DNA of 64,000 bases from Acinetobacter sp. TGL-Y2. GTDB lineage: Bacteria > Pseudomonadota > Gammaproteobacteria > Pseudomonadales > Moraxellaceae. Where the stretch lies: the NCBI RefSeq assembly GCF_001612555.1, contig NZ_CP015110.1, forward strand, positions 2,728,001-2,792,000. Direction: 5' to 3'. This document shows positions 1 to 64,000 of the stretch, in pieces. The translations under genes were made by a program, and so were the position numbers. Position 1 is the first letter of the stretch, and each line of letters opens with the position of its first letter. Under the pieces are notes generated by a model, which saw nothing but the letters and a program-made list of their open reading frames with translations, ran no database searches and had not been told where the DNA came from.

Positions 1-7
1 TTCTTGA

Positions 8-772
8 ATGCCTTTTACCATCTCTCATGCCGTTCTTGCTCCGCCCATCTCAAAATGGTCTGGGCAACGACTACCTATTTCTGCTCTTGCCATTGGTTGT
101 ATGGTACCTGATCTGGTGCGATTATTTACCTCAGAACAGATTAACAGCACACATCTGTGGAGTGCTTGGCTGTATCCAAACCTACTGATCGGCATCGCGT
201 TTTGTCTACTGTGGTATTTGGTTTTTCGTCCAGCGTTGTTTCGTTTTATAGGTATTCAAAAGCCAATTAACATTTCATCATTCAAACAATCCATCATTTT
301 TATTTTTTGGATTATTTTATCCCTCATCATTGGCACAGCCACGCATCTTATATGGGATGGTTTAACCCATGTCGACTTTCGCACATTGGCTTTTCATGAT
401 TTTTTAAGTCAAAATATCTTATTGGCTAATCACACCTACTCCATGCATCGAGTCTTGCAAGTGGGTACATCTATTTTAGCATTACCTGTTTTGCTATGGA
501 TGGCACTCAAACATCAAAAAAGATATGCACAAAACCCACCGATTCATCCTAAAATTAAAATCTATGCTCTGAGCCTACTAGCTGTTTCATTTTTTGCGGG
601 ATGTTTTGGCTATATTTCATTTGCACAGCCTTTAGGCCCAGCAGCTTGGCAAAATGATCTGTACTGGTTTATTGGAAAGTCGATTAATCATTCTTTTAGT
701 GCATTTTTAATGGTGTTTGCACTCGGTTGTATTATTTTTCAAATTTTAGATCGTAAAGCCTATTTTGAATAA
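8..772 (+). CDS. DUF4184 family integral membrane protein
   Basis: 254-residue protein that opens with the MPFTISHA start typical of the DUF4184 family, followed by an IGCMVPDL segment; family members share this His/Asp-bearing N-terminus. About six hydrophobic stretches (near residues 55-75, 95-120, 150-165, 180-205, 225-245) indicate an inner-membrane protein. No enzymatic role is established for the family. It stands alone upstream of aspS, separated by about 170 bp. The ATG at 8 is close to the window edge, so upstream signals cannot be judged. The family call is confident; function is unknown. Confidence 0.75.
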   Translation: MPFTISHAVLAPPISKWSGQRLPISALAIGCMVPDLVRLFTSEQINSTHLWSAWLYPNLLIGIAFCLLWYLVFRPALFRFIGIQKPINISSFKQSIIFIFWIILSLIIGTATHLIWDGLTHVDFRTLAFHDFLSQNILLANHTYSMHRVLQVGTSILALPVLLWMALKHQKRYAQNPPIHPKIKIYALSLLAVSFFAGCFGYISFAQPLGPAAWQNDLYWFIGKSINHSFSAFLMVFALGCIIFQILDRKAYFE

Positions 773-945
773 TCAGAACGGATCAAGCTCGATATAAAGG
801 ATATTGGCTTGAATTCTTGTTGTTTCTTGATCTTGCGCTTGTGACAAAGTTCTCAAAGAGGCATAATTCAGGCTTCGAATAAAGGCGTTACGCTGTTTAC
901 GTAGCCGCTTTCTTTAACCCATATAGTTGGATTTTATACGCTATG

Positions 946-2727
946 ATGCGCACTCATTACTGCGGTTCTTTAACCGAAACTCAAATTGACCAAACCGTAA
1001 CATTATGCGGTTGGGTTCATCGTCGCCGTGACCACGGTGGTGTGATCTTCCTCGATATGCGTGACCGTGATGGTCTAGTACAAGTGGTGATTGATCCAGA
1101 TACCCCAGAAGCATTCGCAACTGCAGATAAAGTACGCTCAGAATTCGTATTAAAAATCACTGGCCGCGTACGTCGTCGTTACGAAGGTACAGAAAATGCA
1201 AATATGGTCAGTGGTCAAATTGAAGTTTTAGGCAAAGAGATTGAAGTGCTGGCTCAATCTGAAACGCCGCCATTCCCATTAAATGACGAAAATACCAATA
1301 TTTCAGAAGAAATTCGTTTGAAGTACCGTTTCTTGGACATCCGTCGTCCAGAAATGTTAGATCGTTTGCGTTTCCGCTCTAAACTCACCAACCTGATTCG
1401 TAACTACTTCGAAGAGAATGGTTTTTTAGATGTTGAAACGCCAATTTTGACACGTGCAACGCCTGAAGGTGCACGTGACTATTTAGTGCCAAGCCGTGTA
1501 TCTAACGGTAGCTTCTATGCACTGCCACAATCACCACAATTGTTTAAACAGTTGTTAATGGTGGGCGGTATCGATCGTTACTACCAAATTGCTAAATGTT
1601 TCCGTGATGAAGACCTACGTGCGGATCGTCAGCCTGAATTTACCCAAATCGACGTTGAAACATCGTTCATGAGTGACGATGACATCATGGATTTGATGGA
1701 AACGTTGACTGTTAAGATGTTTAAAGAACTTTTAAGCGTTGAGTTTGATAAATTCCCACGTATGACCTATGCAGATGCTATGCGAGATTACGCATCTGAT
1801 AAACCTGATATGCGTATTCCTTTGAAACTGGTTGACGTTGCAGACATGATGCAAGACGTTGAGTTCAAAGTATTCGCAGGCCCTGCCAAAGATCCTAAAG
1901 GCCGTATTGTTGCACTTCGCGTACCCGGTGCTGGTTCACTGCCACGTAGCCAAATTGATGAATATACTAAATTCGTGGGTATCTATGGCGCGAAAGGTTT
2001 GGCTTATATTAAAGTCAATGAACTTGAAAAAGGCATCGAAGGTCTTCAGTCTCCTATCGTTAAATTCATCGAACCAATCGTGCTTGATTTGTTGAAACGT
2101 GTGGGTGCTGAAAATGGTGACATCGTCTTCTTTGGTGCGGATAAAGCCAAAATCGTAAATGATGCGATGGGTGCGTTACGTATTAAAGTCGGTCACGACA
2201 TGAAGCTTGCGACTTGCGAGTGGGCGCCACTTTGGGTGGTTGATTTCCCAATGTTTGAAGAAACTGATGATGGCAAATGGACCTCTGTGCATCACCCATT
2301 CACGCTACCAAAATCTAGTGTTGAAGAAGTAAAGAGCAATCCAGGCGCAGCATTGTCTGTGGCGTATGACATGGTCTTGAACGGTACTGAAGTAGGTGGT
2401 GGTTCTTTACGTATTCATAACCTTGAAATGCAAAAAGCAATTTTTGAAGCATTAGGCATCAATGAAGAAGAAGCAGAAGAAAAATTCAGCTTCTTGCTAA
2501 ATGCACTTAAATTCGGTGCACCTCCACACGGTGGTTTGGCGTTTGGTCTTGACCGTCTTGTAATGCTGATGACCGGTGCATCTTCTATTCGTGATGTGAT
2601 TGCATTCCCGAAAACCAAAACTGCGGAATGTCCTTTAACACAAGCGCCTGCGCCAGTTGAAGCGAATCAATTACGTGATTTAGGTATTCGCTTACGTGAA
2701 AAACCAAAAGCAGAAGAAGCGAAATAA
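946..2727 (+). CDS. aspS: Aspartate-tRNA ligase (AspRS)
   Basis: Class II aminoacyl-tRNA synthetase that charges tRNA-Asp with aspartate in the cytosol. The N-terminal OB-fold anticodon-binding domain begins MRTHYCGSL and contains [11 protein letters not shown]. The catalytic core shows motif 2 ([16 protein letters not shown]) and motif 3 ([12 protein letters not shown]). At about 593 residues it matches bacterial AspRS, including the inserted GAD domain. Two ATG codons are adjacent (943 and 946); the second gives the MRTxYCG start seen in other AspRS proteins, so it was chosen. A rho-independent terminator follows. In Acinetobacter aspS marks one border of the outer-core LOS locus, which fits the genes downstream. 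Confidence 0.97.
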
Positions 2728-2745
2728 TCCTTCGTTTTAAGTCAA

Positions 2746-2776
2746 AAAGCTCTACCTCGTGTAGGGCTTTTTTTTG
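2746..2776 (+). terminator. Rho-independent terminator after aspS
   Basis: Inverted repeat AAAGCTCTAC / GTAGGGCTTT with a 5-nt loop and a run of eight T, beginning 19 bp after the aspS stop. Confidence 0.8.
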
Positions 2777-2850
2777 TTAACTGAATAACAAAATTGAGAA
2801 AAATCCTCATCAATGGCATAATAGCGATATTCAGTTAAAGGTGTAATCTC

Positions 2851-3069
2851 ATGGCTATGCGTCCAGATGTCCGTCGTCATACAATTATTATTATTGTCTT
2901 CGCAGTTGCACAATGGGCCTTCATGCGTTACATTTTAAATGAGCAAATGTTTAATTTAACGACTTATGAGCGCATCGTTTATTTTAGTGGCAGTAGTTTT
3001 GTTGCAGGTTTTGGTGTGATTTCAGCTCTCATATATATGGTGGTTAAAGGTAATTCTGATAAATCTTAA
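2851..3069 (+). CDS. Small two-helix membrane protein, unknown function
   Basis: 72-residue protein with two hydrophobic segments (about residues 10-28 and 45-65) joined by a polar stretch, and a charged C-terminus. A plausible ribosome site (AAAGG) precedes the ATG. It lies between aspS and an acyltransferase gene and may be transcribed with the latter; 41 bp separate them. No known family was recognised. Probably a real inner-membrane protein because spacing and start signal are good. Confidence 0.6.
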   Translation: MAMRPDVRRHTIIIIVFAVAQWAFMRYILNEQMFNLTTYERIVYFSGSSFVAGFGVISALIYMVVKGNSDKS

Positions 3070-3113
3070 TTTTTTCTGCCTTCTGATTTTTTAGAGTAGC
3101 CAAATTTCTCGTG

Positions 3114-3995
3114 ATGTATTTAACCTTAAAAACTTTTTCTAAGCTTCCATTGGTTGCCATTCAGTCCCTTGCAAAAGTCGTTGGACGTCTTTTATTTAGT
3201 ACCCATTCATCTGCGAGAAAAACCACAGAAACGAATTTGCGAATTGCTTATCCACATTTGGATGATCAGCAGCGCGAACAACTCATCAAAGACAGTCTAC
3301 AAAGCCAGTGTATGACCTACGCAGAATCCATTAAGATTTGGGGTTCGAGTACAGATTATGCATTGTCACTCATTACAAAAATACATGACAAACATATCTT
3401 TTTTGATGCAATCAATGCAGGAAAAGGCGTGATTGTGGTGGTTCCACATTTTGGAACTTGGGAGTTGCTCAATGTTTGGTTAAACCAGCATTCATCGCCC
3501 GTGATTATGTACAAACCCTGTAAGCAAAAAGATTTGGATCGCTTCATGTTAGAAGCCCGCCAACGACTCCATGCGAAATTGGTTCCAACGGATGAAACAG
3601 GTGTCCGAGCAATATTTAAACATTTAAAACAAGGCGGATTAACCGTAATCTTACCTGATCATGTACCAAAGAAGTCTGGAGGTATTTACTCGACTTTTTA
3701 TGGTCAAAATGCACTTTCTTCTACCTTAGCTTCTAAGCTAGCCTCGAAAACGCAATGTACAGTCATTGGGTTAAGTTGTAGAAGAACAAATCAGCTCGAT
3801 GGTTTTGAAATCTTTGTGAATCAAATTTCACAGGATGTTTTATCCAAAGATCTTCAACTATCGGTAGATACTTTAAACCAAGAAATGGAACAGATGATTA
3901 ATGCTGCCCCAGAACAATATTTATGGACGTATAAACGGTTTAGAGGCAGCCCTCAGAACAAAGAAATTTACAGTCACACATCCAAAAAATCATAG
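3114..3995 (+). CDS. LpxL/HtrB-type lysophospholipid (lauroyl) acyltransferase
   Basis: Member of the LPLAT family that adds secondary acyl chains to lipid A on the inner membrane. The catalytic HX4E/D motif is visible as HFGTWE near residue 113, followed by the region around LPDHVPKKSGG that matches the conserved glycine-rich block of HtrB-like enzymes. Length (293 residues) is close to the usual 290-310. The N-terminus is amphipathic and hydrophobic rather than a clear signal peptide. GTG at 3111 and ATG at 3114 are alternative starts; ATG is preferred. Its place between aspS and the outer-core genes suggests a lipid A modification linked to LOS synthesis. Which acyl position it modifies cannot be told. 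Confidence 0.85.
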   Translation: MYLTLKTFSKLPLVAIQSLAKVVGRLLFSTHSSARKTTETNLRIAYPHLDDQQREQLIKDSLQSQCMTYAESIKIWGSSTDYALSLITKIHDKHIFFDAINAGKGVIVVVPHFGTWELLNVWLNQHSSPVIMYKPCKQKDLDRFMLEARQRLHAKLVPTDETGVRAIFKHLKQGGLTVILPDHVPKKSGGIYSTFYGQNALSSTLASKLASKTQCTVIGLSCRRTNQLDGFEIFVNQISQDVLSKDLQLSVDTLNQEMEQMINAAPEQYLWTYKRFRGSPQNKEIYSHTSKKS

Positions 3996-4017
3996 TTAAA
4001 ATTCAGGGAAGCCCCTT

Positions 4018-5097
4018 TTGAAAAAAATCAAAATTGTTCTAGCTATGCCTAGTCATAGTAATTTCGCAACTCCCATTCAAAAAAATATCCTGCATTATAA
4101 TTTTGATATAACATTTATCAATAGTTCGCCAGAACACTTAAGACGCATAAAAATTCCATTTAAAACATCTGCTTACATTTTTTTAAGAAATCTTTTCTTT
4201 GGTGACTCCTCATTAAAAGATAAAGTTAGGAGCGAACTTAAGGATCAACTTATCTATAAAGAAATTCAAGAAAAAATGGGTAATCAACGTTTTGATCACA
4301 CACTAGTCATTAGACCTGATTTATTCTCTTTGGAACATTTAAAACTTTTAAGGAGTAAAACTGATCGAAAGTTTATAGGTTATCAATGGAATGGCTTGAG
4401 CCGCTTTCCTAATACTTTCCCATGTATTGATCAATTCGATCGATTTTTCGTTTTTGATCAAATGGATATATCAAATCCCGATTATAAAAAATATAATTTA
4501 TTAGGAACAACTAATTTTTATTTTGATATGTTTCAACCTCACCCCATAGCCCATCAAGGTATAACCGCTTATTTTGTAGGTTTGCATTTCGATGAACGAT
4601 CATTATCAGTCGACTTATGTGCACAAAAATTAATAAAGCTTGGAGTATCATTAGATTTCAATATTAGATGTCTACGTGATAAACAGAATGCACAAGCTCG
4701 ATATACAAATAAAAATATTAAGTTTATAGAAAGAAATATTGATTTCGATGAAAATATAAATCGAATTAACCAATCAGATATTTTAGTTGATGTAGTTAAT
4801 CCGGTTCATAATGGTCTTTCATTTCGCACATTTGAAGCACTATATTATAAGAAAAAATTAATAACCAATAACACTACAATAAAAAACTACGATTTTTACC
4901 ATCCGAATAATATTTTCGTATGGAATGGTCAGGATCTTGCTGGTCTTAAAGAATTCTTAGCCACTCCTTTTGTCTCACTGAGTAAGAAGATTCTAGAAAA
5001 GTATAGTTTTAGCAACTGGATCAATAACCTGCTAGACCACTCCTCCTATCAACAAATAGAATTACCAGAGTCTTATCATAAAATTATCGAAAAATAA
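4018..5097 (+). CDS. Putative LOS outer-core glycosyltransferase (GT4/CgeB-like)
   Basis: 359-residue protein starting with TTG (AGGGA about 10 nt upstream). The order of elements resembles a GT-B glycosyltransferase: an N-terminal IKIVLAMPSHSNFATP segment and a C-terminal block HNGLSFRTFEALYYKKKLIT that matches the glycan-donor motif of CgeB-like and other LPS transferases, in which a Glu binds the nucleotide sugar. It likely adds a sugar to the LOS core at the cytosolic face. It is more AT-rich than aspS, as is common for such loci. Sugar and linkage cannot be inferred. Confidence 0.6.
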   Translation: MKKIKIVLAMPSHSNFATPIQKNILHYNFDITFINSSPEHLRRIKIPFKTSAYIFLRNLFFGDSSLKDKVRSELKDQLIYKEIQEKMGNQRFDHTLVIRPDLFSLEHLKLLRSKTDRKFIGYQWNGLSRFPNTFPCIDQFDRFFVFDQMDISNPDYKKYNLLGTTNFYFDMFQPHPIAHQGITAYFVGLHFDERSLSVDLCAQKLIKLGVSLDFNIRCLRDKQNAQARYTNKNIKFIERNIDFDENINRINQSDILVDVVNPVHNGLSFRTFEALYYKKKLITNNTTIKNYDFYHPNNIFVWNGQDLAGLKEFLATPFVSLSKKILEKYSFSNWINNLLDHSSYQQIELPESYHKIIEK

Positions 5098-5257
5098 TTG
5101 CATATATGTTTTCATTACCAAGCAAATAGTGATTATATGAATATGTAACATGCATTACCGTAAACTAAACTTATGCTATAAAGATGTTTTTAAAATATCA
5201 ATTCTAGAAATGAGTTTATTAAAATTTGAAGTTTAGATATGTCTGGTGTTAGTTCTC

Positions 5258-6157
5258 ATGAAAAATGATACTCTTAAAATATTTGTAGGTTGCGATCCTA
5301 ATAACTGTGATTTAGAACAAATGATGGTTTTAGACTACAGTATAAATAAACATACCCAACAGCCTGTAGATATCATCTGGATGCAGCTTTCGCATGATCC
5401 CTCTAGCTATTGGTATTCCGACCCGAAATCAAATCAAGGCTGGAGAACAGAAAACTGGGCGACCCCTTTTTCCGGGTTTCGTTGGGCAATTCCAGAGTTT
5501 TGTCAATTTCAAGGTAGAGCCATTTACATGGATACCGATGTGATTGTACTCGATGATCTTGCACTCCTATGGGAGCATCCTATTGAAGCAAATGCGATTG
5601 TGGCAGCCAAAGGAGGGAAAAGCTCAGCACGTTTGTGCACCTGTGTCTGGGATTGTGAAAAAGCCAAAAGTTTTCTTCCCAAAATTGAGGAATTAAAAAG
5701 TAATCCTGCAAGTCATCAAAATCTGATGAAACAGATTCAAAAACAACCTTCATTGGTTCAACCCTATAATGATCATTTTAATTGCATCGATGGTGAAGGT
5801 TTAAGTATTAATGAGATTAAAATTTTGCACTATTCGGATATGGGCACCCAGTTTAGTCACAAATATTCAATTCCTCGTCTGCAACAGAATCATGCAACAC
5901 ACTGGTTTGATGGCGAAATTTTTCCTCACCCGCGAGCTGATCTGACAGCACTTTTTGATCAATATTATCAAGAAGCCCTTTCTGCTGGGTACCAACTTGA
6001 AGATTATGCAATTACGCCTTATGGTAACTTTCATAAAGCATCGCAAAAAAAATACTCAGGCAACAGCATTACTCGTTCAGAAAAATCTCAGCCTTGGTTT
6101 AAGAAATTCCTGAACAAGTTTAGAAGCAAGCGTAATTCATTTCATTTAGATCAATAA
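5258..6157 (+). CDS. Putative LOS glycosyltransferase, GT-A fold with DxD
   Basis: 299-residue protein with a clear metal/nucleotide-sugar site, RAIYMDTDVIVLDDLALLW (DTD), near residue 90, and a C-terminal HYSDMGTQFSHKY segment, as in GT8-like transferases. It lacks membrane segments and is expected to act in the cytosol on the LOS outer core. An in-frame GTG at 5246 exists, but ATG at 5258 places the first beta strand (LKIFVGCDPN) at the normal distance. It is separated from the previous gene by about 150 bp, so it may have its own promoter. Confidence 0.72.
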   Translation: MKNDTLKIFVGCDPNNCDLEQMMVLDYSINKHTQQPVDIIWMQLSHDPSSYWYSDPKSNQGWRTENWATPFSGFRWAIPEFCQFQGRAIYMDTDVIVLDDLALLWEHPIEANAIVAAKGGKSSARLCTCVWDCEKAKSFLPKIEELKSNPASHQNLMKQIQKQPSLVQPYNDHFNCIDGEGLSINEIKILHYSDMGTQFSHKYSIPRLQQNHATHWFDGEIFPHPRADLTALFDQYYQEALSAGYQLEDYAITPYGNFHKASQKKYSGNSITRSEKSQPWFKKFLNKFRSKRNSFHLDQ

Positions 6158-6253
6158 TCTGCTAATGAGTTGAATCAATTTAGGTTTTAATGAGATTTTT
6201 GACTCATTAACTTGATATGAATCATAAAGATAAGCGATGAAAGAGGCAGGAGC

Positions 6254-7156
6254 ATGCGTGATTTAGTGTTTAATTATTTTGTTCGAAATTTGACAAAATA
6301 TGCCTACAAAATTTTAAAACCAGCTACATATAAACACAACAGGCGCTATTGGCCTTTTTACCGTGTGGTTCGTAATACAGCGGGACATATTGATCAGGTT
6401 TTCTTTAGGAATACCTTAATTGCAGACCATAGGCTTAAACTAAACAATAGACATTCAAAATGCATGCTGATCGCAACAGGCCCGTCCATTAAAAAGATCC
6501 CTAAGCATTTTTTTAAACATGAGCAACTAGACTACATTGGCGTCAACGGCGCAATCGCTTTAAGTGAGGTCACTTTTCAGCATTATGTCATTATTGATCA
6601 TGATTTTGTACAAAACCGTTTTGATCTCGTTGAGCGGGTTTTAGACACAGCATGTAATTTTTTTACCACTGCACGTTGCTTAGATTACATCTTAAGAAAA
6701 GTAAAAATTGAACAGATTCGCTGTCAATTTAAAATTATTGAAATCACAAGTCACGGTAAAAATGAACTTTTTATGGGAAACACCGTTCTTGTTGATGAAA
6801 AAGTTAAAAGCCCTTACTTTTACAATGGTTATGGTTTTTCAACGCAGATGTATGACACAGTATTTGACTACTACACCGTGGCTTATACCGCATTACAGAT
6901 TATGTCTGGATTAAATTACCCATATATCTATATCGCAGGTTTAGATATGAATAACTTTAACTTACCACGCTTTTATGAAACTTTAGATGCAAAACAACCG
7001 ACTCTATTAAACCAACATACCCAATCAATCTTAGCAGCATTTGAAACAGCAGCTTATTTCTTTAAAATTCAAAATGTGTCTGTTTATAATCTTTCCCCAT
7101 ACAGTCTCATCGAATCATTTGAGAAATTAACACTCGACCAAGACACCATCCTCTAA
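6254..7156 (+). CDS. Putative LOS transferase resembling WaaZ / GT42-like proteins
   Basis: 300-residue protein. The stretch CMLIATGPSIKKI followed by YIGVNGAI and HYVIIDHDF resembles the nucleotide-binding GxGPS...N.. D region shared by WaaZ-type core transferases and GT42-like sialyltransferases; a later YIYIAGLDM matches the second conserved block of that group. A GGCAGGAG ribosome site precedes the ATG. It is the last plus-strand gene of the first OC block and converges with the minus-strand block downstream. The family assignment is by motif only; the sugar (Kdo-like?) is not determined. Confidence 0.55.
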   Translation: MRDLVFNYFVRNLTKYAYKILKPATYKHNRRYWPFYRVVRNTAGHIDQVFFRNTLIADHRLKLNNRHSKCMLIATGPSIKKIPKHFFKHEQLDYIGVNGAIALSEVTFQHYVIIDHDFVQNRFDLVERVLDTACNFFTTARCLDYILRKVKIEQIRCQFKIIEITSHGKNELFMGNTVLVDEKVKSPYFYNGYGFSTQMYDTVFDYYTVAYTALQIMSGLNYPYIYIAGLDMNNFNLPRFYETLDAKQPTLLNQHTQSILAAFETAAYFFKIQNVSVYNLSPYSLIESFEKLTLDQDTIL

Positions 7157-7186
7157 ACGGTTCAGATCATCCAATTTGATTGAAAG

Positions 7187-8125
7187 TTAAGGTAAGGGAT
7201 TACTCGGATCATGATGGAAATCTAGCAGTGAATCTTGAAAATACATTCCTTTTTCATAAAATTCGCCTGCATGTTTACGCTCTTTACCGGCAAATTTAAT
7301 CAATTTAGGATATTCACCTGAATGATGATTGATTGCCATTTCAATTAAGGTTTTTTCCTTCACCCATTTATTTTTTACCTGATAGTAAAAAGCATTTTGA
7401 TCACAGTCGATCAAGGTAATACTAGGCAATGTTTTCAGCATGATCACCTGACACACCACATAGGAAATCAGGTACTCTAAATTACTAATCTTTTGAAATA
7501 TTTTTTCATGATTTGGTACAGTACGTTTAATTTCATGAATATAGTTTTTAGGACCAACCTGCATGGCCTTCACCAACTCATCAAACCAGTCTTTAAAAAA
7601 ACGATTATTGGGAATCGTGGCTAAAAGCCAATTCTCTATGACTGGAGAATCAATATTGGTGGTGTTTTTTTTACGATAATAGGCAAAACTTTCGGTCTGA
7701 TTTTGAGAAACTAACTCTTGAATCCAGTCCAAATTTTCATACACGATAATACTTGCATCCAACCAGATTCCTCCATAAACATGAAGTAATTTGAATCGGA
7801 TTAAATCAGCTTTATGCTGTGGTAGATGAATATTTAACGCATCAAAATCTATCTGTATAAATTGCTCAACAGTTTTTGGTGTTAAAAAATGAACCGTATA
7901 ATCTGTATTTCTTTGCTTTATATTTTCTATGCAATTTTCAACAAATAATGGTACATCCCCTTCCCAATACAACCAAATCAGCTTCGGTATTTTCGCCGCT
8001 GTGGGCTTTGGATTAAGGGTAATCATATTTGCATAGTTATGAATGTTTGAATTCGTGCCTCTAATCTTGTAAAAATACATCAGATAAAACTTAAGCATAT
8101 AATAAGTTTTTTTAAATATTTTCAT
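7187..8125 (-). CDS. Capsular polysaccharide synthesis-type glycosyltransferase (GT32-like)
   Basis: 312 residues. IPKLIWLYWEGDVP near residue 45 and the DxD block LLHVYGGIWLDASIIV near residue 120 are signatures of the Caps_synth/GT32 family, which transfers hexoses from nucleotide sugars. The protein begins with a short hydrophobic/basic segment that may associate with the membrane. It is the most downstream gene of a minus-strand cluster of four transferases (7187-10825) and likely belongs to that transcription unit, although 115 bp separate it from the next gene. Confidence 0.75.
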   Translation of the reverse strand: MKIFKKTYYMLKFYLMYFYKIRGTNSNIHNYANMITLNPKPTAAKIPKLIWLYWEGDVPLFVENCIENIKQRNTDYTVHFLTPKTVEQFIQIDFDALNIHLPQHKADLIRFKLLHVYGGIWLDASIIVYENLDWIQELVSQNQTESFAYYRKKNTTNIDSPVIENWLLATIPNNRFFKDWFDELVKAMQVGPKNYIHEIKRTVPNHEKIFQKISNLEYLISYVVCQVIMLKTLPSITLIDCDQNAFYYQVKNKWVKEKTLIEMAINHHSGEYPKLIKFAGKERKHAGEFYEKGMYFQDSLLDFHHDPSNPLP

Positions 8126-8240
8126 TTAATTATGTCCAAGATACGCATTGGCTTATTCCTTGAATAATGAATATTATATTTTATTATCAATGGGATTTGA
8201 TCAATAAATAATATTCAGTGATGAAGATATACCCTGAATT

Positions 8241-9002
8241 TCAAGAATTTAACATATGTTTGAGCGCATAATAACGATCACGCCACATCCGCTTTTGCTT
8301 TTTAAAACCATAAGATGATGATCTATTTTCTTTTTGCTTGCGCGAGATACCCTCGATTGCAACCGTCCCCAGAATATCACTATCAATACCTGCTGGTTTA
8401 ACCAATGGCGGCCATACGCCTAAGCCCTTGCCATTTTGGCTCAACCAACTTTGGAAAAAGACATCGACTGGCATCTCAATTTTTCGACCAGCTTGAACGA
8501 AAGCTTGAGCGCCTTGTCTTGACCATATTAGTCCCAAACCTCGGATAGGAAAATAATAGGCATGCCATAACGAAAAATCATTCAACTGAACAATATCTTT
8601 GGCAAACTTTTTCTTTTTAGACGCTAAATTAATCAGATACCACTCTAATTCTGGATGACTATGTAAATAGTGAATGAGTTGATCTACTGATTTTTTAAAA
8701 TCAGCTGAAATTTTCATGTCATCTTCAAGTACGACCAAATAATCGGCATCGCTTTTTAAAAATTTTTCCGCACAGCCGTAATGGCTGAGATAACAGCCTA
8801 TTTCTGAATTGAGTAATCTTCTGCCTAAGTTTTGTTGGGTGGCTGCATCATCATAATCGTCAAATGAAGACAATGCCTTACCACGACCATCATAAGCAGC
8901 AAAGCGCTCAAACGACCAATTCACTGCCTGTAATTGCTCAGTTGCCCGCGCGAGTCTATCGTGACTACCTTCTAAATTAATCAGATACGTTTCAACTTTC
9001 AT
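8241..9002 (-). CDS. Glycosyltransferase family 25 (LOS biosynthesis)
   Basis: 253 residues, typical for GT25. It begins VETYLINLEGSHDRL, the family's INL..S..R signature, has SEIGCYLSHYGCAEKF, and the acidic site DYLVVLEDDMKIS. GT25 enzymes add galactose or glucose to LOS cores in Gram-negative bacteria. Eight bp separate it from the Stealth-type gene upstream, which indicates co-transcription. Confidence 0.88.
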   Translation of the reverse strand: MKVETYLINLEGSHDRLARATEQLQAVNWSFERFAAYDGRGKALSSFDDYDDAATQQNLGRRLLNSEIGCYLSHYGCAEKFLKSDADYLVVLEDDMKISADFKKSVDQLIHYLHSHPELEWYLINLASKKKKFAKDIVQLNDFSLWHAYYFPIRGLGLIWSRQGAQAFVQAGRKIEMPVDVFFQSWLSQNGKGLGVWPPLVKPAGIDSDILGTVAIEGISRKQKENRSSSYGFKKQKRMWRDRYYALKHMLNS

Positions 9003-9010
9003 ACGCTTTC

Positions 9011-9997
9011 CTATGACACTGCTTGAGCTGAAATAACAGACTGCGGTAAATAATCACAAAATTTTTTAATCATTGCTTGCCGTACTAATTCAGCCTTATC
9101 TGCAGTGATTTGATCTAAACTTTGGATGCAACCATACTGCACCGCATCATTATTTAATGTCGCCACAAAGCTTTCTACGCTTTGTTCATTTTTTAAATAA
9201 GCCAATTCAATATCTGCTTTTAAGATCGCTTGCTGATGCTGAATTTTCAAATGATTCATCAAGGTAATCGGATTAATCTGTTCAACACTGCGAAATTTAA
9301 ATTTAATTTGGTTTTCAAGTAATTCAGGATGACTGAGCAAGTAGTCACGAAGTATTTTACGGTCTACGATATGTGGATAATGATGAATTTCAAAAAATTG
9401 ACGCATCCCCAAAATGTCTGCACTTAACATCTGTGCAATCATGTGTTTCGGCTGAATCGGTTTAGAGAACTGGGCTTGGAGGAACTGGCGGTACTTTAAT
9501 TTGGCCTTTAAGATCAAATTCGATTGCCAATGCCCATAAGTAACAATACTATTTCCTTGCAAAAAATCTTCGATTTTAGCGGGAGCATTAAAAAAGAAAT
9601 CATCATTTAAATAGATAAAATAGTCTGAAAGCCCTTGGATATTCCACAACATGCTCTCAATCGAGCGGGTATTGAACGTCGGCAAATATTGCTCATACCC
9701 TGCGAAAATTTCATGATGATCAACCACACGGATTTTATCAGCAGCACACAAACCTTGGGTGACGAATTCATTTAAAAATTCAGGCTGCTGATGATCAGTG
9801 ACAATATAAATATGTCCACTAAAAGGCACATATTTCAATATCGATGCGATATTGTAATAAATCTCGTCATTACTGGCAAAACGCGTATCACTCACCGCAT
9901 CTGAGGCATCTTGACCGGTAAGATACTTGTGACGTTTACGTTTTAACTCAACATCATTGCCATCGACCCAAGCAATCACGATATCAAGATTTTGCAT
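9011..9997 (-). CDS. Stealth family sugar-phosphate transferase
   Basis: About 328 residues with the conserved regions of Stealth proteins: CR1 (LDIVIAWVDGNDVELKRKR), CR2 (ASNDEIYYNIASILKYVP, HIYIVTDHQQPEFL and FIYLNDDFFFNAP) and a CR3-like stretch with KHMIAQM. Known relatives are hexose-1-phosphate transferases making phosphodiester-linked capsules or LPS. This predicts a phosphodiester-linked sugar in the outer core, unusual among simple glycosyltransferases. A TTG at 10012 is in frame, but ATG at 9997 puts CR1 directly at the N-terminus as usual. Confidence 0.85.
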   Translation of the reverse strand: MQNLDIVIAWVDGNDVELKRKRHKYLTGQDASDAVSDTRFASNDEIYYNIASILKYVPFSGHIYIVTDHQQPEFLNEFVTQGLCAADKIRVVDHHEIFAGYEQYLPTFNTRSIESMLWNIQGLSDYFIYLNDDFFFNAPAKIEDFLQGNSIVTYGHWQSNLILKAKLKYRQFLQAQFSKPIQPKHMIAQMLSADILGMRQFFEIHHYPHIVDRKILRDYLLSHPELLENQIKFKFRSVEQINPITLMNHLKIQHQQAILKADIELAYLKNEQSVESFVATLNNDAVQYGCIQSLDQITADKAELVRQAMIKKFCDYLPQSVISAQAVS

Positions 9998-10036
9998 CGA
10001 TAGGATTCTCAAACTTTATTTAATAAAATAAATCAA

Positions 10037-10825
10037 TTATTGCCAAGCATCTTTGATCCACTGCGATGGAAGTACGTAACGATACCACTTACCGCCTCCG
10101 CCATTAATCGCATCAGGTGGATTGATTTCACCATGGAATATAATGATTTTAACGCCCTCTGGCTTAATCGGTGGTTTAAAAAATGCCAGCGGGATTTTTT
10201 GCAAACAATGATACTTGTAACTTTTGCACCAACTATCTGGCCAATAGCTTTGTTTGCTCTCACGATCTACATACCAAGACAGATAAGCTTGCTCATTGCG
10301 AAATCTTTGACGAATTTCATCGAAATTCTCACGAAAATAAGGCATTAACCCTGGAAATGCACCGAGCTTAAATCGATAGACTGAACTGTTGCCCGTAATA
10401 CGCCATGGACGCTTCCAGTCATGAATAATTAAAAATTCACCAGGGTGTGTGAAAAAACTGTCAATATTATCAACAATCACAACATCTAAATCCAAAAATA
10501 AAGCGTTGCCTGTTAAACCATACAAATCTGGCTCAAAGGTAGAAAGTTTATTCCAACCCCGCTCAGGACTACCTTCTGGTAATGCAAGTGGTGGAATAGG
10601 AAAACATTCAACTTCGGGATTGATACCTTCAGTACGATCGGTTAAACAGACCATTTTAAAATCAACAGTGGTATGGCGTTTGACCATGTTGTATAAACGA
10701 TTGACGTAATCTGCCCCGTATTTGGTTCCCCACTTCATGCAAAGAACAATATTTTGCTCTTGGTCATCTGCGCTATGTGACAGTGTGGTATTGTCGTTTA
10801 CCTGCATGTATTTTTCATCCGCCAA
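10037..10825 (-). CDS. LOS glycosyltransferase with DxD motif
   Basis: 262 residues. After a polar N-terminus the protein has NIVLCMKWGTKYGADYVNRL and a DxD site, ALFLDLDVVIVDNIDSFF, near residue 120, typical of GT8-like GT-A enzymes. In A. baumannii OC loci a transferase of this appearance is commonly the first gene. A later ATG at 10807 (MQVNDN) is an alternative start. It heads the minus-strand transferase cluster; the promoter must lie in the divergent gap 10826-10993 shared with ugd. Confidence 0.72.
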   Translation of the reverse strand: MADEKYMQVNDNTTLSHSADDQEQNIVLCMKWGTKYGADYVNRLYNMVKRHTTVDFKMVCLTDRTEGINPEVECFPIPPLALPEGSPERGWNKLSTFEPDLYGLTGNALFLDLDVVIVDNIDSFFTHPGEFLIIHDWKRPWRITGNSSVYRFKLGAFPGLMPYFRENFDEIRQRFRNEQAYLSWYVDRESKQSYWPDSWCKSYKYHCLQKIPLAFFKPPIKPEGVKIIIFHGEINPPDAINGGGGKWYRYVLPSQWIKDAWQ

Positions 10826-10993
10826 TCTTCTGCCAATATCATACCATTAAGTTTGGAAAAGTTATTGCCTTGCGATTTACTCACATCATAATTTGCACGA
10901 AAAGAATATGATATTATGAAGAGATCCGCCTTTTTCAGCACATAAGTCATCATGTGCCATACAGGTCATACATATCATTGCCATCAGGTTAAT

Positions 10994-12163
10994 ATGAAAA
11001 TAGCAGTTGCAGGAACCGGTTACGTTGGATTATCTAATGCCATGATCTTTGCGCAGCACCATGAGGTTGTTGCCTTGGATATTTTAGATAGCAAAGTTGA
11101 GATGCTGAACAATAAAATTTCACCCATTCAAGATCAAGATATCTCAAATTTTCTACAACAAAAACAACTTCATTTCACAGCGACCACTGACAAACATTTC
11201 GCCTATCAAAATGCGGATTTTGTCATTGTGGCAACGCCGACCGACTACGACACAAAGACCAATTATTTTAATACGCAAAGTGTCGAAAGTGTTATTGGTG
11301 ATGTGATTAAGATTAATCCTGATGCCATCATGGTCATTAAATCCACAGTGCCAGTCGGTTTTACGCAAAAAATCAAAGATCAGTATCAAACCCATAATGT
11401 TATTTTTTCACCTGAGTTTTTACGTGAAGGTAAAGCATTACACGATAATTTATATCCTTCACGGATTATTGTGGGTGAAAAATCTGAGCGTGCACAAATT
11501 TTTGCAAACATGTTGATTGAAGGTGCGATTAAGAAAGATAGCCCGGTGTTATTTACCGATTCGACTGAAGCTGAAGCCATCAAGTTATTTGCCAATACCT
11601 ATCTGGCCATGCGTGTTGCTTACTTCAATGAATTAGACACTTACGCGCAAACCTTTGGACTTGATACCCAACAAATTATTGAAGGTGTGTGCTTAGACCA
11701 AAGAATTGGCAATCATTATAATAATCCGTCTTTTGGTTATGGTGGATATTGTCTGCCTAAAGACACCAAACAACTCCTCGCAAACTACAATCAAGTCCCC
11801 AGCAATTTGATTCAAGCGATTGTAGACTCGAATCGAACTCGTAAAGACTTTATCGCGGATTCTATCTTAGAAAGAAACCCATCCACCGTTGGGATTTATC
11901 GTTTAGTGATGAAAAGTGGCTCAGACAACTTCCGTGCCTCAGCGATTCAAGGCGTGATGAAACGTCTTAAAGCCAAGGGGATTGACGTTATTGTTTATGA
12001 ACCGACTTTGAGCGATGCTGACTTCTTCAAATCTGAGGTGGTAAACGATTTGAATATATTTAAAAAACGCAGCGATGTGATTATTGCTAATCGACTATCG
12101 CAAGATTTAAGTGATGTGGCTGATAAAATTTACACACGAGATATTTTTGGAGGAGACGAATGA
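10994..12163 (+). CDS. ugd: UDP-glucose 6-dehydrogenase
   Basis: NAD-dependent dehydrogenase that oxidises UDP-glucose to UDP-glucuronate in the cytosol. It has the N-terminal Rossmann GTGYVG motif, the [12 protein letters not shown] segment, and the catalytic Cys in [17 protein letters not shown] near residue 250. Length of 389 residues is that of the short Ugd class. An in-frame start exists at 10952, but the ATG at 10994 begins directly with the Rossmann strand ([12 protein letters not shown]). The stop overlaps the next start (ATGA at 12160), so the two genes are translationally coupled and form a UDP-GlcA to UDP-GalA supply pathway for the outer core. Confidence 0.93.
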
Positions 12164-13182
12164 AAGTCTTAGTGACAGGTGCCGCGGGTTTTATTGGTTT
12201 TCATGTCTCAAAAAAACTGCTTGAGCGTGGCGATGACGTGGTCGGTATTGATAACTTTAATGCTTATTACGATCCTGCGTTGAAAGAAGCTCGTGCTGAA
12301 CTTCTTCAACTGACTGCCCAAAGTAACATCGGTGAATTTACCTTGATCCGAGGCAATATTGCAGATAAATCGATAATCGATGACTGCTTTACACAACATA
12401 AATTTGACCGTGTCATTCATCTTGCCGCGCAAGCAGGTGTGCGATATTCGCTCGAAAACCCGTTAAGTTATGTAGAAAGCAACATTATTGGCTTTACCAA
12501 CATTATTGAAGCCTCTCGTTATGCAAAAACACCGCATTTAACTTATGCAAGCACCAGCAGTGTATATGGTGCCAATACCACCATGCCATTTAGTGAAAAT
12601 CATGGCGTTGACCACCCCATTCAGTTTTATGCAGCAACCAAACGTGCCAATGAATTGATGGCGCATAGTTATAGTCATCTGTTCCAGCTTCCCACCACAG
12701 GTTTACGCTTCTTCACTGTGTATGGTCCTTGGGGGCGTCCTGATATGGCGCTGTTCAAGTTCACTAAAAATATTATCGACAATAAATCCATTCCAGTGTT
12801 TAATCACGGCAATCACACGCGTGACTTTACCTTCGTTGCTGATATTGCCGAAGGTGTCATCCGTTCTAGCGATCAAATTGCTCAGCCCAACCCGGATTGG
12901 AACAGCAAGCATCCAGATCCTTCGACCAGTCATGCGCCCTTTAGAATCTTTAATATTGGCAATAATAATCCAGTGAAGCTGATTGAATATATTCATGCCA
13001 TTGAGAAAGCGGTCGGCAAAGACGCTATTCTTGATTTATTGCCATTACAACCGGGTGATGTTCCTGATACGTTTGCAGACAGTACTGCCCTTGAACAAGC
13101 CGTAGACTATAAGCCATCAGTATCTGTTCATGATGGTGTCAAACAATTTGTTGACTGGTACCGAGATTTTTATAAGGTTTAA
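12160..13182 (+). CDS. UDP-glucuronate 4-epimerase-like NAD-dependent epimerase
   Basis: 340-residue extended short-chain dehydrogenase. [11 protein letters not shown] is the NAD-binding glycine motif, STSSVYG carries the catalytic Ser, and YAATKRANE the Tyr-x3-Lys pair. The [16 protein letters not shown] stretch near residue 38 is typical of the UDP-GlcA 4-epimerase branch (LpsL/Cap1J type). Its coupling to ugd supports the substrate UDP-GlcA and product UDP-GalA. GalE-type specificity for UDP-Glc is less likely. A rho-independent terminator follows. Confidence 0.87.
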
Positions 13183-13201
13183 AACCAATTTACATTGCAA
13201 T

Positions 13202-13234
13202 AAAAAAGTCCAATTCTCTTATTGGACTTTTTTT
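13202..13234 (+). terminator. Rho-independent terminator after the epimerase gene
   Basis: Perfect arms AAAAAAGTCCAAT / ATTGGACTTTTTT with a 6-nt loop. The A/T symmetry lets it also stop transcripts of the minus-strand gene ending at 13272. Confidence 0.85.
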
Positions 13235-13271
13235 ATGACTTGAATTCTCAGACAAAGTCTAGAAAGTTAAA

Positions 13272-14165
13272 TTATTGATTTTTCCAATATTGTCCCAGTT
13301 TTAAATCCCACTCTTTGGGTTCAATCACCATACGACCTGCATTGGGTGTCAGCGTAATTTCACTAAAAAAGACCTTATCCTGGGAAAGTAAAAAATCAAT
13401 TCGGCTATACCCTGATTCGAAACAGAGTTTTTTAGCCAATCCGATCATTTCTTCAAATTGCGAAGGTTTAGCAATCTCATCTGGTGCATTATTTTTAAGA
13501 TCAACCTTGAACGATTGCAATTTCCACTGGGTATCATAAATATTTGAATAACACTCTGAGTCAGCCTTTTCAATATCAATCTCAACGAACTCAGGCTGAC
13601 CTTCAAAGCAATGTACGCGACAAGTCGTTATGGTATAGAGCTTTGAAGCGTCTCGATAAAGCGCAATATAGGTCTCAGCAATAATCATTGCTGGAACATT
13701 CTTATAATGCCATTCACGTTTCATGACATACATATTCATGTTCATATGCTGTTTAAGTTTCTGCTTCGAGCAATCAAATGCGAAGTTATTCTTATTTTTG
13801 CACACGACCGCACTTCCACTGTCGTGGCTACACTTTAAAACAAATTGATCTGGTAAAGCATCAAAATCTATCTCTTTGCAATCTTTGTAAACCGCAAGTA
13901 ACGGGACAAGATAATTTTCACCAATTTTATCAATGACGAATTGTCGAACAGCCAATTTGTCAGCGAGTTGGGTATGCGTAGCATCTCGATCAAAAATCAT
14001 TCGTGCTGTTACTTTTTCATTGAAGCTCTGCGGTTGATTGAAATTTGGTACATAGCCTAATTTTTGAATAAAACGTTTTGTTAGATATTTTTCATCAGAA
14101 ACAAAATTAACCCTCAATGACTTAAATTTATAAATTATATTTTCAAACATGAATTCAGATTTCAT
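13272..14165 (-). CDS. TupA-like ATP-grasp family protein (polysaccharide biosynthesis)
   Basis: 297 residues. The N-terminal YLTKRFIQKLGYVPNFNQP followed by SFNEKV, the QFVLKCSHDSGSAVVCKNK block and the C-terminal GYSRIDFLL...FSEITLTPNAG are hallmarks of the TupA-like ATP-grasp family (named from teichuronopeptide synthesis), which is common in capsule and LOS loci. It probably ligates an amino acid or other acid to a sugar, or acts as an unusual transferase; published OC loci carry homologues named as transferases. It is the gene next to ilvE and the inner border of the OC locus. Confidence 0.75.
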   Translation of the reverse strand: MKSEFMFENIIYKFKSLRVNFVSDEKYLTKRFIQKLGYVPNFNQPQSFNEKVTARMIFDRDATHTQLADKLAVRQFVIDKIGENYLVPLLAVYKDCKEIDFDALPDQFVLKCSHDSGSAVVCKNKNNFAFDCSKQKLKQHMNMNMYVMKREWHYKNVPAMIIAETYIALYRDASKLYTITTCRVHCFEGQPEFVEIDIEKADSECYSNIYDTQWKLQSFKVDLKNNAPDEIAKPSQFEEMIGLAKKLCFESGYSRIDFLLSQDKVFFSEITLTPNAGRMVIEPKEWDLKLGQYWKNQ

Positions 14166-14240
14166 AGGAATAGCGCAAGCATTATACGCAATGATTGGAT
14201 TTTTAGAATATTATTGATGTTTAATCATTTATTATTTTGA

Positions 14241-14272
14241 TTAAAAAACCTCTCAAATGAGAGGTTTTTTAA
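14241..14272 (-). terminator. Rho-independent terminator after ilvE
   Basis: Near-perfect dyad TTAAAAAACCTCTCA / TGAGAGGTTTTTTAA ten bp beyond the ilvE stop, with T runs on both strands. Confidence 0.85.
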
Positions 14273-14282
14273 TCAATTTGGA

Positions 14283-15209
14283 TTACTTCACGTAAGTCAA
14301 CCAATGTGCATATTTCGGATCTTTACCTTGCACAGCATCAAAATACGCTTTTTGAATTTGTGTGGTAATCGGGCCACGTGTACCTTCACCAATTTGACGG
14401 TCATCATATTCACGGATTGGTGTCACTTCGGCAGCAGTACCTGTGAAGAATGCTTCATCTGCAATGTAAAATTCATCACGAGTAATGCGGCGTTCAATTA
14501 CGTCATAACCCAAATCTTTTGCAATGGTGATAATGGTTTGACGAGTAATACCGTCTAGCGCACCACCTGCAACATCTGGAGTATGAATGACGCCATCACG
14601 GATCAAGAAGACGTTTTCGCCAGAACCTTGACATACATAACCTTGTGGGTCGAGAAGCATGGCTTCGTCATAGCCCGAATGTGCCACTTCCTGATGTGCA
14701 AGAATAGACAGCGTGTAGTTACCCGACGCTTTTGCTTTACACATGGTCACGTTTGGATGGTGATGGGTAAATGAAGAGGTTTTCACACGAATCCCCTTCT
14801 CCATTGCTTCTTCACCCAAATATGTACCCCAGCTCCATGCAGCAACCACGGCATGAATGGTGTTATCTGTTGCGGCAATTCCGAGTTTTTCTGAACCGAT
14901 AAAAATAATTGGACGTAAGTAACAAGATGCGAGTTTATTTTCACGTACCACATCAATTTGCGCTTGTTCTAATGTTGCTTGATCAAATGGAACTTTCATT
15001 TGATAAATTTTTGCTGAATTAAGTAGGCGCTTGGTATGTTCTTTTAAACGGAAAATAGCCGTTCCATTAGGAGTTTCATAAGCACGGACACCCTCAAACA
15101 CACCCATACTATAGTGTAAAGTATGTGTTAGGACGTGAGTTTTCGCTTCACGCCAGTCAACCAATTGTCCATCTTGCCAAATAAAACCATCACGATCAGC
15201 CAAATTCAT
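14283..15209 (-). CDS. ilvE: Branched-chain amino acid aminotransferase
   Basis: Pyridoxal-phosphate fold-type IV aminotransferase for the last step of Leu/Ile/Val synthesis, cytosolic. Key elements: HYSMGVFEGVRAYETPNG, the catalytic Lys in TMCKAKASGNY near residue 158, EAMLLDPQGYVCQGSGENVFLI, and FFTGTAAEVTPIREYD. Its 308 residues match IlvE. Only about 26 bp separate it from glnE upstream, so the two may be co-transcribed. In Acinetobacter this gene forms the second border of the outer-core LOS locus. Confidence 0.96.
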   Translation of the reverse strand: MNLADRDGFIWQDGQLVDWREAKTHVLTHTLHYSMGVFEGVRAYETPNGTAIFRLKEHTKRLLNSAKIYQMKVPFDQATLEQAQIDVVRENKLASCYLRPIIFIGSEKLGIAATDNTIHAVVAAWSWGTYLGEEAMEKGIRVKTSSFTHHHPNVTMCKAKASGNYTLSILAHQEVAHSGYDEAMLLDPQGYVCQGSGENVFLIRDGVIHTPDVAGGALDGITRQTIITIAKDLGYDVIERRITRDEFYIADEAFFTGTAAEVTPIREYDDRQIGEGTRGPITTQIQKAYFDAVQGKDPKYAHWLTYVK

Positions 15210-15235
15210 GACTTAAACTCCAAATGTATACTGAA

Positions 15236-17986
15236 TTATTCACTATCCAATGCGAACACCGCAGTTGGATCAATTAATCTTTGCCACAATTTACAAACGA
15301 CCTCTCGGGTATCAAACCACTGCGCAGCACTGACTTGCATATTTTGGTTTGCAAGGGCTAGGCTGTGACTCTCGACTCGTTCACTCAGATAGGCATGAAT
15401 CAAGGCTGAAGCATCGTCACTGGATAAACAACGTGCTTTGGCAGCATCTTCTAAGATTCGTACATTGTCGGAATAATGGGCGAGATCAGGATTCGTCCCA
15501 CTCCAGGCTAACACGATATACTGTGCCATAAATTCGATATCAACGATACCACCTGCATCCTGTTTTAAATGAAAAATTCCATCTTTTTTCTGCTCCTTAG
15601 ATGAGCCAAGATGATCTTTCATTTTTTGACGCATGTTTAAAACTTCAGCACGTACTTTTTCTTCTTCGCGTGGCAATGTTAAAACTCGACATCTTAATTG
15701 CTCAAATTTTTCGCGTAAGCTTTGCTCACCTGCAATCGATCTTGCACGTACAATGGCTTGATGCTCCCACACCCACGCATTTTTCATTTGGTATTGCTCA
15801 AATGCTTTTAAGCTGGTGACCAGCAGTCCCGCCTCACCTGATGGTCGAAGGCGTGTATCTATTTCATAGACACGCCCGTCCAGTGTTTGCGTGGTCATCA
15901 GAGACATGAGTTTCTGTCCAACTTTCATGGCAAATTCAAAACCACTAATTGGCTTTAAACCATCTGTATCGGACTGTTCATCCATATAATGAATAAACAC
16001 CAAATCCAAATCTGAACCATAGCCCAACTCAATTCCACCGAGCTTACCATAACCAATTACAGCAAATGCAGTACAATCAAGTGTACAGCGTTTCCCCTCA
16101 GCATCCAGCGGATAACCATGCTTCTTGGCAATCATTTGATAAGCCAGATTCAAACTGGCTTGAACAGATACTTCAGCAATATCGGTTAAGGCATCTGAGA
16201 CGCGCATGAGTGGACTTTCTGCCAAAACATCACTGGCTGCAACTGTCAATACATTGGATTTTTTAAATAAACGTAGCACACGCATTTGATCTTCGACTTG
16301 ATCAATTTCAATACGCAGCAATTGTTGTCTTAAAGAGTCTTCCAAGTCTTGGCGTTTAGGCAGTTCAAAATCCATCGAGAGAAATTCATCCAACAACACT
16401 GGATAATGGGTGAGTTCCTCACAAATCCAAGGACTCACGGTCGACATTTTCACCAAGCGTTGTAATGCACCTTTACTCTCAATCAACATCACCAAATACA
16501 CCGTACGGCGCATGACAGATTCAACCAAAGGCATTAGTCTAAGTAACGCAACTTGAGGTTTATTGGACTGTAAAATCGCTTCAATCAAATGTGGCCAGAA
16601 CTCTTTTAAGCGCTGAACCGCTTTAGCAGGTAATTTTTTAATGGCATGACCATACCAAAACTCATGAATCAAGTTCTTGGCATGATCATCTAAAAGATCA
16701 TTCAGTTTTTGCTCTAAATGCTCAAAGCCCTCTGTCGGTGAATCTTGCGCTTTGTCTTTAATCAAGTTCTCAAATTGGTAAATAACTTTTTGACGTTTAT
16801 CATTTAAATCAATTTTAAAGGCATCCCAATTTTCAAAACCTAATGTTTCAAAAATACGTGCTTGTAAATCTGGCTCCGTCGGCAAACTTTGGGTTTGTTG
16901 ATCATTCAACGCTTGAATTGCATGCTCGACACGTCTTAAAAATAGATAAGCATCTTTAAGATCAATCACTGCTTGCTCATCGAGCAAACCGACTTCACCC
17001 AGATGTTGAAGACTGACTAGGCATTGGCGATCTTGAAGCTCTAATTTAGATCCACCATAGATAAGCTGAAAGACTTGTACAATGAACTCGACTTCACGAA
17101 TTCCGCCTGCACCCAGCTTAATATCATCTTCAATATTACGCCGTGCCACTTCACGCGCAATCATGACCTTCATTTCACGCATGGCTTCAAATGCGGTGTA
17201 ATCCACATATTTACGAAATACGAAAGGTCGCGTCATGCTCAGTAAATCTTTACCGTGCTGACCTCCTGATACGATCCGCGCTTTAATCCATGCATAGCGT
17301 TCCCACTCTCGCCCATGCTGACTTAAGTATTTTTCAAGTGCCACATGGCTAATGGCGAGTGCAGAGCCATCACCCCATGGTCTAAGTCGCATATCCACTC
17401 TAAACACAAAACCTTCGGCGGTTATATGCTCGAGCAGATAAATGATTTTTTGCCCCCAAGAAATACAAAATTGCTGAACATCAATGCATTTTCGACCATT
17501 GGTTTCACCTTGCTCATCAAAAGCAAAAATCAAATCAATGTCACTGGACAAGTTGAGCTCTTGTGCGCCCAATTTCCCCATAGCCACCACAATTAAATCT
17601 TGAACATGACCGCTAACACTGATCGGCTCACCGTGTTTGGCGACCAAAGGAATACGAGCAAAATCTTTCGCGGCATTAATACTGGCATCGGCAAAATCTG
17701 AAAGCTCACGAGTCAGTGTGACCACATCGATTAGCACATTGGCATCTTGCCAAATCCAGCGGAACATTAACCGCGCACGAAGTAGACGTAAACTGCGCAT
17801 CCATTGGGTTTCATTCTGAATATCGAACAACTCAGTGTGCACCCACTGATGAATATGGTCAGTTGAAAGCGAACTTTGAAACTGATCAACTGCATAATCT
17901 TGTTCCAATATCTCTCGATGTAAACTCAGAACCTGCTCAGCATACTGACTGGCTCTTAATGTTTTTTGCAATTGTGCAGCATTCAT
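15236..17986 (-). CDS. glnE: Bifunctional glutamine synthetase adenylyltransferase/deadenylase
   Basis: 916-residue enzyme that adds and removes AMP on glutamine synthetase in response to PII. Two nucleotidyltransferase domains are visible, each with the G-x-G/S-S-D-x-D motif: NLSSDIDLIFAFDE near residue 170 in the N-terminal deadenylase half and LGYGSDLDLVFIHY near residue 675 in the C-terminal adenylylase half. LRPSGEAGLLVTSL and LRPWGDGSALAIS follow each site. Length is slightly below the E. coli protein. It sits upstream of ilvE in the same orientation. Confidence 0.96.
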   Translation of the reverse strand: MNAAQLQKTLRASQYAEQVLSLHREILEQDYAVDQFQSSLSTDHIHQWVHTELFDIQNETQWMRSLRLLRARLMFRWIWQDANVLIDVVTLTRELSDFADASINAAKDFARIPLVAKHGEPISVSGHVQDLIVVAMGKLGAQELNLSSDIDLIFAFDEQGETNGRKCIDVQQFCISWGQKIIYLLEHITAEGFVFRVDMRLRPWGDGSALAISHVALEKYLSQHGREWERYAWIKARIVSGGQHGKDLLSMTRPFVFRKYVDYTAFEAMREMKVMIAREVARRNIEDDIKLGAGGIREVEFIVQVFQLIYGGSKLELQDRQCLVSLQHLGEVGLLDEQAVIDLKDAYLFLRRVEHAIQALNDQQTQSLPTEPDLQARIFETLGFENWDAFKIDLNDKRQKVIYQFENLIKDKAQDSPTEGFEHLEQKLNDLLDDHAKNLIHEFWYGHAIKKLPAKAVQRLKEFWPHLIEAILQSNKPQVALLRLMPLVESVMRRTVYLVMLIESKGALQRLVKMSTVSPWICEELTHYPVLLDEFLSMDFELPKRQDLEDSLRQQLLRIEIDQVEDQMRVLRLFKKSNVLTVAASDVLAESPLMRVSDALTDIAEVSVQASLNLAYQMIAKKHGYPLDAEGKRCTLDCTAFAVIGYGKLGGIELGYGSDLDLVFIHYMDEQSDTDGLKPISGFEFAMKVGQKLMSLMTTQTLDGRVYEIDTRLRPSGEAGLLVTSLKAFEQYQMKNAWVWEHQAIVRARSIAGEQSLREKFEQLRCRVLTLPREEEKVRAEVLNMRQKMKDHLGSSKEQKKDGIFHLKQDAGGIVDIEFMAQYIVLAWSGTNPDLAHYSDNVRILEDAAKARCLSSDDASALIHAYLSERVESHSLALANQNMQVSAAQWFDTREVVCKLWQRLIDPTAVFALDSE

Positions 17987-18079
17987 CCAAAATTGCCTTC
18001 GATTGTATTTATGAATCTTTTATAACAGCTCAAAAGCAGTTTTGGAAAAATTAATTCAAGATTTCCACGCAGGTTAAAT

Positions 18080-19342
18080 CTAATTGTTCATCATTTTTTT
18101 TGATGGCATCAGACTTTGATGAGCATTCATTGCTGCGGGTAAAATGACTTTAAAGGTGGTTCCGTCTCCCTCTTTTGAAATCACTTCAATTTGCCCCTTG
18201 TTCAAATCGACAAAGCGCTTGCATAACACCAAGCCCAAGCCTGCACCTTTCTCACCCGATGTACCTTTTAAGCTGACCTGTAAATTGGGTTGAAACAAAC
18301 CATCGATTTGCTGCTGCGTCATCCCTAAACCTGTATCTCGTACGGTAATTTCAATACCTTCAACACATTCGGCTGCTTCTATATAGACACAACCACTGCC
18401 ATCCACATTGGTAAATTTCAATGCATTCGACACCAAGTTTTGAATCACTGAGGTGATCATATTGATATCTGCATAGACTTTTAAATGGCTGGGCGTGGTT
18501 TCAATCAACTGGATATTTTTTTTCATTGCTAATGTGTTCAACACCTCATAAACAATACGCGTGGCTTGCTTCAACTCAAAATTAATCGGGTGATAAACAA
18601 ATCGACCGCCTTCTGCCATGGCCCAATTGAGTAAACTTTCCAACAAGTTATAGGTTGAATGCGCAGTGTCATTTAAATAATCTGCAATATTTTGAATGCT
18701 GGACTCATCTAAGGTTTCACGTTCTTGGGCCAAAACCTCTGAAAAACCCAATAGACCATGAAACGGAGCACGTAAGTCATGCGCGATAATTTGAAAGAAT
18801 TTGGTCTTACTAAAATTTAACGCAGATTGCTGTTCATAAAGCTCTTTAAGCTCTTCATTTTCCAAACGAATTTCAATAATTCGAATCAAACTATTTGCAA
18901 ACTCATGTACCACTTCTAATTTATCTTCTAAAAATGGTTCAATGGCGTCATCAAATAAAAGCACTTGACCAATAGAATGTCCGTCTTCTTGTTTTAAATC
19001 AAAGGCAATAACACGATAATGCTTAACACCTAATTGCGTGATATACGCTGAAAATTTGGCATAATTTTGATGTTGTGCGCCAAGCGTCGTTTGTCCATCA
19101 AAATACTGGAGCAAATCAACCGATTTTTTTGCATGAAATGCTTTAAACCCGTTTGATGAAGAATACCAAATATAAGGTTCATGATGAAATGCCAAAACAG
19201 CACAGTCTGCGTTTAAAATACTTCGGGTAAACTTTAAAAAACCATCAATTTGATTTTTTGGCGTAAATACGCCCAATAACAAAGATAATTTGCAAGCACT
19301 GAGTTGATCCGCTTGATCTACTTCTATGAGTTGTAATTTCAT
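18080..19342 (-). CDS. GAF-domain sensor histidine kinase
   Basis: About 420 residues without membrane segments. A GAF-like sensor region covers roughly residues 10-160. The H-box is IIAHDLRAPFHGLLGFSEVL near residue 205, the N-box VIQNLVSNALKFTN near 315, the G1 box RDTGLGM and the G2 box GEKGAGLGLVLCKRF. It should autophosphorylate in the cytosol and pass phosphate to an unlinked regulator; none is adjacent. A GTG at 19396 is in frame, but ATG at 19342 has an AGG 8 nt upstream and removes an unlikely hydrophobic leader, so it was chosen. Confidence 0.87.
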   Translation of the reverse strand: MKLQLIEVDQADQLSACKLSLLLGVFTPKNQIDGFLKFTRSILNADCAVLAFHHEPYIWYSSSNGFKAFHAKKSVDLLQYFDGQTTLGAQHQNYAKFSAYITQLGVKHYRVIAFDLKQEDGHSIGQVLLFDDAIEPFLEDKLEVVHEFANSLIRIIEIRLENEELKELYEQQSALNFSKTKFFQIIAHDLRAPFHGLLGFSEVLAQERETLDESSIQNIADYLNDTAHSTYNLLESLLNWAMAEGGRFVYHPINFELKQATRIVYEVLNTLAMKKNIQLIETTPSHLKVYADINMITSVIQNLVSNALKFTNVDGSGCVYIEAAECVEGIEITVRDTGLGMTQQQIDGLFQPNLQVSLKGTSGEKGAGLGLVLCKRFVDLNKGQIEVISKEGDGTTFKVILPAAMNAHQSLMPSKKMMNN

Positions 19343-19623
19343 GCTTGAACCTATAAGGAAAATACAGATTGATATGACAAACTGATACAACGCCACGCGT
19401 CTTGTCCAATTTTGCGACTGTTAAAACCAAGCAAAAAAAAGCGTACGAATTGTTCTAAGATTAATACATAAAATTACATTTTTAAAGACATTTTACATTG
19501 TCCAATTTACCCATTTTATCTTATTGATTTTTATTAATTTAAATTGAAATCATTTGTTTGTAAAACCCAAAGAAATTTATCAAATGGTTTAAATAACTGT
19601 ATTTAAAAAAGATGAACAATTAA

Positions 19624-19725
19624 GCGCTGCGCCATAAAGATGAGGTCCGTTTAATCGATATCAATGCACAACCGACTGATTTAAAAAGTGACCCTTTATA
19701 TCCATCCATTTTTAATCGGCAATAA
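19624..19725 (+). pseudogene. Possible 3' remnant of a host gene next to attL
   Basis: A 33-codon open stretch ending in TAA reads like real protein (RHKDEVRLIDINAQPTDLK, then DPLYPSIFNRQ) but has no start codon and an in-frame TAA just before it. It ends immediately before the original tRNA-Leu terminator. It looks like the tail of a deleted gene. The parent family was not recognised. Confidence 0.3.
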
Positions 19726-19759
19726 AAAACCCCAAGACTGAAAGTGCTTGGGGTTTTTT
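19725..19759 (-). terminator. Displaced host terminator of the tRNA-Leu gene
   Basis: Arms AAAAACCCCAAG / CTTGGGGTTTTT with a 10-nt loop, directly beside attL on the outer side. Before integration it would have lain just downstream of the minus-strand tRNA-Leu; the prophage now separates them by 37 kb. Confidence 0.7.
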
Positions 19760-19760
19760 A

Positions 19761-19779
19761 GAATTTGGTCCCGAGGGTC
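19761..19779. other. attL core repeat
   Basis: 19 bp (GAATTTGGTCCCGAGGGTC) identical to 56678-56696. It carries the 3' terminal bases of tRNA-Leu but no complete tRNA, so this is the phage-displaced copy. Confidence 0.88.
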
Positions 19780-19821
19780 AGAACCTTAATAGATATTAAT
19801 ATCAAAGAATTATCACATTAT

Positions 19822-19839
19822 TGTGGAAATACGTGGACG
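19822..19839 (+). other. Candidate integrase arm-type sites, left
   Basis: TGTGGAAA and CGTGGACG in tandem, 43-60 bp inside attL. They resemble the P2 integrase arm consensus TGTGGACA, and matching TGTGGA/TGTGGG sites occur at the right end (56531-56561). Confidence 0.45.
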
Positions 19840-19937
19840 TAAATTGTAGATAACTGCATCAAATTGACAATTAGAATGAGGCTATTGTCAAAGATGAGTA
19901 AGAAAACTTTTTAAAATTTCAGGTCATAAAAAAAATA

Positions 19938-20204
19938 GGTTACTTTGGTTACCAATATTATTTTATACAGTTATCTATATGAATATAATAAGATTATTTA
20001 CTATTTATAAAAGTTACTTTTAGGTTACTTCCGAGTTACCAGTAACCCGTTTTTTAGGTTACCATCAGTAACCTATTAACCCTATGATTATTAATAATTA
20101 TTTAATTTTAAAATCGTCTTGGTAACCCGTGGTAACCTTATAAAGGTTACCACTTATTTTATTAAATATTAATAACTTATGTACTGTTTCAAATATTGGT
20201 AACC
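19938..20204. repeat. Dense GGTTACC / GGTAACC heptamer array
   Basis: Six exact copies of the heptamer in either orientation (19947, 20057, 20121, 20131, 20145, 20198) and at least six one-mismatch copies (19938, 20013, 20023, 20034, 20041, 20067) in 267 bp. No convincing gene overlaps it. Spacing is irregular and both orientations occur, unlike CRISPR. It may bind a phage DNA-binding protein (excisionase, replication or partition protein). The next stretch, 20205-20490, shows only a few GCATCA words (20276-20360) and no gene. Confidence 0.7.
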
Positions 20205-20490
20205 TAAATTGAACTTTTATTTTTAGACTTATTAAATTGATCAAATGTCGCAAATTAATTAAAGTCATTTTAAGTGCATCAGATCGCATCACTTTGCATC
20301 AAATCTAATCCCTAAATATGTCTTTAAAGGCTTATGTACTATTGGTTTAGACTATTTTTTCTTCTGCATCAAAATAATGACTTTTAGAAAGACTGTGGAG
20401 GCGAGAGGGAACTGCATTTGGATTAACTCCAAAGTTTTTGTTATATAACCTTGAACTTAAAGAAAATTTATAAAGCATAGTTTTTAAAAT

Positions 20491-20525
20491 TTGACATAGC
20501 TATAATATTAAGCAATTATATTGCT
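20491..20525 (+). promoter_or_regulatory. ohr promoter with overlapping OhrR-type operator
   Basis: TTGACA (20491-20496) is followed 17 nt later by AATTAT (20514-20519). A perfect inverted repeat AGCAAT-TAT-ATTGCT (20511-20525) covers the -10, and a second half-like AATTGCT lies at about 20534-20540. OhrR repressors of the MarR family bind such AT-rich dyads, so peroxide would relieve repression of ohr. Confidence 0.6.
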
Positions 20526-20559
20526 ATCAATTTAATTGCTAGCTAAATAAGGCACCATA

Positions 20560-20985
20560 ATGAGTACTCTATATTCAACACAAGTTAAAGCAGTTGGCGG
20601 TCGTAACGGAAATGTACATAGCGAAGATGATTTATTAAATCTTAGTCTTGCTTTACCAAAAGCACTAGGTGGTAAAGGTGATGCAACAAACCCTGAACAA
20701 TTATTTGCAGCAGGTTATGCATCTTGTTTTGGTAATGCTGTTATTCATGTATCACGAAATAAAAACAATAAGGTTCGAGATAATGATATTGAAGTAATTG
20801 CCACAGTTGGATTGAAATCAAATGACCATGGTGGCTTTGCCCTAACAGTAGCATTAGAAGTAACGATTACAGATCTAGATCAAGAAACTGCAGAGTTAAT
20901 TGTCAGTGAAGCCGATAAGGTTTGCCCTTATTCCAATGCAATTCGGGGTAATATAGAAGTTACTATCACTGTAAAAATTCGATAA
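20560..20985 (+). CDS. ohr: Organic hydroperoxide resistance protein Ohr
   Basis: 141-residue OsmC/Ohr-family thiol peroxidase that reduces organic hydroperoxides using lipoylated partners. The two redox Cys are visible in AAGYASCFGNAVIH (near residue 60) and ADKVCPYSNAIRGN (near residue 125); the first is the peroxidatic Cys. Start ATG at 20560 follows ATAAGG. It forms a pair with the downstream ohrR-type gene (10 bp gap). It is within the prophage, so it is cargo rather than a phage function. Confidence 0.93.
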   Translation: MSTLYSTQVKAVGGRNGNVHSEDDLLNLSLALPKALGGKGDATNPEQLFAAGYASCFGNAVIHVSRNKNNKVRDNDIEVIATVGLKSNDHGGFALTVALEVTITDLDQETAELIVSEADKVCPYSNAIRGNIEVTITVKIR

Positions 20986-20995
20986 AGATTTCTAT

Positions 20996-21427
20996 ATGTC
21001 TAATGATCATCTAAAGCTAGATAAGCAGTTATGTTTTCCTCTATATGCTGCATCAAACTTGCTAGTAAAAGTATATAGACCTTTACTGGAACCTTTGGGT
21101 CTTACGTATTCTCAATATTTGGTAATGCTTGTGTTATGGGAACGTGATTCTGTAAGTGTGGGTGATCTTGGCCATTGCTTATATTTAGATAGTGGAACTT
21201 TGACACCATTACTTAAGCGGATGGAAAACTCAGGTTTTATTAACCGTCGAAGAGATTCAAATGATGAACGAAGAGTTCTAGTCTCGCTTACGGCTAAAGG
21301 ATCAGAGATAAAAGAACTGGCTGTAAATATCCCTAATAAACTTTCTGAACAGTTAAATATATCTGATATTAGTGAATTAAGAAGTGAAATACAGTCTTTA
21401 GTGCAATCCTTAGCAAAAGCCACTTAA
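20996..21427 (+). CDS. ohrR: MarR-family repressor, OhrR type
   Basis: 143 residues. KLDKQLCFPLYAASNLLVK near residue 8 contains the single conserved Cys of one-Cys OhrR sensors, whose oxidation by organic peroxide releases DNA. The wing shows LKRMENSGFINRRRDSNDER. It follows ohr and probably represses the promoter at 20491-20525. The pairing and order are typical of ohr-ohrR operons. Confidence 0.9.
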   Translation: MSNDHLKLDKQLCFPLYAASNLLVKVYRPLLEPLGLTYSQYLVMLVLWERDSVSVGDLGHCLYLDSGTLTPLLKRMENSGFINRRRDSNDERRVLVSLTAKGSEIKELAVNIPNKLSEQLNISDISELRSEIQSLVQSLAKAT

Positions 21428-21546
21428 ATATTCCATCTATTTACTACCCAAGCCCATGATTTAAAATATTTTTATAAAAAATCGATCGACTTGTAAAAAT
21501 TATCTAGCTAATTACACCACTCAAGTTTTAAAAGGTAGAAATTGTT

Positions 21547-22179
21547 TTGATTACATTACACCATTTAGACCAGTCACGTTCTTTTCGCATACTTTGGTTG
21601 TTGGAAGAAATTAAACAACCATATGAATTAAAAAAATATTATCGAGATTTAATCACACATTTAGCACCAGAATCTTTAAAAGTTATTCACCCGTTAGGTA
21701 AATCTCCAGTTATTGAATGGAATGGAAAAGTAGTTATTGAGTCTGGTGCAATTGTTGAATTATTAATTCAAAAATTAGCGCCTCAGCTAGCACCTGATCT
21801 TGATGACCCAGATTATGTCGACTATTTACAGTGGATTCATTTTTCAGAAAGTTCGGCAATGGTGCCCTACTTGTTAAAAATATTTAATTCTATTGAGAGT
21901 CAGCATGGTACTAAATTAGTATTTTTAGAAAATTATGCCCAAGTAGAATTTGACAAAGTTTTTAGTTTTTTAAATGGCTATTTAAAAGATAAAAAATACT
22001 TCGTTGCAGATCGTCTAACTGGTGCTGATTTTATGATGGGCTTCGCATTAAATAGTCTAATTTACCAACTAAATCAGGCTGAAAATTATCCGTATATTAA
22101 CCGTTATGTAGATGGTTTAACAAAGCTAGATAGTTGGAAAAATGCTGTTAAAATTGAAAACTCTTTAAGTTTAGATTGA
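21547..22179 (+). CDS. Glutathione S-transferase family protein
   Basis: 210 residues beginning ITLHHLDQSRSFRILWLLEE, the N-terminal thioredoxin-like fold with a Ser in SRSFR at the usual activating position; HPLGKSPVIEWNGKVVIESGAI is the glutathione-binding cis-Pro/Glu-Ser region. The C-terminal helical domain includes DRLTGADFMMGF. Start appears to be TTG at 21547. With ohr it forms a small detoxification block. It is followed by a terminator at 22212-22240. Confidence 0.88.
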   Translation: MITLHHLDQSRSFRILWLLEEIKQPYELKKYYRDLITHLAPESLKVIHPLGKSPVIEWNGKVVIESGAIVELLIQKLAPQLAPDLDDPDYVDYLQWIHFSESSAMVPYLLKIFNSIESQHGTKLVFLENYAQVEFDKVFSFLNGYLKDKKYFVADRLTGADFMMGFALNSLIYQLNQAENYPYINRYVDGLTKLDSWKNAVKIENSLSLD

Positions 22180-22211
22180 GAAAATTAAATTCAAGGTTTA
22201 ACAAGATTCAC

Positions 22212-22240
22212 AAAAATAGGAGATTAAATCTCCCATTTTT
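22212..22240 (+). terminator. Rho-independent terminator after the GST gene
   Basis: GGAGATT / AATCTCC hairpin with flanking A5 and T5 runs. Confidence 0.65.
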
Positions 22241-22282
22241 GATTTCGTATGAGGTGTATTATGTTAATTTTAGATAAGCTAA

Positions 22283-23101
22283 TTAATATTCATTTGGATG
22301 TTCAATATACCATTTAAGATTTTCTTGTGCTTTAGGGTCACCTAACTCAGCTAAAGGTTTAACCATTTCAATTGCTTTAGCCACATCCCTACTCACACCT
22401 TTGCCACTAAAATACATTTCGGCCAATTGAATTTGCGCTAAGCTATAGTCTTGATTTGCAGATTTAGTGAGCCACACAAAAGCTTTATTATAATCTTGTT
22501 CAACACCTTCACCATAATAGTAGGCTTGTCCAATATTAAATAAAGCACTTGCATTATTAGTATCAATATCTATAGCTTGAGAAAAATATTCTAATGCTTT
22601 TTTATGGTCTTGTTGAAATACAATCCCCTCTGAATAGTAAGTCCCTAACAAATTAATAGAATCAGCATGATTCATTCTTGCCGCTTTTTCAAAATATGGT
22701 AAAGCTTGCTTATAGTTCCCTTGTAAAAATTCAAGTATTCCTAAATTGTGTATCCCTCCAGCATAATTTTGATCTGCTGCTTTACTAAACCAATATTTAG
22801 CCTGTTTTAGATCAGTCTCACCCCAAAAACCATGTTGGTATCCATTCCCTAAGGCATTTTGGGCTTTAGTATCACCTTGATCCGCAAGTTGCTTAAGTAT
22901 TTTATAAGCATCATCATTTTTATCTTGATCAAATAAATTTTGTGCTTTTTTAAATAAGGCATCTACTTCTTGTTGATTACTATTATTTTGTAATTTTTCC
23001 GTATTAGTAGAGTTACTACAAGCCACTGAAAAAAATAAAGATAAAACCAAAATAATAAAAATGGAAAAAAAATTCTTTTTAGTCTTAATCCACATATTCA
23101 A
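22283..23101 (-). CDS. Sel1-repeat lipoprotein, candidate T6SS immunity protein
   Basis: 272 residues. The N-terminus has a basic start, a hydrophobic stretch and a lipobox FSVAC-S at about residue 28, so a lipidated periplasmic protein is expected. At least five Sel1-like repeats follow (for example GDTKAQNALGNGYQ, DSINLLGTYYSEG, ASALFNIGQAYYYGEG, SLAQIQLAEMYFSGKG). Its start overlaps the end of the LysM effector gene by 17 bp. Effector-immunity pairs of type VI systems often have this order, so an immunity role is inferred, not shown. Confidence 0.7.
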   Translation of the reverse strand: MNMWIKTKKNFFSIFIILVLSLFFSVACSNSTNTEKLQNNSNQQEVDALFKKAQNLFDQDKNDDAYKILKQLADQGDTKAQNALGNGYQHGFWGETDLKQAKYWFSKAADQNYAGGIHNLGILEFLQGNYKQALPYFEKAARMNHADSINLLGTYYSEGIVFQQDHKKALEYFSQAIDIDTNNASALFNIGQAYYYGEGVEQDYNKAFVWLTKSANQDYSLAQIQLAEMYFSGKGVSRDVAKAIEMVKPLAELGDPKAQENLKWYIEHPNEY

Positions 23102-24527
23102 TCCCCTTTCCTTGACCTTTCATCAATCGCTCATTTCGATCATATAATAAAATAGGAATAGTATAGGATTTGGCGACAGAGTGAGTTATTGAAACTGGTT
23201 TTCCTTCCACTACTTTTTTAACTTTTTTAGCACTTACATCAAAAGTGTCCTGAATTCCTCTACTTCTAACATCCCTTTTTACCGCATTTCCGTGAGTGTC
23301 GACATCATCTACTGTAGCGTAACCATTTACCCGACTAATAGAGTAATTACCCACATTTAATGTATTCGTCAAAGTTAAACCACTTCCAGTTAAATCTGAG
23401 ACATGCTTGGCTTTTACATTCAATGTTGTGCTTCCCATTGAAACACTCACATCTTTTTTCAAACTTTCTTTAAGTTTTTTTTCATCTTTAAGTAATTCAG
23501 CTATTTCCTTAGCATTTCCATTATTAGTTAAATGAGGCATTTTACTTGGATCAATTTCACCACTAGCTCCAACAGAGGCAAATAACATCCAATCACCATT
23601 ATCATCATAAGCAATACCTATATCCAATGCACTTCCAATAAAATATAGAGCACCACTAAAAGTTATAAAAATCTGTTTTGCTGATGGTTCTTTTGGTTGA
23701 TACTGTGTGATTGCTAATCCATCGTTTTTGGAAAAAAGGAGCTCTTTTTTCATAATTTCAGAAATATATTGGGATCGATTATTTTTTACTTTTAATATTT
23801 TCCCTACTTGAAGTTTATTCATTTCAGATAAAAGGATATTATTTTGCATTGCAATCAAACTTGGACTCACCTTAAATTTCTTTGCTAAGCTTGATAAAGT
23901 ATCCCCTGATTGAACCTCATATTTGATATCTACAAAATCATTCGGATTACTAGGTTTAATTGATACTTTTTCTTGTTTTTTTAAGTTACCAATATAAATT
24001 TTTTGCCCAATCTTAACCTTATTTTGATCTTTTATATCGTTATTCCTCATAAGCTGCTGAAGATTCTTGTTAAACCTTTTAGCAATAATTTCTAAAGTAT
24101 CTCCTGACTGCACTTGATAATAATCAGATACATGATTAGAACTACTATTAGATACTGTTACAGCCTTTCCAAGTTTACTAACAGGGATTTCTACTATTAA
24201 AGGGTATTCAATGCTTTTCAATTTAAGGAAATTTACATTCACGTGTATTTTTTTCACTAATGTCCATTGATTGAATGGTGTCGGTTTTCCTTTAACTAGC
24301 ACTTCAATGGTACATACTCCTGGTACCTTAAGGGCTTCTGTTTCCCCTTTTATATTTGTTTTTTTTATAAATTTTAAAGGAATATTTTTTATAGTTGGCC
24401 ATTTTTTATCAAAATCTGGCGTCCACTTCAGAAGATCTTTACTAGTTTGAATTCTATATTCTAAATTAGGAACAATATCTTTAGAACCAAAATAATAAAA
24501 TGTGATACGACAATTTAAATCTGCCAC
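23085..24527 (-). CDS. LysM-domain protein, candidate T6SS effector
   Basis: 480 residues without a signal peptide. An N-terminal region of about 120 residues is followed by two LysM peptidoglycan-binding domains (YYQVQSGDTLEIIAKRF near 140 and YEVQSGDTLSSLAKKF near 208). The C-terminal half contains SALDIGIAYDDNGDWMLFAS and a basic tail; no known catalytic motif was recognised. It sits 3 bp after a VgrG C-terminal fragment and overlaps a lipoprotein gene, the layout of a VgrG-delivered cell-wall-targeting effector. The toxic activity is unknown. Confidence 0.65.
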   Translation of the reverse strand: MADLNCRITFYYFGSKDIVPNLEYRIQTSKDLLKWTPDFDKKWPTIKNIPLKFIKKTNIKGETEALKVPGVCTIEVLVKGKPTPFNQWTLVKKIHVNVNFLKLKSIEYPLIVEIPVSKLGKAVTVSNSSSNHVSDYYQVQSGDTLEIIAKRFNKNLQQLMRNNDIKDQNKVKIGQKIYIGNLKKQEKVSIKPSNPNDFVDIKYEVQSGDTLSSLAKKFKVSPSLIAMQNNILLSEMNKLQVGKILKVKNNRSQYISEIMKKELLFSKNDGLAITQYQPKEPSAKQIFITFSGALYFIGSALDIGIAYDDNGDWMLFASVGASGEIDPSKMPHLTNNGNAKEIAELLKDEKKLKESLKKDVSVSMGSTTLNVKAKHVSDLTGSGLTLTNTLNVGNYSISRVNGYATVDDVDTHGNAVKRDVRSRGIQDTFDVSAKKVKKVVEGKPVSITHSVAKSYTIPILLYDRNERLMKGQGKGIEYVD

Positions 24528-24530
24528 TGT

Positions 24531-24920
24531 TTAATCTCCTTGATCATCATTTGGTTCTACAAAAAATTCCTCTTCAACAATAAAATTAGGATGATCGATA
24601 AAAAGATCTAGCTCTTGTGTATCTTCAGTAAATATTCTTTTTGTTCTTCCTCTAGAATCTAAAAGTCCTTCATGAAAACTACCATTATTCTTATAAACCC
24701 TATATTTTGTATTGGAAAAATCAGATAAAGAATCTAACTGACTTAGATCAAATCTCATACTTTTTCTGTCAATTTCTTTTACACTGGGTAATATAGGAAG
24801 TTCGTAATTTGTATGTTCGCCACTCTTAAAAAGATGCTGTCCAGCTTTAGCCTCGAACTTTCCAGGTGTAATCACTGTAATACCATTTTTATTAATAATA
24901 ATTTGAGAACCACCAGCCAT
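24531..24920 (-). pseudogene. C-terminal fragment of a T6SS VgrG spike protein
   Basis: The reading frame begins with GGSQIIINKNGITVITPG and KFEAKAGQHLFKSG, which match the C-terminal DUF2345 region of Acinetobacter VgrG proteins, and continues with a short C-terminal extension (YRVYKNNGSFHEGLL...). The gp27/gp5-like body (some 700-800 residues) is missing. ATG at 24920 has an AGG 8 nt upstream and could be translated; TTG at 24947 is also in frame. It seems a truncated vgrG that still carries the effector-docking tail. Confidence 0.72.
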
Positions 24921-25008
24921 AGGTCTACCTATCTTTATAAAATTCAAAAATTAAGCGCAAATTTGGCTTAATATAAACACCTATCAATTCAATGCTTTTA
25001 ACTTAAAT

Positions 25009-25707
25009 ATGACTTTCATTATCGCCATTCAACTGAATGATAGCATCGTTGTTGCTGCAGACAATAAAGAAGTCGTTTTAAAGGCAGAAGAAATAGGCAA
25101 TTTTAACCAACGGCATACATTGAAACTGAATGCTTGGGGCAATGGGATCATCACTGGTACAGGTGAAAGCTATGTGATCAGTCGATCTATGGAACTATTT
25201 AAGAAATTAGCTCATTCAGATATTGATAAATTGCCTCAATGTTTAGAAATATCAAGGCAAATAAGAGAGCTAGAAATAGGTGCAGGCTACTTTCAGGTTG
25301 AGATTACTAAGCTGCTATGTTCCAGCTATAGCAACCGTGGTGCTCAGCTTTATAAAATCGAACGGATCGATAATGATAAAAGCTATACGATGACAGCTAT
25401 AGAGCCCATGGATATTACTGTATGGATGTTCAATCCTAATGTGGAAACAATTACAGCAGATTTAAAAAACTTATATCTCGATCTTAAAGATTACTCAGCC
25501 TTTTCAAACAAAATAGATTGGATGAATTATTACATCAATCGAATTGCACCGATCTATCAAAAGCAAAGCCTACAAGATTCCTTGATGAGTCAGAGCTTCG
25601 ATATTTTCTTTCAAAGCAAAGATGAATACGTGTTTGGCCATATTCCCAATACTCAAACTACAGCTTTAGAGTTTAGTGAAATTTCCACTAATTTTGGTTC
25701 CATTTAA
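25009..25707 (+). CDS. Ntn-hydrolase (proteasome-beta/HslV)-like protein of unknown role
   Basis: 232 residues. The N-terminus MTFIIAIQLNDSIVVAADNK resembles HslV and proteasome beta subunits: Thr immediately after Met, followed by two beta strands and the AxD segment. If Met is removed, Thr would be the nucleophile. The rest is not obviously related. It lies between the T6SS cassette (opposite strand) and the Q end. A terminator follows at 25797. The family link is by pattern only; it may be a lysogenic-conversion gene. Confidence 0.5.
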   Translation: MTFIIAIQLNDSIVVAADNKEVVLKAEEIGNFNQRHTLKLNAWGNGIITGTGESYVISRSMELFKKLAHSDIDKLPQCLEISRQIRELEIGAGYFQVEITKLLCSSYSNRGAQLYKIERIDNDKSYTMTAIEPMDITVWMFNPNVETITADLKNLYLDLKDYSAFSNKIDWMNYYINRIAPIYQKQSLQDSLMSQSFDIFFQSKDEYVFGHIPNTQTTALEFSEISTNFGSI

Positions 25708-25796
25708 TATAACGGGCATTATACGAAACGCATCTTTAAGATTTATTTAAGATCAGTAGCTTACATTGAGTCATATCCTCTAGAACGACCTCGTTC

Positions 25797-25826
25797 AACC
25801 GACTTAGAAACAAGTCGGTTTTTTTT
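25797..25826 (+). terminator. Rho-independent terminator
   Basis: AACCGACTT / AAGTCGGTT with a 6-nt loop and T run, 90 bp after the preceding gene. Confidence 0.75.
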
Positions 25827-25909
25827 AAGCAAAACTGGTATCTTTTGCCAATAAAAATGATCACCATTTAATCAATTTTAAGTTTTTTTCTATGTTATCA
25901 ATCCATCCA

Positions 25910-26166
25910 TTGCCAAAAATATCCCCAATTTCCGCGGATAAAATAGGGATAGTTTTTACTCAATTTTGTACGCCAAAGCGTACAGTGATTTAGGGGTTTT
26001 GCGTCTATACGACCATCCCCTTATTTCCTATCATGAGGACATAGAGAGCAGGATGCTCCAGATAAGAATAAGAAAAGACAGCAACGGAGAATGCAGGTAC
26101 GACAGGAGTTATACCGAAAGCATCAAATATGTAAAAAAGCCCAACAGGATGTTGGGCTTTTTTATT
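25910..26166 (+). ncRNA. Structured non-coding region: possible small RNA or cos/packaging site
   Basis: No convincing gene. Successive dyads: ATCCC...GGGAT (about 25921-25950), a perfect TGTACGC-CAAA-GCGTACA hairpin (25967-25984), AGGGG...CCCCT enclosing CGT-CTAT-ACG (about 25991-26022), GAGCA-GGA-TGCTC (about 26047-26059), then a terminator, AAAAAAGCCCAAC / GTTGGGCTTTTTT (26133-26163). This fits a transcribed structured RNA. In P2 the cos site also lies just beyond the 3' end of gene Q, as here, so a packaging site is an alternative. Confidence 0.4.
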
Positions 26167-26196
26167 TTCAAAAATTTCTATAGATAAATAACTAGA

Positions 26197-27258
26197 CTAC
26201 TCACTCAGTGATAAAAGCTCGTATTCTTTAAACCTTATGACTTCAATCCCCAATCTTTCATTAATCTGTTTCAGTAAGTTTTGATAAAAAACTATTTCAT
26301 TGTAATAAAAAACCTTTGCAGCCTTTTCAATATCACCAAATCCACCTGCATTTTGTGGAACAACTCCAATGAGTTGCGGTGGAATTCGATGCCCTGCAAG
26401 TTGGTCATCACGACTGGCGATCTTAATATTATAAAATTCATCCTTTGCCGCAACTTCAGCCAGTGGAATGACTTTGACTCCATCTTTAGTTCCACCTGGT
26501 GTATACACCAATAAATTCTTAAAATTGCCTGCGCCTTTTGAGTTTTCTAACGAGTCCTCTAAATCGTCTACATCTTGCTGAGTTTGAAGCGCATCAGTCA
26601 TGTGTAGAATAAAACCTGCATGTGCACCATTTTTATAGTAACGACGACGGAACAGTGTTGCAGCCTCATTGAGTAAAATTGCATTCACACTACTCAAATA
26701 ATTGGGGATGCCATAAATTTCTTGACCAATATCAGTTTCAAAAATATGAATCATATCTTGAGATTCAAATTTATGGTTATTGATCTGGTCATAGCCCAAT
26801 TGATAATAACTTGATAAGTCCAATGCCCTTCGCATATTCAGTGCCGGTCTAGATCCAAGTCCGACAATCCCACCAAAACGATTACGTTTTACATGTACAT
26901 AACAATTGGCAAAGGTTAAAAGATTCAGAGCTAAGGCATTAAATTCATGTCGACTTAACAACGGATGAGGAATGTAATCACTGGTCAAAATATTGCGTTT
27001 CACAATCAAGGCACTAGTGTGGTGACTGGTTGCTCGAAACAACTTTGCCGTAGCCAACATATCGTAAGGTAATTCATACCAATCTAACCATTTTGGACAA
27101 TAGCCATATTCAAACAAAGCATGGCCATCCAGTACTGGTTCTGCTTCCCCAAAATTTCTGCAAATCACTTTGCTTCTAGGAGCAGCTGCAGCCCGTTCTT
27201 GATTTTGCAACAAACCAAACCGATCCAATTGCTGATGTAGCATTGATTTTATATTCAT
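26197..27258 (-). CDS. Q: Phage portal protein (P2 gpQ)
   Basis: 353 residues, the size of P2 gpQ. It forms the dodecameric portal through which DNA enters the capsid. Recognisable features: EYGYCPKWLDWYELP, HHTSALIVKRNILTSDY, and GGFGDIEKAAKVFYYNEI near the C-terminus. Its start overlaps the P stop by four bases (ATGA), giving translational coupling. Transcribed leftward from the Q-P late promoter at 29080-29106. Confidence 0.94.
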   Translation of the reverse strand: MNIKSMLHQQLDRFGLLQNQERAAAAPRSKVICRNFGEAEPVLDGHALFEYGYCPKWLDWYELPYDMLATAKLFRATSHHTSALIVKRNILTSDYIPHPLLSRHEFNALALNLLTFANCYVHVKRNRFGGIVGLGSRPALNMRRALDLSSYYQLGYDQINNHKFESQDMIHIFETDIGQEIYGIPNYLSSVNAILLNEAATLFRRRYYKNGAHAGFILHMTDALQTQQDVDDLEDSLENSKGAGNFKNLLVYTPGGTKDGVKVIPLAEVAAKDEFYNIKIASRDDQLAGHRIPPQLIGVVPQNAGGFGDIEKAAKVFYYNEIVFYQNLLKQINERLGIEVIRFKEYELLSLSE

Positions 27259-29036
27259 GATTTAAATACTCTGATTCGGCTACGTGCTGCGCCTTGTTGA
27301 GATGGATCTGTAATATCGATAATCGGTGCTTTTTCTAAACCATTCATAATTGCCCAAGCTATATCACCATGGCCATTTTCCGCAGAGCGACTGGTGACTA
27401 AGGTTTTGTTGCCCCCTCCACTGGTCATGGCTTTTTTAATTGAAAGAAAAGCTTTTGCTACGATCGTTAAGCCAGCATCAAAATTAAGTCGTCGTTTTTG
27501 AAATAATTCTTTCGCTCTAAGACCCATTCGAATTTTTAATTCGGGGTTATAATTCAGTCGAGTGAGTGCAGGAAAAAATTTAGAAACATACTCTGAAACA
27601 GCAAGGCCATTCCCTGTGTTATCAATCCCAATAAAGGTAACGTTATAGCGTCCAAAGACTTTTTTAATATATAAGGATTGCTCTTGTGCCGTTTGGCCTT
27701 TGAATTGCTTTACTTCAAGTACTCGATACGGTGACAAAGACGTGGGCGGTGGTGCAATCACGGCAAGTGCAGCATTATCTCCTGTGAAAGATGGATCGTA
27801 GCCAATCCAGACTTCGCCTTGATAATGCGGTGTTTCATTGGGATTAAAATCGTTCCAGATTTCCCATGAATCCACCATATTAGGAATGATGTCCTTTAGT
27901 GGAAAATAAGAACCAGAATCATCGATAAAATCACAATCAAATAAATTGGCAAATTCTTCGTCGCCATATTCTGCGAATAAGTCATCCCGATCAAATAAGT
28001 CACACCCTTTAGCTTCAGCATCATCCAGAGTCACAATTTGACGCGTCTTTCTATCCGCGCATTTCAAAGGTAATTTTAAAGCGACTTTACTGACATCAAT
28101 TTCAATCGGCAATTTACGTTTACTGTCTGTACCTGTCCAAAATGCATAGGCTTCATGCAAAATACTGGAAGGTGTAGACATGTATATTTGCTTATACATC
28201 TTCTGCGATGCCATTGCAGATGCGACTTTTTTGAACTTTAAAAAACTGCGAATCCAAAAAAATTCATCCATGATGACATCACCATGACGACCTTGTGCTG
28301 TTAAAGCATTTGTTCCTAAGTAATATAAACTTGCTTGGCCATTTGGTCCGTTGACAACGATTGGATCTCCAGTCAGTTCAACCCCGATCACTTCTAAACA
28401 AAACGCTTTGATGTATTCAATAAACTGAAAGGCTTGTGCTCTTGAAGCAGACATAAAGATTTTATTCTTGCCTGTTTTAAGTAAGTCAATAAATGCCCAT
28501 AACGCAATAATATAGGTCGCCCCAATTTGGCGTGATTTCAACAAAATAAAGATTCTTGACCATGAAATTGCATCCATCCACTCTTGTTGATATAAAAATA
28601 GAAAATCATTAAATGCTTGTTCAAGTAAAACTAAATCTTCTTCAGTAATTTGGTTTTTAAGCTTTCTCTTCTTCGGCTTATCGTTACGATTTTCAAGTTT
28701 TGGATTGAGATCCGCTTGAGTTCCCCCTTGACGGTATCTTTCAATTTTCGCCCATCGTTCAAATTGAACACCAATAAAATCCATTTCTTTGTAATTTGCA
28801 TTGCTTTTATTTTCCATAAAAGTCAGTACTAAATATCGAACTTTAAGCCCAAGTGTTACATCATCAAATAAATCAGATTTCTCCCATCCTTCACGTTGTT
28901 TCCAACTTTCAACTGTCGCCCGATTTTCATCAATTTGTTTGGCAATTTCAGACACAGTCATGCCCATGGCAAATAGGATTCGTCCATGTTGGCGTGGGTT
29001 TAGATTCTCAAAAGTCAAAGGATGTGCTGTATTCAT
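27255..29036 (-). CDS. P: Terminase large (ATPase) subunit (P2 gpP)
   Basis: 593-residue packaging motor. An N-terminal helix-turn-helix-like segment (VSEIAKQIDENRATVESWKQREGW) is followed by the ATPase: the Walker-A variant LLKSRQIGATYIIALW near residue 165, Walker B with HGDVIMDEFFW near 258, and nuclease-domain acidic residues in EVWIGYDPSFTGDNAAL and FIGIDNTGNG. Length and order match P2 gpP. It is the first gene of the leftward Q-P operon. Confidence 0.95.
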   Translation of the reverse strand: MNTAHPLTFENLNPRQHGRILFAMGMTVSEIAKQIDENRATVESWKQREGWEKSDLFDDVTLGLKVRYLVLTFMENKSNANYKEMDFIGVQFERWAKIERYRQGGTQADLNPKLENRNDKPKKRKLKNQITEEDLVLLEQAFNDFLFLYQQEWMDAISWSRIFILLKSRQIGATYIIALWAFIDLLKTGKNKIFMSASRAQAFQFIEYIKAFCLEVIGVELTGDPIVVNGPNGQASLYYLGTNALTAQGRHGDVIMDEFFWIRSFLKFKKVASAMASQKMYKQIYMSTPSSILHEAYAFWTGTDSKRKLPIEIDVSKVALKLPLKCADRKTRQIVTLDDAEAKGCDLFDRDDLFAEYGDEEFANLFDCDFIDDSGSYFPLKDIIPNMVDSWEIWNDFNPNETPHYQGEVWIGYDPSFTGDNAALAVIAPPPTSLSPYRVLEVKQFKGQTAQEQSLYIKKVFGRYNVTFIGIDNTGNGLAVSEYVSKFFPALTRLNYNPELKIRMGLRAKELFQKRRLNFDAGLTIVAKAFLSIKKAMTSGGGNKTLVTSRSAENGHGDIAWAIMNGLEKAPIIDITDPSQQGAARSRIRVFKS

Positions 29037-29079
29037 GCGCTTAATGTAGCGCTATGTGCTCATTTTCAACGAATAACAA

Positions 29080-29106
29080 AATCCTGCTTAAGCGTTAAGC
29101 AGGATT
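29080..29106. promoter_or_regulatory. Late-promoter dyad copy 1 (P/O divergent region)
   Basis: Perfect inverted repeat AATCCTGCTTAA-GCG-TTAAGCAGGATT. It lies 43 bp before the P start and 71 bp before the O start, where P2 has its divergent late promoters. No T-run follows, and it lies between divergent genes, so it is not a terminator. Proposed activator site for the Ogr-like protein. Confidence 0.65.
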
Positions 29107-29177
29107 CAAGTCGTTGCGACATCACTGTCTTCACAAGCAGACTGCATATATCAGAAACATAGACGGAAATTTAAATA

Positions 29178-30062
29178 ATGGGACTACCAGGAGAAGGACG
29201 TGTAGAAAAACGCTTTCGTGTTGCCCGTGAAGGTCAAACGGTCGATGGTCGTGAATTGAGTCGTCAAGAAATTCAAGACATGGCGGATACATACAATACT
29301 GAACACTATGCAGGGCGCATCAACATTGAGCATTTTGCTGGCTGGTCGCCTGAACCACCATTCAATGCGTATGGCGACATCATCAAAGTTGAGGCAGTTG
29401 AAGAAGGTGGAAAACTTTGTCTTTACAACACTATTTCTGCACTGCCCAATTTTGTGGCCATGAATAAAGATGGACAGAAAATATTTCCTTCAATTGAATT
29501 TTATCGCAATTTTGCAGGCACAAATAAAGCCTATCAAGTCGGTCTTGGCATGACTGATCAACCTGCATCACTGGGAACCCAAGCCATTAAGTTTTCATCA
29601 AATCAATTTTCATTACGCACTCAACCCGATTCGGAGATTTACATGTCACTGACAGCTCCCACTGAACCAAACCATTCAGTTCCAACCGATCAAAAAGGTT
29701 TCTTCAAACAATTAAAAACTTTACTTACACCCACAGCAAAGCTGCCTGAAGTTGAAGAAGATTTTAAAGCAGTCGTGACTCAAGGTTTAGTGACGGCTTT
29801 AAATGGTATTAAAGACCTCAATGAAAAATTTAGCACCTTAAATGCAACACCTCCTGTGGCCACAGCACCAGTAAGTCAGCCCGCACCTGTTACCCCAAAT
29901 ACAGAACAGTCAAATACGTCATCAGATGCGTTGAGCCAAGTACTCACACCTATTTTGCAATCGATTCAAGGCTTACAAACTCAGCTCACTCAACTTTCAA
30001 CGACTCCAGTCAATAATCCACCTGTAGCTGCAGGCGGTGATGCTGACCGTGTTGATTATTAA
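29178..30062 (+). CDS. O: Capsid scaffolding protein / protease (P2 gpO)
   Basis: 294 residues. The N-terminal protease domain includes RFRVAREGQTVDGREL, YAGRINIEHFAGW (conserved His) and SIEFYRNF, with TDQPASLGT around the conserved Ser, as in P2 gpO. The second half is Pro/Thr/Gln-rich and helical (residues about 190-280), consistent with the scaffold region. First gene of the rightward capsid operon. Confidence 0.93.
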   Translation: MGLPGEGRVEKRFRVAREGQTVDGRELSRQEIQDMADTYNTEHYAGRINIEHFAGWSPEPPFNAYGDIIKVEAVEEGGKLCLYNTISALPNFVAMNKDGQKIFPSIEFYRNFAGTNKAYQVGLGMTDQPASLGTQAIKFSSNQFSLRTQPDSEIYMSLTAPTEPNHSVPTDQKGFFKQLKTLLTPTAKLPEVEEDFKAVVTQGLVTALNGIKDLNEKFSTLNATPPVATAPVSQPAPVTPNTEQSNTSSDALSQVLTPILQSIQGLQTQLTQLSTTPVNNPPVAAGGDADRVDY

Positions 30063-30080
30063 ATAAGGAATTTTTCAATT

Positions 30081-31109
30081 ATGGCAGTCGTTCTTAGTCC
30101 CATCGCACGTACAAAATTATCCGCTTATATGGCTGATATTGCCCGTGCCAATCAAGTAGAAGATGTTAAACATAGTTTTGCCGTTCAGCCTGTACCTGAA
30201 CAAAAAATCATTGCTGCTTATCAAGAGTCTGCGGACTTTTTAAAGCAAATTAATGTTTATCCCGTCGATAATGCCAAAGGTCAAAAAATTGGCTTACTGA
30301 TCGGTACCACCATTGCAGGTACCACAGACACCCGTGTCAAACCACGTACACCTACAGCAGTCGGTACGCTCGATTTACTGGATGAATATGACTGTACTCA
30401 AACCAATTATGACGTTGCTTATTATTGGTCACTACTCAATGCATGGAAACACCACCCAGAATTCAAAGCCAAGCTTCAAGCAATGGTCATCAATGCCGTT
30501 GCATTAGATAAGCTTTGTATTGGTTGGAACGGTATATATCGTGCTCCAACCTCTGACCGAGTAGTCAATCCACTTTTACAAGATGTTAAAAAAGGTTGGT
30601 TGCAAAAAATTCGGGAAATTGCCCCTGAGCAACATTACGAAGGGATCGATGACGGTACGGGCAAATTGGTCACCCAAATTGGTGCAGGCAATGAGTTCAA
30701 AACGCTTGATGGTTTAGTCGAATATGCCGTTGAAGAATATATTGCTGTACAACACCGTGAAAGTGGCTTAGTCGCTATTTGTGGTCGTGGTGTATTGAGC
30801 GATAAATACTTGCCATTGCTGAATACCATTCAAGATCCAACGGAACAATTGGCAGCACGTACCATTTACGCCAATAAGCAGCTCGGAACTTTACCTGCGC
30901 TACATGTACCTAACTTCCCTGCAAAAACAATTCTGATCACTCATCCTAAAAACCTGTCGATTTATCTTCAGTCAGGCACTTTGGTCCGTTCTATTGCAGA
31001 ACAGCCTGAATGGGATCGTGCAGTCGATTTTCAATCAGTAAATGAAGATTTCGTAGTTGAAGATTACACCAAATGTGTATTGATCGAAAATATTGAGGTG
31101 CAGGCCTAA
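30081..31109 (+). CDS. N: Major capsid protein (P2 gpN)
   Basis: 342 residues, close to P2 gpN. Begins with LSPIARTKLSAYMADIARAN and contains KPRTPTAVGTLDLLDEYDCTQ and RESGLVAICGRGVLSDKYLP, typical for HK97-fold P2-type capsids. In P2 the product is cleaved by gpO at the N-terminus. An ATAAGGA ribosome site lies upstream; the stop overlaps the start of M by one base. Confidence 0.94.
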   Translation: MAVVLSPIARTKLSAYMADIARANQVEDVKHSFAVQPVPEQKIIAAYQESADFLKQINVYPVDNAKGQKIGLLIGTTIAGTTDTRVKPRTPTAVGTLDLLDEYDCTQTNYDVAYYWSLLNAWKHHPEFKAKLQAMVINAVALDKLCIGWNGIYRAPTSDRVVNPLLQDVKKGWLQKIREIAPEQHYEGIDDGTGKLVTQIGAGNEFKTLDGLVEYAVEEYIAVQHRESGLVAICGRGVLSDKYLPLLNTIQDPTEQLAARTIYANKQLGTLPALHVPNFPAKTILITHPKNLSIYLQSGTLVRSIAEQPEWDRAVDFQSVNEDFVVEDYTKCVLIENIEVQA

Positions 31110-31936
31110 TGTCAACAAATTCAATGCGTGAGCATCGTGAAAAAATGCTCGCAATTAAAGCGCAAAACCAAGCAAAAAGCCAAGACCCACGCTTGAAAAA
31201 TAAAAAAGTGTTTATGGGTATTGATCTTGCAACGGCAGAAGCGGATAAAACCGCAACCGTTCCACCTTCACCAACGGCAAATATTGAATTGCGCTTGTTC
31301 AGTCACATGAACCAATTGAAAGAAACTAAATCTATTCAAGATCGTATTGAGAAGAAAAAGCAATGGTTGCCTGAATATCTGGGTTACATCGATGGTTGCC
31401 TAGCAGTTTCTCCATCAGCTCAAAATACAACATTAGTGAATTTAATGATTTGGGCAGTCGATGCAGGCGAATATGAACTTGCAGTTCGTATTGCTGAATA
31501 TGCAATCTTAAATGAAATGGTGATGCCTGAAGGTTATAGCCGAGGCATTGCAGAATTTGTAACAGAGCAATGTGCGATAGATTTTTGTGATGATTCCGAC
31601 CTTGCTATTGCCCATGCTGAACTGATTAAAAAAATCATTGAACTCGGTGTCGGTGAACAAATGGTGGATCAAGCCCGCGCCAAAATTTACCGTGCATTAG
31701 GGGATGCATTAAAAGAAGCACAACCGATTGAAGCGCTCAATGCTTATAAAAATGCTTTGCGACTTGATAGTAAAGTGGGTTGTAAAAAAGACATGACAGC
31801 CCTTGAAAAACTATTAACGAAGCAAACAACCGAGTCGTCTCCCGACGCCACTGTCGGCTCGCAGGCTGATACATCTGCAGATCAAACTGCGGATGCTTCA
31901 GTACCTGCGTCCACCGACTCCACAGCTACGGAGTAA
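31109..31936 (+). CDS. M: Terminase small subunit (P2 gpM)
   Basis: 275 residues. The N-terminal MREHREKMLAI, then VNLMIWAVDAGEYELAVRIAEY and MPEGYSRGIAEFVTEQ are signatures of P2 gpM, the cos-recognising terminase subunit. The C-terminus is a low-complexity Thr/Ala/Ser/Asp tail. Start overlaps the N stop (TAATG). Confidence 0.92.
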   Translation: MSTNSMREHREKMLAIKAQNQAKSQDPRLKNKKVFMGIDLATAEADKTATVPPSPTANIELRLFSHMNQLKETKSIQDRIEKKKQWLPEYLGYIDGCLAVSPSAQNTTLVNLMIWAVDAGEYELAVRIAEYAILNEMVMPEGYSRGIAEFVTEQCAIDFCDDSDLAIAHAELIKKIIELGVGEQMVDQARAKIYRALGDALKEAQPIEALNAYKNALRLDSKVGCKKDMTALEKLLTKQTTESSPDATVGSQADTSADQTADASVPASTDSTATE

Positions 31937-31941
31937 GTTAA

Positions 31942-32349
31942 ATGCTACTCAACGCACCTGTAACCGATAGTGAAGTGCAAAATCCTGATCCAATACGTCC
32001 CAATATCAGTATTTCAGATTTGTTAGGACAGGTGCGTTTAGATCAATCCAAGGGTGAAGTTCTGCTGACTGAAAAAATCATGCTTGCGATGGATAACATT
32101 AATGACCAAACACTTTTACTCAATATCGAAACTGAAACTCAGATTAGATATTACAGACGTGCAGTGTGCTATGAAGCAGCTGCATTGATTTGTGAAGATA
32201 ATCTAGATTTTGACACCACCACCACTGGGCAAACTCGTGCTGAAAATCAACAAGTCAAAACACAGGCTTTACGTCGAACAGTGAATTACAGCATCGGTAA
32301 ATTAATCAGTAAAGGCAGACCAAGACGAAATCGAGTGAGCTTGATATGA
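31942..32349 (+). CDS. L: Head completion/stabilisation protein (P2 gpL)
   Basis: 135 residues, near P2 gpL length. RPNISISDLLGQVRLDQ and the C-terminal ALRRTVNYSIGKLISKGR match the family, which closes the capsid-connector joint. Stop overlaps the X start. Confidence 0.88.
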   Translation: MLLNAPVTDSEVQNPDPIRPNISISDLLGQVRLDQSKGEVLLTEKIMLAMDNINDQTLLLNIETETQIRYYRRAVCYEAAALICEDNLDFDTTTTGQTRAENQQVKTQALRRTVNYSIGKLISKGRPRRNRVSLI

Positions 32350-32549
32350 ATCAAATCAAAGCCATGCAAAACGATACCTTTGATTCAATTGCTTATCGCT
32401 ATTACGGCAATCAGTCAGTGGTGATGTTACCTGCCCTACTTGAAGCAAACTCAACTTTGCAACAAGTCATTTTACAAGAACATCAAGTCATTAATTTACC
32501 TGAACTGGTTCAAGCTCAACGACCACAGACCATCAAATTATGGGATTAG
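32346..32549 (+). CDS. X: Tail protein X (P2 gpX)
   Basis: 67 residues, the same size as P2 gpX, a small LysM-like tail protein: NDTFDSIAYRYYG and VINLPEL carry the LysM pattern. It follows L with an ATGA overlap. Confidence 0.9.
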   Translation: MNQIKAMQNDTFDSIAYRYYGNQSVVMLPALLEANSTLQQVILQEHQVINLPELVQAQRPQTIKLWD

Positions 32550-32587
32550 TTATGTTTGAACGCTTAACTTTCCTCAAGGGGAACCCG

Positions 32588-32962
32588 ATGAATGATCCGC
32601 TGTCAATAAAGGGATTACCTTGGCTTTTAAAAATTATTGCAGCGATCATGGGTGCAATTCTCGCTCTCATCTTAAGTGGTGATATCGATACCCAAGGCCG
32701 TATAAAAATCACCATCGGTGTGATTTTAAAATTTTCGATTAGTGTAACCATCAGTTTATATGGTGGAGCTGCATGCATTGAATATTACCAATTACAGCAA
32801 TATTCACACATGACTCAAGGTTTTGTGATGTTGCTTTTTGCAGTATTTGGCATGTTACTGATTGGGATTTGGTATCAGTCCATGCAGTTACTCAAAGGTA
32901 AAACTTTCAGTGAAATTATTGTTGAAGTGAAAGCTGCATTTGCAGCGATGTTTAACAAATAA
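32588..32962 (+). CDS. Putative phage holin / membrane protein
   Basis: About 124 residues with three hydrophobic segments (roughly 10-28, 43-62 and 78-98). It sits between X and the muramidase gene, where P2-like phages keep lysis genes, so a holin role is likely. In-frame upstream starts exist at 32540 and 32552, but AAGGGGA lies 6 nt before ATG 32588, which decides this start. Confidence 0.65.
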   Translation: MNDPLSIKGLPWLLKIIAAIMGAILALILSGDIDTQGRIKITIGVILKFSISVTISLYGGAACIEYYQLQQYSHMTQGFVMLLFAVFGMLLIGIWYQSMQLLKGKTFSEIIVEVKAAFAAMFNK

Positions 32963-32972
32963 GGAAATCATT

Positions 32973-33494
32973 ATGTCACTCACATTTGATCAAGCCTTTG
33001 AACGTCTCATCGGTCATGAAGGTAAATTTACCAATGATCGACAAGACCGTGGTAACTGGACGACGGGTGTTATTGGTAAAGGAGAACTCAAAGGCACAAA
33101 GTATGGTATTTCTGCCATGACTTATCCTGATCTGGATATCAAAAATTTAAGCCTTGTTCAAGCCAAAAATATCTATAAGCGAGATTGGTGGGACAAGATC
33201 AATGCTGAATCACTCCACTCAGCGATCATATTTCAAGTTTGGGATTTTGCCATTAATGCAGGTATGGGAACAGCCAAACGAAAACTACAATTGGCTGTTG
33301 GTGTATTGGATGATGGCATCATCGGTAATCTCACCATCAAAGCCATCAACAAAGCTGAATTGAATGATATTTTATTGAAATTTAATGCAGAACGGTTGAA
33401 ATACTACACCAGTTTAAGCACTTGGCCACGCTACGGCAAAGGTTGGACTTTACGTGTCGCAGGTCAACTTAATTATGCAGCAATGGACAATTAA
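32973..33494 (+). CDS. Endolysin, GH108-type N-acetylmuramidase
   Basis: About 173 residues. FERLIGHEGKFTNDRQDRGN carries the catalytic Glu in HEG, typical of GH108 muramidases, and TKYGISAMTYPDLDI and YKRDWWDKI follow the family pattern; the C-terminus is a peptidoglycan-binding-3-like region. Start ATG at 32973 follows AAGGAA. No signal peptide, so export depends on the upstream holin. No spanin genes were found next to it. Confidence 0.9.
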   Translation: MSLTFDQAFERLIGHEGKFTNDRQDRGNWTTGVIGKGELKGTKYGISAMTYPDLDIKNLSLVQAKNIYKRDWWDKINAESLHSAIIFQVWDFAINAGMGTAKRKLQLAVGVLDDGIIGNLTIKAINKAELNDILLKFNAERLKYYTSLSTWPRYGKGWTLRVAGQLNYAAMDN

Positions 33495-33496
33495 TC

Positions 33497-33892
33497 ATGA
33501 AAGCCTTAATTCCATTAAAGCCTTATTTGCAAGAAAAATTGCCTTTAATGACTGCAGATAAATGTCATCTATTTATTGTGAATGGTACACAGGCAAAAGG
33601 CTATATGGAATATACGGCTCGATTGCTGTTTTTGGATTATCGCGGTGATCCGATTGAAGTCATTATGCAGATTCGGGAATGGCTCAAGCTTAAAAAGCTG
33701 CATTTAGACGTCACAGGTAATGATGTTCAAATTTCATTTAGCTCTGAAATTATTGATACCGATACTTTTGATCTTGAAGTTGATTTTCCACAGCGCGATA
33801 AAATCGTGATGGACCAAGATGGGTACCATGTTTGCCCAGAACTGGAGTGGAGCGATATATCTGGAAAATTTATCCCTGTAGGGACTGAATAA
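33497..33892 (+). CDS. R: Tail completion protein R (P2 gpR)
   Basis: 131 residues. MKALIPLKPYLQEKLP and LHLDVTGNDVQISF followed by DTDTFDLEVDFP match P2 gpR, which is needed for tail completion. Stop overlaps the S start by one base. Confidence 0.85.
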   Translation: MKALIPLKPYLQEKLPLMTADKCHLFIVNGTQAKGYMEYTARLLFLDYRGDPIEVIMQIREWLKLKKLHLDVTGNDVQISFSSEIIDTDTFDLEVDFPQRDKIVMDQDGYHVCPELEWSDISGKFIPVGTE

Positions 33893-34329
33893 TGGATGCT
33901 TATTCTGGATTAAATCACTGGCTTGATCAATTTCTTCAGCATCTTGAACCAGCACAACGTCGAGAATTGATGCGTCGTATTTCACAAGGATTAAGAATAC
34001 GCTCTAAAGACAGAATTAATCAGCAGCGAGATCCAGACGGTAATCGTTTTATTCCACGTAAACGCAATCAAATTGGAAGTAAAAAGCGTCAAGGCGCATT
34101 ATTTCAAAAGATTGGTAGAGACATAAAAACTGAATATTCTGCAGATCATGCTGCAGTTGGTTTTGGTGGACGTACTGCACAAATTGCGGAAGTCCATCAA
34201 GAAGGTAAAACCATTAAGCCTAGTCGTTATGCCAAAGCCACCAAGTATCCTATTCGTGCATTGGTCGGTTTTAGCAAAGACGATGAAAAATGGATTGAAT
34301 CTGAAATACAAAAGTTTTTAATAATATGA
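33892..34329 (+). CDS. S: Virion morphogenesis / tail completion protein (P2 gpS)
   Basis: 145 residues. QRRELMRRISQGLRIRSKDRI and NRFIPRKR with a later AEVHQEG are family signatures of gpS. Basic protein. Stop overlaps the com start (ATGA at 34326). Confidence 0.87.
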   Translation: MDAYSGLNHWLDQFLQHLEPAQRRELMRRISQGLRIRSKDRINQQRDPDGNRFIPRKRNQIGSKKRQGALFQKIGRDIKTEYSADHAAVGFGGRTAQIAEVHQEGKTIKPSRYAKATKYPIRALVGFSKDDEKWIESEIQKFLII

Positions 34330-34439
34330 TCGAACTCAGATGTAAATGCGGAAAATTACTGTGTCGCATTGAAAAACTCACAGTAAAACTAGAAATAAAA
34401 TGTCCTCGATGTCGAGTACTTAATCATTGGAACGCCTAG
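34326..34439 (+). CDS. Com-like zinc-finger translational regulator
   Basis: 37-residue protein with two Cys pairs (LRCKCGKLLCRI and IKCPRCRVLNHW), the pattern of the Mu Com protein, which binds mRNA to allow translation of the downstream DNA-modification gene mom. Here it is coupled to S by ATGA and lies 43 bp upstream of a DNA methyltransferase gene. The gap carries GTCA/TGAC complementary ends around the ribosome site, compatible with a hairpin target. Confidence 0.75.
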   Translation: MIELRCKCGKLLCRIEKLTVKLEIKCPRCRVLNHWNA

Positions 34440-34482
34440 AGCGTCAGGTTAGATAGCCCAGAGCTACCAACGGAGTTGACTT

Positions 34483-35319
34483 ATGTCCCCGAAAACTAAC
34501 CCTAACACCTTAACAAAACCCACTTATAACGCTTCAGGCCGATCCTTTTCAGGTTGGTTGGGCGGTAAATCTCAACTGGCACGAACCATCATCGACATGA
34601 TGCCCGAACATAAACATTACTGTGAAGTGTTTGGCGGTGCAGGCTGGGTTCTATTTAAGAAATCAAGCTCTCCCCTCGAAACCATCAATGATGTGAACGG
34701 GGATTTAATTAATCTGTACCGTGTCTTTAAATACCATCCTGATGCACTAGAAAAAGAATTTGAGACACAACTGATTAGCCGTGAAGAGTTTGAACGCTTA
34801 AAAGCTGAAAAGAATACTTCACTGACTGACGTGCAACGCGCAGCGCGTTTTTATTATTTGCTACGCACCTGCTTTGGAGCAAAAGTTGCAGAACCGAATT
34901 TCTTTTCTCATGTAGAGCGTCAACCGCATTTGAAATTGGGTGATGACTTAAAGACTGTGCTTTCTGCAATTCATCAGCGTTTGCAAAAAGTGAATATCGA
35001 AAATCGAAATTATGACGTTTTGATTCAAAAAATGGATCGTGATGATACCTTATTCTATCTAGATCCACCGTATTACAACTGCGAAAAATACTATGGCAAA
35101 GATATATTCAGCCGTGATGATTTTATTAAATTACGTGAATTACTGAAAAATATTAAAGGCAAATTTATCTTAAGCCTGAATGATATACCTGAAGTACGCG
35201 AGTTATTTGATGGTTTTTATTTTCACTCAAAGCAAATCCGTTGGTCATTAAACAGCAAAACACATGATGAAAATAATGGCAAAGAACTGATCATCACCAA
35301 TTATGAAATTCCTGATTAA
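34483..35319 (+). CDS. DNA adenine methylase, Dam/D12 class
   Basis: 278 residues. FSGWLGGKSQLA is the SAM-binding motif I region, HKHYCEVFGGAGWVLF follows, and DTLFYLDPPYYN holds the catalytic DPPY of N6-adenine methyltransferases of the GATC-type family. Likely methylates phage DNA, altering restriction or regulation. Controlled perhaps by Com upstream. A dyad of the late-promoter type overlaps the gene's end, and a terminator follows. Confidence 0.92.
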   Translation: MSPKTNPNTLTKPTYNASGRSFSGWLGGKSQLARTIIDMMPEHKHYCEVFGGAGWVLFKKSSSPLETINDVNGDLINLYRVFKYHPDALEKEFETQLISREEFERLKAEKNTSLTDVQRAARFYYLLRTCFGAKVAEPNFFSHVERQPHLKLGDDLKTVLSAIHQRLQKVNIENRNYDVLIQKMDRDDTLFYLDPPYYNCEKYYGKDIFSRDDFIKLRELLKNIKGKFILSLNDIPEVRELFDGFYFHSKQIRWSLNSKTHDENNGKELIITNYEIPD

Positions 35320-35334
35320 GCCCTAAACAGGATT
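35308..35334. promoter_or_regulatory. Late-promoter dyad copy 2 (before V)
   Basis: 27-bp element with arms ATTCCTGATTAA / CTAAACAGGATT, 22 of 27 positions equal to copy 1. It ends 69 bp before the V start, matching P2 late promoter PV in position. Confidence 0.55.
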
Positions 35335-35357
35335 CAACTCCTCGCACTTTAAAAACA

Positions 35358-35392
35358 AAATGCCCATGCTTTCAATCATGGGCATTTTTACG
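35358..35392 (+). terminator. Rho-independent terminator after dam
   Basis: AAATGCCCATG / CATGGGCATTTTT with an 8-nt loop. It would stop the capsid-lysis-dam transcript before the baseplate operon. Confidence 0.75.
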
Positions 35393-35403
35393 TTTAAATC
35401 ATT

Positions 35404-35940
35404 ATGAGTAGTCAACTTTTAAGACAATTTCAAAACCTATCAAGTATCGGCACCGTGATCGCAGTCGATGCTTCAGCATGGAAAATTCGTCTAAAAATTG
35501 ATGAAAATGAAACAGATTGGATACCCATTCCGACGATGGCTGCAGGTGTCGTCAAAGTTTGGCGCTGTCCATCCATCGGAGAACAGTTTTCAGTTTCAGC
35601 CCAAGGTGGTGAGCTCACCAGTGCGGTACCACAAATCAGCCTTTTTTCTGAAGAGTTCCCTCCCCCAAGTACCGACCCTGACGAGGTGTATATCCAGTTA
35701 GGTGAACATTTTTTTGTGGTGAATATTGCTTCAGGTGAGGCTGTTTTTAAACTCAATAAATGCACTTTTGATGTATTTGAAACTGTTTTTACTGGCACTT
35801 TGCATGCCGAAAAAGCCATTTCATCGAATGCAGATATCACCTCTGATACAGATGTAATTGCTCAAAATATTAGCTTAACCAAACACAAAACATCAGGTGT
35901 CAAAGGTGGATCAGAAAATTCTGGAGGACCCATTCCATGA
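35404..35940 (+). CDS. V: Baseplate assembly protein / spike (P2 gpV)
   Basis: 178 residues. The N-terminal OB-fold part (TVIAVDASAWKIRLKID) and WIPIPTMAAGVVKVWRCPSIGEQ match gpV; the C-terminus, HKTSGVKGGSENSGGPIP, resembles the apex region of P2-type spikes, though the iron-binding HxH is not clearly seen. Stop overlaps W (ATGA). Confidence 0.9.
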   Translation: MSSQLLRQFQNLSSIGTVIAVDASAWKIRLKIDENETDWIPIPTMAAGVVKVWRCPSIGEQFSVSAQGGELTSAVPQISLFSEEFPPPSTDPDEVYIQLGEHFFVVNIASGEAVFKLNKCTFDVFETVFTGTLHAEKAISSNADITSDTDVIAQNISLTKHKTSGVKGGSENSGGPIP

Positions 35941-36305
35941 AAGGCATGCATCGCAGTACGGGTAAAACAATTACAGATCATGATTCATTTCCCGAACATT
36001 TATACCAATCTATCCATGACATTCTCAGCACCTTAATCGGCACTCGATTATGTCGAAGAAATTACGGCTCTCTTGTTCCGCATCTGATCGATCAACCCTG
36101 TAATGACTTTACCAAACTTCAAATTATGAATGCCTCTGCGACCGCACTGATTCGGTTTGAGCCTCGTATCAAGATTAGCCAAGTACAAGTGAGTCAAGCC
36201 ACTGCCGTTGTCGGATATTGGCTGATTACCATTCTAGGCAATATTAAGACCATGGTAGGTACTCAGACAGTTAAACAAGAATTTTTAATTGGAGCAGCTG
36301 CATGA
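35937..36305 (+). CDS. W: Baseplate protein W (gp25-like)
   Basis: 122 residues. DILSTLIGTRLCRRNYGS is the conserved GPW/gp25 signature (normally TPxGSRxxRxxYGS). Baseplate wedge component. Overlaps J by four bases. Confidence 0.92.
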   Translation: MKGMHRSTGKTITDHDSFPEHLYQSIHDILSTLIGTRLCRRNYGSLVPHLIDQPCNDFTKLQIMNASATALIRFEPRIKISQVQVSQATAVVGYWLITILGNIKTMVGTQTVKQEFLIGAAA

Positions 36306-37198
36306 GCTCAAATCGTATTGATCTTTCTGCATTACCCTTCCCTAATGTTATAGAGCAGCTCGACTTTGAAGCTGAATTAGATGCATGCAAACAAGATCTC
36401 ATAGTAAGAGATCCTGAACTAGCGCCAGTATTAAATTTTGAAAGTGAGCCAATCGTTAAACTATTGGAAACCTTTGCATATCGCTTATTGCTTAAAACTT
36501 CTCAAATTAATGCCAAAGCTAAAGCCCTCATGTTGGCATATGCAAAAGGTGCAGATTTAGACCATTTAGCTGCAAACCGAAATGTTTACCGTAAAACCAT
36601 TATTGAAGCAAATCCAACAACCAATCCACCAGTCGAAGCGGTCATGGAAAGCGATGAGGATTTGCGTCGTAGAGTTCAATTAGAACCAGAAAGTAAATCT
36701 GCAGGATCAGTCGGCGCATATCAATTTTGGGGTTTGGGTGCGCATGGTCATGTCAAAGACATTGCGGTTGAAACACCATTGTCAGGTCATGTAGACATAT
36801 TTGTGCAAAGTCATATTGATGATGTTGCACCTCAAGCTTTACTCAATATTGTCGATCTCGAACTGGATCCAGCCACAAGACGCCCCCTTTCAGACTTCGT
36901 CACCGTAAAAGCAGCGACACCATTTGAATGGACTGTAGCAGCCACCTTGGTTTTGTTCCCTGGTCCCGATTCTGTTGTGGTTAAAACGGCTGCTGAAGAG
37001 GCTTTAAATACTTACATCAAAATGGTCAATGCTTTGGGCTATGACGTTACTCGTAGCGGAATTTATCATGCACTGCATGTCGCAGGCGTACAAAATGTGA
37101 TTTTGGCATCGCCTGCAAATGACATCATTTTAGCCAAAAGCCGTTATGCCAAATGCATAGGCATTTCACTAACCATTACGGAGTTCCGAGATGTCTAA
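36302..37198 (+). CDS. J: Baseplate assembly protein J
   Basis: 298 residues, close to P2 gpJ (302). YRLLLKTSQINAKAKALMLAYA and GADLDHLAA near residue 90 and SAGSVGAYQFWGL near 140 are the family markers. Overlaps I by 8 bp. Confidence 0.93.
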   Translation: MSSNRIDLSALPFPNVIEQLDFEAELDACKQDLIVRDPELAPVLNFESEPIVKLLETFAYRLLLKTSQINAKAKALMLAYAKGADLDHLAANRNVYRKTIIEANPTTNPPVEAVMESDEDLRRRVQLEPESKSAGSVGAYQFWGLGAHGHVKDIAVETPLSGHVDIFVQSHIDDVAPQALLNIVDLELDPATRRPLSDFVTVKAATPFEWTVAATLVLFPGPDSVVVKTAAEEALNTYIKMVNALGYDVTRSGIYHALHVAGVQNVILASPANDIILAKSRYAKCIGISLTITEFRDV

Positions 37199-37715
37199 AC
37201 TCTTGCCTCCAAATGCTACAAAACTTGAAAAAAATATTGAGCAACTTGGTGAAAAAATGACTGCACTTCCAGTCCCTTTTATTGATTTACATCGCATTCA
37301 TCTTTGCCCGGTTCCTCACTTACCATGGCTTGCATGGGAGCATCGGGTCGAGTATTGGCAACCGAATTGGGCCGAGTCACAGAAACGCAATGCCATCACA
37401 GAAAGTAAGGCTTTCAATGCTCAACGTGGCACCCGGTCTTCCATTGAAAGTTTACTTTCAACTGTCGTCCCACAATTCCAATTAATCTCTTGGCATGAGC
37501 TCACACCAAAGCAACCGCCTTTTACTTTTATAGTAAATATCCCCACCAGTTATCTGCTTAGCATCGATCAATTACTTCAAGTATTAACTGCACTTGAAGC
37601 CACAAAATCTGCACGAGATGCATATTCAATCACCGCAAAAGTTAAAACAGAAAGTCATTTTAATGTTGTCGGTGCGTCACATACGGGCGAAACCGTTTAT
37701 TTATCTACAATTTAA
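37191..37715 (+). CDS. I: Tail protein I (P2 gpI)
   Basis: 174 residues, same size as P2 gpI. LLPPNATKLEKNIEQ and LPWLAWEHRVEYWQPNW match; family members place the first tail-fibre part on the baseplate. Confidence 0.93.
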   Translation: MSKLLPPNATKLEKNIEQLGEKMTALPVPFIDLHRIHLCPVPHLPWLAWEHRVEYWQPNWAESQKRNAITESKAFNAQRGTRSSIESLLSTVVPQFQLISWHELTPKQPPFTFIVNIPTSYLLSIDQLLQVLTALEATKSARDAYSITAKVKTESHFNVVGASHTGETVYLSTI

Positions 37716-37728
37716 TAAGGTTCGAATT

Positions 37729-38619
37729 ATGGCTGCAAAATACTATGTCACTTTGACTGATTACGGTTCATCATTAATTGCACAAGCTCATAATGTTGTC
37801 AGTATTCAACTCACTGCTATGGTGATTGGGGATGCGAATAATCAACCTTATGAACCGATTGATCAAAAAAACCGAACAACTTTAGTCAATGAACGTGCCC
37901 GAGTTCCCATTCAGTCCGTTCAAATTGAGGGTCAAATTGCTCGTGTATCAGCAACATTAGAAGCTCATATTGGTGGCTTCAATATGCATGAATATGGCTT
38001 TATCGATACCACGGGCCAATTGGTCTATATTGCCAATTTTCATGGGGCATATAAGCCTATCATTTCCGAAGGTGCAGGCGGTGAACTTGAAATTGTCACA
38101 GATATCAAGGCAGATGCAGGTGCACAAGTTTTAATTCAAATCGACTCAAATGTAGTCACTGCAAATAAACAATGGGTGTTAGACCAACTCAATAGCATCA
38201 AAGAATTAATGCTCAGTCGCCATGATATTGCTGTTGGTGACCCTTTTATCACCACCCTATTGTTCAACAACTCTGATGAAGTGGCAGAACACAAGGGTTA
38301 CGGCTCATGGCAAAAATATGGTGATGGTCATGCATTAGTCAGCCGTGCATTGGATAGTAATGAAGAAGCACCAACATTTATGAAAATCATGGGGAGTACC
38401 GGTGGTAAATTTAAGCATCAACTAACCATTGAAGAGTTACCAAAACATAGACTCCCAATCGATGCGACAACCAGCGATAGCGGAGGTAGCGCACGTCCCT
38501 CTTTTAATTTTACAACTGATGCTCCTGCCAATTTAAAAACAGAGGAAATTGGAGCTGATCAAGCCCATAACATCGTTCAGAAATCAATTGTAATCGATGT
38601 TTGGATTCGTACCACATAA
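37729..38619 (+). CDS. H: Short tail fibre / collar protein (P2 gpH-like)
   Basis: About 296 residues. The N-terminal AAKYYVTLTDYGSSLIAQA is the baseplate-attachment domain (DUF3751 type) of gpH-like fibres; the C-terminal EHKGYGSWQKYGDGHALVSRA...GGKFKHQLTIEELPKH is a phage tail-collar domain. Much shorter than P2 gpH (669 residues), lacking the long repeat shaft. An upstream in-frame start at 37594 is inside I; ATG 37729 has AAGG in front. No tail-fibre assembly gene (gpG) follows. Confidence 0.82.
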   Translation: MAAKYYVTLTDYGSSLIAQAHNVVSIQLTAMVIGDANNQPYEPIDQKNRTTLVNERARVPIQSVQIEGQIARVSATLEAHIGGFNMHEYGFIDTTGQLVYIANFHGAYKPIISEGAGGELEIVTDIKADAGAQVLIQIDSNVVTANKQWVLDQLNSIKELMLSRHDIAVGDPFITTLLFNNSDEVAEHKGYGSWQKYGDGHALVSRALDSNEEAPTFMKIMGSTGGKFKHQLTIEELPKHRLPIDATTSDSGGSARPSFNFTTDAPANLKTEEIGADQAHNIVQKSIVIDVWIRTT

Positions 38620-38625
38620 AACCAA

Positions 38626-38652
38626 AATCCTGATTAAGACTTAAACAGGATT
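38626..38652. promoter_or_regulatory. Late-promoter dyad copy 3 (before FI)
   Basis: 27-bp element AATCCTGATTAA / CTTAAACAGGATT, highly similar to copies 1 and 2. It ends 73 bp before the FI start, the place of P2 late promoter PF. No T run follows. Confidence 0.62.
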
Positions 38653-38725
38653 CTCCTTATAGAATAATAAAATCTGAAACAGCATGATGATTCCAGAACT
38701 GTTACATCACAAATTTGGAGTCATC

Positions 38726-39358
38726 ATGGCTGAATTTCATCACGGAATATCTAAAAAAGAACCCACTTCAGGCATCATTCCAATGCGTGATGCGGATACC
38801 AATATCATCGGACTGATTGCCTTTTCAGACGATGCAGATCAAGATATTTTCCCACTAGATACGCCGACTTTAGTGACATCAATCAATCGAGCACTTGCAG
38901 CTTCAGGCACTGAAGGTAATTTAAGAGCTTGTTTAGAAACCATGTCTGCTATTACTTCTCCAACATTGGTGGTTATTCGTATTCAAGACCCATTTAAAGG
39001 CGAGGTTTTTAACCAAAGCTTGGTCATTGGTACAACATTGCCAACAGGTCAGCGTACAGGTATCCAAGCATTACTGACTGCAAAATCAATCTTGGGAATC
39101 ACGCCAAAAATTAACATTGCACCGGATGTAGAAAGCCCTTCAGTGGTGCAAGCCCTCGCTGCTGTCAATAAAAAACTTCGTGCCTTTTCTTATGTCACTC
39201 CACGTGATCAGTATGGCGTGATGTTAGAAACCATGCAGCTTGTTAGCGCTTACCGTGACACGCTTTCAGACCGTGAAATTATGTTGATTTGGCCTGAATT
39301 TACCAGTGGGAATGTCTTTCTGGGAAAGCAGTTAGCCTTAGCAACATCAGTTGTGTAG
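38726..39358 (+). CDS. FI: Tail sheath protein FI, N-terminal part
   Basis: 210 residues starting MAEFHHGISKKEPTSGI, which matches the P2 FI start, through KLRAFSYVTP and REIMLIWPEF to LALATSVV and a stop. P2 FI continues for another 190 residues; those are found downstream at 40112. ATG 38726 has GGAG upstream; 38684 is an unlikely alternative. A GGGAAAG heptamer, in the slip frame used by lambda G-T, occurs at 39322-39328. The contractile sheath gene is thus split. Confidence 0.85.
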   Translation: MAEFHHGISKKEPTSGIIPMRDADTNIIGLIAFSDDADQDIFPLDTPTLVTSINRALAASGTEGNLRACLETMSAITSPTLVVIRIQDPFKGEVFNQSLVIGTTLPTGQRTGIQALLTAKSILGITPKINIAPDVESPSVVQALAAVNKKLRAFSYVTPRDQYGVMLETMQLVSAYRDTLSDREIMLIWPEFTSGNVFLGKQLALATSVV

Positions 39359-39441
39359 GGGCTACTTCTTCATTCAGATTTCACTTTGCTAGAAAAATTA
39401 ATCCATCTGAAGTTCCATCAACTCCTGCTCAGCCGACAATA

Positions 39442-40095
39442 TTGATTGATGGTATAGAAATTAATGAGATTAATGTCCAACCGATCTGGCTTCAAGTTGA
39501 AGTATTGCACTTGATTGATACTGCACCTCCGCTGGGCTATGAGTGGGTTGATGTAGGACTTCTCTGTACAAATACGGATTTAGAAAACCATCGAATTGAA
39601 ATTAAGACTACTACCGAAGATCTTTTAGTTTTTGCTTTCGAGAACCCAAGCATTATGCAATTTAATCATCGTCATGTGGGCGTGTGTTTAGCAGCGACTG
39701 AATTGAATTGTACAGATGGTTATTTATGTTTTAGCGAATTAAATGCCTATTGGGATCAATTAACAGGGATACAGCAGGTTTATGTACCGATTGCATTAAC
39801 TGAAAATGGTCCCTCTATTACACAATCATTTACCGTCAATTTTTCAGGAGCAGGGAGTGAACAACCTCACCTCACCATCACAAATAATTTGACGGCACAG
39901 CTCGCACAGTATGGCTTATATGCTGAAACAGGGATAAATCACGGTGAAGCGGTTCAAATTGGTATTCCTTATAACCGTGGGCTTTCAACATTATCCCAGA
40001 TACCTGATTTTTATATTTTAGATGAAGGCAATACTTTCAGTGCGGCTAGCTTGACGCGTGGTAAACCTAATATTTCTTGTTTTTATCCCATGTAA
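39442..40095 (+). CDS. Unknown ORF inserted inside the tail sheath gene
   Basis: 217 residues from a TTG start without a good ribosome site. The frame is open upstream to 39298, so it can also be reached by a -1 slip at GGGAAAG (39322-39328) from the sheath frame, giving a fused sheath-N plus about 256 residues. The sequence is beta-rich with no homing-endonuclease, transposase or reverse-transcriptase motif. It looks like a folded accessory domain. Function and true start are unknown. Confidence 0.45.
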   Translation: MIDGIEINEINVQPIWLQVEVLHLIDTAPPLGYEWVDVGLLCTNTDLENHRIEIKTTTEDLLVFAFENPSIMQFNHRHVGVCLAATELNCTDGYLCFSELNAYWDQLTGIQQVYVPIALTENGPSITQSFTVNFSGAGSEQPHLTITNNLTAQLAQYGLYAETGINHGEAVQIGIPYNRGLSTLSQIPDFYILDEGNTFSAASLTRGKPNISCFYPM

Positions 40096-40111
40096 CCGAG
40101 GAGTCTTATCA

Positions 40112-40738
40112 ATGACCTATCTATATGGCGCAGGCATTCTGACCGCTGTTGTTGCAGCTGCTGCCCTTCGTGCTGAAACAGATAAACAAGTGGGATGGCA
40201 CAAATCCCTTTCTAATATTCCACTAACTGGACCGACAGGTATCAGTCGCCCTATTACTTGGGACTTAGAAGATCCTGACACAGATGCAGGTTATCTCAAC
40301 AGTAAAGAAATTACGACACTCATACAACATCAAGGGTTTCGTTTTTGGGGCAATCGCACCTGTTCTGCAGATCCCGATTTTGCATTTGAAGTCTCAACCC
40401 GAACAGCACAGTTTCTGCTTGATACGATTATTAATGGCTGCTTCCCCTTTGTTGATGAGCCTTTAACTCCGTTCTTGGCAAAAGACATTATTGACTCAAT
40501 TGATGCTGAACTTCAAGAGCACGTCGGGGCTAAACGCTTGTTAGGTGCTTCAGTGTGGTATGACCCAAATGAAAACTCAACGACCCAGTTACAACAAGGA
40601 CAAATGTGGGTCGATTATAACTACACCCCTGTTCCGCCACTTGAAAATCTTGGCTTGAACCAACGTATTACAGGTCGTTACTTAGTGGACTTCGCCCAAA
40701 TGATTAATGGCGCCAACTCAACCACTGAAGGAGTTTAA
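40112..40738 (+). CDS. Tail sheath protein FI, C-terminal part
   Basis: 208 residues homologous to the P2 FI C-terminus: AAAALRAETDKQVGWHKSLS, the block TLIQHQGFRFWGNRTCSADP, and WVDYNYTPVPPLENLGLNQ. It is in the same frame as the N-terminal part. GAGGAG (40098-40103), 8 nt before ATG 40112, is a strong ribosome site and overlaps the end of the inserted ORF, so it may be translated separately. Joining TSVV to AAAALRAETD gives a normal sheath. Confidence 0.85.
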   Translation: MTYLYGAGILTAVVAAAALRAETDKQVGWHKSLSNIPLTGPTGISRPITWDLEDPDTDAGYLNSKEITTLIQHQGFRFWGNRTCSADPDFAFEVSTRTAQFLLDTIINGCFPFVDEPLTPFLAKDIIDSIDAELQEHVGAKRLLGASVWYDPNENSTTQLQQGQMWVDYNYTPVPPLENLGLNQRITGRYLVDFAQMINGANSTTEGV

Positions 40739-40740
40739 AC

Positions 40741-41247
40741 ATGCTACCAAGAACGCTTAAAAATTTTAATGTCTTCGTCAATATGCATTCGTGGGCAACT
40801 GTAGCAGAAAGCTTCAATATTCCGAAAATCACTAAAAAAACTGAAGACTTCCGTGGTGCAGGCATGATCGGTGATATTGCTTTAGCAATGGGTTATGAAA
40901 AACTAGAAGGTGAAGTGACTTATGCAGGTTTTGACGTTAAACAATATCGTCAACTTGGGGTTTGCGGTACCAATGACTTACCCGTGCGCTATGTCGGTAT
41001 TTATGAGAACCAAGATACATGCAGCATTCAAAACATCGAAATTTATATGCGTGGCCAGGCACTTGAGCTTGATCCTGGTGCATCAAAAAATGGCGATAAA
41101 ACTGAAATTAAAATGACTTACAACTATACCTATTTCCGTATGGAAGTAGATGGCGTAGTCGAAGTTGAACTTGATTTCATTCGAGGTATTGAACGCTTCG
41201 GCAGCAATGATCTTGTCGCAGATATCAAAAAACTACTTGGTCTTTAA
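40741..41247 (+). CDS. FII: Major tail tube protein (P2 gpFII)
   Basis: 168 residues, near P2 FII (172). MLPRTLKNFNVFVN, KKTEDFRGAGMIGDI, and KMTYNYTYFRMEVDG are conserved. Follows FI-C by 2 bp, indicating coupling. Confidence 0.94.
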   Translation: MLPRTLKNFNVFVNMHSWATVAESFNIPKITKKTEDFRGAGMIGDIALAMGYEKLEGEVTYAGFDVKQYRQLGVCGTNDLPVRYVGIYENQDTCSIQNIEIYMRGQALELDPGASKNGDKTEIKMTYNYTYFRMEVDGVVEVELDFIRGIERFGSNDLVADIKKLLGL

Positions 41248-41292
41248 TCAGACCAAGCTTCACTTATCTTAAAATTTAAATCAGAGAAAATC

Positions 41293-41646
41293 ATGAGTAA
41301 ACCAACTGGACAAGCATCTCAAGAAACGAATACTTCAGCGATTGCTGATCCGAACGTCAAAACAGCGACTTTAGAAAATCCGATTATGCGAGGTGAAATT
41401 GCGATTACAGAGATTCAAATTCGTAAACCGAATGTCGGTACATTACGAAATTTAAGTCTACAAGATGTGCTCAAGTGGGACATTAACGCAGTCAATACCG
41501 TGCTGACTCGAGTCACGCAACCCACCCTGAATGTCGCTGAATTAAACGCCATGGATGTATCGGACTACACCACTTTAACCGTAGAACTGACGAGTTTTTT
41601 AGTCAGTGCGAAAGCCAAATCCCAAGCAGCGTTGATGACGTCATAG
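41293..41646 (+). CDS. E: Tail assembly chaperone gpE
   Basis: 117 residues, matching P2 gpE: LRNLSLQDVLKWDINAVNTV and MDVSDYTTLTVEL. In frame near the end is T TTT TTA (41595-41601), a classic slippery heptamer leading to the gpE+E' product. Confidence 0.9.
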   Translation: MSKPTGQASQETNTSAIADPNVKTATLENPIMRGEIAITEIQIRKPNVGTLRNLSLQDVLKWDINAVNTVLTRVTQPTLNVAELNAMDVSDYTTLTVELTSFLVSAKAKSQAALMTS

Positions 41647-41759
41647 CCAATCTTGCCGTGGTTTTTCATTGGACACCGAAAGAATGTGAACACTGGGAAA
41701 TAGAGGAACTCATGCAATGGAATGAACGTGCCCGAGTTCGATCAGAAGTAAGCCAATAA
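41601..41759 (+). CDS. gpE' frameshift extension
   Basis: After a -1 slip at TTTTTTA (41595-41601) translation continues for 52 codons to a TAA at 41757. It includes VIANLAVVFHWTPKECEHW and ELMQWNERARV, the usual GpE' signature with paired Trp. As in P2, the extended chaperone is expected at a low ratio and to bind the tape measure. The extension ends 13 bp before the tape-measure gene. Confidence 0.82.
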   Translation, partial: SQCESQIPSSVDDVIANLAVVFHWTPKECEHWEIEELMQWNERARVRSEVSQ

Positions 41760-41772
41760 AACAGGTCAATAT

Positions 41773-44283
41773 ATGAGTAGTCTAAGTCTAAGTGCCATTT
41801 TAACCATCGTAGATGAAGCTACTCGCCCCCTTAAAATGATTCGTCAGTTTTCAGATAATACTGAAAACTCAATTGAGGATCTGACTCGTAGTATTGACCA
41901 TCTAAATAGAACTCTAGGTGGTTCAGATGCACAGCGCTATAACCAATCCTTGCAACAAACTGAAAAAAACTCTCATGCTGTCCGTTCAGTAACCAAGATG
42001 TTAGCCACTGAATATGGTCATGCCGATCATGCATTATCTACACTTCTTAATAAAACCAAACAATGGGATGCTCAACTCAAAAAAAGTCGCCAAGCCATGC
42101 ATGCCGAACTTAAAAACACGGCTATGGGTTTAGTGGGCATCGGTTTTGCGGCTTCTGTACCCATCAAAGCATTTGCTGATGCTGAAGAGGCGAGCACTAA
42201 ACTTAAAGTATCAATGATGGATAGCACTGGAAAAGTTGCACCTGAATTTGAAAAAATCAATCAACTTGCAACAAAGCTTGGAGCACAACTCCCTGGTTCA
42301 AATGCCGACTTTCAAAATATGATGACCAACTTGGTTCAACAAGGCATTAGTTTTAAGTCAATTTTAGGTGGAACTGGTGAGGCTGCGGGTAATTTAGCAG
42401 TTCTACTCAAAATGCCATTTGATGAAGCAGCAACCTTTGCAGCCAAAATGCAAGATGCGACTCAAACCGCAGAATCAGACATGCTCAGTTTAATGGACAC
42501 CATTCAACGTACTGCCTACTTAGGTGTAGATCCAACCAATATGCTTGGTGGATTCGCCAAACTTGGTGCAGGCATGAAAATGATCAAGCAAGCAGGACTT
42601 GAGGGTTCTAAAGCAATGGCTCCCCTTTTGGTCATGGCAGATCAAAGTGGCATGACAGATTTAAGTAGCGCAGGTAATGCCTTAACTAAAACCTTCAAAG
42701 CCATGTTAGATCAATCCAAAATAGATAAAGCATTAAAGGGCACAAAATTAAAACTCAATTTTAGTGATGGCAAAGGCGAGTTTGGTGGTTTAGACAAGAT
42801 GTTTAAGCAACTCGATCAACTCAAATCGATGACCACCCAACAACGAAATGGCATCATTTCAGACATTTTCGGTAATGATGCTGAAAATATGCAGATCCTG
42901 AATTTATTAATTGATAAAAATAAAAAAGGTTATGACGACACGATTGAAAAAATGAATCGTCAAGCAGATCTACAAACACGGATTAATGAACAGCTCGGCA
43001 CTTAAAAAAACCTCTGGGAACAAGCCCAAGGTGCAATGACCAATGTCATGGTTGACTTAGTAGCAGCGATCGCACCTGATTTAAAAATATTTGTAAATCA
43101 TATTAGTGCCATCGCCGAAAAAATCAGTACATGGGCAAAAGCCAATCCAGAATTAGTACGTTCACTTGCCAAAATTGCGATGCAGCTACTTCTATTTAAA
43201 GTTGCCTTACTCGGGGTTCGATATACCACTAACCTTTTCTTCGGGGCAATCGTCAGCGTAATTGCAGGCATTACCAAGTTAGCAATTTTAATGTTTGTCA
43301 TTCGGACTGTGGCAGACAAACTCGGCATTGGATTACCAACTCGATTTACCTTAATTGCAAAAACCATTCAATTGGTCAGTCGTGCGTTTACTTTCTTGGC
43401 CAGTCGAGCTATCCCCTTAGTTCTAACTGGTTTACGTGCAATGGCGATAGCTTTGCTGACTAACCCACTTACAGGTGTAATCGTGTTGATTGCAGCAGTA
43501 GCACTTGCGATCTATCGCTATTGGCAACCCATCAAAGCATTTTTCAAAGGTTTTTGGGATGGACTCAAAATTGGTCTTGCACCACTCATGGATAGCCTTC
43601 GTACTGCATTTAATAATCTTAAAACAACTCTTTCGCCTTTACAGCCTATTTGGGATGCCCTAGTTGGGGCATGGAGTATCTTTAAAGGGGTTTTGGGCGA
43701 AATGCTGACACCTATGCAAGCCACCAATCAAGAACTTCAAAATGCCACCAGTTATGGTCAAACCTTAGGTCAATTTATTGGCGTTTTAGTCGGAATTTTT
43801 GCTGAAGCATTTATGAGCATTGGAACTTGGCTTGGTGAGACTGCAGCCAAAATTGTGATATTTGTAGGTGCTGCCATGGTCGCTTGGGAAAGCTTTAAAA
43901 ATGGTGTAGTCAGTGTTGGCGCAACCATTGTCGATCATTTACTTTCACCCATCCGATTAGTGATTGGCGCTGTCAATATGCTCATTACGGGACTGAATAA
44001 AATCCCCTTTGTGAATATTCCAAAGATTCCACAAATACCCCAGTTTAGTAATTCTGCAACGACTCAAACGGGTGTCCCAACTAAAACCATTCAGACTCAA
44101 CCGATTACTCCTTTACGCTTGCCTCAAACTAAGACATCCGTCAATCATTTTGCCCCTGCACAAATTCATATTTCAGGTGTAGCAGATACGCAAGCCGTTG
44201 CTGTATTGATGGATCAAAAACTAAATAAATGGCAACAATCTGTAGGCGCAGCGCAAAACCGCAGTTATAGCGATAATGATTAA
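41773..44283 (+). pseudogene. T: Tape-measure protein (P2 gpT), interrupted by an in-frame stop
   Basis: Both halves are in one frame: residues 1-410 (LSLSAILTIVDEATRPLKM, the tape-measure N-terminus, with coiled coil and MLSLMDTIQRTAYLGVD) and, after TAA at 43003-43005, NLWEQAQGAMTNVMVDLVAA through several hydrophobic helices to 44283. The total, 836 codons, fits P2 gpT (815). The stop could be a C-to-T change of CAA. ATG 43036 could restart the second half. A full-length tail seems impossible without suppression, unless this is an assembly error. Confidence 0.85.
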
Positions 44284-44292
44284 GGACATACC

Positions 44293-44724
44293 ATGTTAAT
44301 GAGCCTCGGACAGTTTTTATTTAAAATCGATACATTGAGTTTCACCGAAATTCAGCGGCAACGTGCGTGGACATATGCTGAAAATGAAGTGGCTACAGGC
44401 AGAGCCAAAAAGCAATACACAGGTGTAGGCTCAGATACCGTTACTTTACCGGGTCTCATTTATGAAGAATATGGATTCGGGCGTCGATATGCGATTGATG
44501 AACTTGCAAGCATGGCCAGTACAGGTCAAGGCTTTGTACTCATGGATGGCAGTGGATATTTATACGGTGTCTACGTCATCGACAATATTGATGAAACCAA
44601 GAGTTATCTTTTAGACAATGGCGTTCCTCGAAAAGTCGATTTCACTATAAAACTTTCTCGAACCGATGATGAGCGCATCGAGGAGCAAACCGCACCTGAA
44701 ACCACCAATGAGGTGGTGACATGA
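44293..44724 (+). CDS. U: Tail protein U (P2 gpU)
   Basis: 143 residues. MSLGQFLFKIDTLSFTEIQRQ and TLPGLIYEEYGFG plus YGVYVIDNIDETKSYLLDNG are clear gpU signatures. Stop overlaps D (ATGA). Confidence 0.93.
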   Translation: MLMSLGQFLFKIDTLSFTEIQRQRAWTYAENEVATGRAKKQYTGVGSDTVTLPGLIYEEYGFGRRYAIDELASMASTGQGFVLMDGSGYLYGVYVIDNIDETKSYLLDNGVPRKVDFTIKLSRTDDERIEEQTAPETTNEVVT

Positions 44725-45710
44725 TCAAGACGCCAACATGCCTGATTACTGCAGACAATAAGCCTTTAAATGATTTAATTCTCAGTCGAATTATCAGCGT
44801 AACTGTAACGGATAATCGTGCAAATGAGGCCGATGAGCTCAGCATTGTGCTTGATGACAGTGATGGCATTTTAGAGTTACCAAAACGTGGCGTACGACTC
44901 AATTGTAAAATGGGTTTTATCGGTGAAGAACTGCACGATAAAGGCGACTTTATTGTTGATGAGACAGAATGGTCAGGTTCACCCGATCAAATCACCATCA
45001 AAGCATCGAGTGCCAATTTTAAAAGTGATATCAAAGTCGCTCAGTCCAAATCTTATCACCGTAAAACCTTTGGTGAAGTTGCCACTAATATTGCACAAAA
45101 ACATAGCTTGCAATTGATCATGACCAGCGAATTAAAAGCCATCAATCTACATCATATTGACCAAACCAATGAATCAGATCTCAATCTACTGGCACGGTTA
45201 GCCAAGCTCAATGGTGCTGAAATGGCGGTGAAGAAAGATCGTTTATTGATATTTAAAGCAGGTACAGCCAAATCCGCTTCAGGTCAAGATTTAGCTTCGA
45301 TCACTTTGACCAGGAGCGATGGAGATCAGTTCAGATACAGTGAACACGATCGTGAATCAGATTACACCGGTGTGACTGCAGGTTATCAGAATACTGGCAA
45401 GGCTAAACGTGAAATCGCTCATTCAGGTCAGGCAGGAAAAGTAAAAAGAATTAAAGGTACGTTTGCCAATAAAGCCGAAGCTGAACGTGCAGCACAAGCA
45501 AAAATGGCAGAGATTAAACGCCAAATGGCAAAGTTCAGCATCAACCTTGCATTGGGCATGCCTGAAATCAGTACAGAGTCCCCTGTCAAACTAGATGGTT
45601 TTAAAAAGGAAATTGATCGATTGGAATGGATCGTTGAAAAAGCTACGCATACATACAACAAGTCCAAAGGATTAATCACGCAATTAGAACTTGAATCAAA
45701 TTTAAATTGA
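44721..45710 (+). CDS. D: Baseplate hub protein D (late control gene D)
   Basis: 329 residues. NEADELSIVLDDSDGILELP near residue 35, TFGEVATNIAQKHSLQL, and QTNESDLNLLARLAKLNGA are conserved in gpD, the gp27-like hub. C-terminal FKKEIDRLEWIVEKATHTY completes the domain. Last P2-type virion gene in the operon. Confidence 0.94.
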   Translation: MIKTPTCLITADNKPLNDLILSRIISVTVTDNRANEADELSIVLDDSDGILELPKRGVRLNCKMGFIGEELHDKGDFIVDETEWSGSPDQITIKASSANFKSDIKVAQSKSYHRKTFGEVATNIAQKHSLQLIMTSELKAINLHHIDQTNESDLNLLARLAKLNGAEMAVKKDRLLIFKAGTAKSASGQDLASITLTRSDGDQFRYSEHDRESDYTGVTAGYQNTGKAKREIAHSGQAGKVKRIKGTFANKAEAERAAQAKMAEIKRQMAKFSINLALGMPEISTESPVKLDGFKKEIDRLEWIVEKATHTYNKSKGLITQLELESNLN

Positions 45711-45721
45711 GGTAAACCAAT

Positions 45722-46039
45722 ATGAAGGCCACTATAAAAATAGGTGATAGTTTTGCTGTACCCATTCAATTCTACGACACTAAAACTAATCTCGGCATGA
45801 TGCTGAATGATGATATGAAAATTTCGGCAACAATTATCAATTCTTCACAACACGTTATTGCAAAGCCAGTCGTAACTTTACTTGAACAAGCTGGCATGAT
45901 CTTGCTTGAAGTACCTGTTTCAATTACTAAAGATTGGAAAATCGGTACTGCACAGCTTGATATCAAATTAGAGATAAATGATCGTGTTCGTCACTCTGAA
46001 AATATTCAATTTCAGATTCTGCGGAGTATCACAGCATAA
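45722..46039 (+). CDS. Putative tail accessory protein
   Basis: 105 residues, beta-rich (IKIGDSFAVPIQFYDTKTN, AGMILLEVPVSIT, GTAQLDIKLEIN), no helix or membrane stretch. This reads like the small baseplate-upper-protein-like proteins that precede fibre genes in other phages. It follows D by 11 bp and its stop overlaps the next gene, so it shares the late transcript. Family unknown. Confidence 0.6.
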   Translation: MKATIKIGDSFAVPIQFYDTKTNLGMMLNDDMKISATIINSSQHVIAKPVVTLLEQAGMILLEVPVSITKDWKIGTAQLDIKLEINDRVRHSENIQFQILRSITA

Positions 46040-46863
46040 TGAATATTGGACTTAAATTGTTTTGGACAAATAGTCCAATGCCTGTGGATCAGAAACTTGA
46101 TCATCCTGATATTGTTTTAAGTGTTCCGTTCGGCAACGTTTTAATTATGAATTCAAACAACATCGAAGACACACCTGCTGACAACAAACTGTATTGTCGC
46201 AAGAACTCAAAGTGGTTTGAGCTTCCTGAAGTTGATTATTCAAATTATTACAATAAGTCAGAAGTTGATGCGCTGGTCAGTGGTCGTGAAATTAATGAAG
46301 GTACTATTCAAACAATCAATGCCACCTATGTTGACCAACTATTAACATATGCACCGACGGAAATTTCTAAGCCTTATACAGGGAAACAAAGTGCTTATTT
46401 ATATGTAACAGCAGCAATTAACAAAGAAATTATTCTTGATTTATCGCTCGGACTCTCAAGCATTCGGAATATGTCATTTGTTATATCGGCTGCATCCGCA
46501 GCAGAATTGATTTTTTTTGAAAGCCCAATTTACTTAAGTTGGAACGGGTTACACATTTCAAGATCTATTGAATCTGGTAGTCGTTACGGTGAAAGTTTTA
46601 ACGGATTTTTTGGTGACTTAACCAATGAAGAACTTAAAGACTATAAAATATCATTTAAAGTAATCAAAAATGGAATTGTTTCAAAGCTCATTAATTCAAG
46701 TAATGACGTTGTAGCAGAACAAAAATATTTCGCATTGAGTGCACACACGGGTAATATTTTATTGTGTTTATCCAGTGAGGATACATGGGGGGTTTATCCC
46801 AATCAAAATGATGATCCACTCTATGGCGCTATTCCATCAGCCATAGTAAAAATTCAAAATTAA
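46039..46863 (+). CDS. Putative tail fibre/receptor accessory protein
   Basis: 274 residues. YSNYYNKSEVDALVSGREI near residue 75 is the common phage-fibre motif (YYxKxEVD) that precedes trimeric domains. The C-terminal part is beta-rich and not recognised. It ends at a bidirectional terminator. Located where Acinetobacter P2-like phages carry host-range determinants; a receptor-binding role is inferred from the motif and position only. Confidence 0.6.
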   Translation: MNIGLKLFWTNSPMPVDQKLDHPDIVLSVPFGNVLIMNSNNIEDTPADNKLYCRKNSKWFELPEVDYSNYYNKSEVDALVSGREINEGTIQTINATYVDQLLTYAPTEISKPYTGKQSAYLYVTAAINKEIILDLSLGLSSIRNMSFVISAASAAELIFFESPIYLSWNGLHISRSIESGSRYGESFNGFFGDLTNEELKDYKISFKVIKNGIVSKLINSSNDVVAEQKYFALSAHTGNILLCLSSEDTWGVYPNQNDDPLYGAIPSAIVKIQN

Positions 46864-46870
46864 TTATTCC

Positions 46871-46915
46871 ATTATAAATAAGCCTTCATATTTGAGGGCT
46901 TATTTATAATATTTT
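46871..46915. terminator. Bidirectional terminator
   Basis: ATTATAAATAAGCC / GGGCTTATTTATAAT with an 11-nt loop and T runs on both sides, between convergent genes. Confidence 0.75.
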
Positions 46916-47205
46916 TCAACATTCTTTTGATGAATTTTCCAACTAATAAACATTAACACAACTAAAATACCAATAGGTACAATCCACATACCCAAGCCTA
47001 CGTAATTGGAATGTTTAATAATAAAATTTTGATAAGGTGTAGTCCCCATAATTTGAAAATTAGCAATTGCATAAATAATTTTTGGATAAAGCCAACTTAC
47101 TCCCATCACAATCAAACAGCTCAATATCATCAAATAACCAGGACCAGGGAATCTACTCATCACAGCAGAATGAAATTCCATCCATTCTTGTAATTTTTCT
47201 CTCAT
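46900..47205 (-). CDS. Two-helix membrane protein of the BRCT cassette
   Basis: 101 residues with two hydrophobic segments (about 22-42 and 66-90) and a basic C-terminus. Its start touches the stop of the BRCT-protein gene (47205 shared), so the two are translated together. No family recognised. Gene position and strand, opposite to the late operon, are typical of a lysogenic-conversion unit. Confidence 0.6.
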   Translation of the reverse strand: MREKLQEWMEFHSAVMSRFPGPGYLMILSCLIVMGVSWLYPKIIYAIANFQIMGTTPYQNFIIKHSNYVGLGMWIVPIGILVVLMFISWKIHQKNVEKYYK

Positions 47206-48077
47206 TATTCAATTCCAACCCATCTTACAAAATCATCTTCAGTAATGATCTTGATATTCACTCCATCCTTTTGCCACTTCTTTGCTTGTTCAAACTTACG
47301 ACCGTAGCTTACATGCGCCCATGCTGTATTACCTTTATTACAGATCACAAGGTAATTCACACTCATGGTCATATCATCAACAAACTTAGCCCCATTATTC
47401 TGAACCAAATCCTTCCATTCACTCTTTTTAAACCGTGACGAAGCACCTGTAAAACAATACACAGCATCTTCAAGCTGTAACTGACCTTTATAAAAATCAG
47501 GATTATCCTCACTTTCAACAACTTTTTTTAGCTGACCATGATTGTCAACATCAACATAACGAGCAATGAGTTTATTAATCGAACTGATCTGAGCATCAGT
47601 TAAATCCTTATTAATTCGTAAAGGTTTTAATGCGGTAAATACTTCTTGATAAAGTAAATCATCTTCCAAGTGATCATTATCTTTTAACCACAGATTCAAA
47701 AAAGATAACTCACTTATTGTCAGGCTCCGATCACAAACCAAGCCTGCTAAGATGCCATGCAACCTTTGCACATCAGCCGTATGCTTCTTATAAAATTCGT
47801 TTGACTTGAATAGCTGTAAAACTTTAAAAAAATTATTCTTTTCTTCATCGGAAATACCATCAACAGTTGTTATTTCGGACAATTTTTTAAATAGTCTTTC
47901 AAAATGAGGGTCATGCAGCTCAGCCAAACTATTATGCCATTCGATTATTGCCTCAATTTCCTTAACATTTATTTTTCCATCAATCGCAATCCCCTCAATA
48001 AAGCCTAAAAATGAGTTGATATTTTTATCTTTAATGGCATTTGCCATATAGCTATCTATTATTTGTTTTTTTGTCAT
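47205..48077 (-). CDS. Protein with two TerB-like helical repeats and a C-terminal BRCT domain
   Basis: 290 residues. Residues about 20-90 and 105-175 are an apparent internal duplication: GIAIDGKINVKEIEAIIEWH then FLNLWLKDNDHL, with VDGISDEE echoed by RINKDLTDAQ; the pattern resembles TerB-type helical domains. The C-terminus (residues 200-290) fits a ligase-type BRCT: VYCFTGASSRFKKSEWKDLV, NYLVICNK, IKIITEDDFVRWV. BRCT domains bind DNA ends or phosphoproteins. Not known from P2. Transcribed from the gap 48078-48270, which it may share with the early promoter. Confidence 0.65.
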   Translation of the reverse strand: MTKKQIIDSYMANAIKDKNINSFLGFIEGIAIDGKINVKEIEAIIEWHNSLAELHDPHFERLFKKLSEITTVDGISDEEKNNFFKVLQLFKSNEFYKKHTADVQRLHGILAGLVCDRSLTISELSFLNLWLKDNDHLEDDLLYQEVFTALKPLRINKDLTDAQISSINKLIARYVDVDNHGQLKKVVESEDNPDFYKGQLQLEDAVYCFTGASSRFKKSEWKDLVQNNGAKFVDDMTMSVNYLVICNKGNTAWAHVSYGRKFEQAKKWQKDGVNIKIITEDDFVRWVGIE

Positions 48078-48138
48078 TTTTCTAACTTTGCACGATTTAT
48101 AACAATGTTGAATTTACAACAACTAAATTAAAATTGAT

Positions 48139-48206
48139 ACTATGCATTAGCTCAAAATGAACCAATGGATAAGGTCATCATGACACTATGCATGAGCTCA
48201 TTTTGA
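48139..48206. promoter_or_regulatory. Candidate repressor operators (direct repeats)
   Basis: ACTATGCATTAGCTCA (48139-48154) and ACTATGCATGAGCTCA (48185-48200) differ at one base and are 46 bp apart; TCAAAATGA and TCATTTTGA form a further inverted pair overlapping them. They lie between the BRCT cassette and the early promoter at 48274, a good place for the XRE repressor or a related protein to act on both. Confidence 0.5.
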
Positions 48207-48273
48207 CACTTTCTTCTTTATATAAATAGAATAAAGAATAGAGATATAAAAGAATGAAATTTTCACACCTGAG

Positions 48274-48302
48274 TTGACTTAAAAAAAAATCATCGTTATA
48301 TT
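48274..48302 (+). promoter_or_regulatory. Early/immunity promoter (sigma-70 type)
   Basis: TTGACT (48274-48279), 17-nt spacer, TATATT (48297-48302). Transcription would start near 48309, just before the CACAG-CGAAA-CTGTG hairpin (48311-48325) and the first target copy of the antisense switch. Confidence 0.7.
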
Positions 48303-48332
48303 GCAAACATCACAGCGAAACTGTGAACGGGC

Positions 48333-48359
48333 GTGAGAACCTGTTTTATCATCAAACGG
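48333..48359 (+). promoter_or_regulatory. Antisense-RNA target copy 1 (seqA-like)
   Basis: GTGAGAA (48333-48339) and TCAAACGG (48352-48359) are both complementary to segments of the putative CI/c4-type RNA (48454-48474). Pairing here in the leader would lead to early transcription stop, as in P4. Confidence 0.65.
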
Positions 48360-48414
48360 TGCAAAATAAAGTCGCACTAAGCGGCATTTTTTTGCCCACT
48401 GTTTAGTCAGTCGT

Positions 48415-48493
48415 TATGACAGGCTATGCAGGGCAGCCTTGTGCTGGTCGCAACCGTTTGAGCGATATTCTCACCCCTGTGTAGTCTGTCACC
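48415..48493 (+). ncRNA. P4 CI / P1 c4-type antisense immunity RNA
   Basis: About 78 nt closed by TGACAG (48417-48422) pairing with CTGTCA (48486-48491), inside which AGGCT/AGCCT (48421-48440) and TCGC/GCGA (48448-48465) form hairpins. The second loop exposes CCGTTTGA (48454-48461), and TTCTCAC follows (48468-48474). These two blocks are the exact complements of TCAAACGG and GTGAGAA, each present once upstream (48333-48359) and once downstream (48500-48540). Two target copies around one antisense segment, a 70-80 nt size, and a promoter upstream are the features of P4 CI RNA and P1 c4 RNA. RNA ends are estimates. Confidence 0.72.
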
Positions 48494-48499
48494 ATTACC

Positions 48500-48540
48500 G
48501 TGAGAAGTAATGATGATGGGTTTTAAAACTTATCAAACGG
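48500..48540 (+). promoter_or_regulatory. Antisense-RNA target copy 2 (seqC-like)
   Basis: GTGAGAA (48500-48506) sits in the loop of a CATTAC/GTAATG hairpin (48493-48512), and TCAAACGG (48533-48540) lies just before the first early gene. Pairing with the antisense RNA would cover the translation start region of the gene at 48550. Confidence 0.65.
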
Positions 48541-48549
48541 AAAATGACC

Positions 48550-48702
48550 ATGAACACTCAAAACAAAAGTGTGCATTCAGCACCTGCATATCAAAACCTA
48601 GACACCCTCTGCATTCAACGCTTACATGCGTCTGATTTCGCCCAACCTCAAAAACTCAGCACTCAAATTTTGAAATTTCTTCGTTCTAAAAAACGAGGTT
48701 AA
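48550..48702 (+). CDS. Small early protein, first gene of the immunity-controlled operon
   Basis: 50 residues (begins MNTQNKSVHSAPAYQ, ends with the basic tail LKFLRSKKRG). ATG 48544 is an in-frame alternative; CGGA precedes it inside the second antisense target. By position it corresponds to P4 kil/eta or P1 icd, the small ORF whose translation is blocked by the antisense RNA. No sequence family recognised. Confidence 0.55.
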   Translation: MNTQNKSVHSAPAYQNLDTLCIQRLHASDFAQPQKLSTQILKFLRSKKRG

Positions 48703-48705
48703 ATC

Positions 48706-48891
48706 ATGCCTAGAAAAATCTATATTCAAACCGAACTAGGCACTGAAAAATGTTGCCCCATGTGTAACGACTACTTCCCTTTTGACGAAGAATTTTATTT
48801 TAAAAATGGCTTTAAAAACGGTGTTCAAAAGTGGGCGGCTCGCTGCAAAGACTGCTACATGCAGTCTTATCGTACGGGGTATGACATATGA
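48706..48891 (+). CDS. Small zinc-ribbon protein
   Basis: 61 residues with two Cys pairs: CCPMCNDYFPF and CKDCYMQSYR. The spacing and aromatic residues resemble phage zinc-ribbon proteins often found near HNH or replication genes. It overlaps the following gene by 4 bp (ATGA). Function unknown. Confidence 0.65.
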   Translation: MPRKIYIQTELGTEKCCPMCNDYFPFDEEFYFKNGFKNGVQKWAARCKDCYMQSYRTGYDI

Positions 48892-49562
48892 AAAACATAC
48901 TCCTTCAAAACAAAGAATATCCCATTATTGCCTCGCCTATGCTCTGCAAAGAGCTAGGCTTGCCTGCTGCATCTTTCTTACAAAAGCTCTATTACTTACT
49001 CAATGAAACAGGCAAATACAAACGTAAGAAAAATCTAACCCAACACAACAACCGCAAGTGGTGGTTTCATACATTTGAGGAATGGGCATCAACACTCGGT
49101 TTATTCAGCCTTTCAACCATCAAACGTGCCGTGGCAAAGCTGAAAGAATTGGGTTTAATTGAAATCAATAAGCTAGATTCAAACAAATCTATGCGAGTCA
49201 ATTACTACGCAATCAACTATAAAAAACTAAAAGATTTATTCGGGATCTGTGTAGCCAAATCAAAACATGAACCTAGGCCAGTTCCTCAGACTGAAAAACC
49301 TCAGGGCACTGACCAACCACAAACTCCTGAAGCGACATCTGAACAAATCAGCACCATGCCTGAAATCAATCGTCAGCTTTACCGCCAATTACGCAAGTTC
49401 AAACTCGACATTGCTTATGACAATCCCCTGCTCTTAGATTGGCAAAATCATCATCGGGAAGTACTTGCTTATGTAGCCTCAGCAAGTAACCGACTCAATA
49501 TCAATAGATGGCAATGGCACACGCCTGAACAAGTCATGCCTGCACATTTGATAAGGATTTAA
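48888..49562 (+). CDS. Winged-helix protein, probable replication accessory
   Basis: 224 residues. The N-terminal part (PMLCKELGLPAASFLQKLYY ... STIKRAVAKLKELGLIEINK) is a winged helix as in phage replication initiators; a Pro/Gln/Thr-rich linker (about 130-155) and a C-terminal segment rich in basic/aromatic residues follow. Coupled to the preceding zinc-ribbon gene. A role in phage DNA replication is inferred from fold and position. Confidence 0.6.
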   Translation: MKNILLQNKEYPIIASPMLCKELGLPAASFLQKLYYLLNETGKYKRKKNLTQHNNRKWWFHTFEEWASTLGLFSLSTIKRAVAKLKELGLIEINKLDSNKSMRVNYYAINYKKLKDLFGICVAKSKHEPRPVPQTEKPQGTDQPQTPEATSEQISTMPEINRQLYRQLRKFKLDIAYDNPLLLDWQNHHREVLAYVASASNRLNINRWQWHTPEQVMPAHLIRI

Positions 49563-49564
49563 AA

Positions 49565-49876
49565 ATGACAATTTCAAAAATAATTCTTAGAGTTAAAAAT
49601 CCGCACAACAATAAGCGACAACTCTTTGTTTCTTCAAAAAAACTTTATAATCTCATCAATCCAGATGTGTCTTATAAAACCTTTATTGAAACCAATGTTA
49701 CCTGGTCAAAGTTAAGAGCAAAAATTGATTACCATTATAATCAACAATTTGACTGCTACAATTTAAGCATCAGCGCAGTTCAAGCCATTCTAATACTTGA
49801 AAATACGGAAAGAAGTTGGTCACTTTTCAATGAATTATCCGATCTCATAAACATTGGTTTTTCAACCATTAATTAA
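49565..49876 (+). CDS. Hypothetical early protein
   Basis: 103 residues with no recognised motif; mixed alpha/beta with basic N-terminus (ISKIILRVKNPHNNKRQ). Two bp after the preceding stop, so in the same operon. Composition is that of a soluble protein. Confidence 0.5.
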   Translation: MTISKIILRVKNPHNNKRQLFVSSKKLYNLINPDVSYKTFIETNVTWSKLRAKIDYHYNQQFDCYNLSISAVQAILILENTERSWSLFNELSDLINIGFSTIN

Positions 49877-49897
49877 CAATCAAATCAGGGTAACGCA

Positions 49898-50164
49898 ATG
49901 AATAATGGGTAGTGCTAAAAACCAACGTGTAATAATTCATTTATATATTTTAATATCAATAACTTATTATTTTTATCACGTCGTATTCATGCACTACCGA
50001 ATAATGAAATCAATGAAGAAACAATTTATGAAATCAAGAAATTACTCATTAAACTTAACTTTTTATCAAAATGTTCTATTGATCCTTCAATCAAACCAAT
50101 TGAAATAGAAAAAATATTTGAAAGCTTATCAGATGATGCTCACTCAATTTTAAGCAAAATATAA
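49898..50164 (+). pseudogene. Broken small early gene
   Basis: An AGGG site 7 nt before ATG 49898 is followed by only four codons and a TAG. From 49919 the same frame stays open to TAA 50162 and reads like protein (RRIHALPNNEINEETIYEIK, then SIDPSIKPIEIEKIFESL). ATG 49905 in the next frame gives MGSAKNQRV..., so a frameshift or stop mutation has probably destroyed the gene. Confidence 0.35.
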
Positions 50165-50170
50165 GTCGAT

Positions 50171-50194
50171 AAAAAAGCTCCTTTTAAGGGAGCT
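50171..50194 (-). terminator. Terminator of the repressor operon
   Basis: AGCTCC / GGAGCT hairpin with an A6 run on the plus strand, i.e. a T6 tail on the minus-strand transcript that ends the genes at 50198-51341. Confidence 0.6.
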
Positions 50195-50197
50195 ACT

Positions 50198-50347
50198 TTA
50201 AATTTTTGACCGAATATAATCACTATAATTCGAAATCCCCCCGCTCTTTTGACTAGCTGAAACCCTAGCTTCTTTTTCAATCTTTAATACTCTATGCTCT
50301 TGTTCTGCCTTATAAAATTTCTCTAAAAATAGTTCAGTATTATCCAT
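50198..50347 (-). CDS. Small protein downstream of the repressor
   Basis: 49 residues from ATG 50347 (MDNTELFLEKFYKAEQEH), charged and helical; an in-frame start at 50398 would add 17 residues and overlap the gene upstream. No family recognised. Last gene before a minus-strand terminator. Confidence 0.4.
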   Translation of the reverse strand: MDNTELFLEKFYKAEQEHRVLKIEKEARVSASQKSGGISNYSDYIRSKI

Positions 50348-50387
50348 AGTATAATTCAAATTTAAAAATAGAAAACCTGTTGGAAAA

Positions 50388-50951
50388 CTAATAATCATAA
50401 AAAATAAAGGAAAAAATAAAGTCTAAAATATTTGTAGAAACTGACATCATATAAGCAAAGAAAATACTTAAAAACATCAACAACCAAAATAAAATAACAA
50501 ATAAAATCTTTGAAGTTCTTTTTGTCTTTTTTATTTTTAATTTATTATCTAAATAATAAAGACTATTTTTATTACTAAATTGAAATTCAAAACAATTCTG
50601 TAGGTCCTCAGTTCGATTATATTTTAAGTAACCTTTTTTAAACCCAGACTCAAATAAAAATATCATCTCATCCAATTCAATCAGCTTGTATTCATGAAAC
50701 ATAAATAGCAAATCGACCAAAAAAGAATCTACATTTTTATTTCCTACCGCATCACGTGCAGCATTATCTTTAACTATTTTAGAATATTGATGATCATTTT
50801 TTTTAAAAAATTTTTCATCATATTCCAAGCTAGATTTAAATCGTTTCTCTAAATTATTTTCATGAAAATTAGCTAATTCTTTGCTCTTTAATAAAGCCAT
50901 TGAAATAGCCGCACACGCACTCACCAATGCAGCAATAGATTCTGGTGACAT
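50388..50951 (-). CDS. C-terminal membrane-anchored protein, possible exclusion factor
   Basis: 187 residues. A short hydrophobic N-terminus (AALVSACAAISMALL), a charged helical middle (residues 25-140), and two transmembrane helices near residues 148-183 ending in aromatic residues. It follows the XRE repressor by 57 bp and is expected to be made in lysogens. This topology and location are common for superinfection-exclusion proteins, but no homology was seen. Confidence 0.5.
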   Translation of the reverse strand: MSPESIAALVSACAAISMALLKSKELANFHENNLEKRFKSSLEYDEKFFKKNDHQYSKIVKDNAARDAVGNKNVDSFLVDLLFMFHEYKLIELDEMIFLFESGFKKGYLKYNRTEDLQNCFEFQFSNKNSLYYLDNKLKIKKTKRTSKILFVILFWLLMFLSIFFAYMMSVSTNILDFIFSFIFYDY

Positions 50952-51008
50952 AATAGCTACTTCCTAGTAATAAGAATAAAAATCATATTGATGCACAGAC
51001 TATAATAA

Positions 51009-51341
51009 TCAGCATTTTGGATAAGCAGCTACAAATGCTTTAGCTAAATAAACAAGCCCTTCTTTCTGATCATCAGCTACTAACTCATATAATTCGGTCA
51101 AGATGTTTTTAGAATTTATATTTTCTTTTTCACCAAACAAAACATACGACATATCGAAGCCAACATTTGCCAAAGCATAAATTTGATCCTGATTAAGTGG
51201 ATCCCCATGCTTTTCATAACGAATCCATGAAGCCTCACGCACATCCACAATTTCAGCAGCACCAACTTGAAGAAGTTTAAGACGCTTTCTTTCTTCTTTC
51301 AGACGATTTGCACGATTTTTTGTAGAAAAATTATCATTCAT
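51009..51341 (-). CDS. XRE-family phage repressor-like protein
   Basis: 110 residues. NRANRLKEERKRLKLLQVGA is the first HTH helix pair, REASWIRYEKHGDPLNQDQIYALANVGFD the recognition and stabilising helices, a lambda-repressor-like pattern followed by MSYVLFGEKE, common in Cro/C repressors. It is divergent from the plus-strand genes starting at 51464. Likely a lysogeny regulator acting at 51342-51463 and perhaps at the repeats near 48139-48206. Confidence 0.8.
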   Translation of the reverse strand: MNDNFSTKNRANRLKEERKRLKLLQVGAAEIVDVREASWIRYEKHGDPLNQDQIYALANVGFDMSYVLFGEKENINSKNILTELYELVADDQKEGLVYLAKAFVAAYPKC

Positions 51342-51463
51342 CGAATAATCACCATTGTAAACTTCTGTATATCGAAGTAATATTATCTATATAACATTTT
51401 AACAAAGTTCTAACTTAACCACAGTTAAAAACCTGTCAACAGATTAAAAAAGGTAAAAAAATC

Positions 51464-51646
51464 ATGATCTCAACTGACCCAATAAAAGAAGTTCAAATTA
51501 GCTTTCGGACTACTCCCGAAATCAAAAGACTTGCCCGTATCGAAGCAGCTAAACAAGACATGAGCCTAAATGAGTGGATCAAACATTTAGTCGAAGCAAA
51601 TTTCACTACAACTAAAATTTCTTCCCCTGCTCAAAAACAATCATAA
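51464..51646 (+). CDS. Ribbon-helix-helix DNA-binding protein
   Basis: 60 residues with an Arc/HicB-like RHH: VQISFRTTPEIKRLARIEAA followed by DMSLNEWIKHLVEA. AAAAAGG is 10 nt upstream. First gene divergent from the repressor, the usual place of Cro/Cox-type proteins, so a lysis-lysogeny or excision regulator role is plausible. No toxin partner nearby. Confidence 0.7.
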   Translation: MISTDPIKEVQISFRTTPEIKRLARIEAAKQDMSLNEWIKHLVEANFTTTKISSPAQKQS

Positions 51647-51667
51647 ATTACGGGTTCTGGGGGATTC

Positions 51668-51907
51668 ATGCCAAGTAGCCTTTCTGAAACATATGGACAC
51701 ATTTTTAATGAAAAAATTTGCTGTCCAGTCTGTGACAAGCCATTAAAGATTTTGGGAACGGTGGTTTATTTGGAAAATCCCAAAGGTTATGTAGGTGAGT
51801 GTCGGGAGCTGACATGCATGACTCTGGTTCATTTTCACATTCAAATAACAAATGTGATTGCTCCAAGTCGTTTAATCAAAACAGTTAAGGAATTGAACGA
51901 TGAGTAA
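51668..51907 (+). CDS. Ogr/Delta-like zinc-finger protein 1
   Basis: 79 residues. Cys pairs CCPVC and, about 28 residues later, ECRELTC (C-x4-C) give the CX2C...CX4C arrangement of Ogr/Delta activators, followed by an aromatic-rich LVHFHIQI strand. Overlaps the next gene, a clearer Ogr-like protein, by 8 bp. Together they are like a split form of P4 Delta, which is two Ogr units fused. Confidence 0.55.
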   Translation: MPSSLSETYGHIFNEKICCPVCDKPLKILGTVVYLENPKGYVGECRELTCMTLVHFHIQITNVIAPSRLIKTVKELNDE

Positions 51908-52295
51908 ATCAATTGGTTTTTATTGCCCCCACTGTGGCATTCGTATGCACGTATCAAGTCGTAAAAGACCATCCCCTCTTCTTCATGAACTCATTGTGTC
52001 TTGTCGTAATGATCAATGTCTTGCAAGTTTTGCAGCAAGCCTAGAAATGACTCGACCAATACAAAACAGCATCAACCCAAACCCTGAAATTGAAACAGGG
52101 CTCCCACAGCACAAACGTCAATGGGAGACGGAACTCGAACATCATTTAACAAGTTTAGAAATACAAACCCAAATTGATGAACATCAAAAAAATTATGTTG
52201 AAGGCTTTATCTCTGCGCTATTTCATTCATCAACCATTGATTTGACCAGAGCATCGACATATCGCAATCGCCTTCAACAAATTAAACTCTTATAG
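51900..52295 (+). CDS. ogr: Ogr/Delta-like late transcription activator
   Basis: 131 residues. The first 70 match Ogr/Delta: CPHCGIRMHVSSRKRP, then SCRNDQCLASFAASLEMTRP and PNPEIETGLP, where the P2 protein has CPLCG...CQNINCSATF and a Pro-rich end. A helical C-terminal extension (residues 75-131) is added. It should activate phage late promoters with sigma-70 RNA polymerase; the matching candidate sites are the 27-bp dyads at 29080, 35308 and 38626. Confidence 0.8.
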   Translation: MSKSIGFYCPHCGIRMHVSSRKRPSPLLHELIVSCRNDQCLASFAASLEMTRPIQNSINPNPEIETGLPQHKRQWETELEHHLTSLEIQTQIDEHQKNYVEGFISALFHSSTIDLTRASTYRNRLQQIKLL

Positions 52296-52303
52296 GTTTT
52301 TAA

Positions 52304-55027
52304 ATGGATCTTCAACGTCGTATCGATGACAGACTCAACCAACTTTTTAACTTTAAAAGAGTCGGTGAATGGTATCGCCAAGGTCGCTGTCCAAACTGTC
52401 ATGAAAAAGAACTCTACACCCATGCAGAAACACCACGCATGGTGAAATGTGGACGAATCAATAAATGTGGCTATGAAGAATACGTTAAAGATATCTGTGA
52501 AGAATTTTTTAAAGATTGGTCAGAATATCACCCTAAAACACCTGAGAATCCAAATGCGGCTGCAGATGCATATTTGAGAGATGGCCGTAGCTTCGACCTC
52601 AAAAACTTAAAAGGCAGATACACACAGGAACTTTACCAATCCCCTAAAAATAGAAGCCTGGTCAGTGCCACAGTTCGCTTTAAATTAGCTGAAGGTATTT
52701 ATTGGGAACGTATCATCGACCGTCCAGATCGCTTTGGTCGTCAGAAAGCCAATTTCATAGGAAAATGGACAGGCTTAGCATGGTCAATACATGAGTTAGA
52801 TGAACTCTGTCATGCAGGTAGTATTTGGATTACAGAAGGTATATTCAATAGTATTGCCCTTTCACAGTCAGGCATTATCAGCATGAGTAATATGAACAGT
52901 GGCAATTATCCATCGCAAATATTGGATGCCATCAATAAACGCTGTCATGAACTGAATAAAGCTAAACCACGTTTGGTATGGGCATTAGACAATGATCAAG
53001 CAGGTAAAAAGTTTTTACCTAAACACCATAAACATGCCATCGATCAAGGTTGGATCTCAACCGCTGCCCTACCACCTGTACCCATCAATGGAAAATCACT
53101 CGACTGGAATGATCTTTTTCAGCGTGATCAACTCAACGAAAAAGACCAGGAGAAATATCTCCATTTTGGCAAGCTTCAAATTGTAGAAACACCTGAAGAA
53201 GCAGGACTACTCATCTACAATTTTTATGGTAGCAACCTCAGTAAATTCTTTTTTAATCATAAGTTCCGTACCTACTGGTGGGAACTCGATTATGAAAAAT
53301 ATAACAAAGCTGTCCAATACGTTGAGGAAACCCAACAAGAACAAATGCTCTCTGAAGAGGAAGTACGCATTCAGGCATTAAAAACCTGTTCTTCAGCCAA
53401 AGAAATCTGTAATGCACAGCTTGAACCCCTATATTTTCAACGCAATGAAATCACAGATGAATCTTGGTATTACTTCCACCTACAAAGCCCATGGGGTGAA
53501 ACCAAAACGACGTTTACTGCAGAACACATGGCTTCACGCAGTAAATTTAAGCCCCGTGTCATGTCTGTGCTTTCAGGTGCCATGTGGACAGGCAGTGATC
53601 AACAGCTAGAAACATTTATTAAACGTAAAACTGAAAAATTACGAGAAGTTAAAACAATTGATTTCATTGGCTACAGTAAAGATTATCAAGCCTATATCTT
53701 TGACCAATACGCTGTGCATAACGGGCAAGTTATCCCCAAAAATGAACATGATTTTTATAAAACAGGAAAGAAAGAGCTTAAATCTTTAGCCAACTCCCCT
53801 GTTATTCACCTCAATCCAAAGAAAGAATTTCAAGCCACATGGTGGAAAGACTTCTACAGCTTAAATGGTGCAAATGGCCTGATCATTCTCGCATGGTGGA
53901 CAGGAACATACTTTGCAGAGCAGATCCGTGCACTTAACTCCTCATATCCATTTTTGAATTTGTGGGTCAAGCCGGTGCAGGTAAATCGACGCTACTTGAA
54001 TTGTTATGGAAGTTTAGCGGTCGTGAAGCTTATGAGGGCTTTGACCCTAACAAATCAACCAGTGTGGCAATTTATCGTAACTTTGCTCAAGCCTCAAATA
54101 TGCCTATTGTCCTGATTGAGGGCGATCGTAATGATTCAAATGGCAATGTCCAAAAAGCCAAATTTAGTTGGGATGAACTTAAAGATGCCTTCAACGGTCG
54201 AGCAATTCGCTCTAAGGGCTTAAAAACAGCAGGTAATGAGACCTATGAGCCTCCTTTCCGTGGGTGCAATCATGATTAGCCAAAACACGCCAATTCAAGC
54301 CTCTGAAGCGATTCTATCCCGTACCTTACACATTACAGTGACGACCAAAGGTCATAATTTAGAAAAGAAACGAATTGCCGATGGTCTAACCCGTATTTCC
54401 TTAGAAGACGCATGTACCTACATGACGCACTGCTTAAAAAATGAAGCCAAAATTCTGCAAACCTATACAGAAAATATTCAGGTGCTCGAAGAAGAGTTTC
54501 ATCAAAAAGGTATCACCCATACTCGTATTGCTCTGTGTCATGCCCAAGTATCAGCCATGATCGATGCACTTGAACAACACGTTTTAAAAGGTGTGATCGA
54601 TCTAGAAGAAATCTGCGATGCAAAACGCATTTTAGAATTAATGGCACGAGAGCGTGTAGAGCAATTGGGAAGCGATCATCCGATGGTACAGCAGTTCTGG
54701 GATGCCTTTGAATATATGAATGTCAGCCGTAGTGCATCATTCAATTTGAACCATCATGATCACGATGCCCAGTGCATCGCAATCAATCTCAATGAAGTTT
54801 ACAAAGTAGCAGCTCGAAACTATCAATCGCTACCTGATATCAATGAGATGCGAACCCTACTCCGCTCAAGTCGACGCTATAAATTTTTAGAAATGAATAA
54901 ACCAGTGAAGTCAAAAAACTTCCCTGCAGATGAAGTTAAAAATGCCACGTCAGACATACGTGAACGTGTTGTGAAATGTTGGCTATTTACCAATCCTTAT
55001 TATCAACAAAAAACCCCAACCAAATAA
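52304..55027 (+). pseudogene. P4-alpha-like primase-helicase, disrupted by two compensating frameshifts
   Basis: Whole gene about 907 codons. Zinc-binding domain CPNCHEKELY...MVKCGRINKCGY (residues 26-60); TOPRIM with SIWITEGIFNSIALSQSG and LVWALDNDQAGKKF (180-235); then the P-loop GQAGAGKSTLLELLW and IVLIEGDRND of the helicase. The frame changes at 53950-53955 (five T where six would keep the frame) and returns at about 54258-54262 (GGG where GG would). Between them the original frame stops at 54115. Without these indels the protein is continuous. P4 gp alpha has the same primase-plus-helicase order. Confidence 0.85.
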
Positions 55028-55058
55028 TTTTAAAGTACATAGCCAGAGGGACTAAATA

Positions 55059-55385
55059 ATGCACAATGTCGAAGAAATCAAAAAAGATGGAGCAAGTAGC
55101 ATGAATGAATCCGTTTTAGATAAATATTTATTAAAAATGGCTAAACTACTTACTAATAAGCCAATCATCCCTATCGAGCATCAACTTTGGGATGAAAAAG
55201 ATATTGCACAATATTTTAAATATTCAGAAGATTACACTAAAAAGCACATCATTAAGAATCATCATTTCCCTCCAAGTCGGCAGTTACCCACGTCTGTAAA
55301 TGGTGAAAGAACCGTACCCCGTTGGAAAGCCACAGATGTTATAAAGTTTGCAATGGCTTTTGATAAAGCAAGTATTCATTATTGA
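55059..55385 (+). CDS. AlpA/excisionase-like DNA-binding protein
   Basis: 108 residues (start could be ATG 55101, with GGAG upstream). LWDEKDIAQYFKYSEDYTKKH followed by FPPSRQLP...RWKATDVIKF is the MerR-like winged-helix pattern of AlpA-type regulators and excisionases. Its position facing the integrase gene is that of an excision/activation factor. Ends at a shared terminator. Confidence 0.65.
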   Translation: MHNVEEIKKDGASSMNESVLDKYLLKMAKLLTNKPIIPIEHQLWDEKDIAQYFKYSEDYTKKHIIKNHHFPPSRQLPTSVNGERTVPRWKATDVIKFAMAFDKASIHY

Positions 55386-55400
55386 ATAAAGTAATCAGTA

Positions 55401-55427
55401 AAAGGAGCATAAATAGCTCCTTTTTTT
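55401..55427. terminator. Terminator between AlpA-like gene and integrase
   Basis: AAAGGAGC / GCTCCTTTTTTT hairpin between convergent genes. Confidence 0.75.
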
Positions 55428-55428
55428 G

Positions 55429-56496
55429 TTATGAAATAAGTTTATTGAGTCCTTGAGATTGATTTAACTCTTCTAAAATCTCGTCATTGGTCGGATTGTA
55501 ATAAACCAATGCCTGTTTAGGATCTTTCCATCCAAATATTTTACAAAGCGTTAAAGCATTTTTTATACGCTTGGCCATAAGTGAAGCAGCTTCATGACGT
55601 GAATCATGAAACGTAATATCTGCATTATCCAAACCTGCAAGACTTCGAGCCTTTCTAAATAATACATCCCTTGAAGCATCTGAAACTGTAAAAACTTTTG
55701 GTGAGTTTTTACGATCAATTTTCATGGCCAAAGACCAGAGATGTAGAGCAAAATCATCTAAAGGAATCTTACGAGCAGATCCATTTTTTGTATCAGGCAA
55801 ATAAATAAATCTTTTAGCTAAAAATACATCATGCATTGGTCTATTCACGATTTCACCAGATCTCATGCCCGTAGCCATCGCGATAAGCCAGATCAAACCA
55901 ACCTCTTGCATTTTGGTTGTGGGAATAGAACCAGGGGAATATTTTAAAGCAGCAAGAATTGCATGAAGTTCATCTAGTTCGGTACGACGCTCCCTATGGT
56001 CAGGCTTTTTAGGCTTTCGAATATTTTCAACAGGATTGAAATCAATCCAACCTTTGTCCTTCCTACACCAATTAAAAAAGGCTGAAAGCATTGAATAATC
56101 TCTTAATACACTTGAAGCCTTTAACGGTCGTATAGACCGTTTCATCACTGAATTTTCCCATTCCTTCAGAAACTCAGGACGATATTCAGATAGTGGCCAA
56201 TCCGCATGAGGTAGGTTGTTTTGAAAATATTTAATTCTTTGTGATTCTTTTTTTGCCGTTTTTTTATACAAAGAAACTTCTTTAGCATAACGGCTTAAAG
56301 CTTCATCCATCGTGAGAATAATTTTCTTATTTAAAGCGACTTGAGTAGAATAATTTAAAAATAATTCACGCTCCTGCTCTTCAGCCCATTTTTTCACTTC
56401 AGCTTTTGTTTTTTTAACCTTACTTTTTCTTTGGCCATACGAATCGAGATCCGCTCTCCAACTACCATTATCTTGTTTATAAATAGACAAACTCAT
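55429..56496 (-). CDS. int: Tyrosine recombinase / phage integrase
   Basis: 355 residues. Arm-binding N-terminus (QDNGSWRADLDSYGQRKSK), core-binding SAM-like domain (about 70-170), and catalytic domain with ATGMRSGEIV (Arg I), HDSRHEAAS (His-x2-Arg) and LVYYNPTND (Tyr nucleophile near residue 340). It catalyses integration at the tRNA-Leu att site 182 bp away and excision. Probable promoter lies between the gene and attR. Confidence 0.95.
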   Translation of the reverse strand: MSLSIYKQDNGSWRADLDSYGQRKSKVKKTKAEVKKWAEEQERELFLNYSTQVALNKKIILTMDEALSRYAKEVSLYKKTAKKESQRIKYFQNNLPHADWPLSEYRPEFLKEWENSVMKRSIRPLKASSVLRDYSMLSAFFNWCRKDKGWIDFNPVENIRKPKKPDHRERRTELDELHAILAALKYSPGSIPTTKMQEVGLIWLIAMATGMRSGEIVNRPMHDVFLAKRFIYLPDTKNGSARKIPLDDFALHLWSLAMKIDRKNSPKVFTVSDASRDVLFRKARSLAGLDNADITFHDSRHEAASLMAKRIKNALTLCKIFGWKDPKQALVYYNPTNDEILEELNQSQGLNKLIS

Positions 56497-56530
56497 AAAG
56501 CTATTAATCCCAATAACTTAAATAAGAAAT

Positions 56531-56561
56531 CCCACAAATAATAATGTGGAAAAAGTGTGGG
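56531..56561. other. Candidate integrase arm-type sites, right
   Basis: CCCACA (56531-56536), TGTGGA (56545-56550) and TGTGGG (56556-56561), 117-147 bp from attR, matching the left-end words and the P2 arm consensus. Confidence 0.4.
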
Positions 56562-56619
56562 TTGTTATACCTCAATATTCCAAATAATACCTTAAATAAA
56601 CCATATGTACTGAAACGAC

Positions 56620-56659
56620 AAAACCCCGAAGCCTTTATATATAAAGGCTTCGGGGTTTT
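56620..56659 (-). terminator. Prophage-supplied terminator for tRNA-Leu
   Basis: A perfect 40-bp palindrome, arms of 20 bp centred at 56639/56640, beginning AAAACCCCGAAGCC. It lies 23 bp beyond the tRNA 3' end and replaces the host terminator displaced to 19725-19759. Confidence 0.8.
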
Positions 56660-56677
56660 GGAGAATCTTACGATTCT

Positions 56678-56696
56678 GAATTTGGTCCCGAGGGTC
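56678..56696. other. attR core repeat at the tRNA-Leu 3' end
   Basis: Identical 19 bp to attL. Covers the last 14 nt of tRNA-Leu and 5 nt beyond it, so integration rebuilds an intact tRNA gene. Confidence 0.9.
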
Positions 56697-56769
56697 GGAC
56701 TCGAACCGACACATCATCTCTGATAGTGGATTTTGAATCCACCGCGTCTACCAATTTCACCACCTCGGG
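56683..56769 (-). tRNA. tRNA-Leu (anticodon CAA)
   Basis: 87 nt with acceptor arms CCCGAGG / CCTCGGG, discriminator A and encoded CCA. Anticodon stem GTGGA/TCCAC holds loop TTCAAAA (CAA). A long variable arm and the T arm GTCGGTTCGAGTCCGAC are present, as in class II tRNAs. Integration site of the prophage. Confidence 0.95.
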
Positions 56770-56944
56770 GTTGTGCTCCGTATATTAGCGATTTTATTTT
56801 TCTTGTCAACAACATGTTTCAACAAGTGTTTACTTTTAAAACAATCACTTTGATTTTGCCTTAATAAACATCAATTCCAACCCAAAAAACCAAAAAAGAT
56901 TATACTAGGCACAGATTTTTTTGCTGTTTAAGCCCTATTTCATG

Positions 56945-57982
56945 ATGCAACTTTCAGATTTTAATTTTAAACTCCCAGATCAATTGATTGCCCGTTACCC
57001 TTTGGAAAGTCGTAGTGCTTCACGCCTATTGCACTTAAAAGCGGATGGAACATATGCAAATTTACATTTCACCGATGTAGTCGACCTGCTCGATGAAGGT
57101 GATCTGTTGGTGCTCAATGACACCAAAGTGATGAAAGCCCGCCTGAAAGGCAAGCGCGCGACCGGCGGTGCAGTTGAAGTTTTGGTTGAACGGATGCTAG
57201 ATCCCTATATTGCACATTGTCACATCAAATCAAGTAATTCGCCGAAAGCGGGTGCAGAGCTATTCATCGGTGTCGATGACGTTAAAGTCACCGTGACAGG
57301 ACGTCATGAAAATTTGTTTGTGGTTGAATTTTCGCAGCCCATTTTAGCGGTTTTGGACGCATACGGCGCATTACCGATTCCACCTTACTTTAACCGTGAA
57401 GCTGAAGAGATTGATACGCTGCGTTATCAGACCGTGTTTCATGATCCCACTAAAATTGCCAGTGTGGCCGCGCCAACAGCCAGCTTACATTTTGACGAAG
57501 CTTTACTGAACAAGTTACATGACAAAGGCATTCAGCGCACATTCGTCACTTTGCATGTCGGTGCAGGTACATTCTTACCAGTTCGTACTGATGATATTGA
57601 AAACCATATCATGCACAGCGAATGGTGTGATGTGCCTGAAGCAACAGCACAACTGATTCGAGAAACCCAAGCACGTGGCAATAAAGTGATTGCTGTCGGT
57701 ACAACGGCGACACGAGCTTTAGAAAGCGCAGCACAAGCATGTGGTGGTCAAATTGGCGCTTGGACAGGTGATACGCAAATTTTCATTTATCCAGGCTATC
57801 AGTTCTGCGCGGTAGATCGTTTAATTACCAATTTCCATTTACCTGAATCGACTTTACTCATGTTGGTGTCTGCACTGTCAAATCGCGAGCATATTATGCA
57901 TGCCTACCAACATGCAGTGGAGAGCCAGTACCGCTTCTTTAGTTATGGCGATGCGATGTTGATCGATAAGGCCGAACTATAA
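56945..57982 (+). CDS. queA: S-adenosylmethionine:tRNA ribosyltransferase-isomerase
   Basis: 345 residues from [19 protein letters not shown] 56942 directly before is equally possible, TTG 56921 less so. It forms epoxyqueuosine from preQ1 in tRNA wobble positions. Markers: [44 protein letters not shown] [13 protein letters not shown], and [15 protein letters not shown]. With tgt nearby it makes the queuosine pathway. Confidence 0.96.
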
Positions 57983-58014
57983 ACTCAATTTAGTCCTACT
58001 CGATAAAATAACCC

Positions 58015-59049
58015 ATGCCGATCAAAACTGTACAAAGACTGATTCATCTGAGAACCCAAAAAAATCAGCAGATTTTGCAGAATGTTGCTCGGCTGTGGGA
58101 ACTAGGGCGCCACGCCCAAACTGAACAAGAGATCTTGGATGGCTTACATCCTTGGGGAAAGCATAACGAACTGAAGTTTTACAATACCCTGCCCAAAATT
58201 CTGGTCATACTGGGTATTTGCAGTATTCTTTTGGGTTGGTTTTTACATCCTTATCTACCCTATGTATTGAGCGCATTGTCTGGCGCAGGTTGTTTTTTTC
58301 TGGCATTTTTAATTTATGAATCTCACGATCCCATTGAAGAAGTGATTGAATACTTAGAACAACGCATCATGTTGCTAAAGTTTGATCTGCATTTTCAAAG
58401 TATGCCGAGTATTTTTGCAAAAACCTCAAACTCCACCTTAATGCTCAGTCAACTGAAACAGCTTTTCCCGCTGTTTACGCAAGGTTCACTTTCCAATGAA
58501 ATAGGGTTATACGCTTCGACCACTTGGGTAGATGAGACTGGTGTTTCACGTCCTGTGATGTTGTTTCAATATCATTATGTTTCAGACTTTAAAATGCCGA
58601 GTACAGACGGTAAACTGCAAAAAATCAAAGAAATTCATCAAGACCTCTGGGGCGCTTTTATTTTTCAAACCCCAGCACTGGCTTTTGCAGCTAGCGATAA
58701 ACGAAAAACTTTTTTTTATCCTTATCATTTTAAATGGCAAAGTAGTGACATTTTACTCAATCAAAAAATTCATTTGTTTGGTGACTCTCAGCAGCACTTG
58801 GCAAGAAACATTAGCCCAAGCATGACTTTAAAATTGGCTGATTTTTTTGAAGAAAATTCAGGTGATCTGATATCTCATTTTCAAGAAAGTATCATTTTTT
58901 TTATGGGTGAAAATAATCTGCTACGCCGAAGCAATAAAAAACAAGCCGATGATATTCGTAATATTTCAGAATTGCGTGGATATTTACGCACTTTAAACAT
59001 GCCGGCATATCAACAATTTCAGCAGAGCATGTTAAAATTTCTTTCATAA
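58015..59049 (+). CDS. Membrane protein of unknown function, LemA-cluster
   Basis: 344 residues with two transmembrane helices close together (about 64-82 and 84-102) between cytosolic parts. The C-terminal part has no recognised motif. It lies 21 bp upstream of a lemA-like gene, so it may act with it at the membrane. Confidence 0.6.
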   Translation: MPIKTVQRLIHLRTQKNQQILQNVARLWELGRHAQTEQEILDGLHPWGKHNELKFYNTLPKILVILGICSILLGWFLHPYLPYVLSALSGAGCFFLAFLIYESHDPIEEVIEYLEQRIMLLKFDLHFQSMPSIFAKTSNSTLMLSQLKQLFPLFTQGSLSNEIGLYASTTWVDETGVSRPVMLFQYHYVSDFKMPSTDGKLQKIKEIHQDLWGAFIFQTPALAFAASDKRKTFFYPYHFKWQSSDILLNQKIHLFGDSQQHLARNISPSMTLKLADFFEENSGDLISHFQESIIFFMGENNLLRRSNKKQADDIRNISELRGYLRTLNMPAYQQFQQSMLKFLS

Positions 59050-59070
59050 TAACTATATTGGATCAATCCG

Positions 59071-59637
59071 ATGGGCTTACTTATTTTTTTGGCGATTTTT
59101 GTTTTGATCGTGATTTGGGGCGTATCCGTTCGCAATCATATTGTGCGTTATTTTAATGCAACACGACGTGCTTGGTCGGAAGTAGCAAACTTTGAACGTC
59201 AAAAAGTGCAAACGCTAAACAGCCTAGAAAGCACCTTAGAACAATACACACAGTTTGAAAAATCGACCTTAGAAAAAGTGACTGAACTCCGTCAGCAAAT
59301 TTTAAATCTTAACCTGAATCATGCAGATATCTCGCAATTACAATACATTGAAAAACTCAATCAAGACTTGATGAAAAGCTTAAATGTTGTGGTTGAAAAT
59401 TACCCTGAACTTAAAGCCGATACACTCTATGCAAAAATGATGGATGATATTCAAGAACAGAATGAAAATGTCGGTGCTGCCATTAGCATCTTTAACCGCA
59501 ATGTTGAGGAATTTAATAACCTGATCCAGATTTTTCCAAATAATTTAGTCAACAGTCTGACACTTTCAAAAAAGGCGATTCGTCCTTTTTCTGATGCAGT
59601 GATAACACAAAACTTTGATTACCGACCAAATTTCTAA
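59071..59637 (+). CDS. LemA family protein
   Basis: 188 residues. One N-terminal transmembrane helix (residues 2-20, LLIFLAIFVLIVIWG), then long helices with YFNATRRAWSEVANFERQK and VENYPELKADTLYAKMMDDI, and a C-terminal NRNVEEFNNLIQIFPNNLV, all LemA signatures. LemA proteins are envelope-anchored coiled-coil proteins with unclear function. Middle gene of a likely operon. Confidence 0.87.
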   Translation: MGLLIFLAIFVLIVIWGVSVRNHIVRYFNATRRAWSEVANFERQKVQTLNSLESTLEQYTQFEKSTLEKVTELRQQILNLNLNHADISQLQYIEKLNQDLMKSLNVVVENYPELKADTLYAKMMDDIQEQNENVGAAISIFNRNVEEFNNLIQIFPNNLVNSLTLSKKAIRPFSDAVITQNFDYRPNF

Positions 59638-59725
59638 AAAGCATCGTGCAGTAGGATTTACTTTATTGATCGAGTAATCCACAATTCATTTAACACAATA
59701 AAAAATAATCAAAATTGAGAACAAC

Positions 59726-60544
59726 ATGTTTGATTTGAACTTGAGCCAATCTGAGTATTTATCGGATTTAAAAATGGCTTTATTGAATGAGTTTGACGCT
59801 TTGTACAAAAAGCATCAAAATCAGGGAATTTACGCTTTCGCATTGGTTTTAGATGGCTTATTGGTTGCCCAGTACACCACTGTTTCGACCAGGCAAAGTT
59901 TACTCAGTGAAGCCGAAAATAAGTTTCAATATTTGTCTGAAAATGATCAGTGGAACGTCGATAAATGGCATTATCGCGCTCAAACCCAACAGGGCGTGGC
60001 CTTATTTTCCCGTAAAATGAGTGAATATTTCCAAAAAACACGGCTAAATTCCACCCAGATCAGTGCCAAAGAGCGCTTTAATGACAATGCGCTGAACTTC
60101 TATATCCATGGCATGCAAGAAGTCAAAGATCATATTTTAGATCAATTTAATCTGGGTGCAGATAAAATCACCTTCTTGATTCATTTGTCCTCAAATCCAC
60201 AGATTGCGTTGAGCTCTCTTGAGCGTTTAAATCCACCCTCTTCAAATTTGTTTGAAGCGATTGCCCATTTGAAATCCAGTCTGATTTCCAAAGGCAGAAG
60301 CAAAACACGTTTAAGCCAAATTGATAAAGACCTGTTGATTGACTTGGGACAATTGCTCGAAATTGAGCCTTATGATGATCTTCAAGTGGCTCAGCAGGCT
60401 TATATGTTAACGTTAGAGCCTTATTTTTTAGAAACCAGTCCATCTATTCAGCGCTTAATCAACGATATTGCCGCTATGGATGCAGGGATTTTGGTGATGA
60501 CCAAACATGACATTTTACAACGTATGAAACAGTTCCATTCTTAA
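59726..60544 (+). CDS. DUF4303 family protein
   Basis: 272 residues, soluble, beginning with LKMALLNEFDALYKKHQNQG then IYAFALVLDGLLVAQYTTVST, the family's N-terminal pattern. No catalytic residues are known. Third gene of the cluster 58015-60544, separated from lemA by 88 bp. Confidence 0.6.
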   Translation: MFDLNLSQSEYLSDLKMALLNEFDALYKKHQNQGIYAFALVLDGLLVAQYTTVSTRQSLLSEAENKFQYLSENDQWNVDKWHYRAQTQQGVALFSRKMSEYFQKTRLNSTQISAKERFNDNALNFYIHGMQEVKDHILDQFNLGADKITFLIHLSSNPQIALSSLERLNPPSSNLFEAIAHLKSSLISKGRSKTRLSQIDKDLLIDLGQLLEIEPYDDLQVAQQAYMLTLEPYFLETSPSIQRLINDIAAMDAGILVMTKHDILQRMKQFHS

Positions 60545-60644
60545 AATAATGGTTTAAAAATACGATTTTAGATTGAATTTATGTTGTTCACCCCAACTCT
60601 ACTGCTTAAGCTTATTGTAATTTTTCTAGCATCTACAGCTGTAA

Positions 60645-61844
<1,200 letters not shown>

Positions 61845-61945
61845 TTCATCAGCATTTGCGCTGAAGAAAAAGACAAGGTAAATTGCTGAACAAACCTATT
61901 TATTGTTATGTCTTTGATATCTTTTTTTTAGTTTAGGAAATTGAA

Positions 61946-62275
61946 ATGAGCCTTTTTATTGCTACAGCACATGCGGCTGGTGAAGCATCACAACAACCGA
62001 GTTTAGTGACCAACCTTTTGATGATTGCTGTATTCGTTGCCATCTTCTATTTTCTCATTTGGCGTCCTCAAGCTAAACGTGCAAAAGAACATCGCACCTT
62101 GGTTGAAAGCTTAGGTGTTGGCAGTGAAGTTGTATTTGCGGGTGGCTTAATGGGCCGTATCACTAAACTTGAAGGTGACTTTGCAGTGGTTGAACTGAAC
62201 CGCGGCAACGAAGTAAAAATCCAACGTGCAAGCGTTATTTCTGTGCTTCCTGAAGGCACTTTAAATAACCTTTAA
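61946..62275 (+). CDS. yajC: Sec translocase accessory subunit YajC
   Basis: 109 residues. A short N-terminal part, one transmembrane helix (about 22-42, LLMIAVFVAIFYFLIWRPQ) and the conserved RPQAKRAKEHRTLVESLGVG and GGLMGRITKLEGD. Partner of SecDF in the inner membrane. Confidence 0.96.
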   Translation: MSLFIATAHAAGEASQQPSLVTNLLMIAVFVAIFYFLIWRPQAKRAKEHRTLVESLGVGSEVVFAGGLMGRITKLEGDFAVVELNRGNEVKIQRASVISVLPEGTLNNL

Positions 62276-62283
62276 TCACAAAT

Positions 62284-62307
62284 AGTCGTGCGAAAGTACG
62301 ACTTTTT
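62284..62307 (+). terminator. Weak terminator/attenuator between yajC and secD
   Basis: AGTCGT / ACGACT hairpin with an 8-nt loop and T5. It probably lowers rather than ends transcription into secD, whose start is 20 bp away. Confidence 0.5.
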
Positions 62308-62326
62308 CATTTTAAGAAGAAATCAA

Positions 62327-64000
62327 ATGCGTTACCCAGCATGGAAATATTTACTGATCCTCGTGGTATTGGTGATCAGTACTTTATATGCCCTGCCAAG
62401 TTTGTATCCTGACGAACCTGCTGTTCAAATTTCTGGCGCTAAAGCAGGGACTCTCATTGATGAGACAGTGATTCAAAAAGCAGAGCAAATATTAAAAACT
62501 GATAATATTGCGTCACATGATAATAGTTTCACCAAAAATGCAGCCCTACTCCGTCTAAGCTCATCTGAAGCGCAATTAAAAGCAAAAGAAGCACTTAGAC
62601 AAGGTCTAGGGGATGATTACGTGGTCGCACTGAACCTTGCGCCAACCACGCCTGAGTGGTTGCAAAAAATTGGTGCTAAACCCATGAAGTTGGGTCTAGA
62701 CTTACGTGGTGGTGTTCATTTCCTACTTGAAGTGGATATGGACAAAGCTATTGTACAGCGTATGGAAACATCTGCATCAGACTTACGCCGTGACTTTCGT
62801 GACAATAAAATCAAATTCAACAGTCTTTCATTAACCAACAACACCATTACTGTGCAATTTGCCAATAGCGAAGATCGTGCAGCAGCAATGGATCAGTTGC
62901 GCCGTGATGGCAACAAATACACACAGCAAGCGCTTGCCTCTGAATCTGGTGCAGCCCTTCGCTTGACGTATAACGATGCGACCAAACAAGAAATTCAAAG
63001 CTATGCTTTAGATCAAAACTTAACAACATTACGTAATCGTATTAATGAGTTAGGTGTAGCCGAAGCGCTGGTACAAAGCCAAGGCAGCAACCGTATTGTG
63101 GTTGAACTCCCGGGTGTACAAGATACAGCTGAAGCAAAACGTGTCTTGGGTCGTACTGCAAACCTAGAATTCCGATTGGTATCCGATTTAAACGATCAAT
63201 ATATCGATTCCTTTACGGGTAAATCGAATGGTCAACCCTTACCACCGGGTACTGAAGTATTCGCTTTTGAATCTTTAGACAGTGGTCGTGAGTTATTGCT
63301 TAACCGTAGTCGCATTTTGACCGGTGAGCGTGTTCAAAATGCATCAAGTGGCTTTAGCCAAGACAGCGGTGGTGCTGAAGTAAATATTACTTTAGACACG
63401 GCGGGCGGCAAGCTGATGTCAGATGCGACACGTGGAGCAGTGGGTAAACGCATGGCAGTATTGTTTATTGAAAATAAACAAAAAATTAGCTATGTGAATG
63501 ATCCTGCAACGGGCACACAAACTGAAGTACGTACACCGTTTACCGAATCTGTGGTGATCAATGCCGCTACCATTCAAGCCGTATTGGGCTCACAGTTCCG
63601 TATTACGGGTCTAGATTCACCGCAAGAAGCCGCTGAACTTGCATTGATGCTTCGTGCCGGTGCACTGGCTGCGCCCATGTATTTCGTTGAAGAGCGTGTA
63701 ATTGGTCCAAGTTTAGGTCAAGAAAACATCGATAAAGGTGTCCTATCGACTCAACTGGGCTTCTTGTTGGTGGCGATTTGGATGGTGATTTTCTTCCGTG
63801 TCTTTGGCTTGATTGCAAACGTTGCATTGGTAATCAACCTTGCGATGATTTTGACCGTCATGTCGTGGATTGGCTCATCGTTGACGTTGCCAGGTATTGC
63901 CGGAATCGTGATCAGTATTGGTATGGCCGTCGATGCCAACGTCCTCATCTGTGAGCGAATACGAGAAGAGATGAAGTGGGGTGCATCACCCAAACAAGCC
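62327..64000 (+). CDS. secD: Protein translocase subunit SecD (5' part; runs off the window)
   Basis: 558 codons visible, open at the window end. N-terminal transmembrane helix (YPAWKYLLILVVLVISTLY), periplasmic P1 region with MKLGLDLRGGVHFLLEVDMD (the LDLRGG signature), and the helices TM2-TM4 with GLIANVALVINLAM and GIVISIGMAVDANVLI. It uses the proton gradient to pull proteins from the Sec channel. A secF gene is expected beyond the edge. Confidence 0.96.
   Translation, partial: MRYPAWKYLLILVVLVISTLYALPSLYPDEPAVQISGAKAGTLIDETVIQKAEQILKTDNIASHDNSFTKNAALLRLSSSEAQLKAKEALRQGLGDDYVVALNLAPTTPEWLQKIGAKPMKLGLDLRGGVHFLLEVDMDKAIVQRMETSASDLRRDFRDNKIKFNSLSLTNNTITVQFANSEDRAAAMDQLRRDGNKYTQQALASESGAALRLTYNDATKQEIQSYALDQNLTTLRNRINELGVAEALVQSQGSNRIVVELPGVQDTAEAKRVLGRTANLEFRLVSDLNDQYIDSFTGKSNGQPLPPGTEVFAFESLDSGRELLLNRSRILTGERVQNASSGFSQDSGGAEVNITLDTAGGKLMSDATRGAVGKRMAVLFIENKQKISYVNDPATGTQTEVRTPFTESVVINAATIQAVLGSQFRITGLDSPQEAAELALMLRAGALAAPMYFVEERVIGPSLGQENIDKGVLSTQLGFLLVAIWMVIFFRVFGLIANVALVINLAMILTVMSWIGSSLTLPGIAGIVISIGMAVDANVLICERIREEMKWGASPKQA

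Follow-up and report, generated by a model that had tools for sequence, protein, structure and literature searches.

The window analysed here (the whole 64-kb stretch of DNA) contains a prophage of ~37 kb (19761-56696) in the 3.69-Mb genome of its Acinetobacter host. Its ends are marked by a 19-bp exact repeat, the longest direct match found there, with an attL-like copy on the left (19761..19779) and an attR-like copy on the right (56678..56696) that overlaps a minus-strand tRNA gene (56686-56769) at its 3' end. A tyrosine integrase (55429..56496, minus strand; PF00589) lies beside the tRNA gene. The virion genes are of the P2 type and comprise those for the portal, the terminase subunits, the scaffold and the capsid, as well as a tail/virion-morphogenesis gene. 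Together with an Ogr/Delta late activator and the relatedness to U2F1, they identify the element as a P2-like phage (Peduoviridae, near Bracchivirus U2F1), as the preliminary description of the locus had called it. The nearest named phage is uncultured Bracchivirus U2F1 (MF417929.1), with a capsid identity of 85.7%. The P2-type capsid, portal, terminase and scaffold genes rule out that the element is a P4-like satellite. One viral contig (L194) is apparently the same prophage, with 100% identity to the query protein and the same C4 RNA. The tape-measure gene seems to lie in two pieces (43005-43036), its U2F1 counterpart being a single 2601-bp CDS; the second half of this region found no match in Pfam. 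An OsmC-like gene followed by a MarR-family regulator (20560-21427) lies inside the att repeats, possibly as prophage cargo.

The early operon lies on the plus strand, divergent from a gene for a 290-aa protein with a C-terminal BRCT domain (47205-48077, minus strand; phrog_3989, profile match). Three 20-nt operator- or iteron-like sites of the TGA..ATGCAT..TCA type, with 23-nt spacing, lie at 48135..48200, between the BRCT-domain gene and the RNA promoter. These are followed on the plus strand by an upstream promoter-like site, TTGACA-N18-TAGAAT (48203..48232; 11/12 in a consensus scan), and by the main promoter-like site found in the same scan, TTGACT (48274)-N17-TATATT (48297), which spans 48274..48302 and precedes the targets, just as the preliminary description had it. 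Downstream, in the same orientation, are a leader that resembles the isrK/SeqA RNA (48309..48391) with a 5' hairpin at 48310-48326, an intrinsic-terminator-like hairpin with a T-run (48371..48394), and a C4/CI-type antisense RNA (48412..48496). The terminator-like hairpin sits between the C4 RNA and the first of its two targets.

Four plus-strand genes follow the RNA. The first (48544..48702) is an ORF of 52 aa, or 50 aa from its likely start at 48550, to which no function was assigned by match; tblastn recovered it in six of ten long relatives (L033 and L159-L167, covered over 12-24 kb). Behind it are genes for a 61-aa protein (48706..48891; phrog_3273), an O-like/DnaD-like replication initiator of 224 aa (48888..49562; phrog_6493, 4.7e-18) and, in the same operon, a 103-aa protein (49565..49876). 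The 61-aa and 103-aa proteins occur in all ten long relatives, the O-like protein in nine (not in L160). None of these four genes (48544-49876) gave a match to an antirepressor or antiterminator family. A P1-type immI, in which C4 controls an antirepressor, is ruled out here by the lack of any antirepressor family among them.

Farther along, an XRE-like gene (51009..51341, minus strand) is a candidate second repressor. Its product gave weak helix-turn-helix matches (E 3e-6 at best), no Pfam match, and no match to solved structures at E 0.01. The gene is syntenic in 10/10 long relatives at 27-43% identity, most of its neighbours being 50-97% alike; a conserved but fast-changing regulator of this kind would fit an immunity repressor. 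Sites of the type found at 48135-48200 were sought beside the XRE-like gene, and none was found. Divergent from it is a gene for a HicB-family or ribbon-helix-helix-like small protein (51464..51646, plus strand; PF05534, 1.7e-6), followed on the plus strand by the Ogr/Delta zinc-finger late activator (51900..52295; PF04606, 41 bits, cut-off 26.3) and a Toprim primase identified by profile matches (52304..55027). The primase frame is disturbed at ~53960-54260, with both parts matching all ten long relatives; because of this disturbance, this copy of the prophage may be unable to replicate.

The C4 RNA and its flanking targets

A search with the Rfam C4 covariance model (RF01695), a check put forward in the preliminary description, gave the window RNA 53.8 bits against a curated cut-off of 45; in the 64-kb window, the only other Rfam match at curated cut-offs was a tRNA. 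That description had proposed an RNA of about 78 nt at this place. The place holds, while the extent is amended to a family match at 48412-48496 (plus strand), with a predicted mature part at approximately 48418-48494. The blocks of the closing stem are TGACAG at 48417 and CTGTCA at 48486. By the Rfam alignment and the positions of the blocks, the antisense a' segment occupies the P3 loop (48453..48461, plus strand) and contains CCGTTTGA at 48454, and the b' segment, TTCTCAC (48468..48474, plus strand), is single-stranded and follows the third stem. In the C4 RNA of P1, a' and b' are the two target-pairing segments, according to the available part of PMC5320573.

The three-stem fold (P1, P2 and P3) is backed by covariation over 61 distinct C4 sequences. 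Paired cells amount to 97.0%, and both sides have changed in 23 of 27 pairs, although these counts lean towards the C4 structure because the alignment was fitted to that model. The stem covariation score was 0.591, compared with 0.237 for shuffles and at most 0.106 for slid controls, and 0/500 shuffles scored as high.

C4 elements were collected by means of a covariance model based on 19 Acinetobacter C4 sequences. It was applied to 144 sources (64 + 80), which were picked among the places listed as best-scoring or window-like and are not a random sample. They yielded 167 C4 matches, of which 153 are distinct and have enough flanking sequence. A mature length of about 77 nt is suggested by the tRNA-like ACCA end, which 118 of the 153 elements have, that of the window among them. 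The accessible text of PMC5320573 names a GG at the RNase P site of Acinetobacter C4-like RNAs; this GG is missing from the window, where the sequence is TATGAC, unique among the 153 elements, compared with TATGGT in 75 and TATGGC in 39. The 5'-end processing of the window RNA is uncertain. Judged by the sequence features tested, the GG of the processing site excepted, the RNA is a member of the C4 family.

Exact complements of both antisense segments lie on each side of the RNA. The first target (48333..48360, plus strand) combines the b block GTGAGAA (48333-48339) with the a block TCAAACGGT (48352-48360); the second (48500..48540, plus strand) combines GTGAGAA (48500-48506) with the a block TCAAACGG (48533-48540) and adjoins the start of the first gene. 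The latter a block is found at 48352 as well as at 48533, and in the first target the a match extends to 9 nt (48352-48360 with 48453-48461). The two-block matches total 7+9 = 16 nt upstream and 7+8 = 15 nt downstream. Among 10,000 dinucleotide shuffles per flank, one reached 16 nt upstream and 13 reached 15 nt downstream. A direct check found every block reported in the preliminary description at its position, and the complementarity that it had claimed on both sides is exact. Relative to the C4 RNA, the b/a blocks of the window lie at -79/-60 and +4/+37.

The two-block pattern is rare. Within the host genome, GTGAGAA-N5-30-TCAAACGG occurs on the strand of the RNA at the two target sites only, and on the opposite strand once, at the antisense itself. 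Across the 175 genomes searched, 14 others have a single match each; ten of these are near-identical copies of one stretch, two have another in common, and two are single.

The second a block ends 9 nt before the ATG at 48550. With the Shine-Dalgarno sequence read by eye, the downstream target overlaps or directly adjoins the first gene's ribosome-binding site. Because the start codon lies 7-10 nt past the a block in 34 of 36 window-type elements, this second ATG is the likely start of the gene. The adjacency of the second target to the first gene, as originally proposed, is thereby retained, with the start moved to 48550. Over elements of all types, an ATG or GTG lies 2-24 nt past the a block in 124/126, where by rough estimate chance would give about half.

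Energies and folds were also compared. For the 123 elements with both targets, the mean duplex energy with their own targets was -24.0 kcal/mol upstream and -23.4 kcal/mol downstream, compared with -16.7 and -14.6 kcal/mol when each was matched with one random mismatched element. In co-folds of the window sequences, which cannot represent loop-loop contacts, the a/b pairing forms between C4 and the first target; with the second target, C4 remains folded in the structure of lowest energy and the a/b pairing is absent. When the whole leader is folded at minimum energy, the C4 arm is paired in cis with the first target.

Co-variation of antisense and target blocks

With a target called at ≥12 nt in two blocks, 123 of the 153 elements have both targets, 16 only the upstream one, three only the downstream one and 11 none; own targets are thus matched upstream in 139/153 and downstream in 126/153. 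Mismatched pairs were formed from the 142 target-bearing elements, with pairs of identical strings dropped; of these 3911 pairs, 15.0% match upstream and 11.7% downstream. Shuffled upstream flanks match in 95 of 2840 cases. The elements contain 74 P3-loop strings and 26 b strings in 87 observed combinations, indicating that a and b blocks recombine. The a block of the window, CCGTTTGA, is itself paired with other b blocks in L116, L129 and L145. In b classes that comprise three or more loops, the match to the own a block averages 8.0 nt (122 elements) versus 5.2 nt to other loops (2456 pairs).

A second set comprises the relatives of the O-like protein, at 27 loci on 19 viral and eight genome contigs; it overlaps the first set, since the earlier sources already included the contigs of seven of the eight genome loci. 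These loci gave 25 C4 matches, the match being absent in L212 and L220, which have the most distant O-like proteins of the 27 (39-41%). Removal of three duplicates leaves 22 distinct leaders, including that of the present prophage (L194). All 22 match both of their own targets over at least 13 nt, compared with 8 of 452 mismatched pairs, and the group holds 17 distinct target pairs. Covariation among homologous prophages, the further check that had been suggested at the outset, is found in both the stems and the antisense-target blocks.

Other parts of the leader are conserved in this group. The terminator-like hairpin with its T-run and the aligned start codon are present in 22/22 leaders, TATATT occupies the -10 place in 21 (absent in L195), and the 5' leader hairpin is found by exact pattern in 21, its loop being shorter in L210. 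With a matrix built from eight of the 20-nt sites, a search of the 700 nt upstream gave three copies for 22 of 25 group loci (a count that includes the window's copy and same-contig copies), and one or two for L210, L197 and L217. Eight of the ten long relatives have three such sites, L167 has two, and L160 has none. The window leader falls below the cut-off of two further Rfam families, the isrK RNA (RF01394; 48309-48391, 27.7 bits, cut-off 50) and the C4 a1/b1 target family (RF03163; 48296-48347, 23.9 bits, cut-off 46.7). The leaders of P4 (60.8 bits) and N15 pass the threshold of RF01394.

C4 elements across Acinetobacter

C4 matches are widespread in the genus, occurring in 145 of 175 Acinetobacter genomes, with a top count of at least 23 per genome; in a set drawn over the class, they were found in 18 of 274 genomes. 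The host genome is included in both counts. It carries a second C4 element (L002 1501-1586; contig C1 1343742-1343827), which has different blocks and both of its own targets; none of 26 tested prophage proteins matches around it. Exclusion between elements of equal specificity was examined in co-resident pairs, where 1/76 was of equal specificity versus 3.1 expected, a count equalled or undercut in 39/200 shuffles; the deficit is not significant and is confounded by orthologous loci in related genomes.

Many chromosomal C4 loci (L003, L004, L007-L016 and others) have two targets followed by genes other than phage replication genes. In 18 such elements, a leader ORF of 28-31 aa precedes a gene of the TetR family; the one that was tested (L003:1906-2460) matched TetR_N. 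Other chromosomal loci are followed by short ORFs and by genes for lipoprotein-like products, as judged by eye; two of these products had no Pfam match. Divergent C4 pairs, ~0.5-1.9 kb apart and with unlike b segments, occur in L034 (3474-3561, minus strand, and 4100-4182, plus strand) and also in L047, L050, L051, L052, L030, L071, L087, L088, L118, L119 and L141; one is on an Acinetobacter soli plasmid, and the list includes some places twice over. In L144 (2519-2603), on a 76.9-kb contig, a C4 element stands before a gene for a Bro-N-domain protein (PF02498, 76 bits), an arrangement like that of the P1 antirepressor.

The 11 C4 units without own targets are found in six sources. Tandem units with a period of ~85 nt occupy L013 (1007-1262) and L014 (1009-1264), with three units each, and L004 (1009-1264), where two units were matched and a third was seen between them by eye; single target-less units are found in L003 (1179-1262), L015 (1824-1910, minus strand) and L085 (3009-3096, minus strand). 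Each tandem unit has its own a' loop, and by eye a promoter-like sequence lies ahead of the row. The second unit of L013 and L014 matches the targets of L003, L004 and L006 over 17+13 nt (raw match lengths). The tandem-junction pattern occurs in five of the 175 genomes. In a small genome from another family of the class, four C4 matches lie within 1.4 kb (G435:C9:1700-3092), perhaps as an array. It is conceivable, though on balance doubtful, that C4 RNAs form a genus-wide combinatorial immunity code with interchangeable a and b blocks, spread over phages, plasmids and chromosomal loci, in which the target-less tandems would be multi-specific trans-silencing arrays.

Known switches and the proposed mechanism

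RF01695 scores 78.8 bits for N15, 74.9 for P4, 69.6 for P7, 68.8 for P1 and 64.8 for U2F1, in which the C4 RNA is present but unannotated; P2 and Fels-2 gave no match in this search, and KS14 reached only 12.2 bits. The b/a block offsets are -82/-68 and +1/+30 in P1, -160/-144 and +5/+36 in P4, -75/-60 and +8/+34 in N15, and -81/-62 and +3/+35 in U2F1. The preliminary description's assignment to the P4 CI/P1 c4 type is borne out by the family score above cut-off and by the same layout in P1, P7, N15 and P4.

The window resembles P4 most closely in what surrounds the RNA. Besides the RNA family and the two flanking targets, the two share an identical b block, GTGAGAA, a terminator and an isrK/SeqA-like leader ahead of the RNA (the window leader being below the family cut-off), and a downstream target beside the start of the gene that stands ahead of the replication genes. 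They differ in the distance of the first target from the RNA (160 nt in P4, 79 nt in the window) and in the a blocks; moreover, P4, as a satellite, borrows its helper's virion, whereas the window phage has capsid, portal and terminase genes of its own. The CI RNA of P4 pairs with seqA and seqC, causing transcription termination and leaving the replication genes silent, as stated in the accessible part of PMC4825925. Since there is a replication gene and no antirepressor among the four genes behind the window RNA, P4 is a better functional model than P1. The c4 RNA of P1 and P7 (immI) and that of N15 belong to the same family and share the geometry, with P1 targets lying at -82 and +1, and the block differences between P1 and P7 resemble those among the present relatives; in contrast to these phages, the window RNA is followed by replication genes, with no antirepressor family matched. 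The IsrK RNA of Gifsy-1 is likewise a leader RNA with a terminator before a short ORF, but the window leader scores below that family's cut-off, and none of the four genes downstream of the RNA matches an antirepressor or antiterminator family.

Protein repressors are the textbook rule in P2-like phages, and the immunity of P2 rests on its protein repressor C. The window prophage has P2-type virion genes but differs from P2, which lacks a C4 match, by an RNA switch ahead of the early operon, with the XRE-like gene elsewhere; this accords with the distinction from P2 drawn in the preliminary description. Of 20 other records whose primase is related (28-41% identity), nine were searched, eight of which are labelled Peduoviridae, and all nine lacked a C4 match. 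The switch therefore does not simply accompany this kind of primase, and there is no support for C4 being common to P2-like phages that have it, given these nine records and the lack of a match in P2 and Fels-2.

Very probably, then, the early (replication) operon of this P2-like Acinetobacter prophage is under the control of an antisense RNA of the C4/CI type. Transcription would start at ~48309 and pass through the first target, the terminator, C4, the second target and the short gene to the O-like replication gene, and the tRNA-like C4 part would be excised from the transcript. Through the P3 loop (a') and the b' segment, it would pair with the b-a blocks of the leader target and of the first-gene target; translation of the first gene would be blocked and, as in P4, transcription would stop before the replication genes. 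A superinfecting phage that carries identical blocks would likewise be silenced in trans (homoimmunity), and one with other blocks would be unaffected. The XRE-like protein may act as a second repressor.

The fold of the whole leader, in which the C4 arm pairs with the first target, and the co-residence test, which gave no significant exclusion, would also suit an RNA that acts only as a cis attenuator, folding on its own leader to set operon expression without trans immunity. Such an attenuator, however, needs neither a second target at the next gene nor a tRNA-like unit with an ACCA end (118/153), and the blocks diversify as heteroimmunity would predict; we consider it distinctly improbable. 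The leader also carries an isrK-like sequence, below cut-off, and a terminator kept in 22/22 leaders, as would be expected of an IsrK-type activation in which the terminated leader RNA binds the C4 of the long transcript and relieves repression, with C4 itself passive. This scheme accounts for the first target but not for the second and is unlikely to be the answer here, although activation of this type may exist as an added layer, because the leader carries a target.

Attention may instead be turned to the first gene product. Kil of P4 is a toxic product, and if the 50-52-aa product were toxic too, C4 could be the RNA antitoxin of a type I toxin-antitoxin system, with immunity secondary. The closeness of a start codon to the a block in 124/126 elements (set against an estimated half by chance) agrees with this, whereas the ORF behind the switch varies between groups from 10 to >200 aa while the RNA switch persists, and the first target in the leader would have no role; such a system seems very unlikely. 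That the locus is a decayed remnant, functionless in this host, is suggested by the disturbed primase frame, the tape-measure gene seemingly in two pieces, and the GG lost at the processing site. Both targets nevertheless still match both antisense blocks exactly, which makes decay an improbable account. Control of the early operon by the C4 RNA thus remains the reading that we prefer.

The kind of RNA is itself already known from switches of the P1/P4 type; the novelty lies in its occurrence in a group of P2-like phages, in how many natural specificities there are, and in the broader pattern across Acinetobacter. In the open-licence literature, as far as its available text goes, we found no account of a C4 RNA in P2-like Acinetobacter phages, nor of own targets of Acinetobacter C4 RNAs, among the matches listed. 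The Group 1 sRNAs of A. baumannii are C4-like and belong to the same RNA family and the same genus; RNA-seq of AB5075 revealed a group of 21 similar RNAs, expressed and apparently processed, and in the full-length RNAs the C4 part was covered by more reads, the start being GGW with two exceptions (PMC5320573, available part). The same part of that paper leaves the targets of the Group 1 sRNAs open, whereas two own targets were found beside 123 of the 153 elements collected here.

These results place an RNA immunity switch of the P4 type in one group of P2-like phages that have their own virion genes, and make 17 natural target pairs available within this one phage group. The switch most likely keeps the early genes of the virus off and blocks related viruses. 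More widely, C4-like RNAs of Acinetobacter most likely act on the targets that adjoin them, with block identity predicting mutual silencing; if this is true, the superinfection immunity of such elements would be predictable from sequence.
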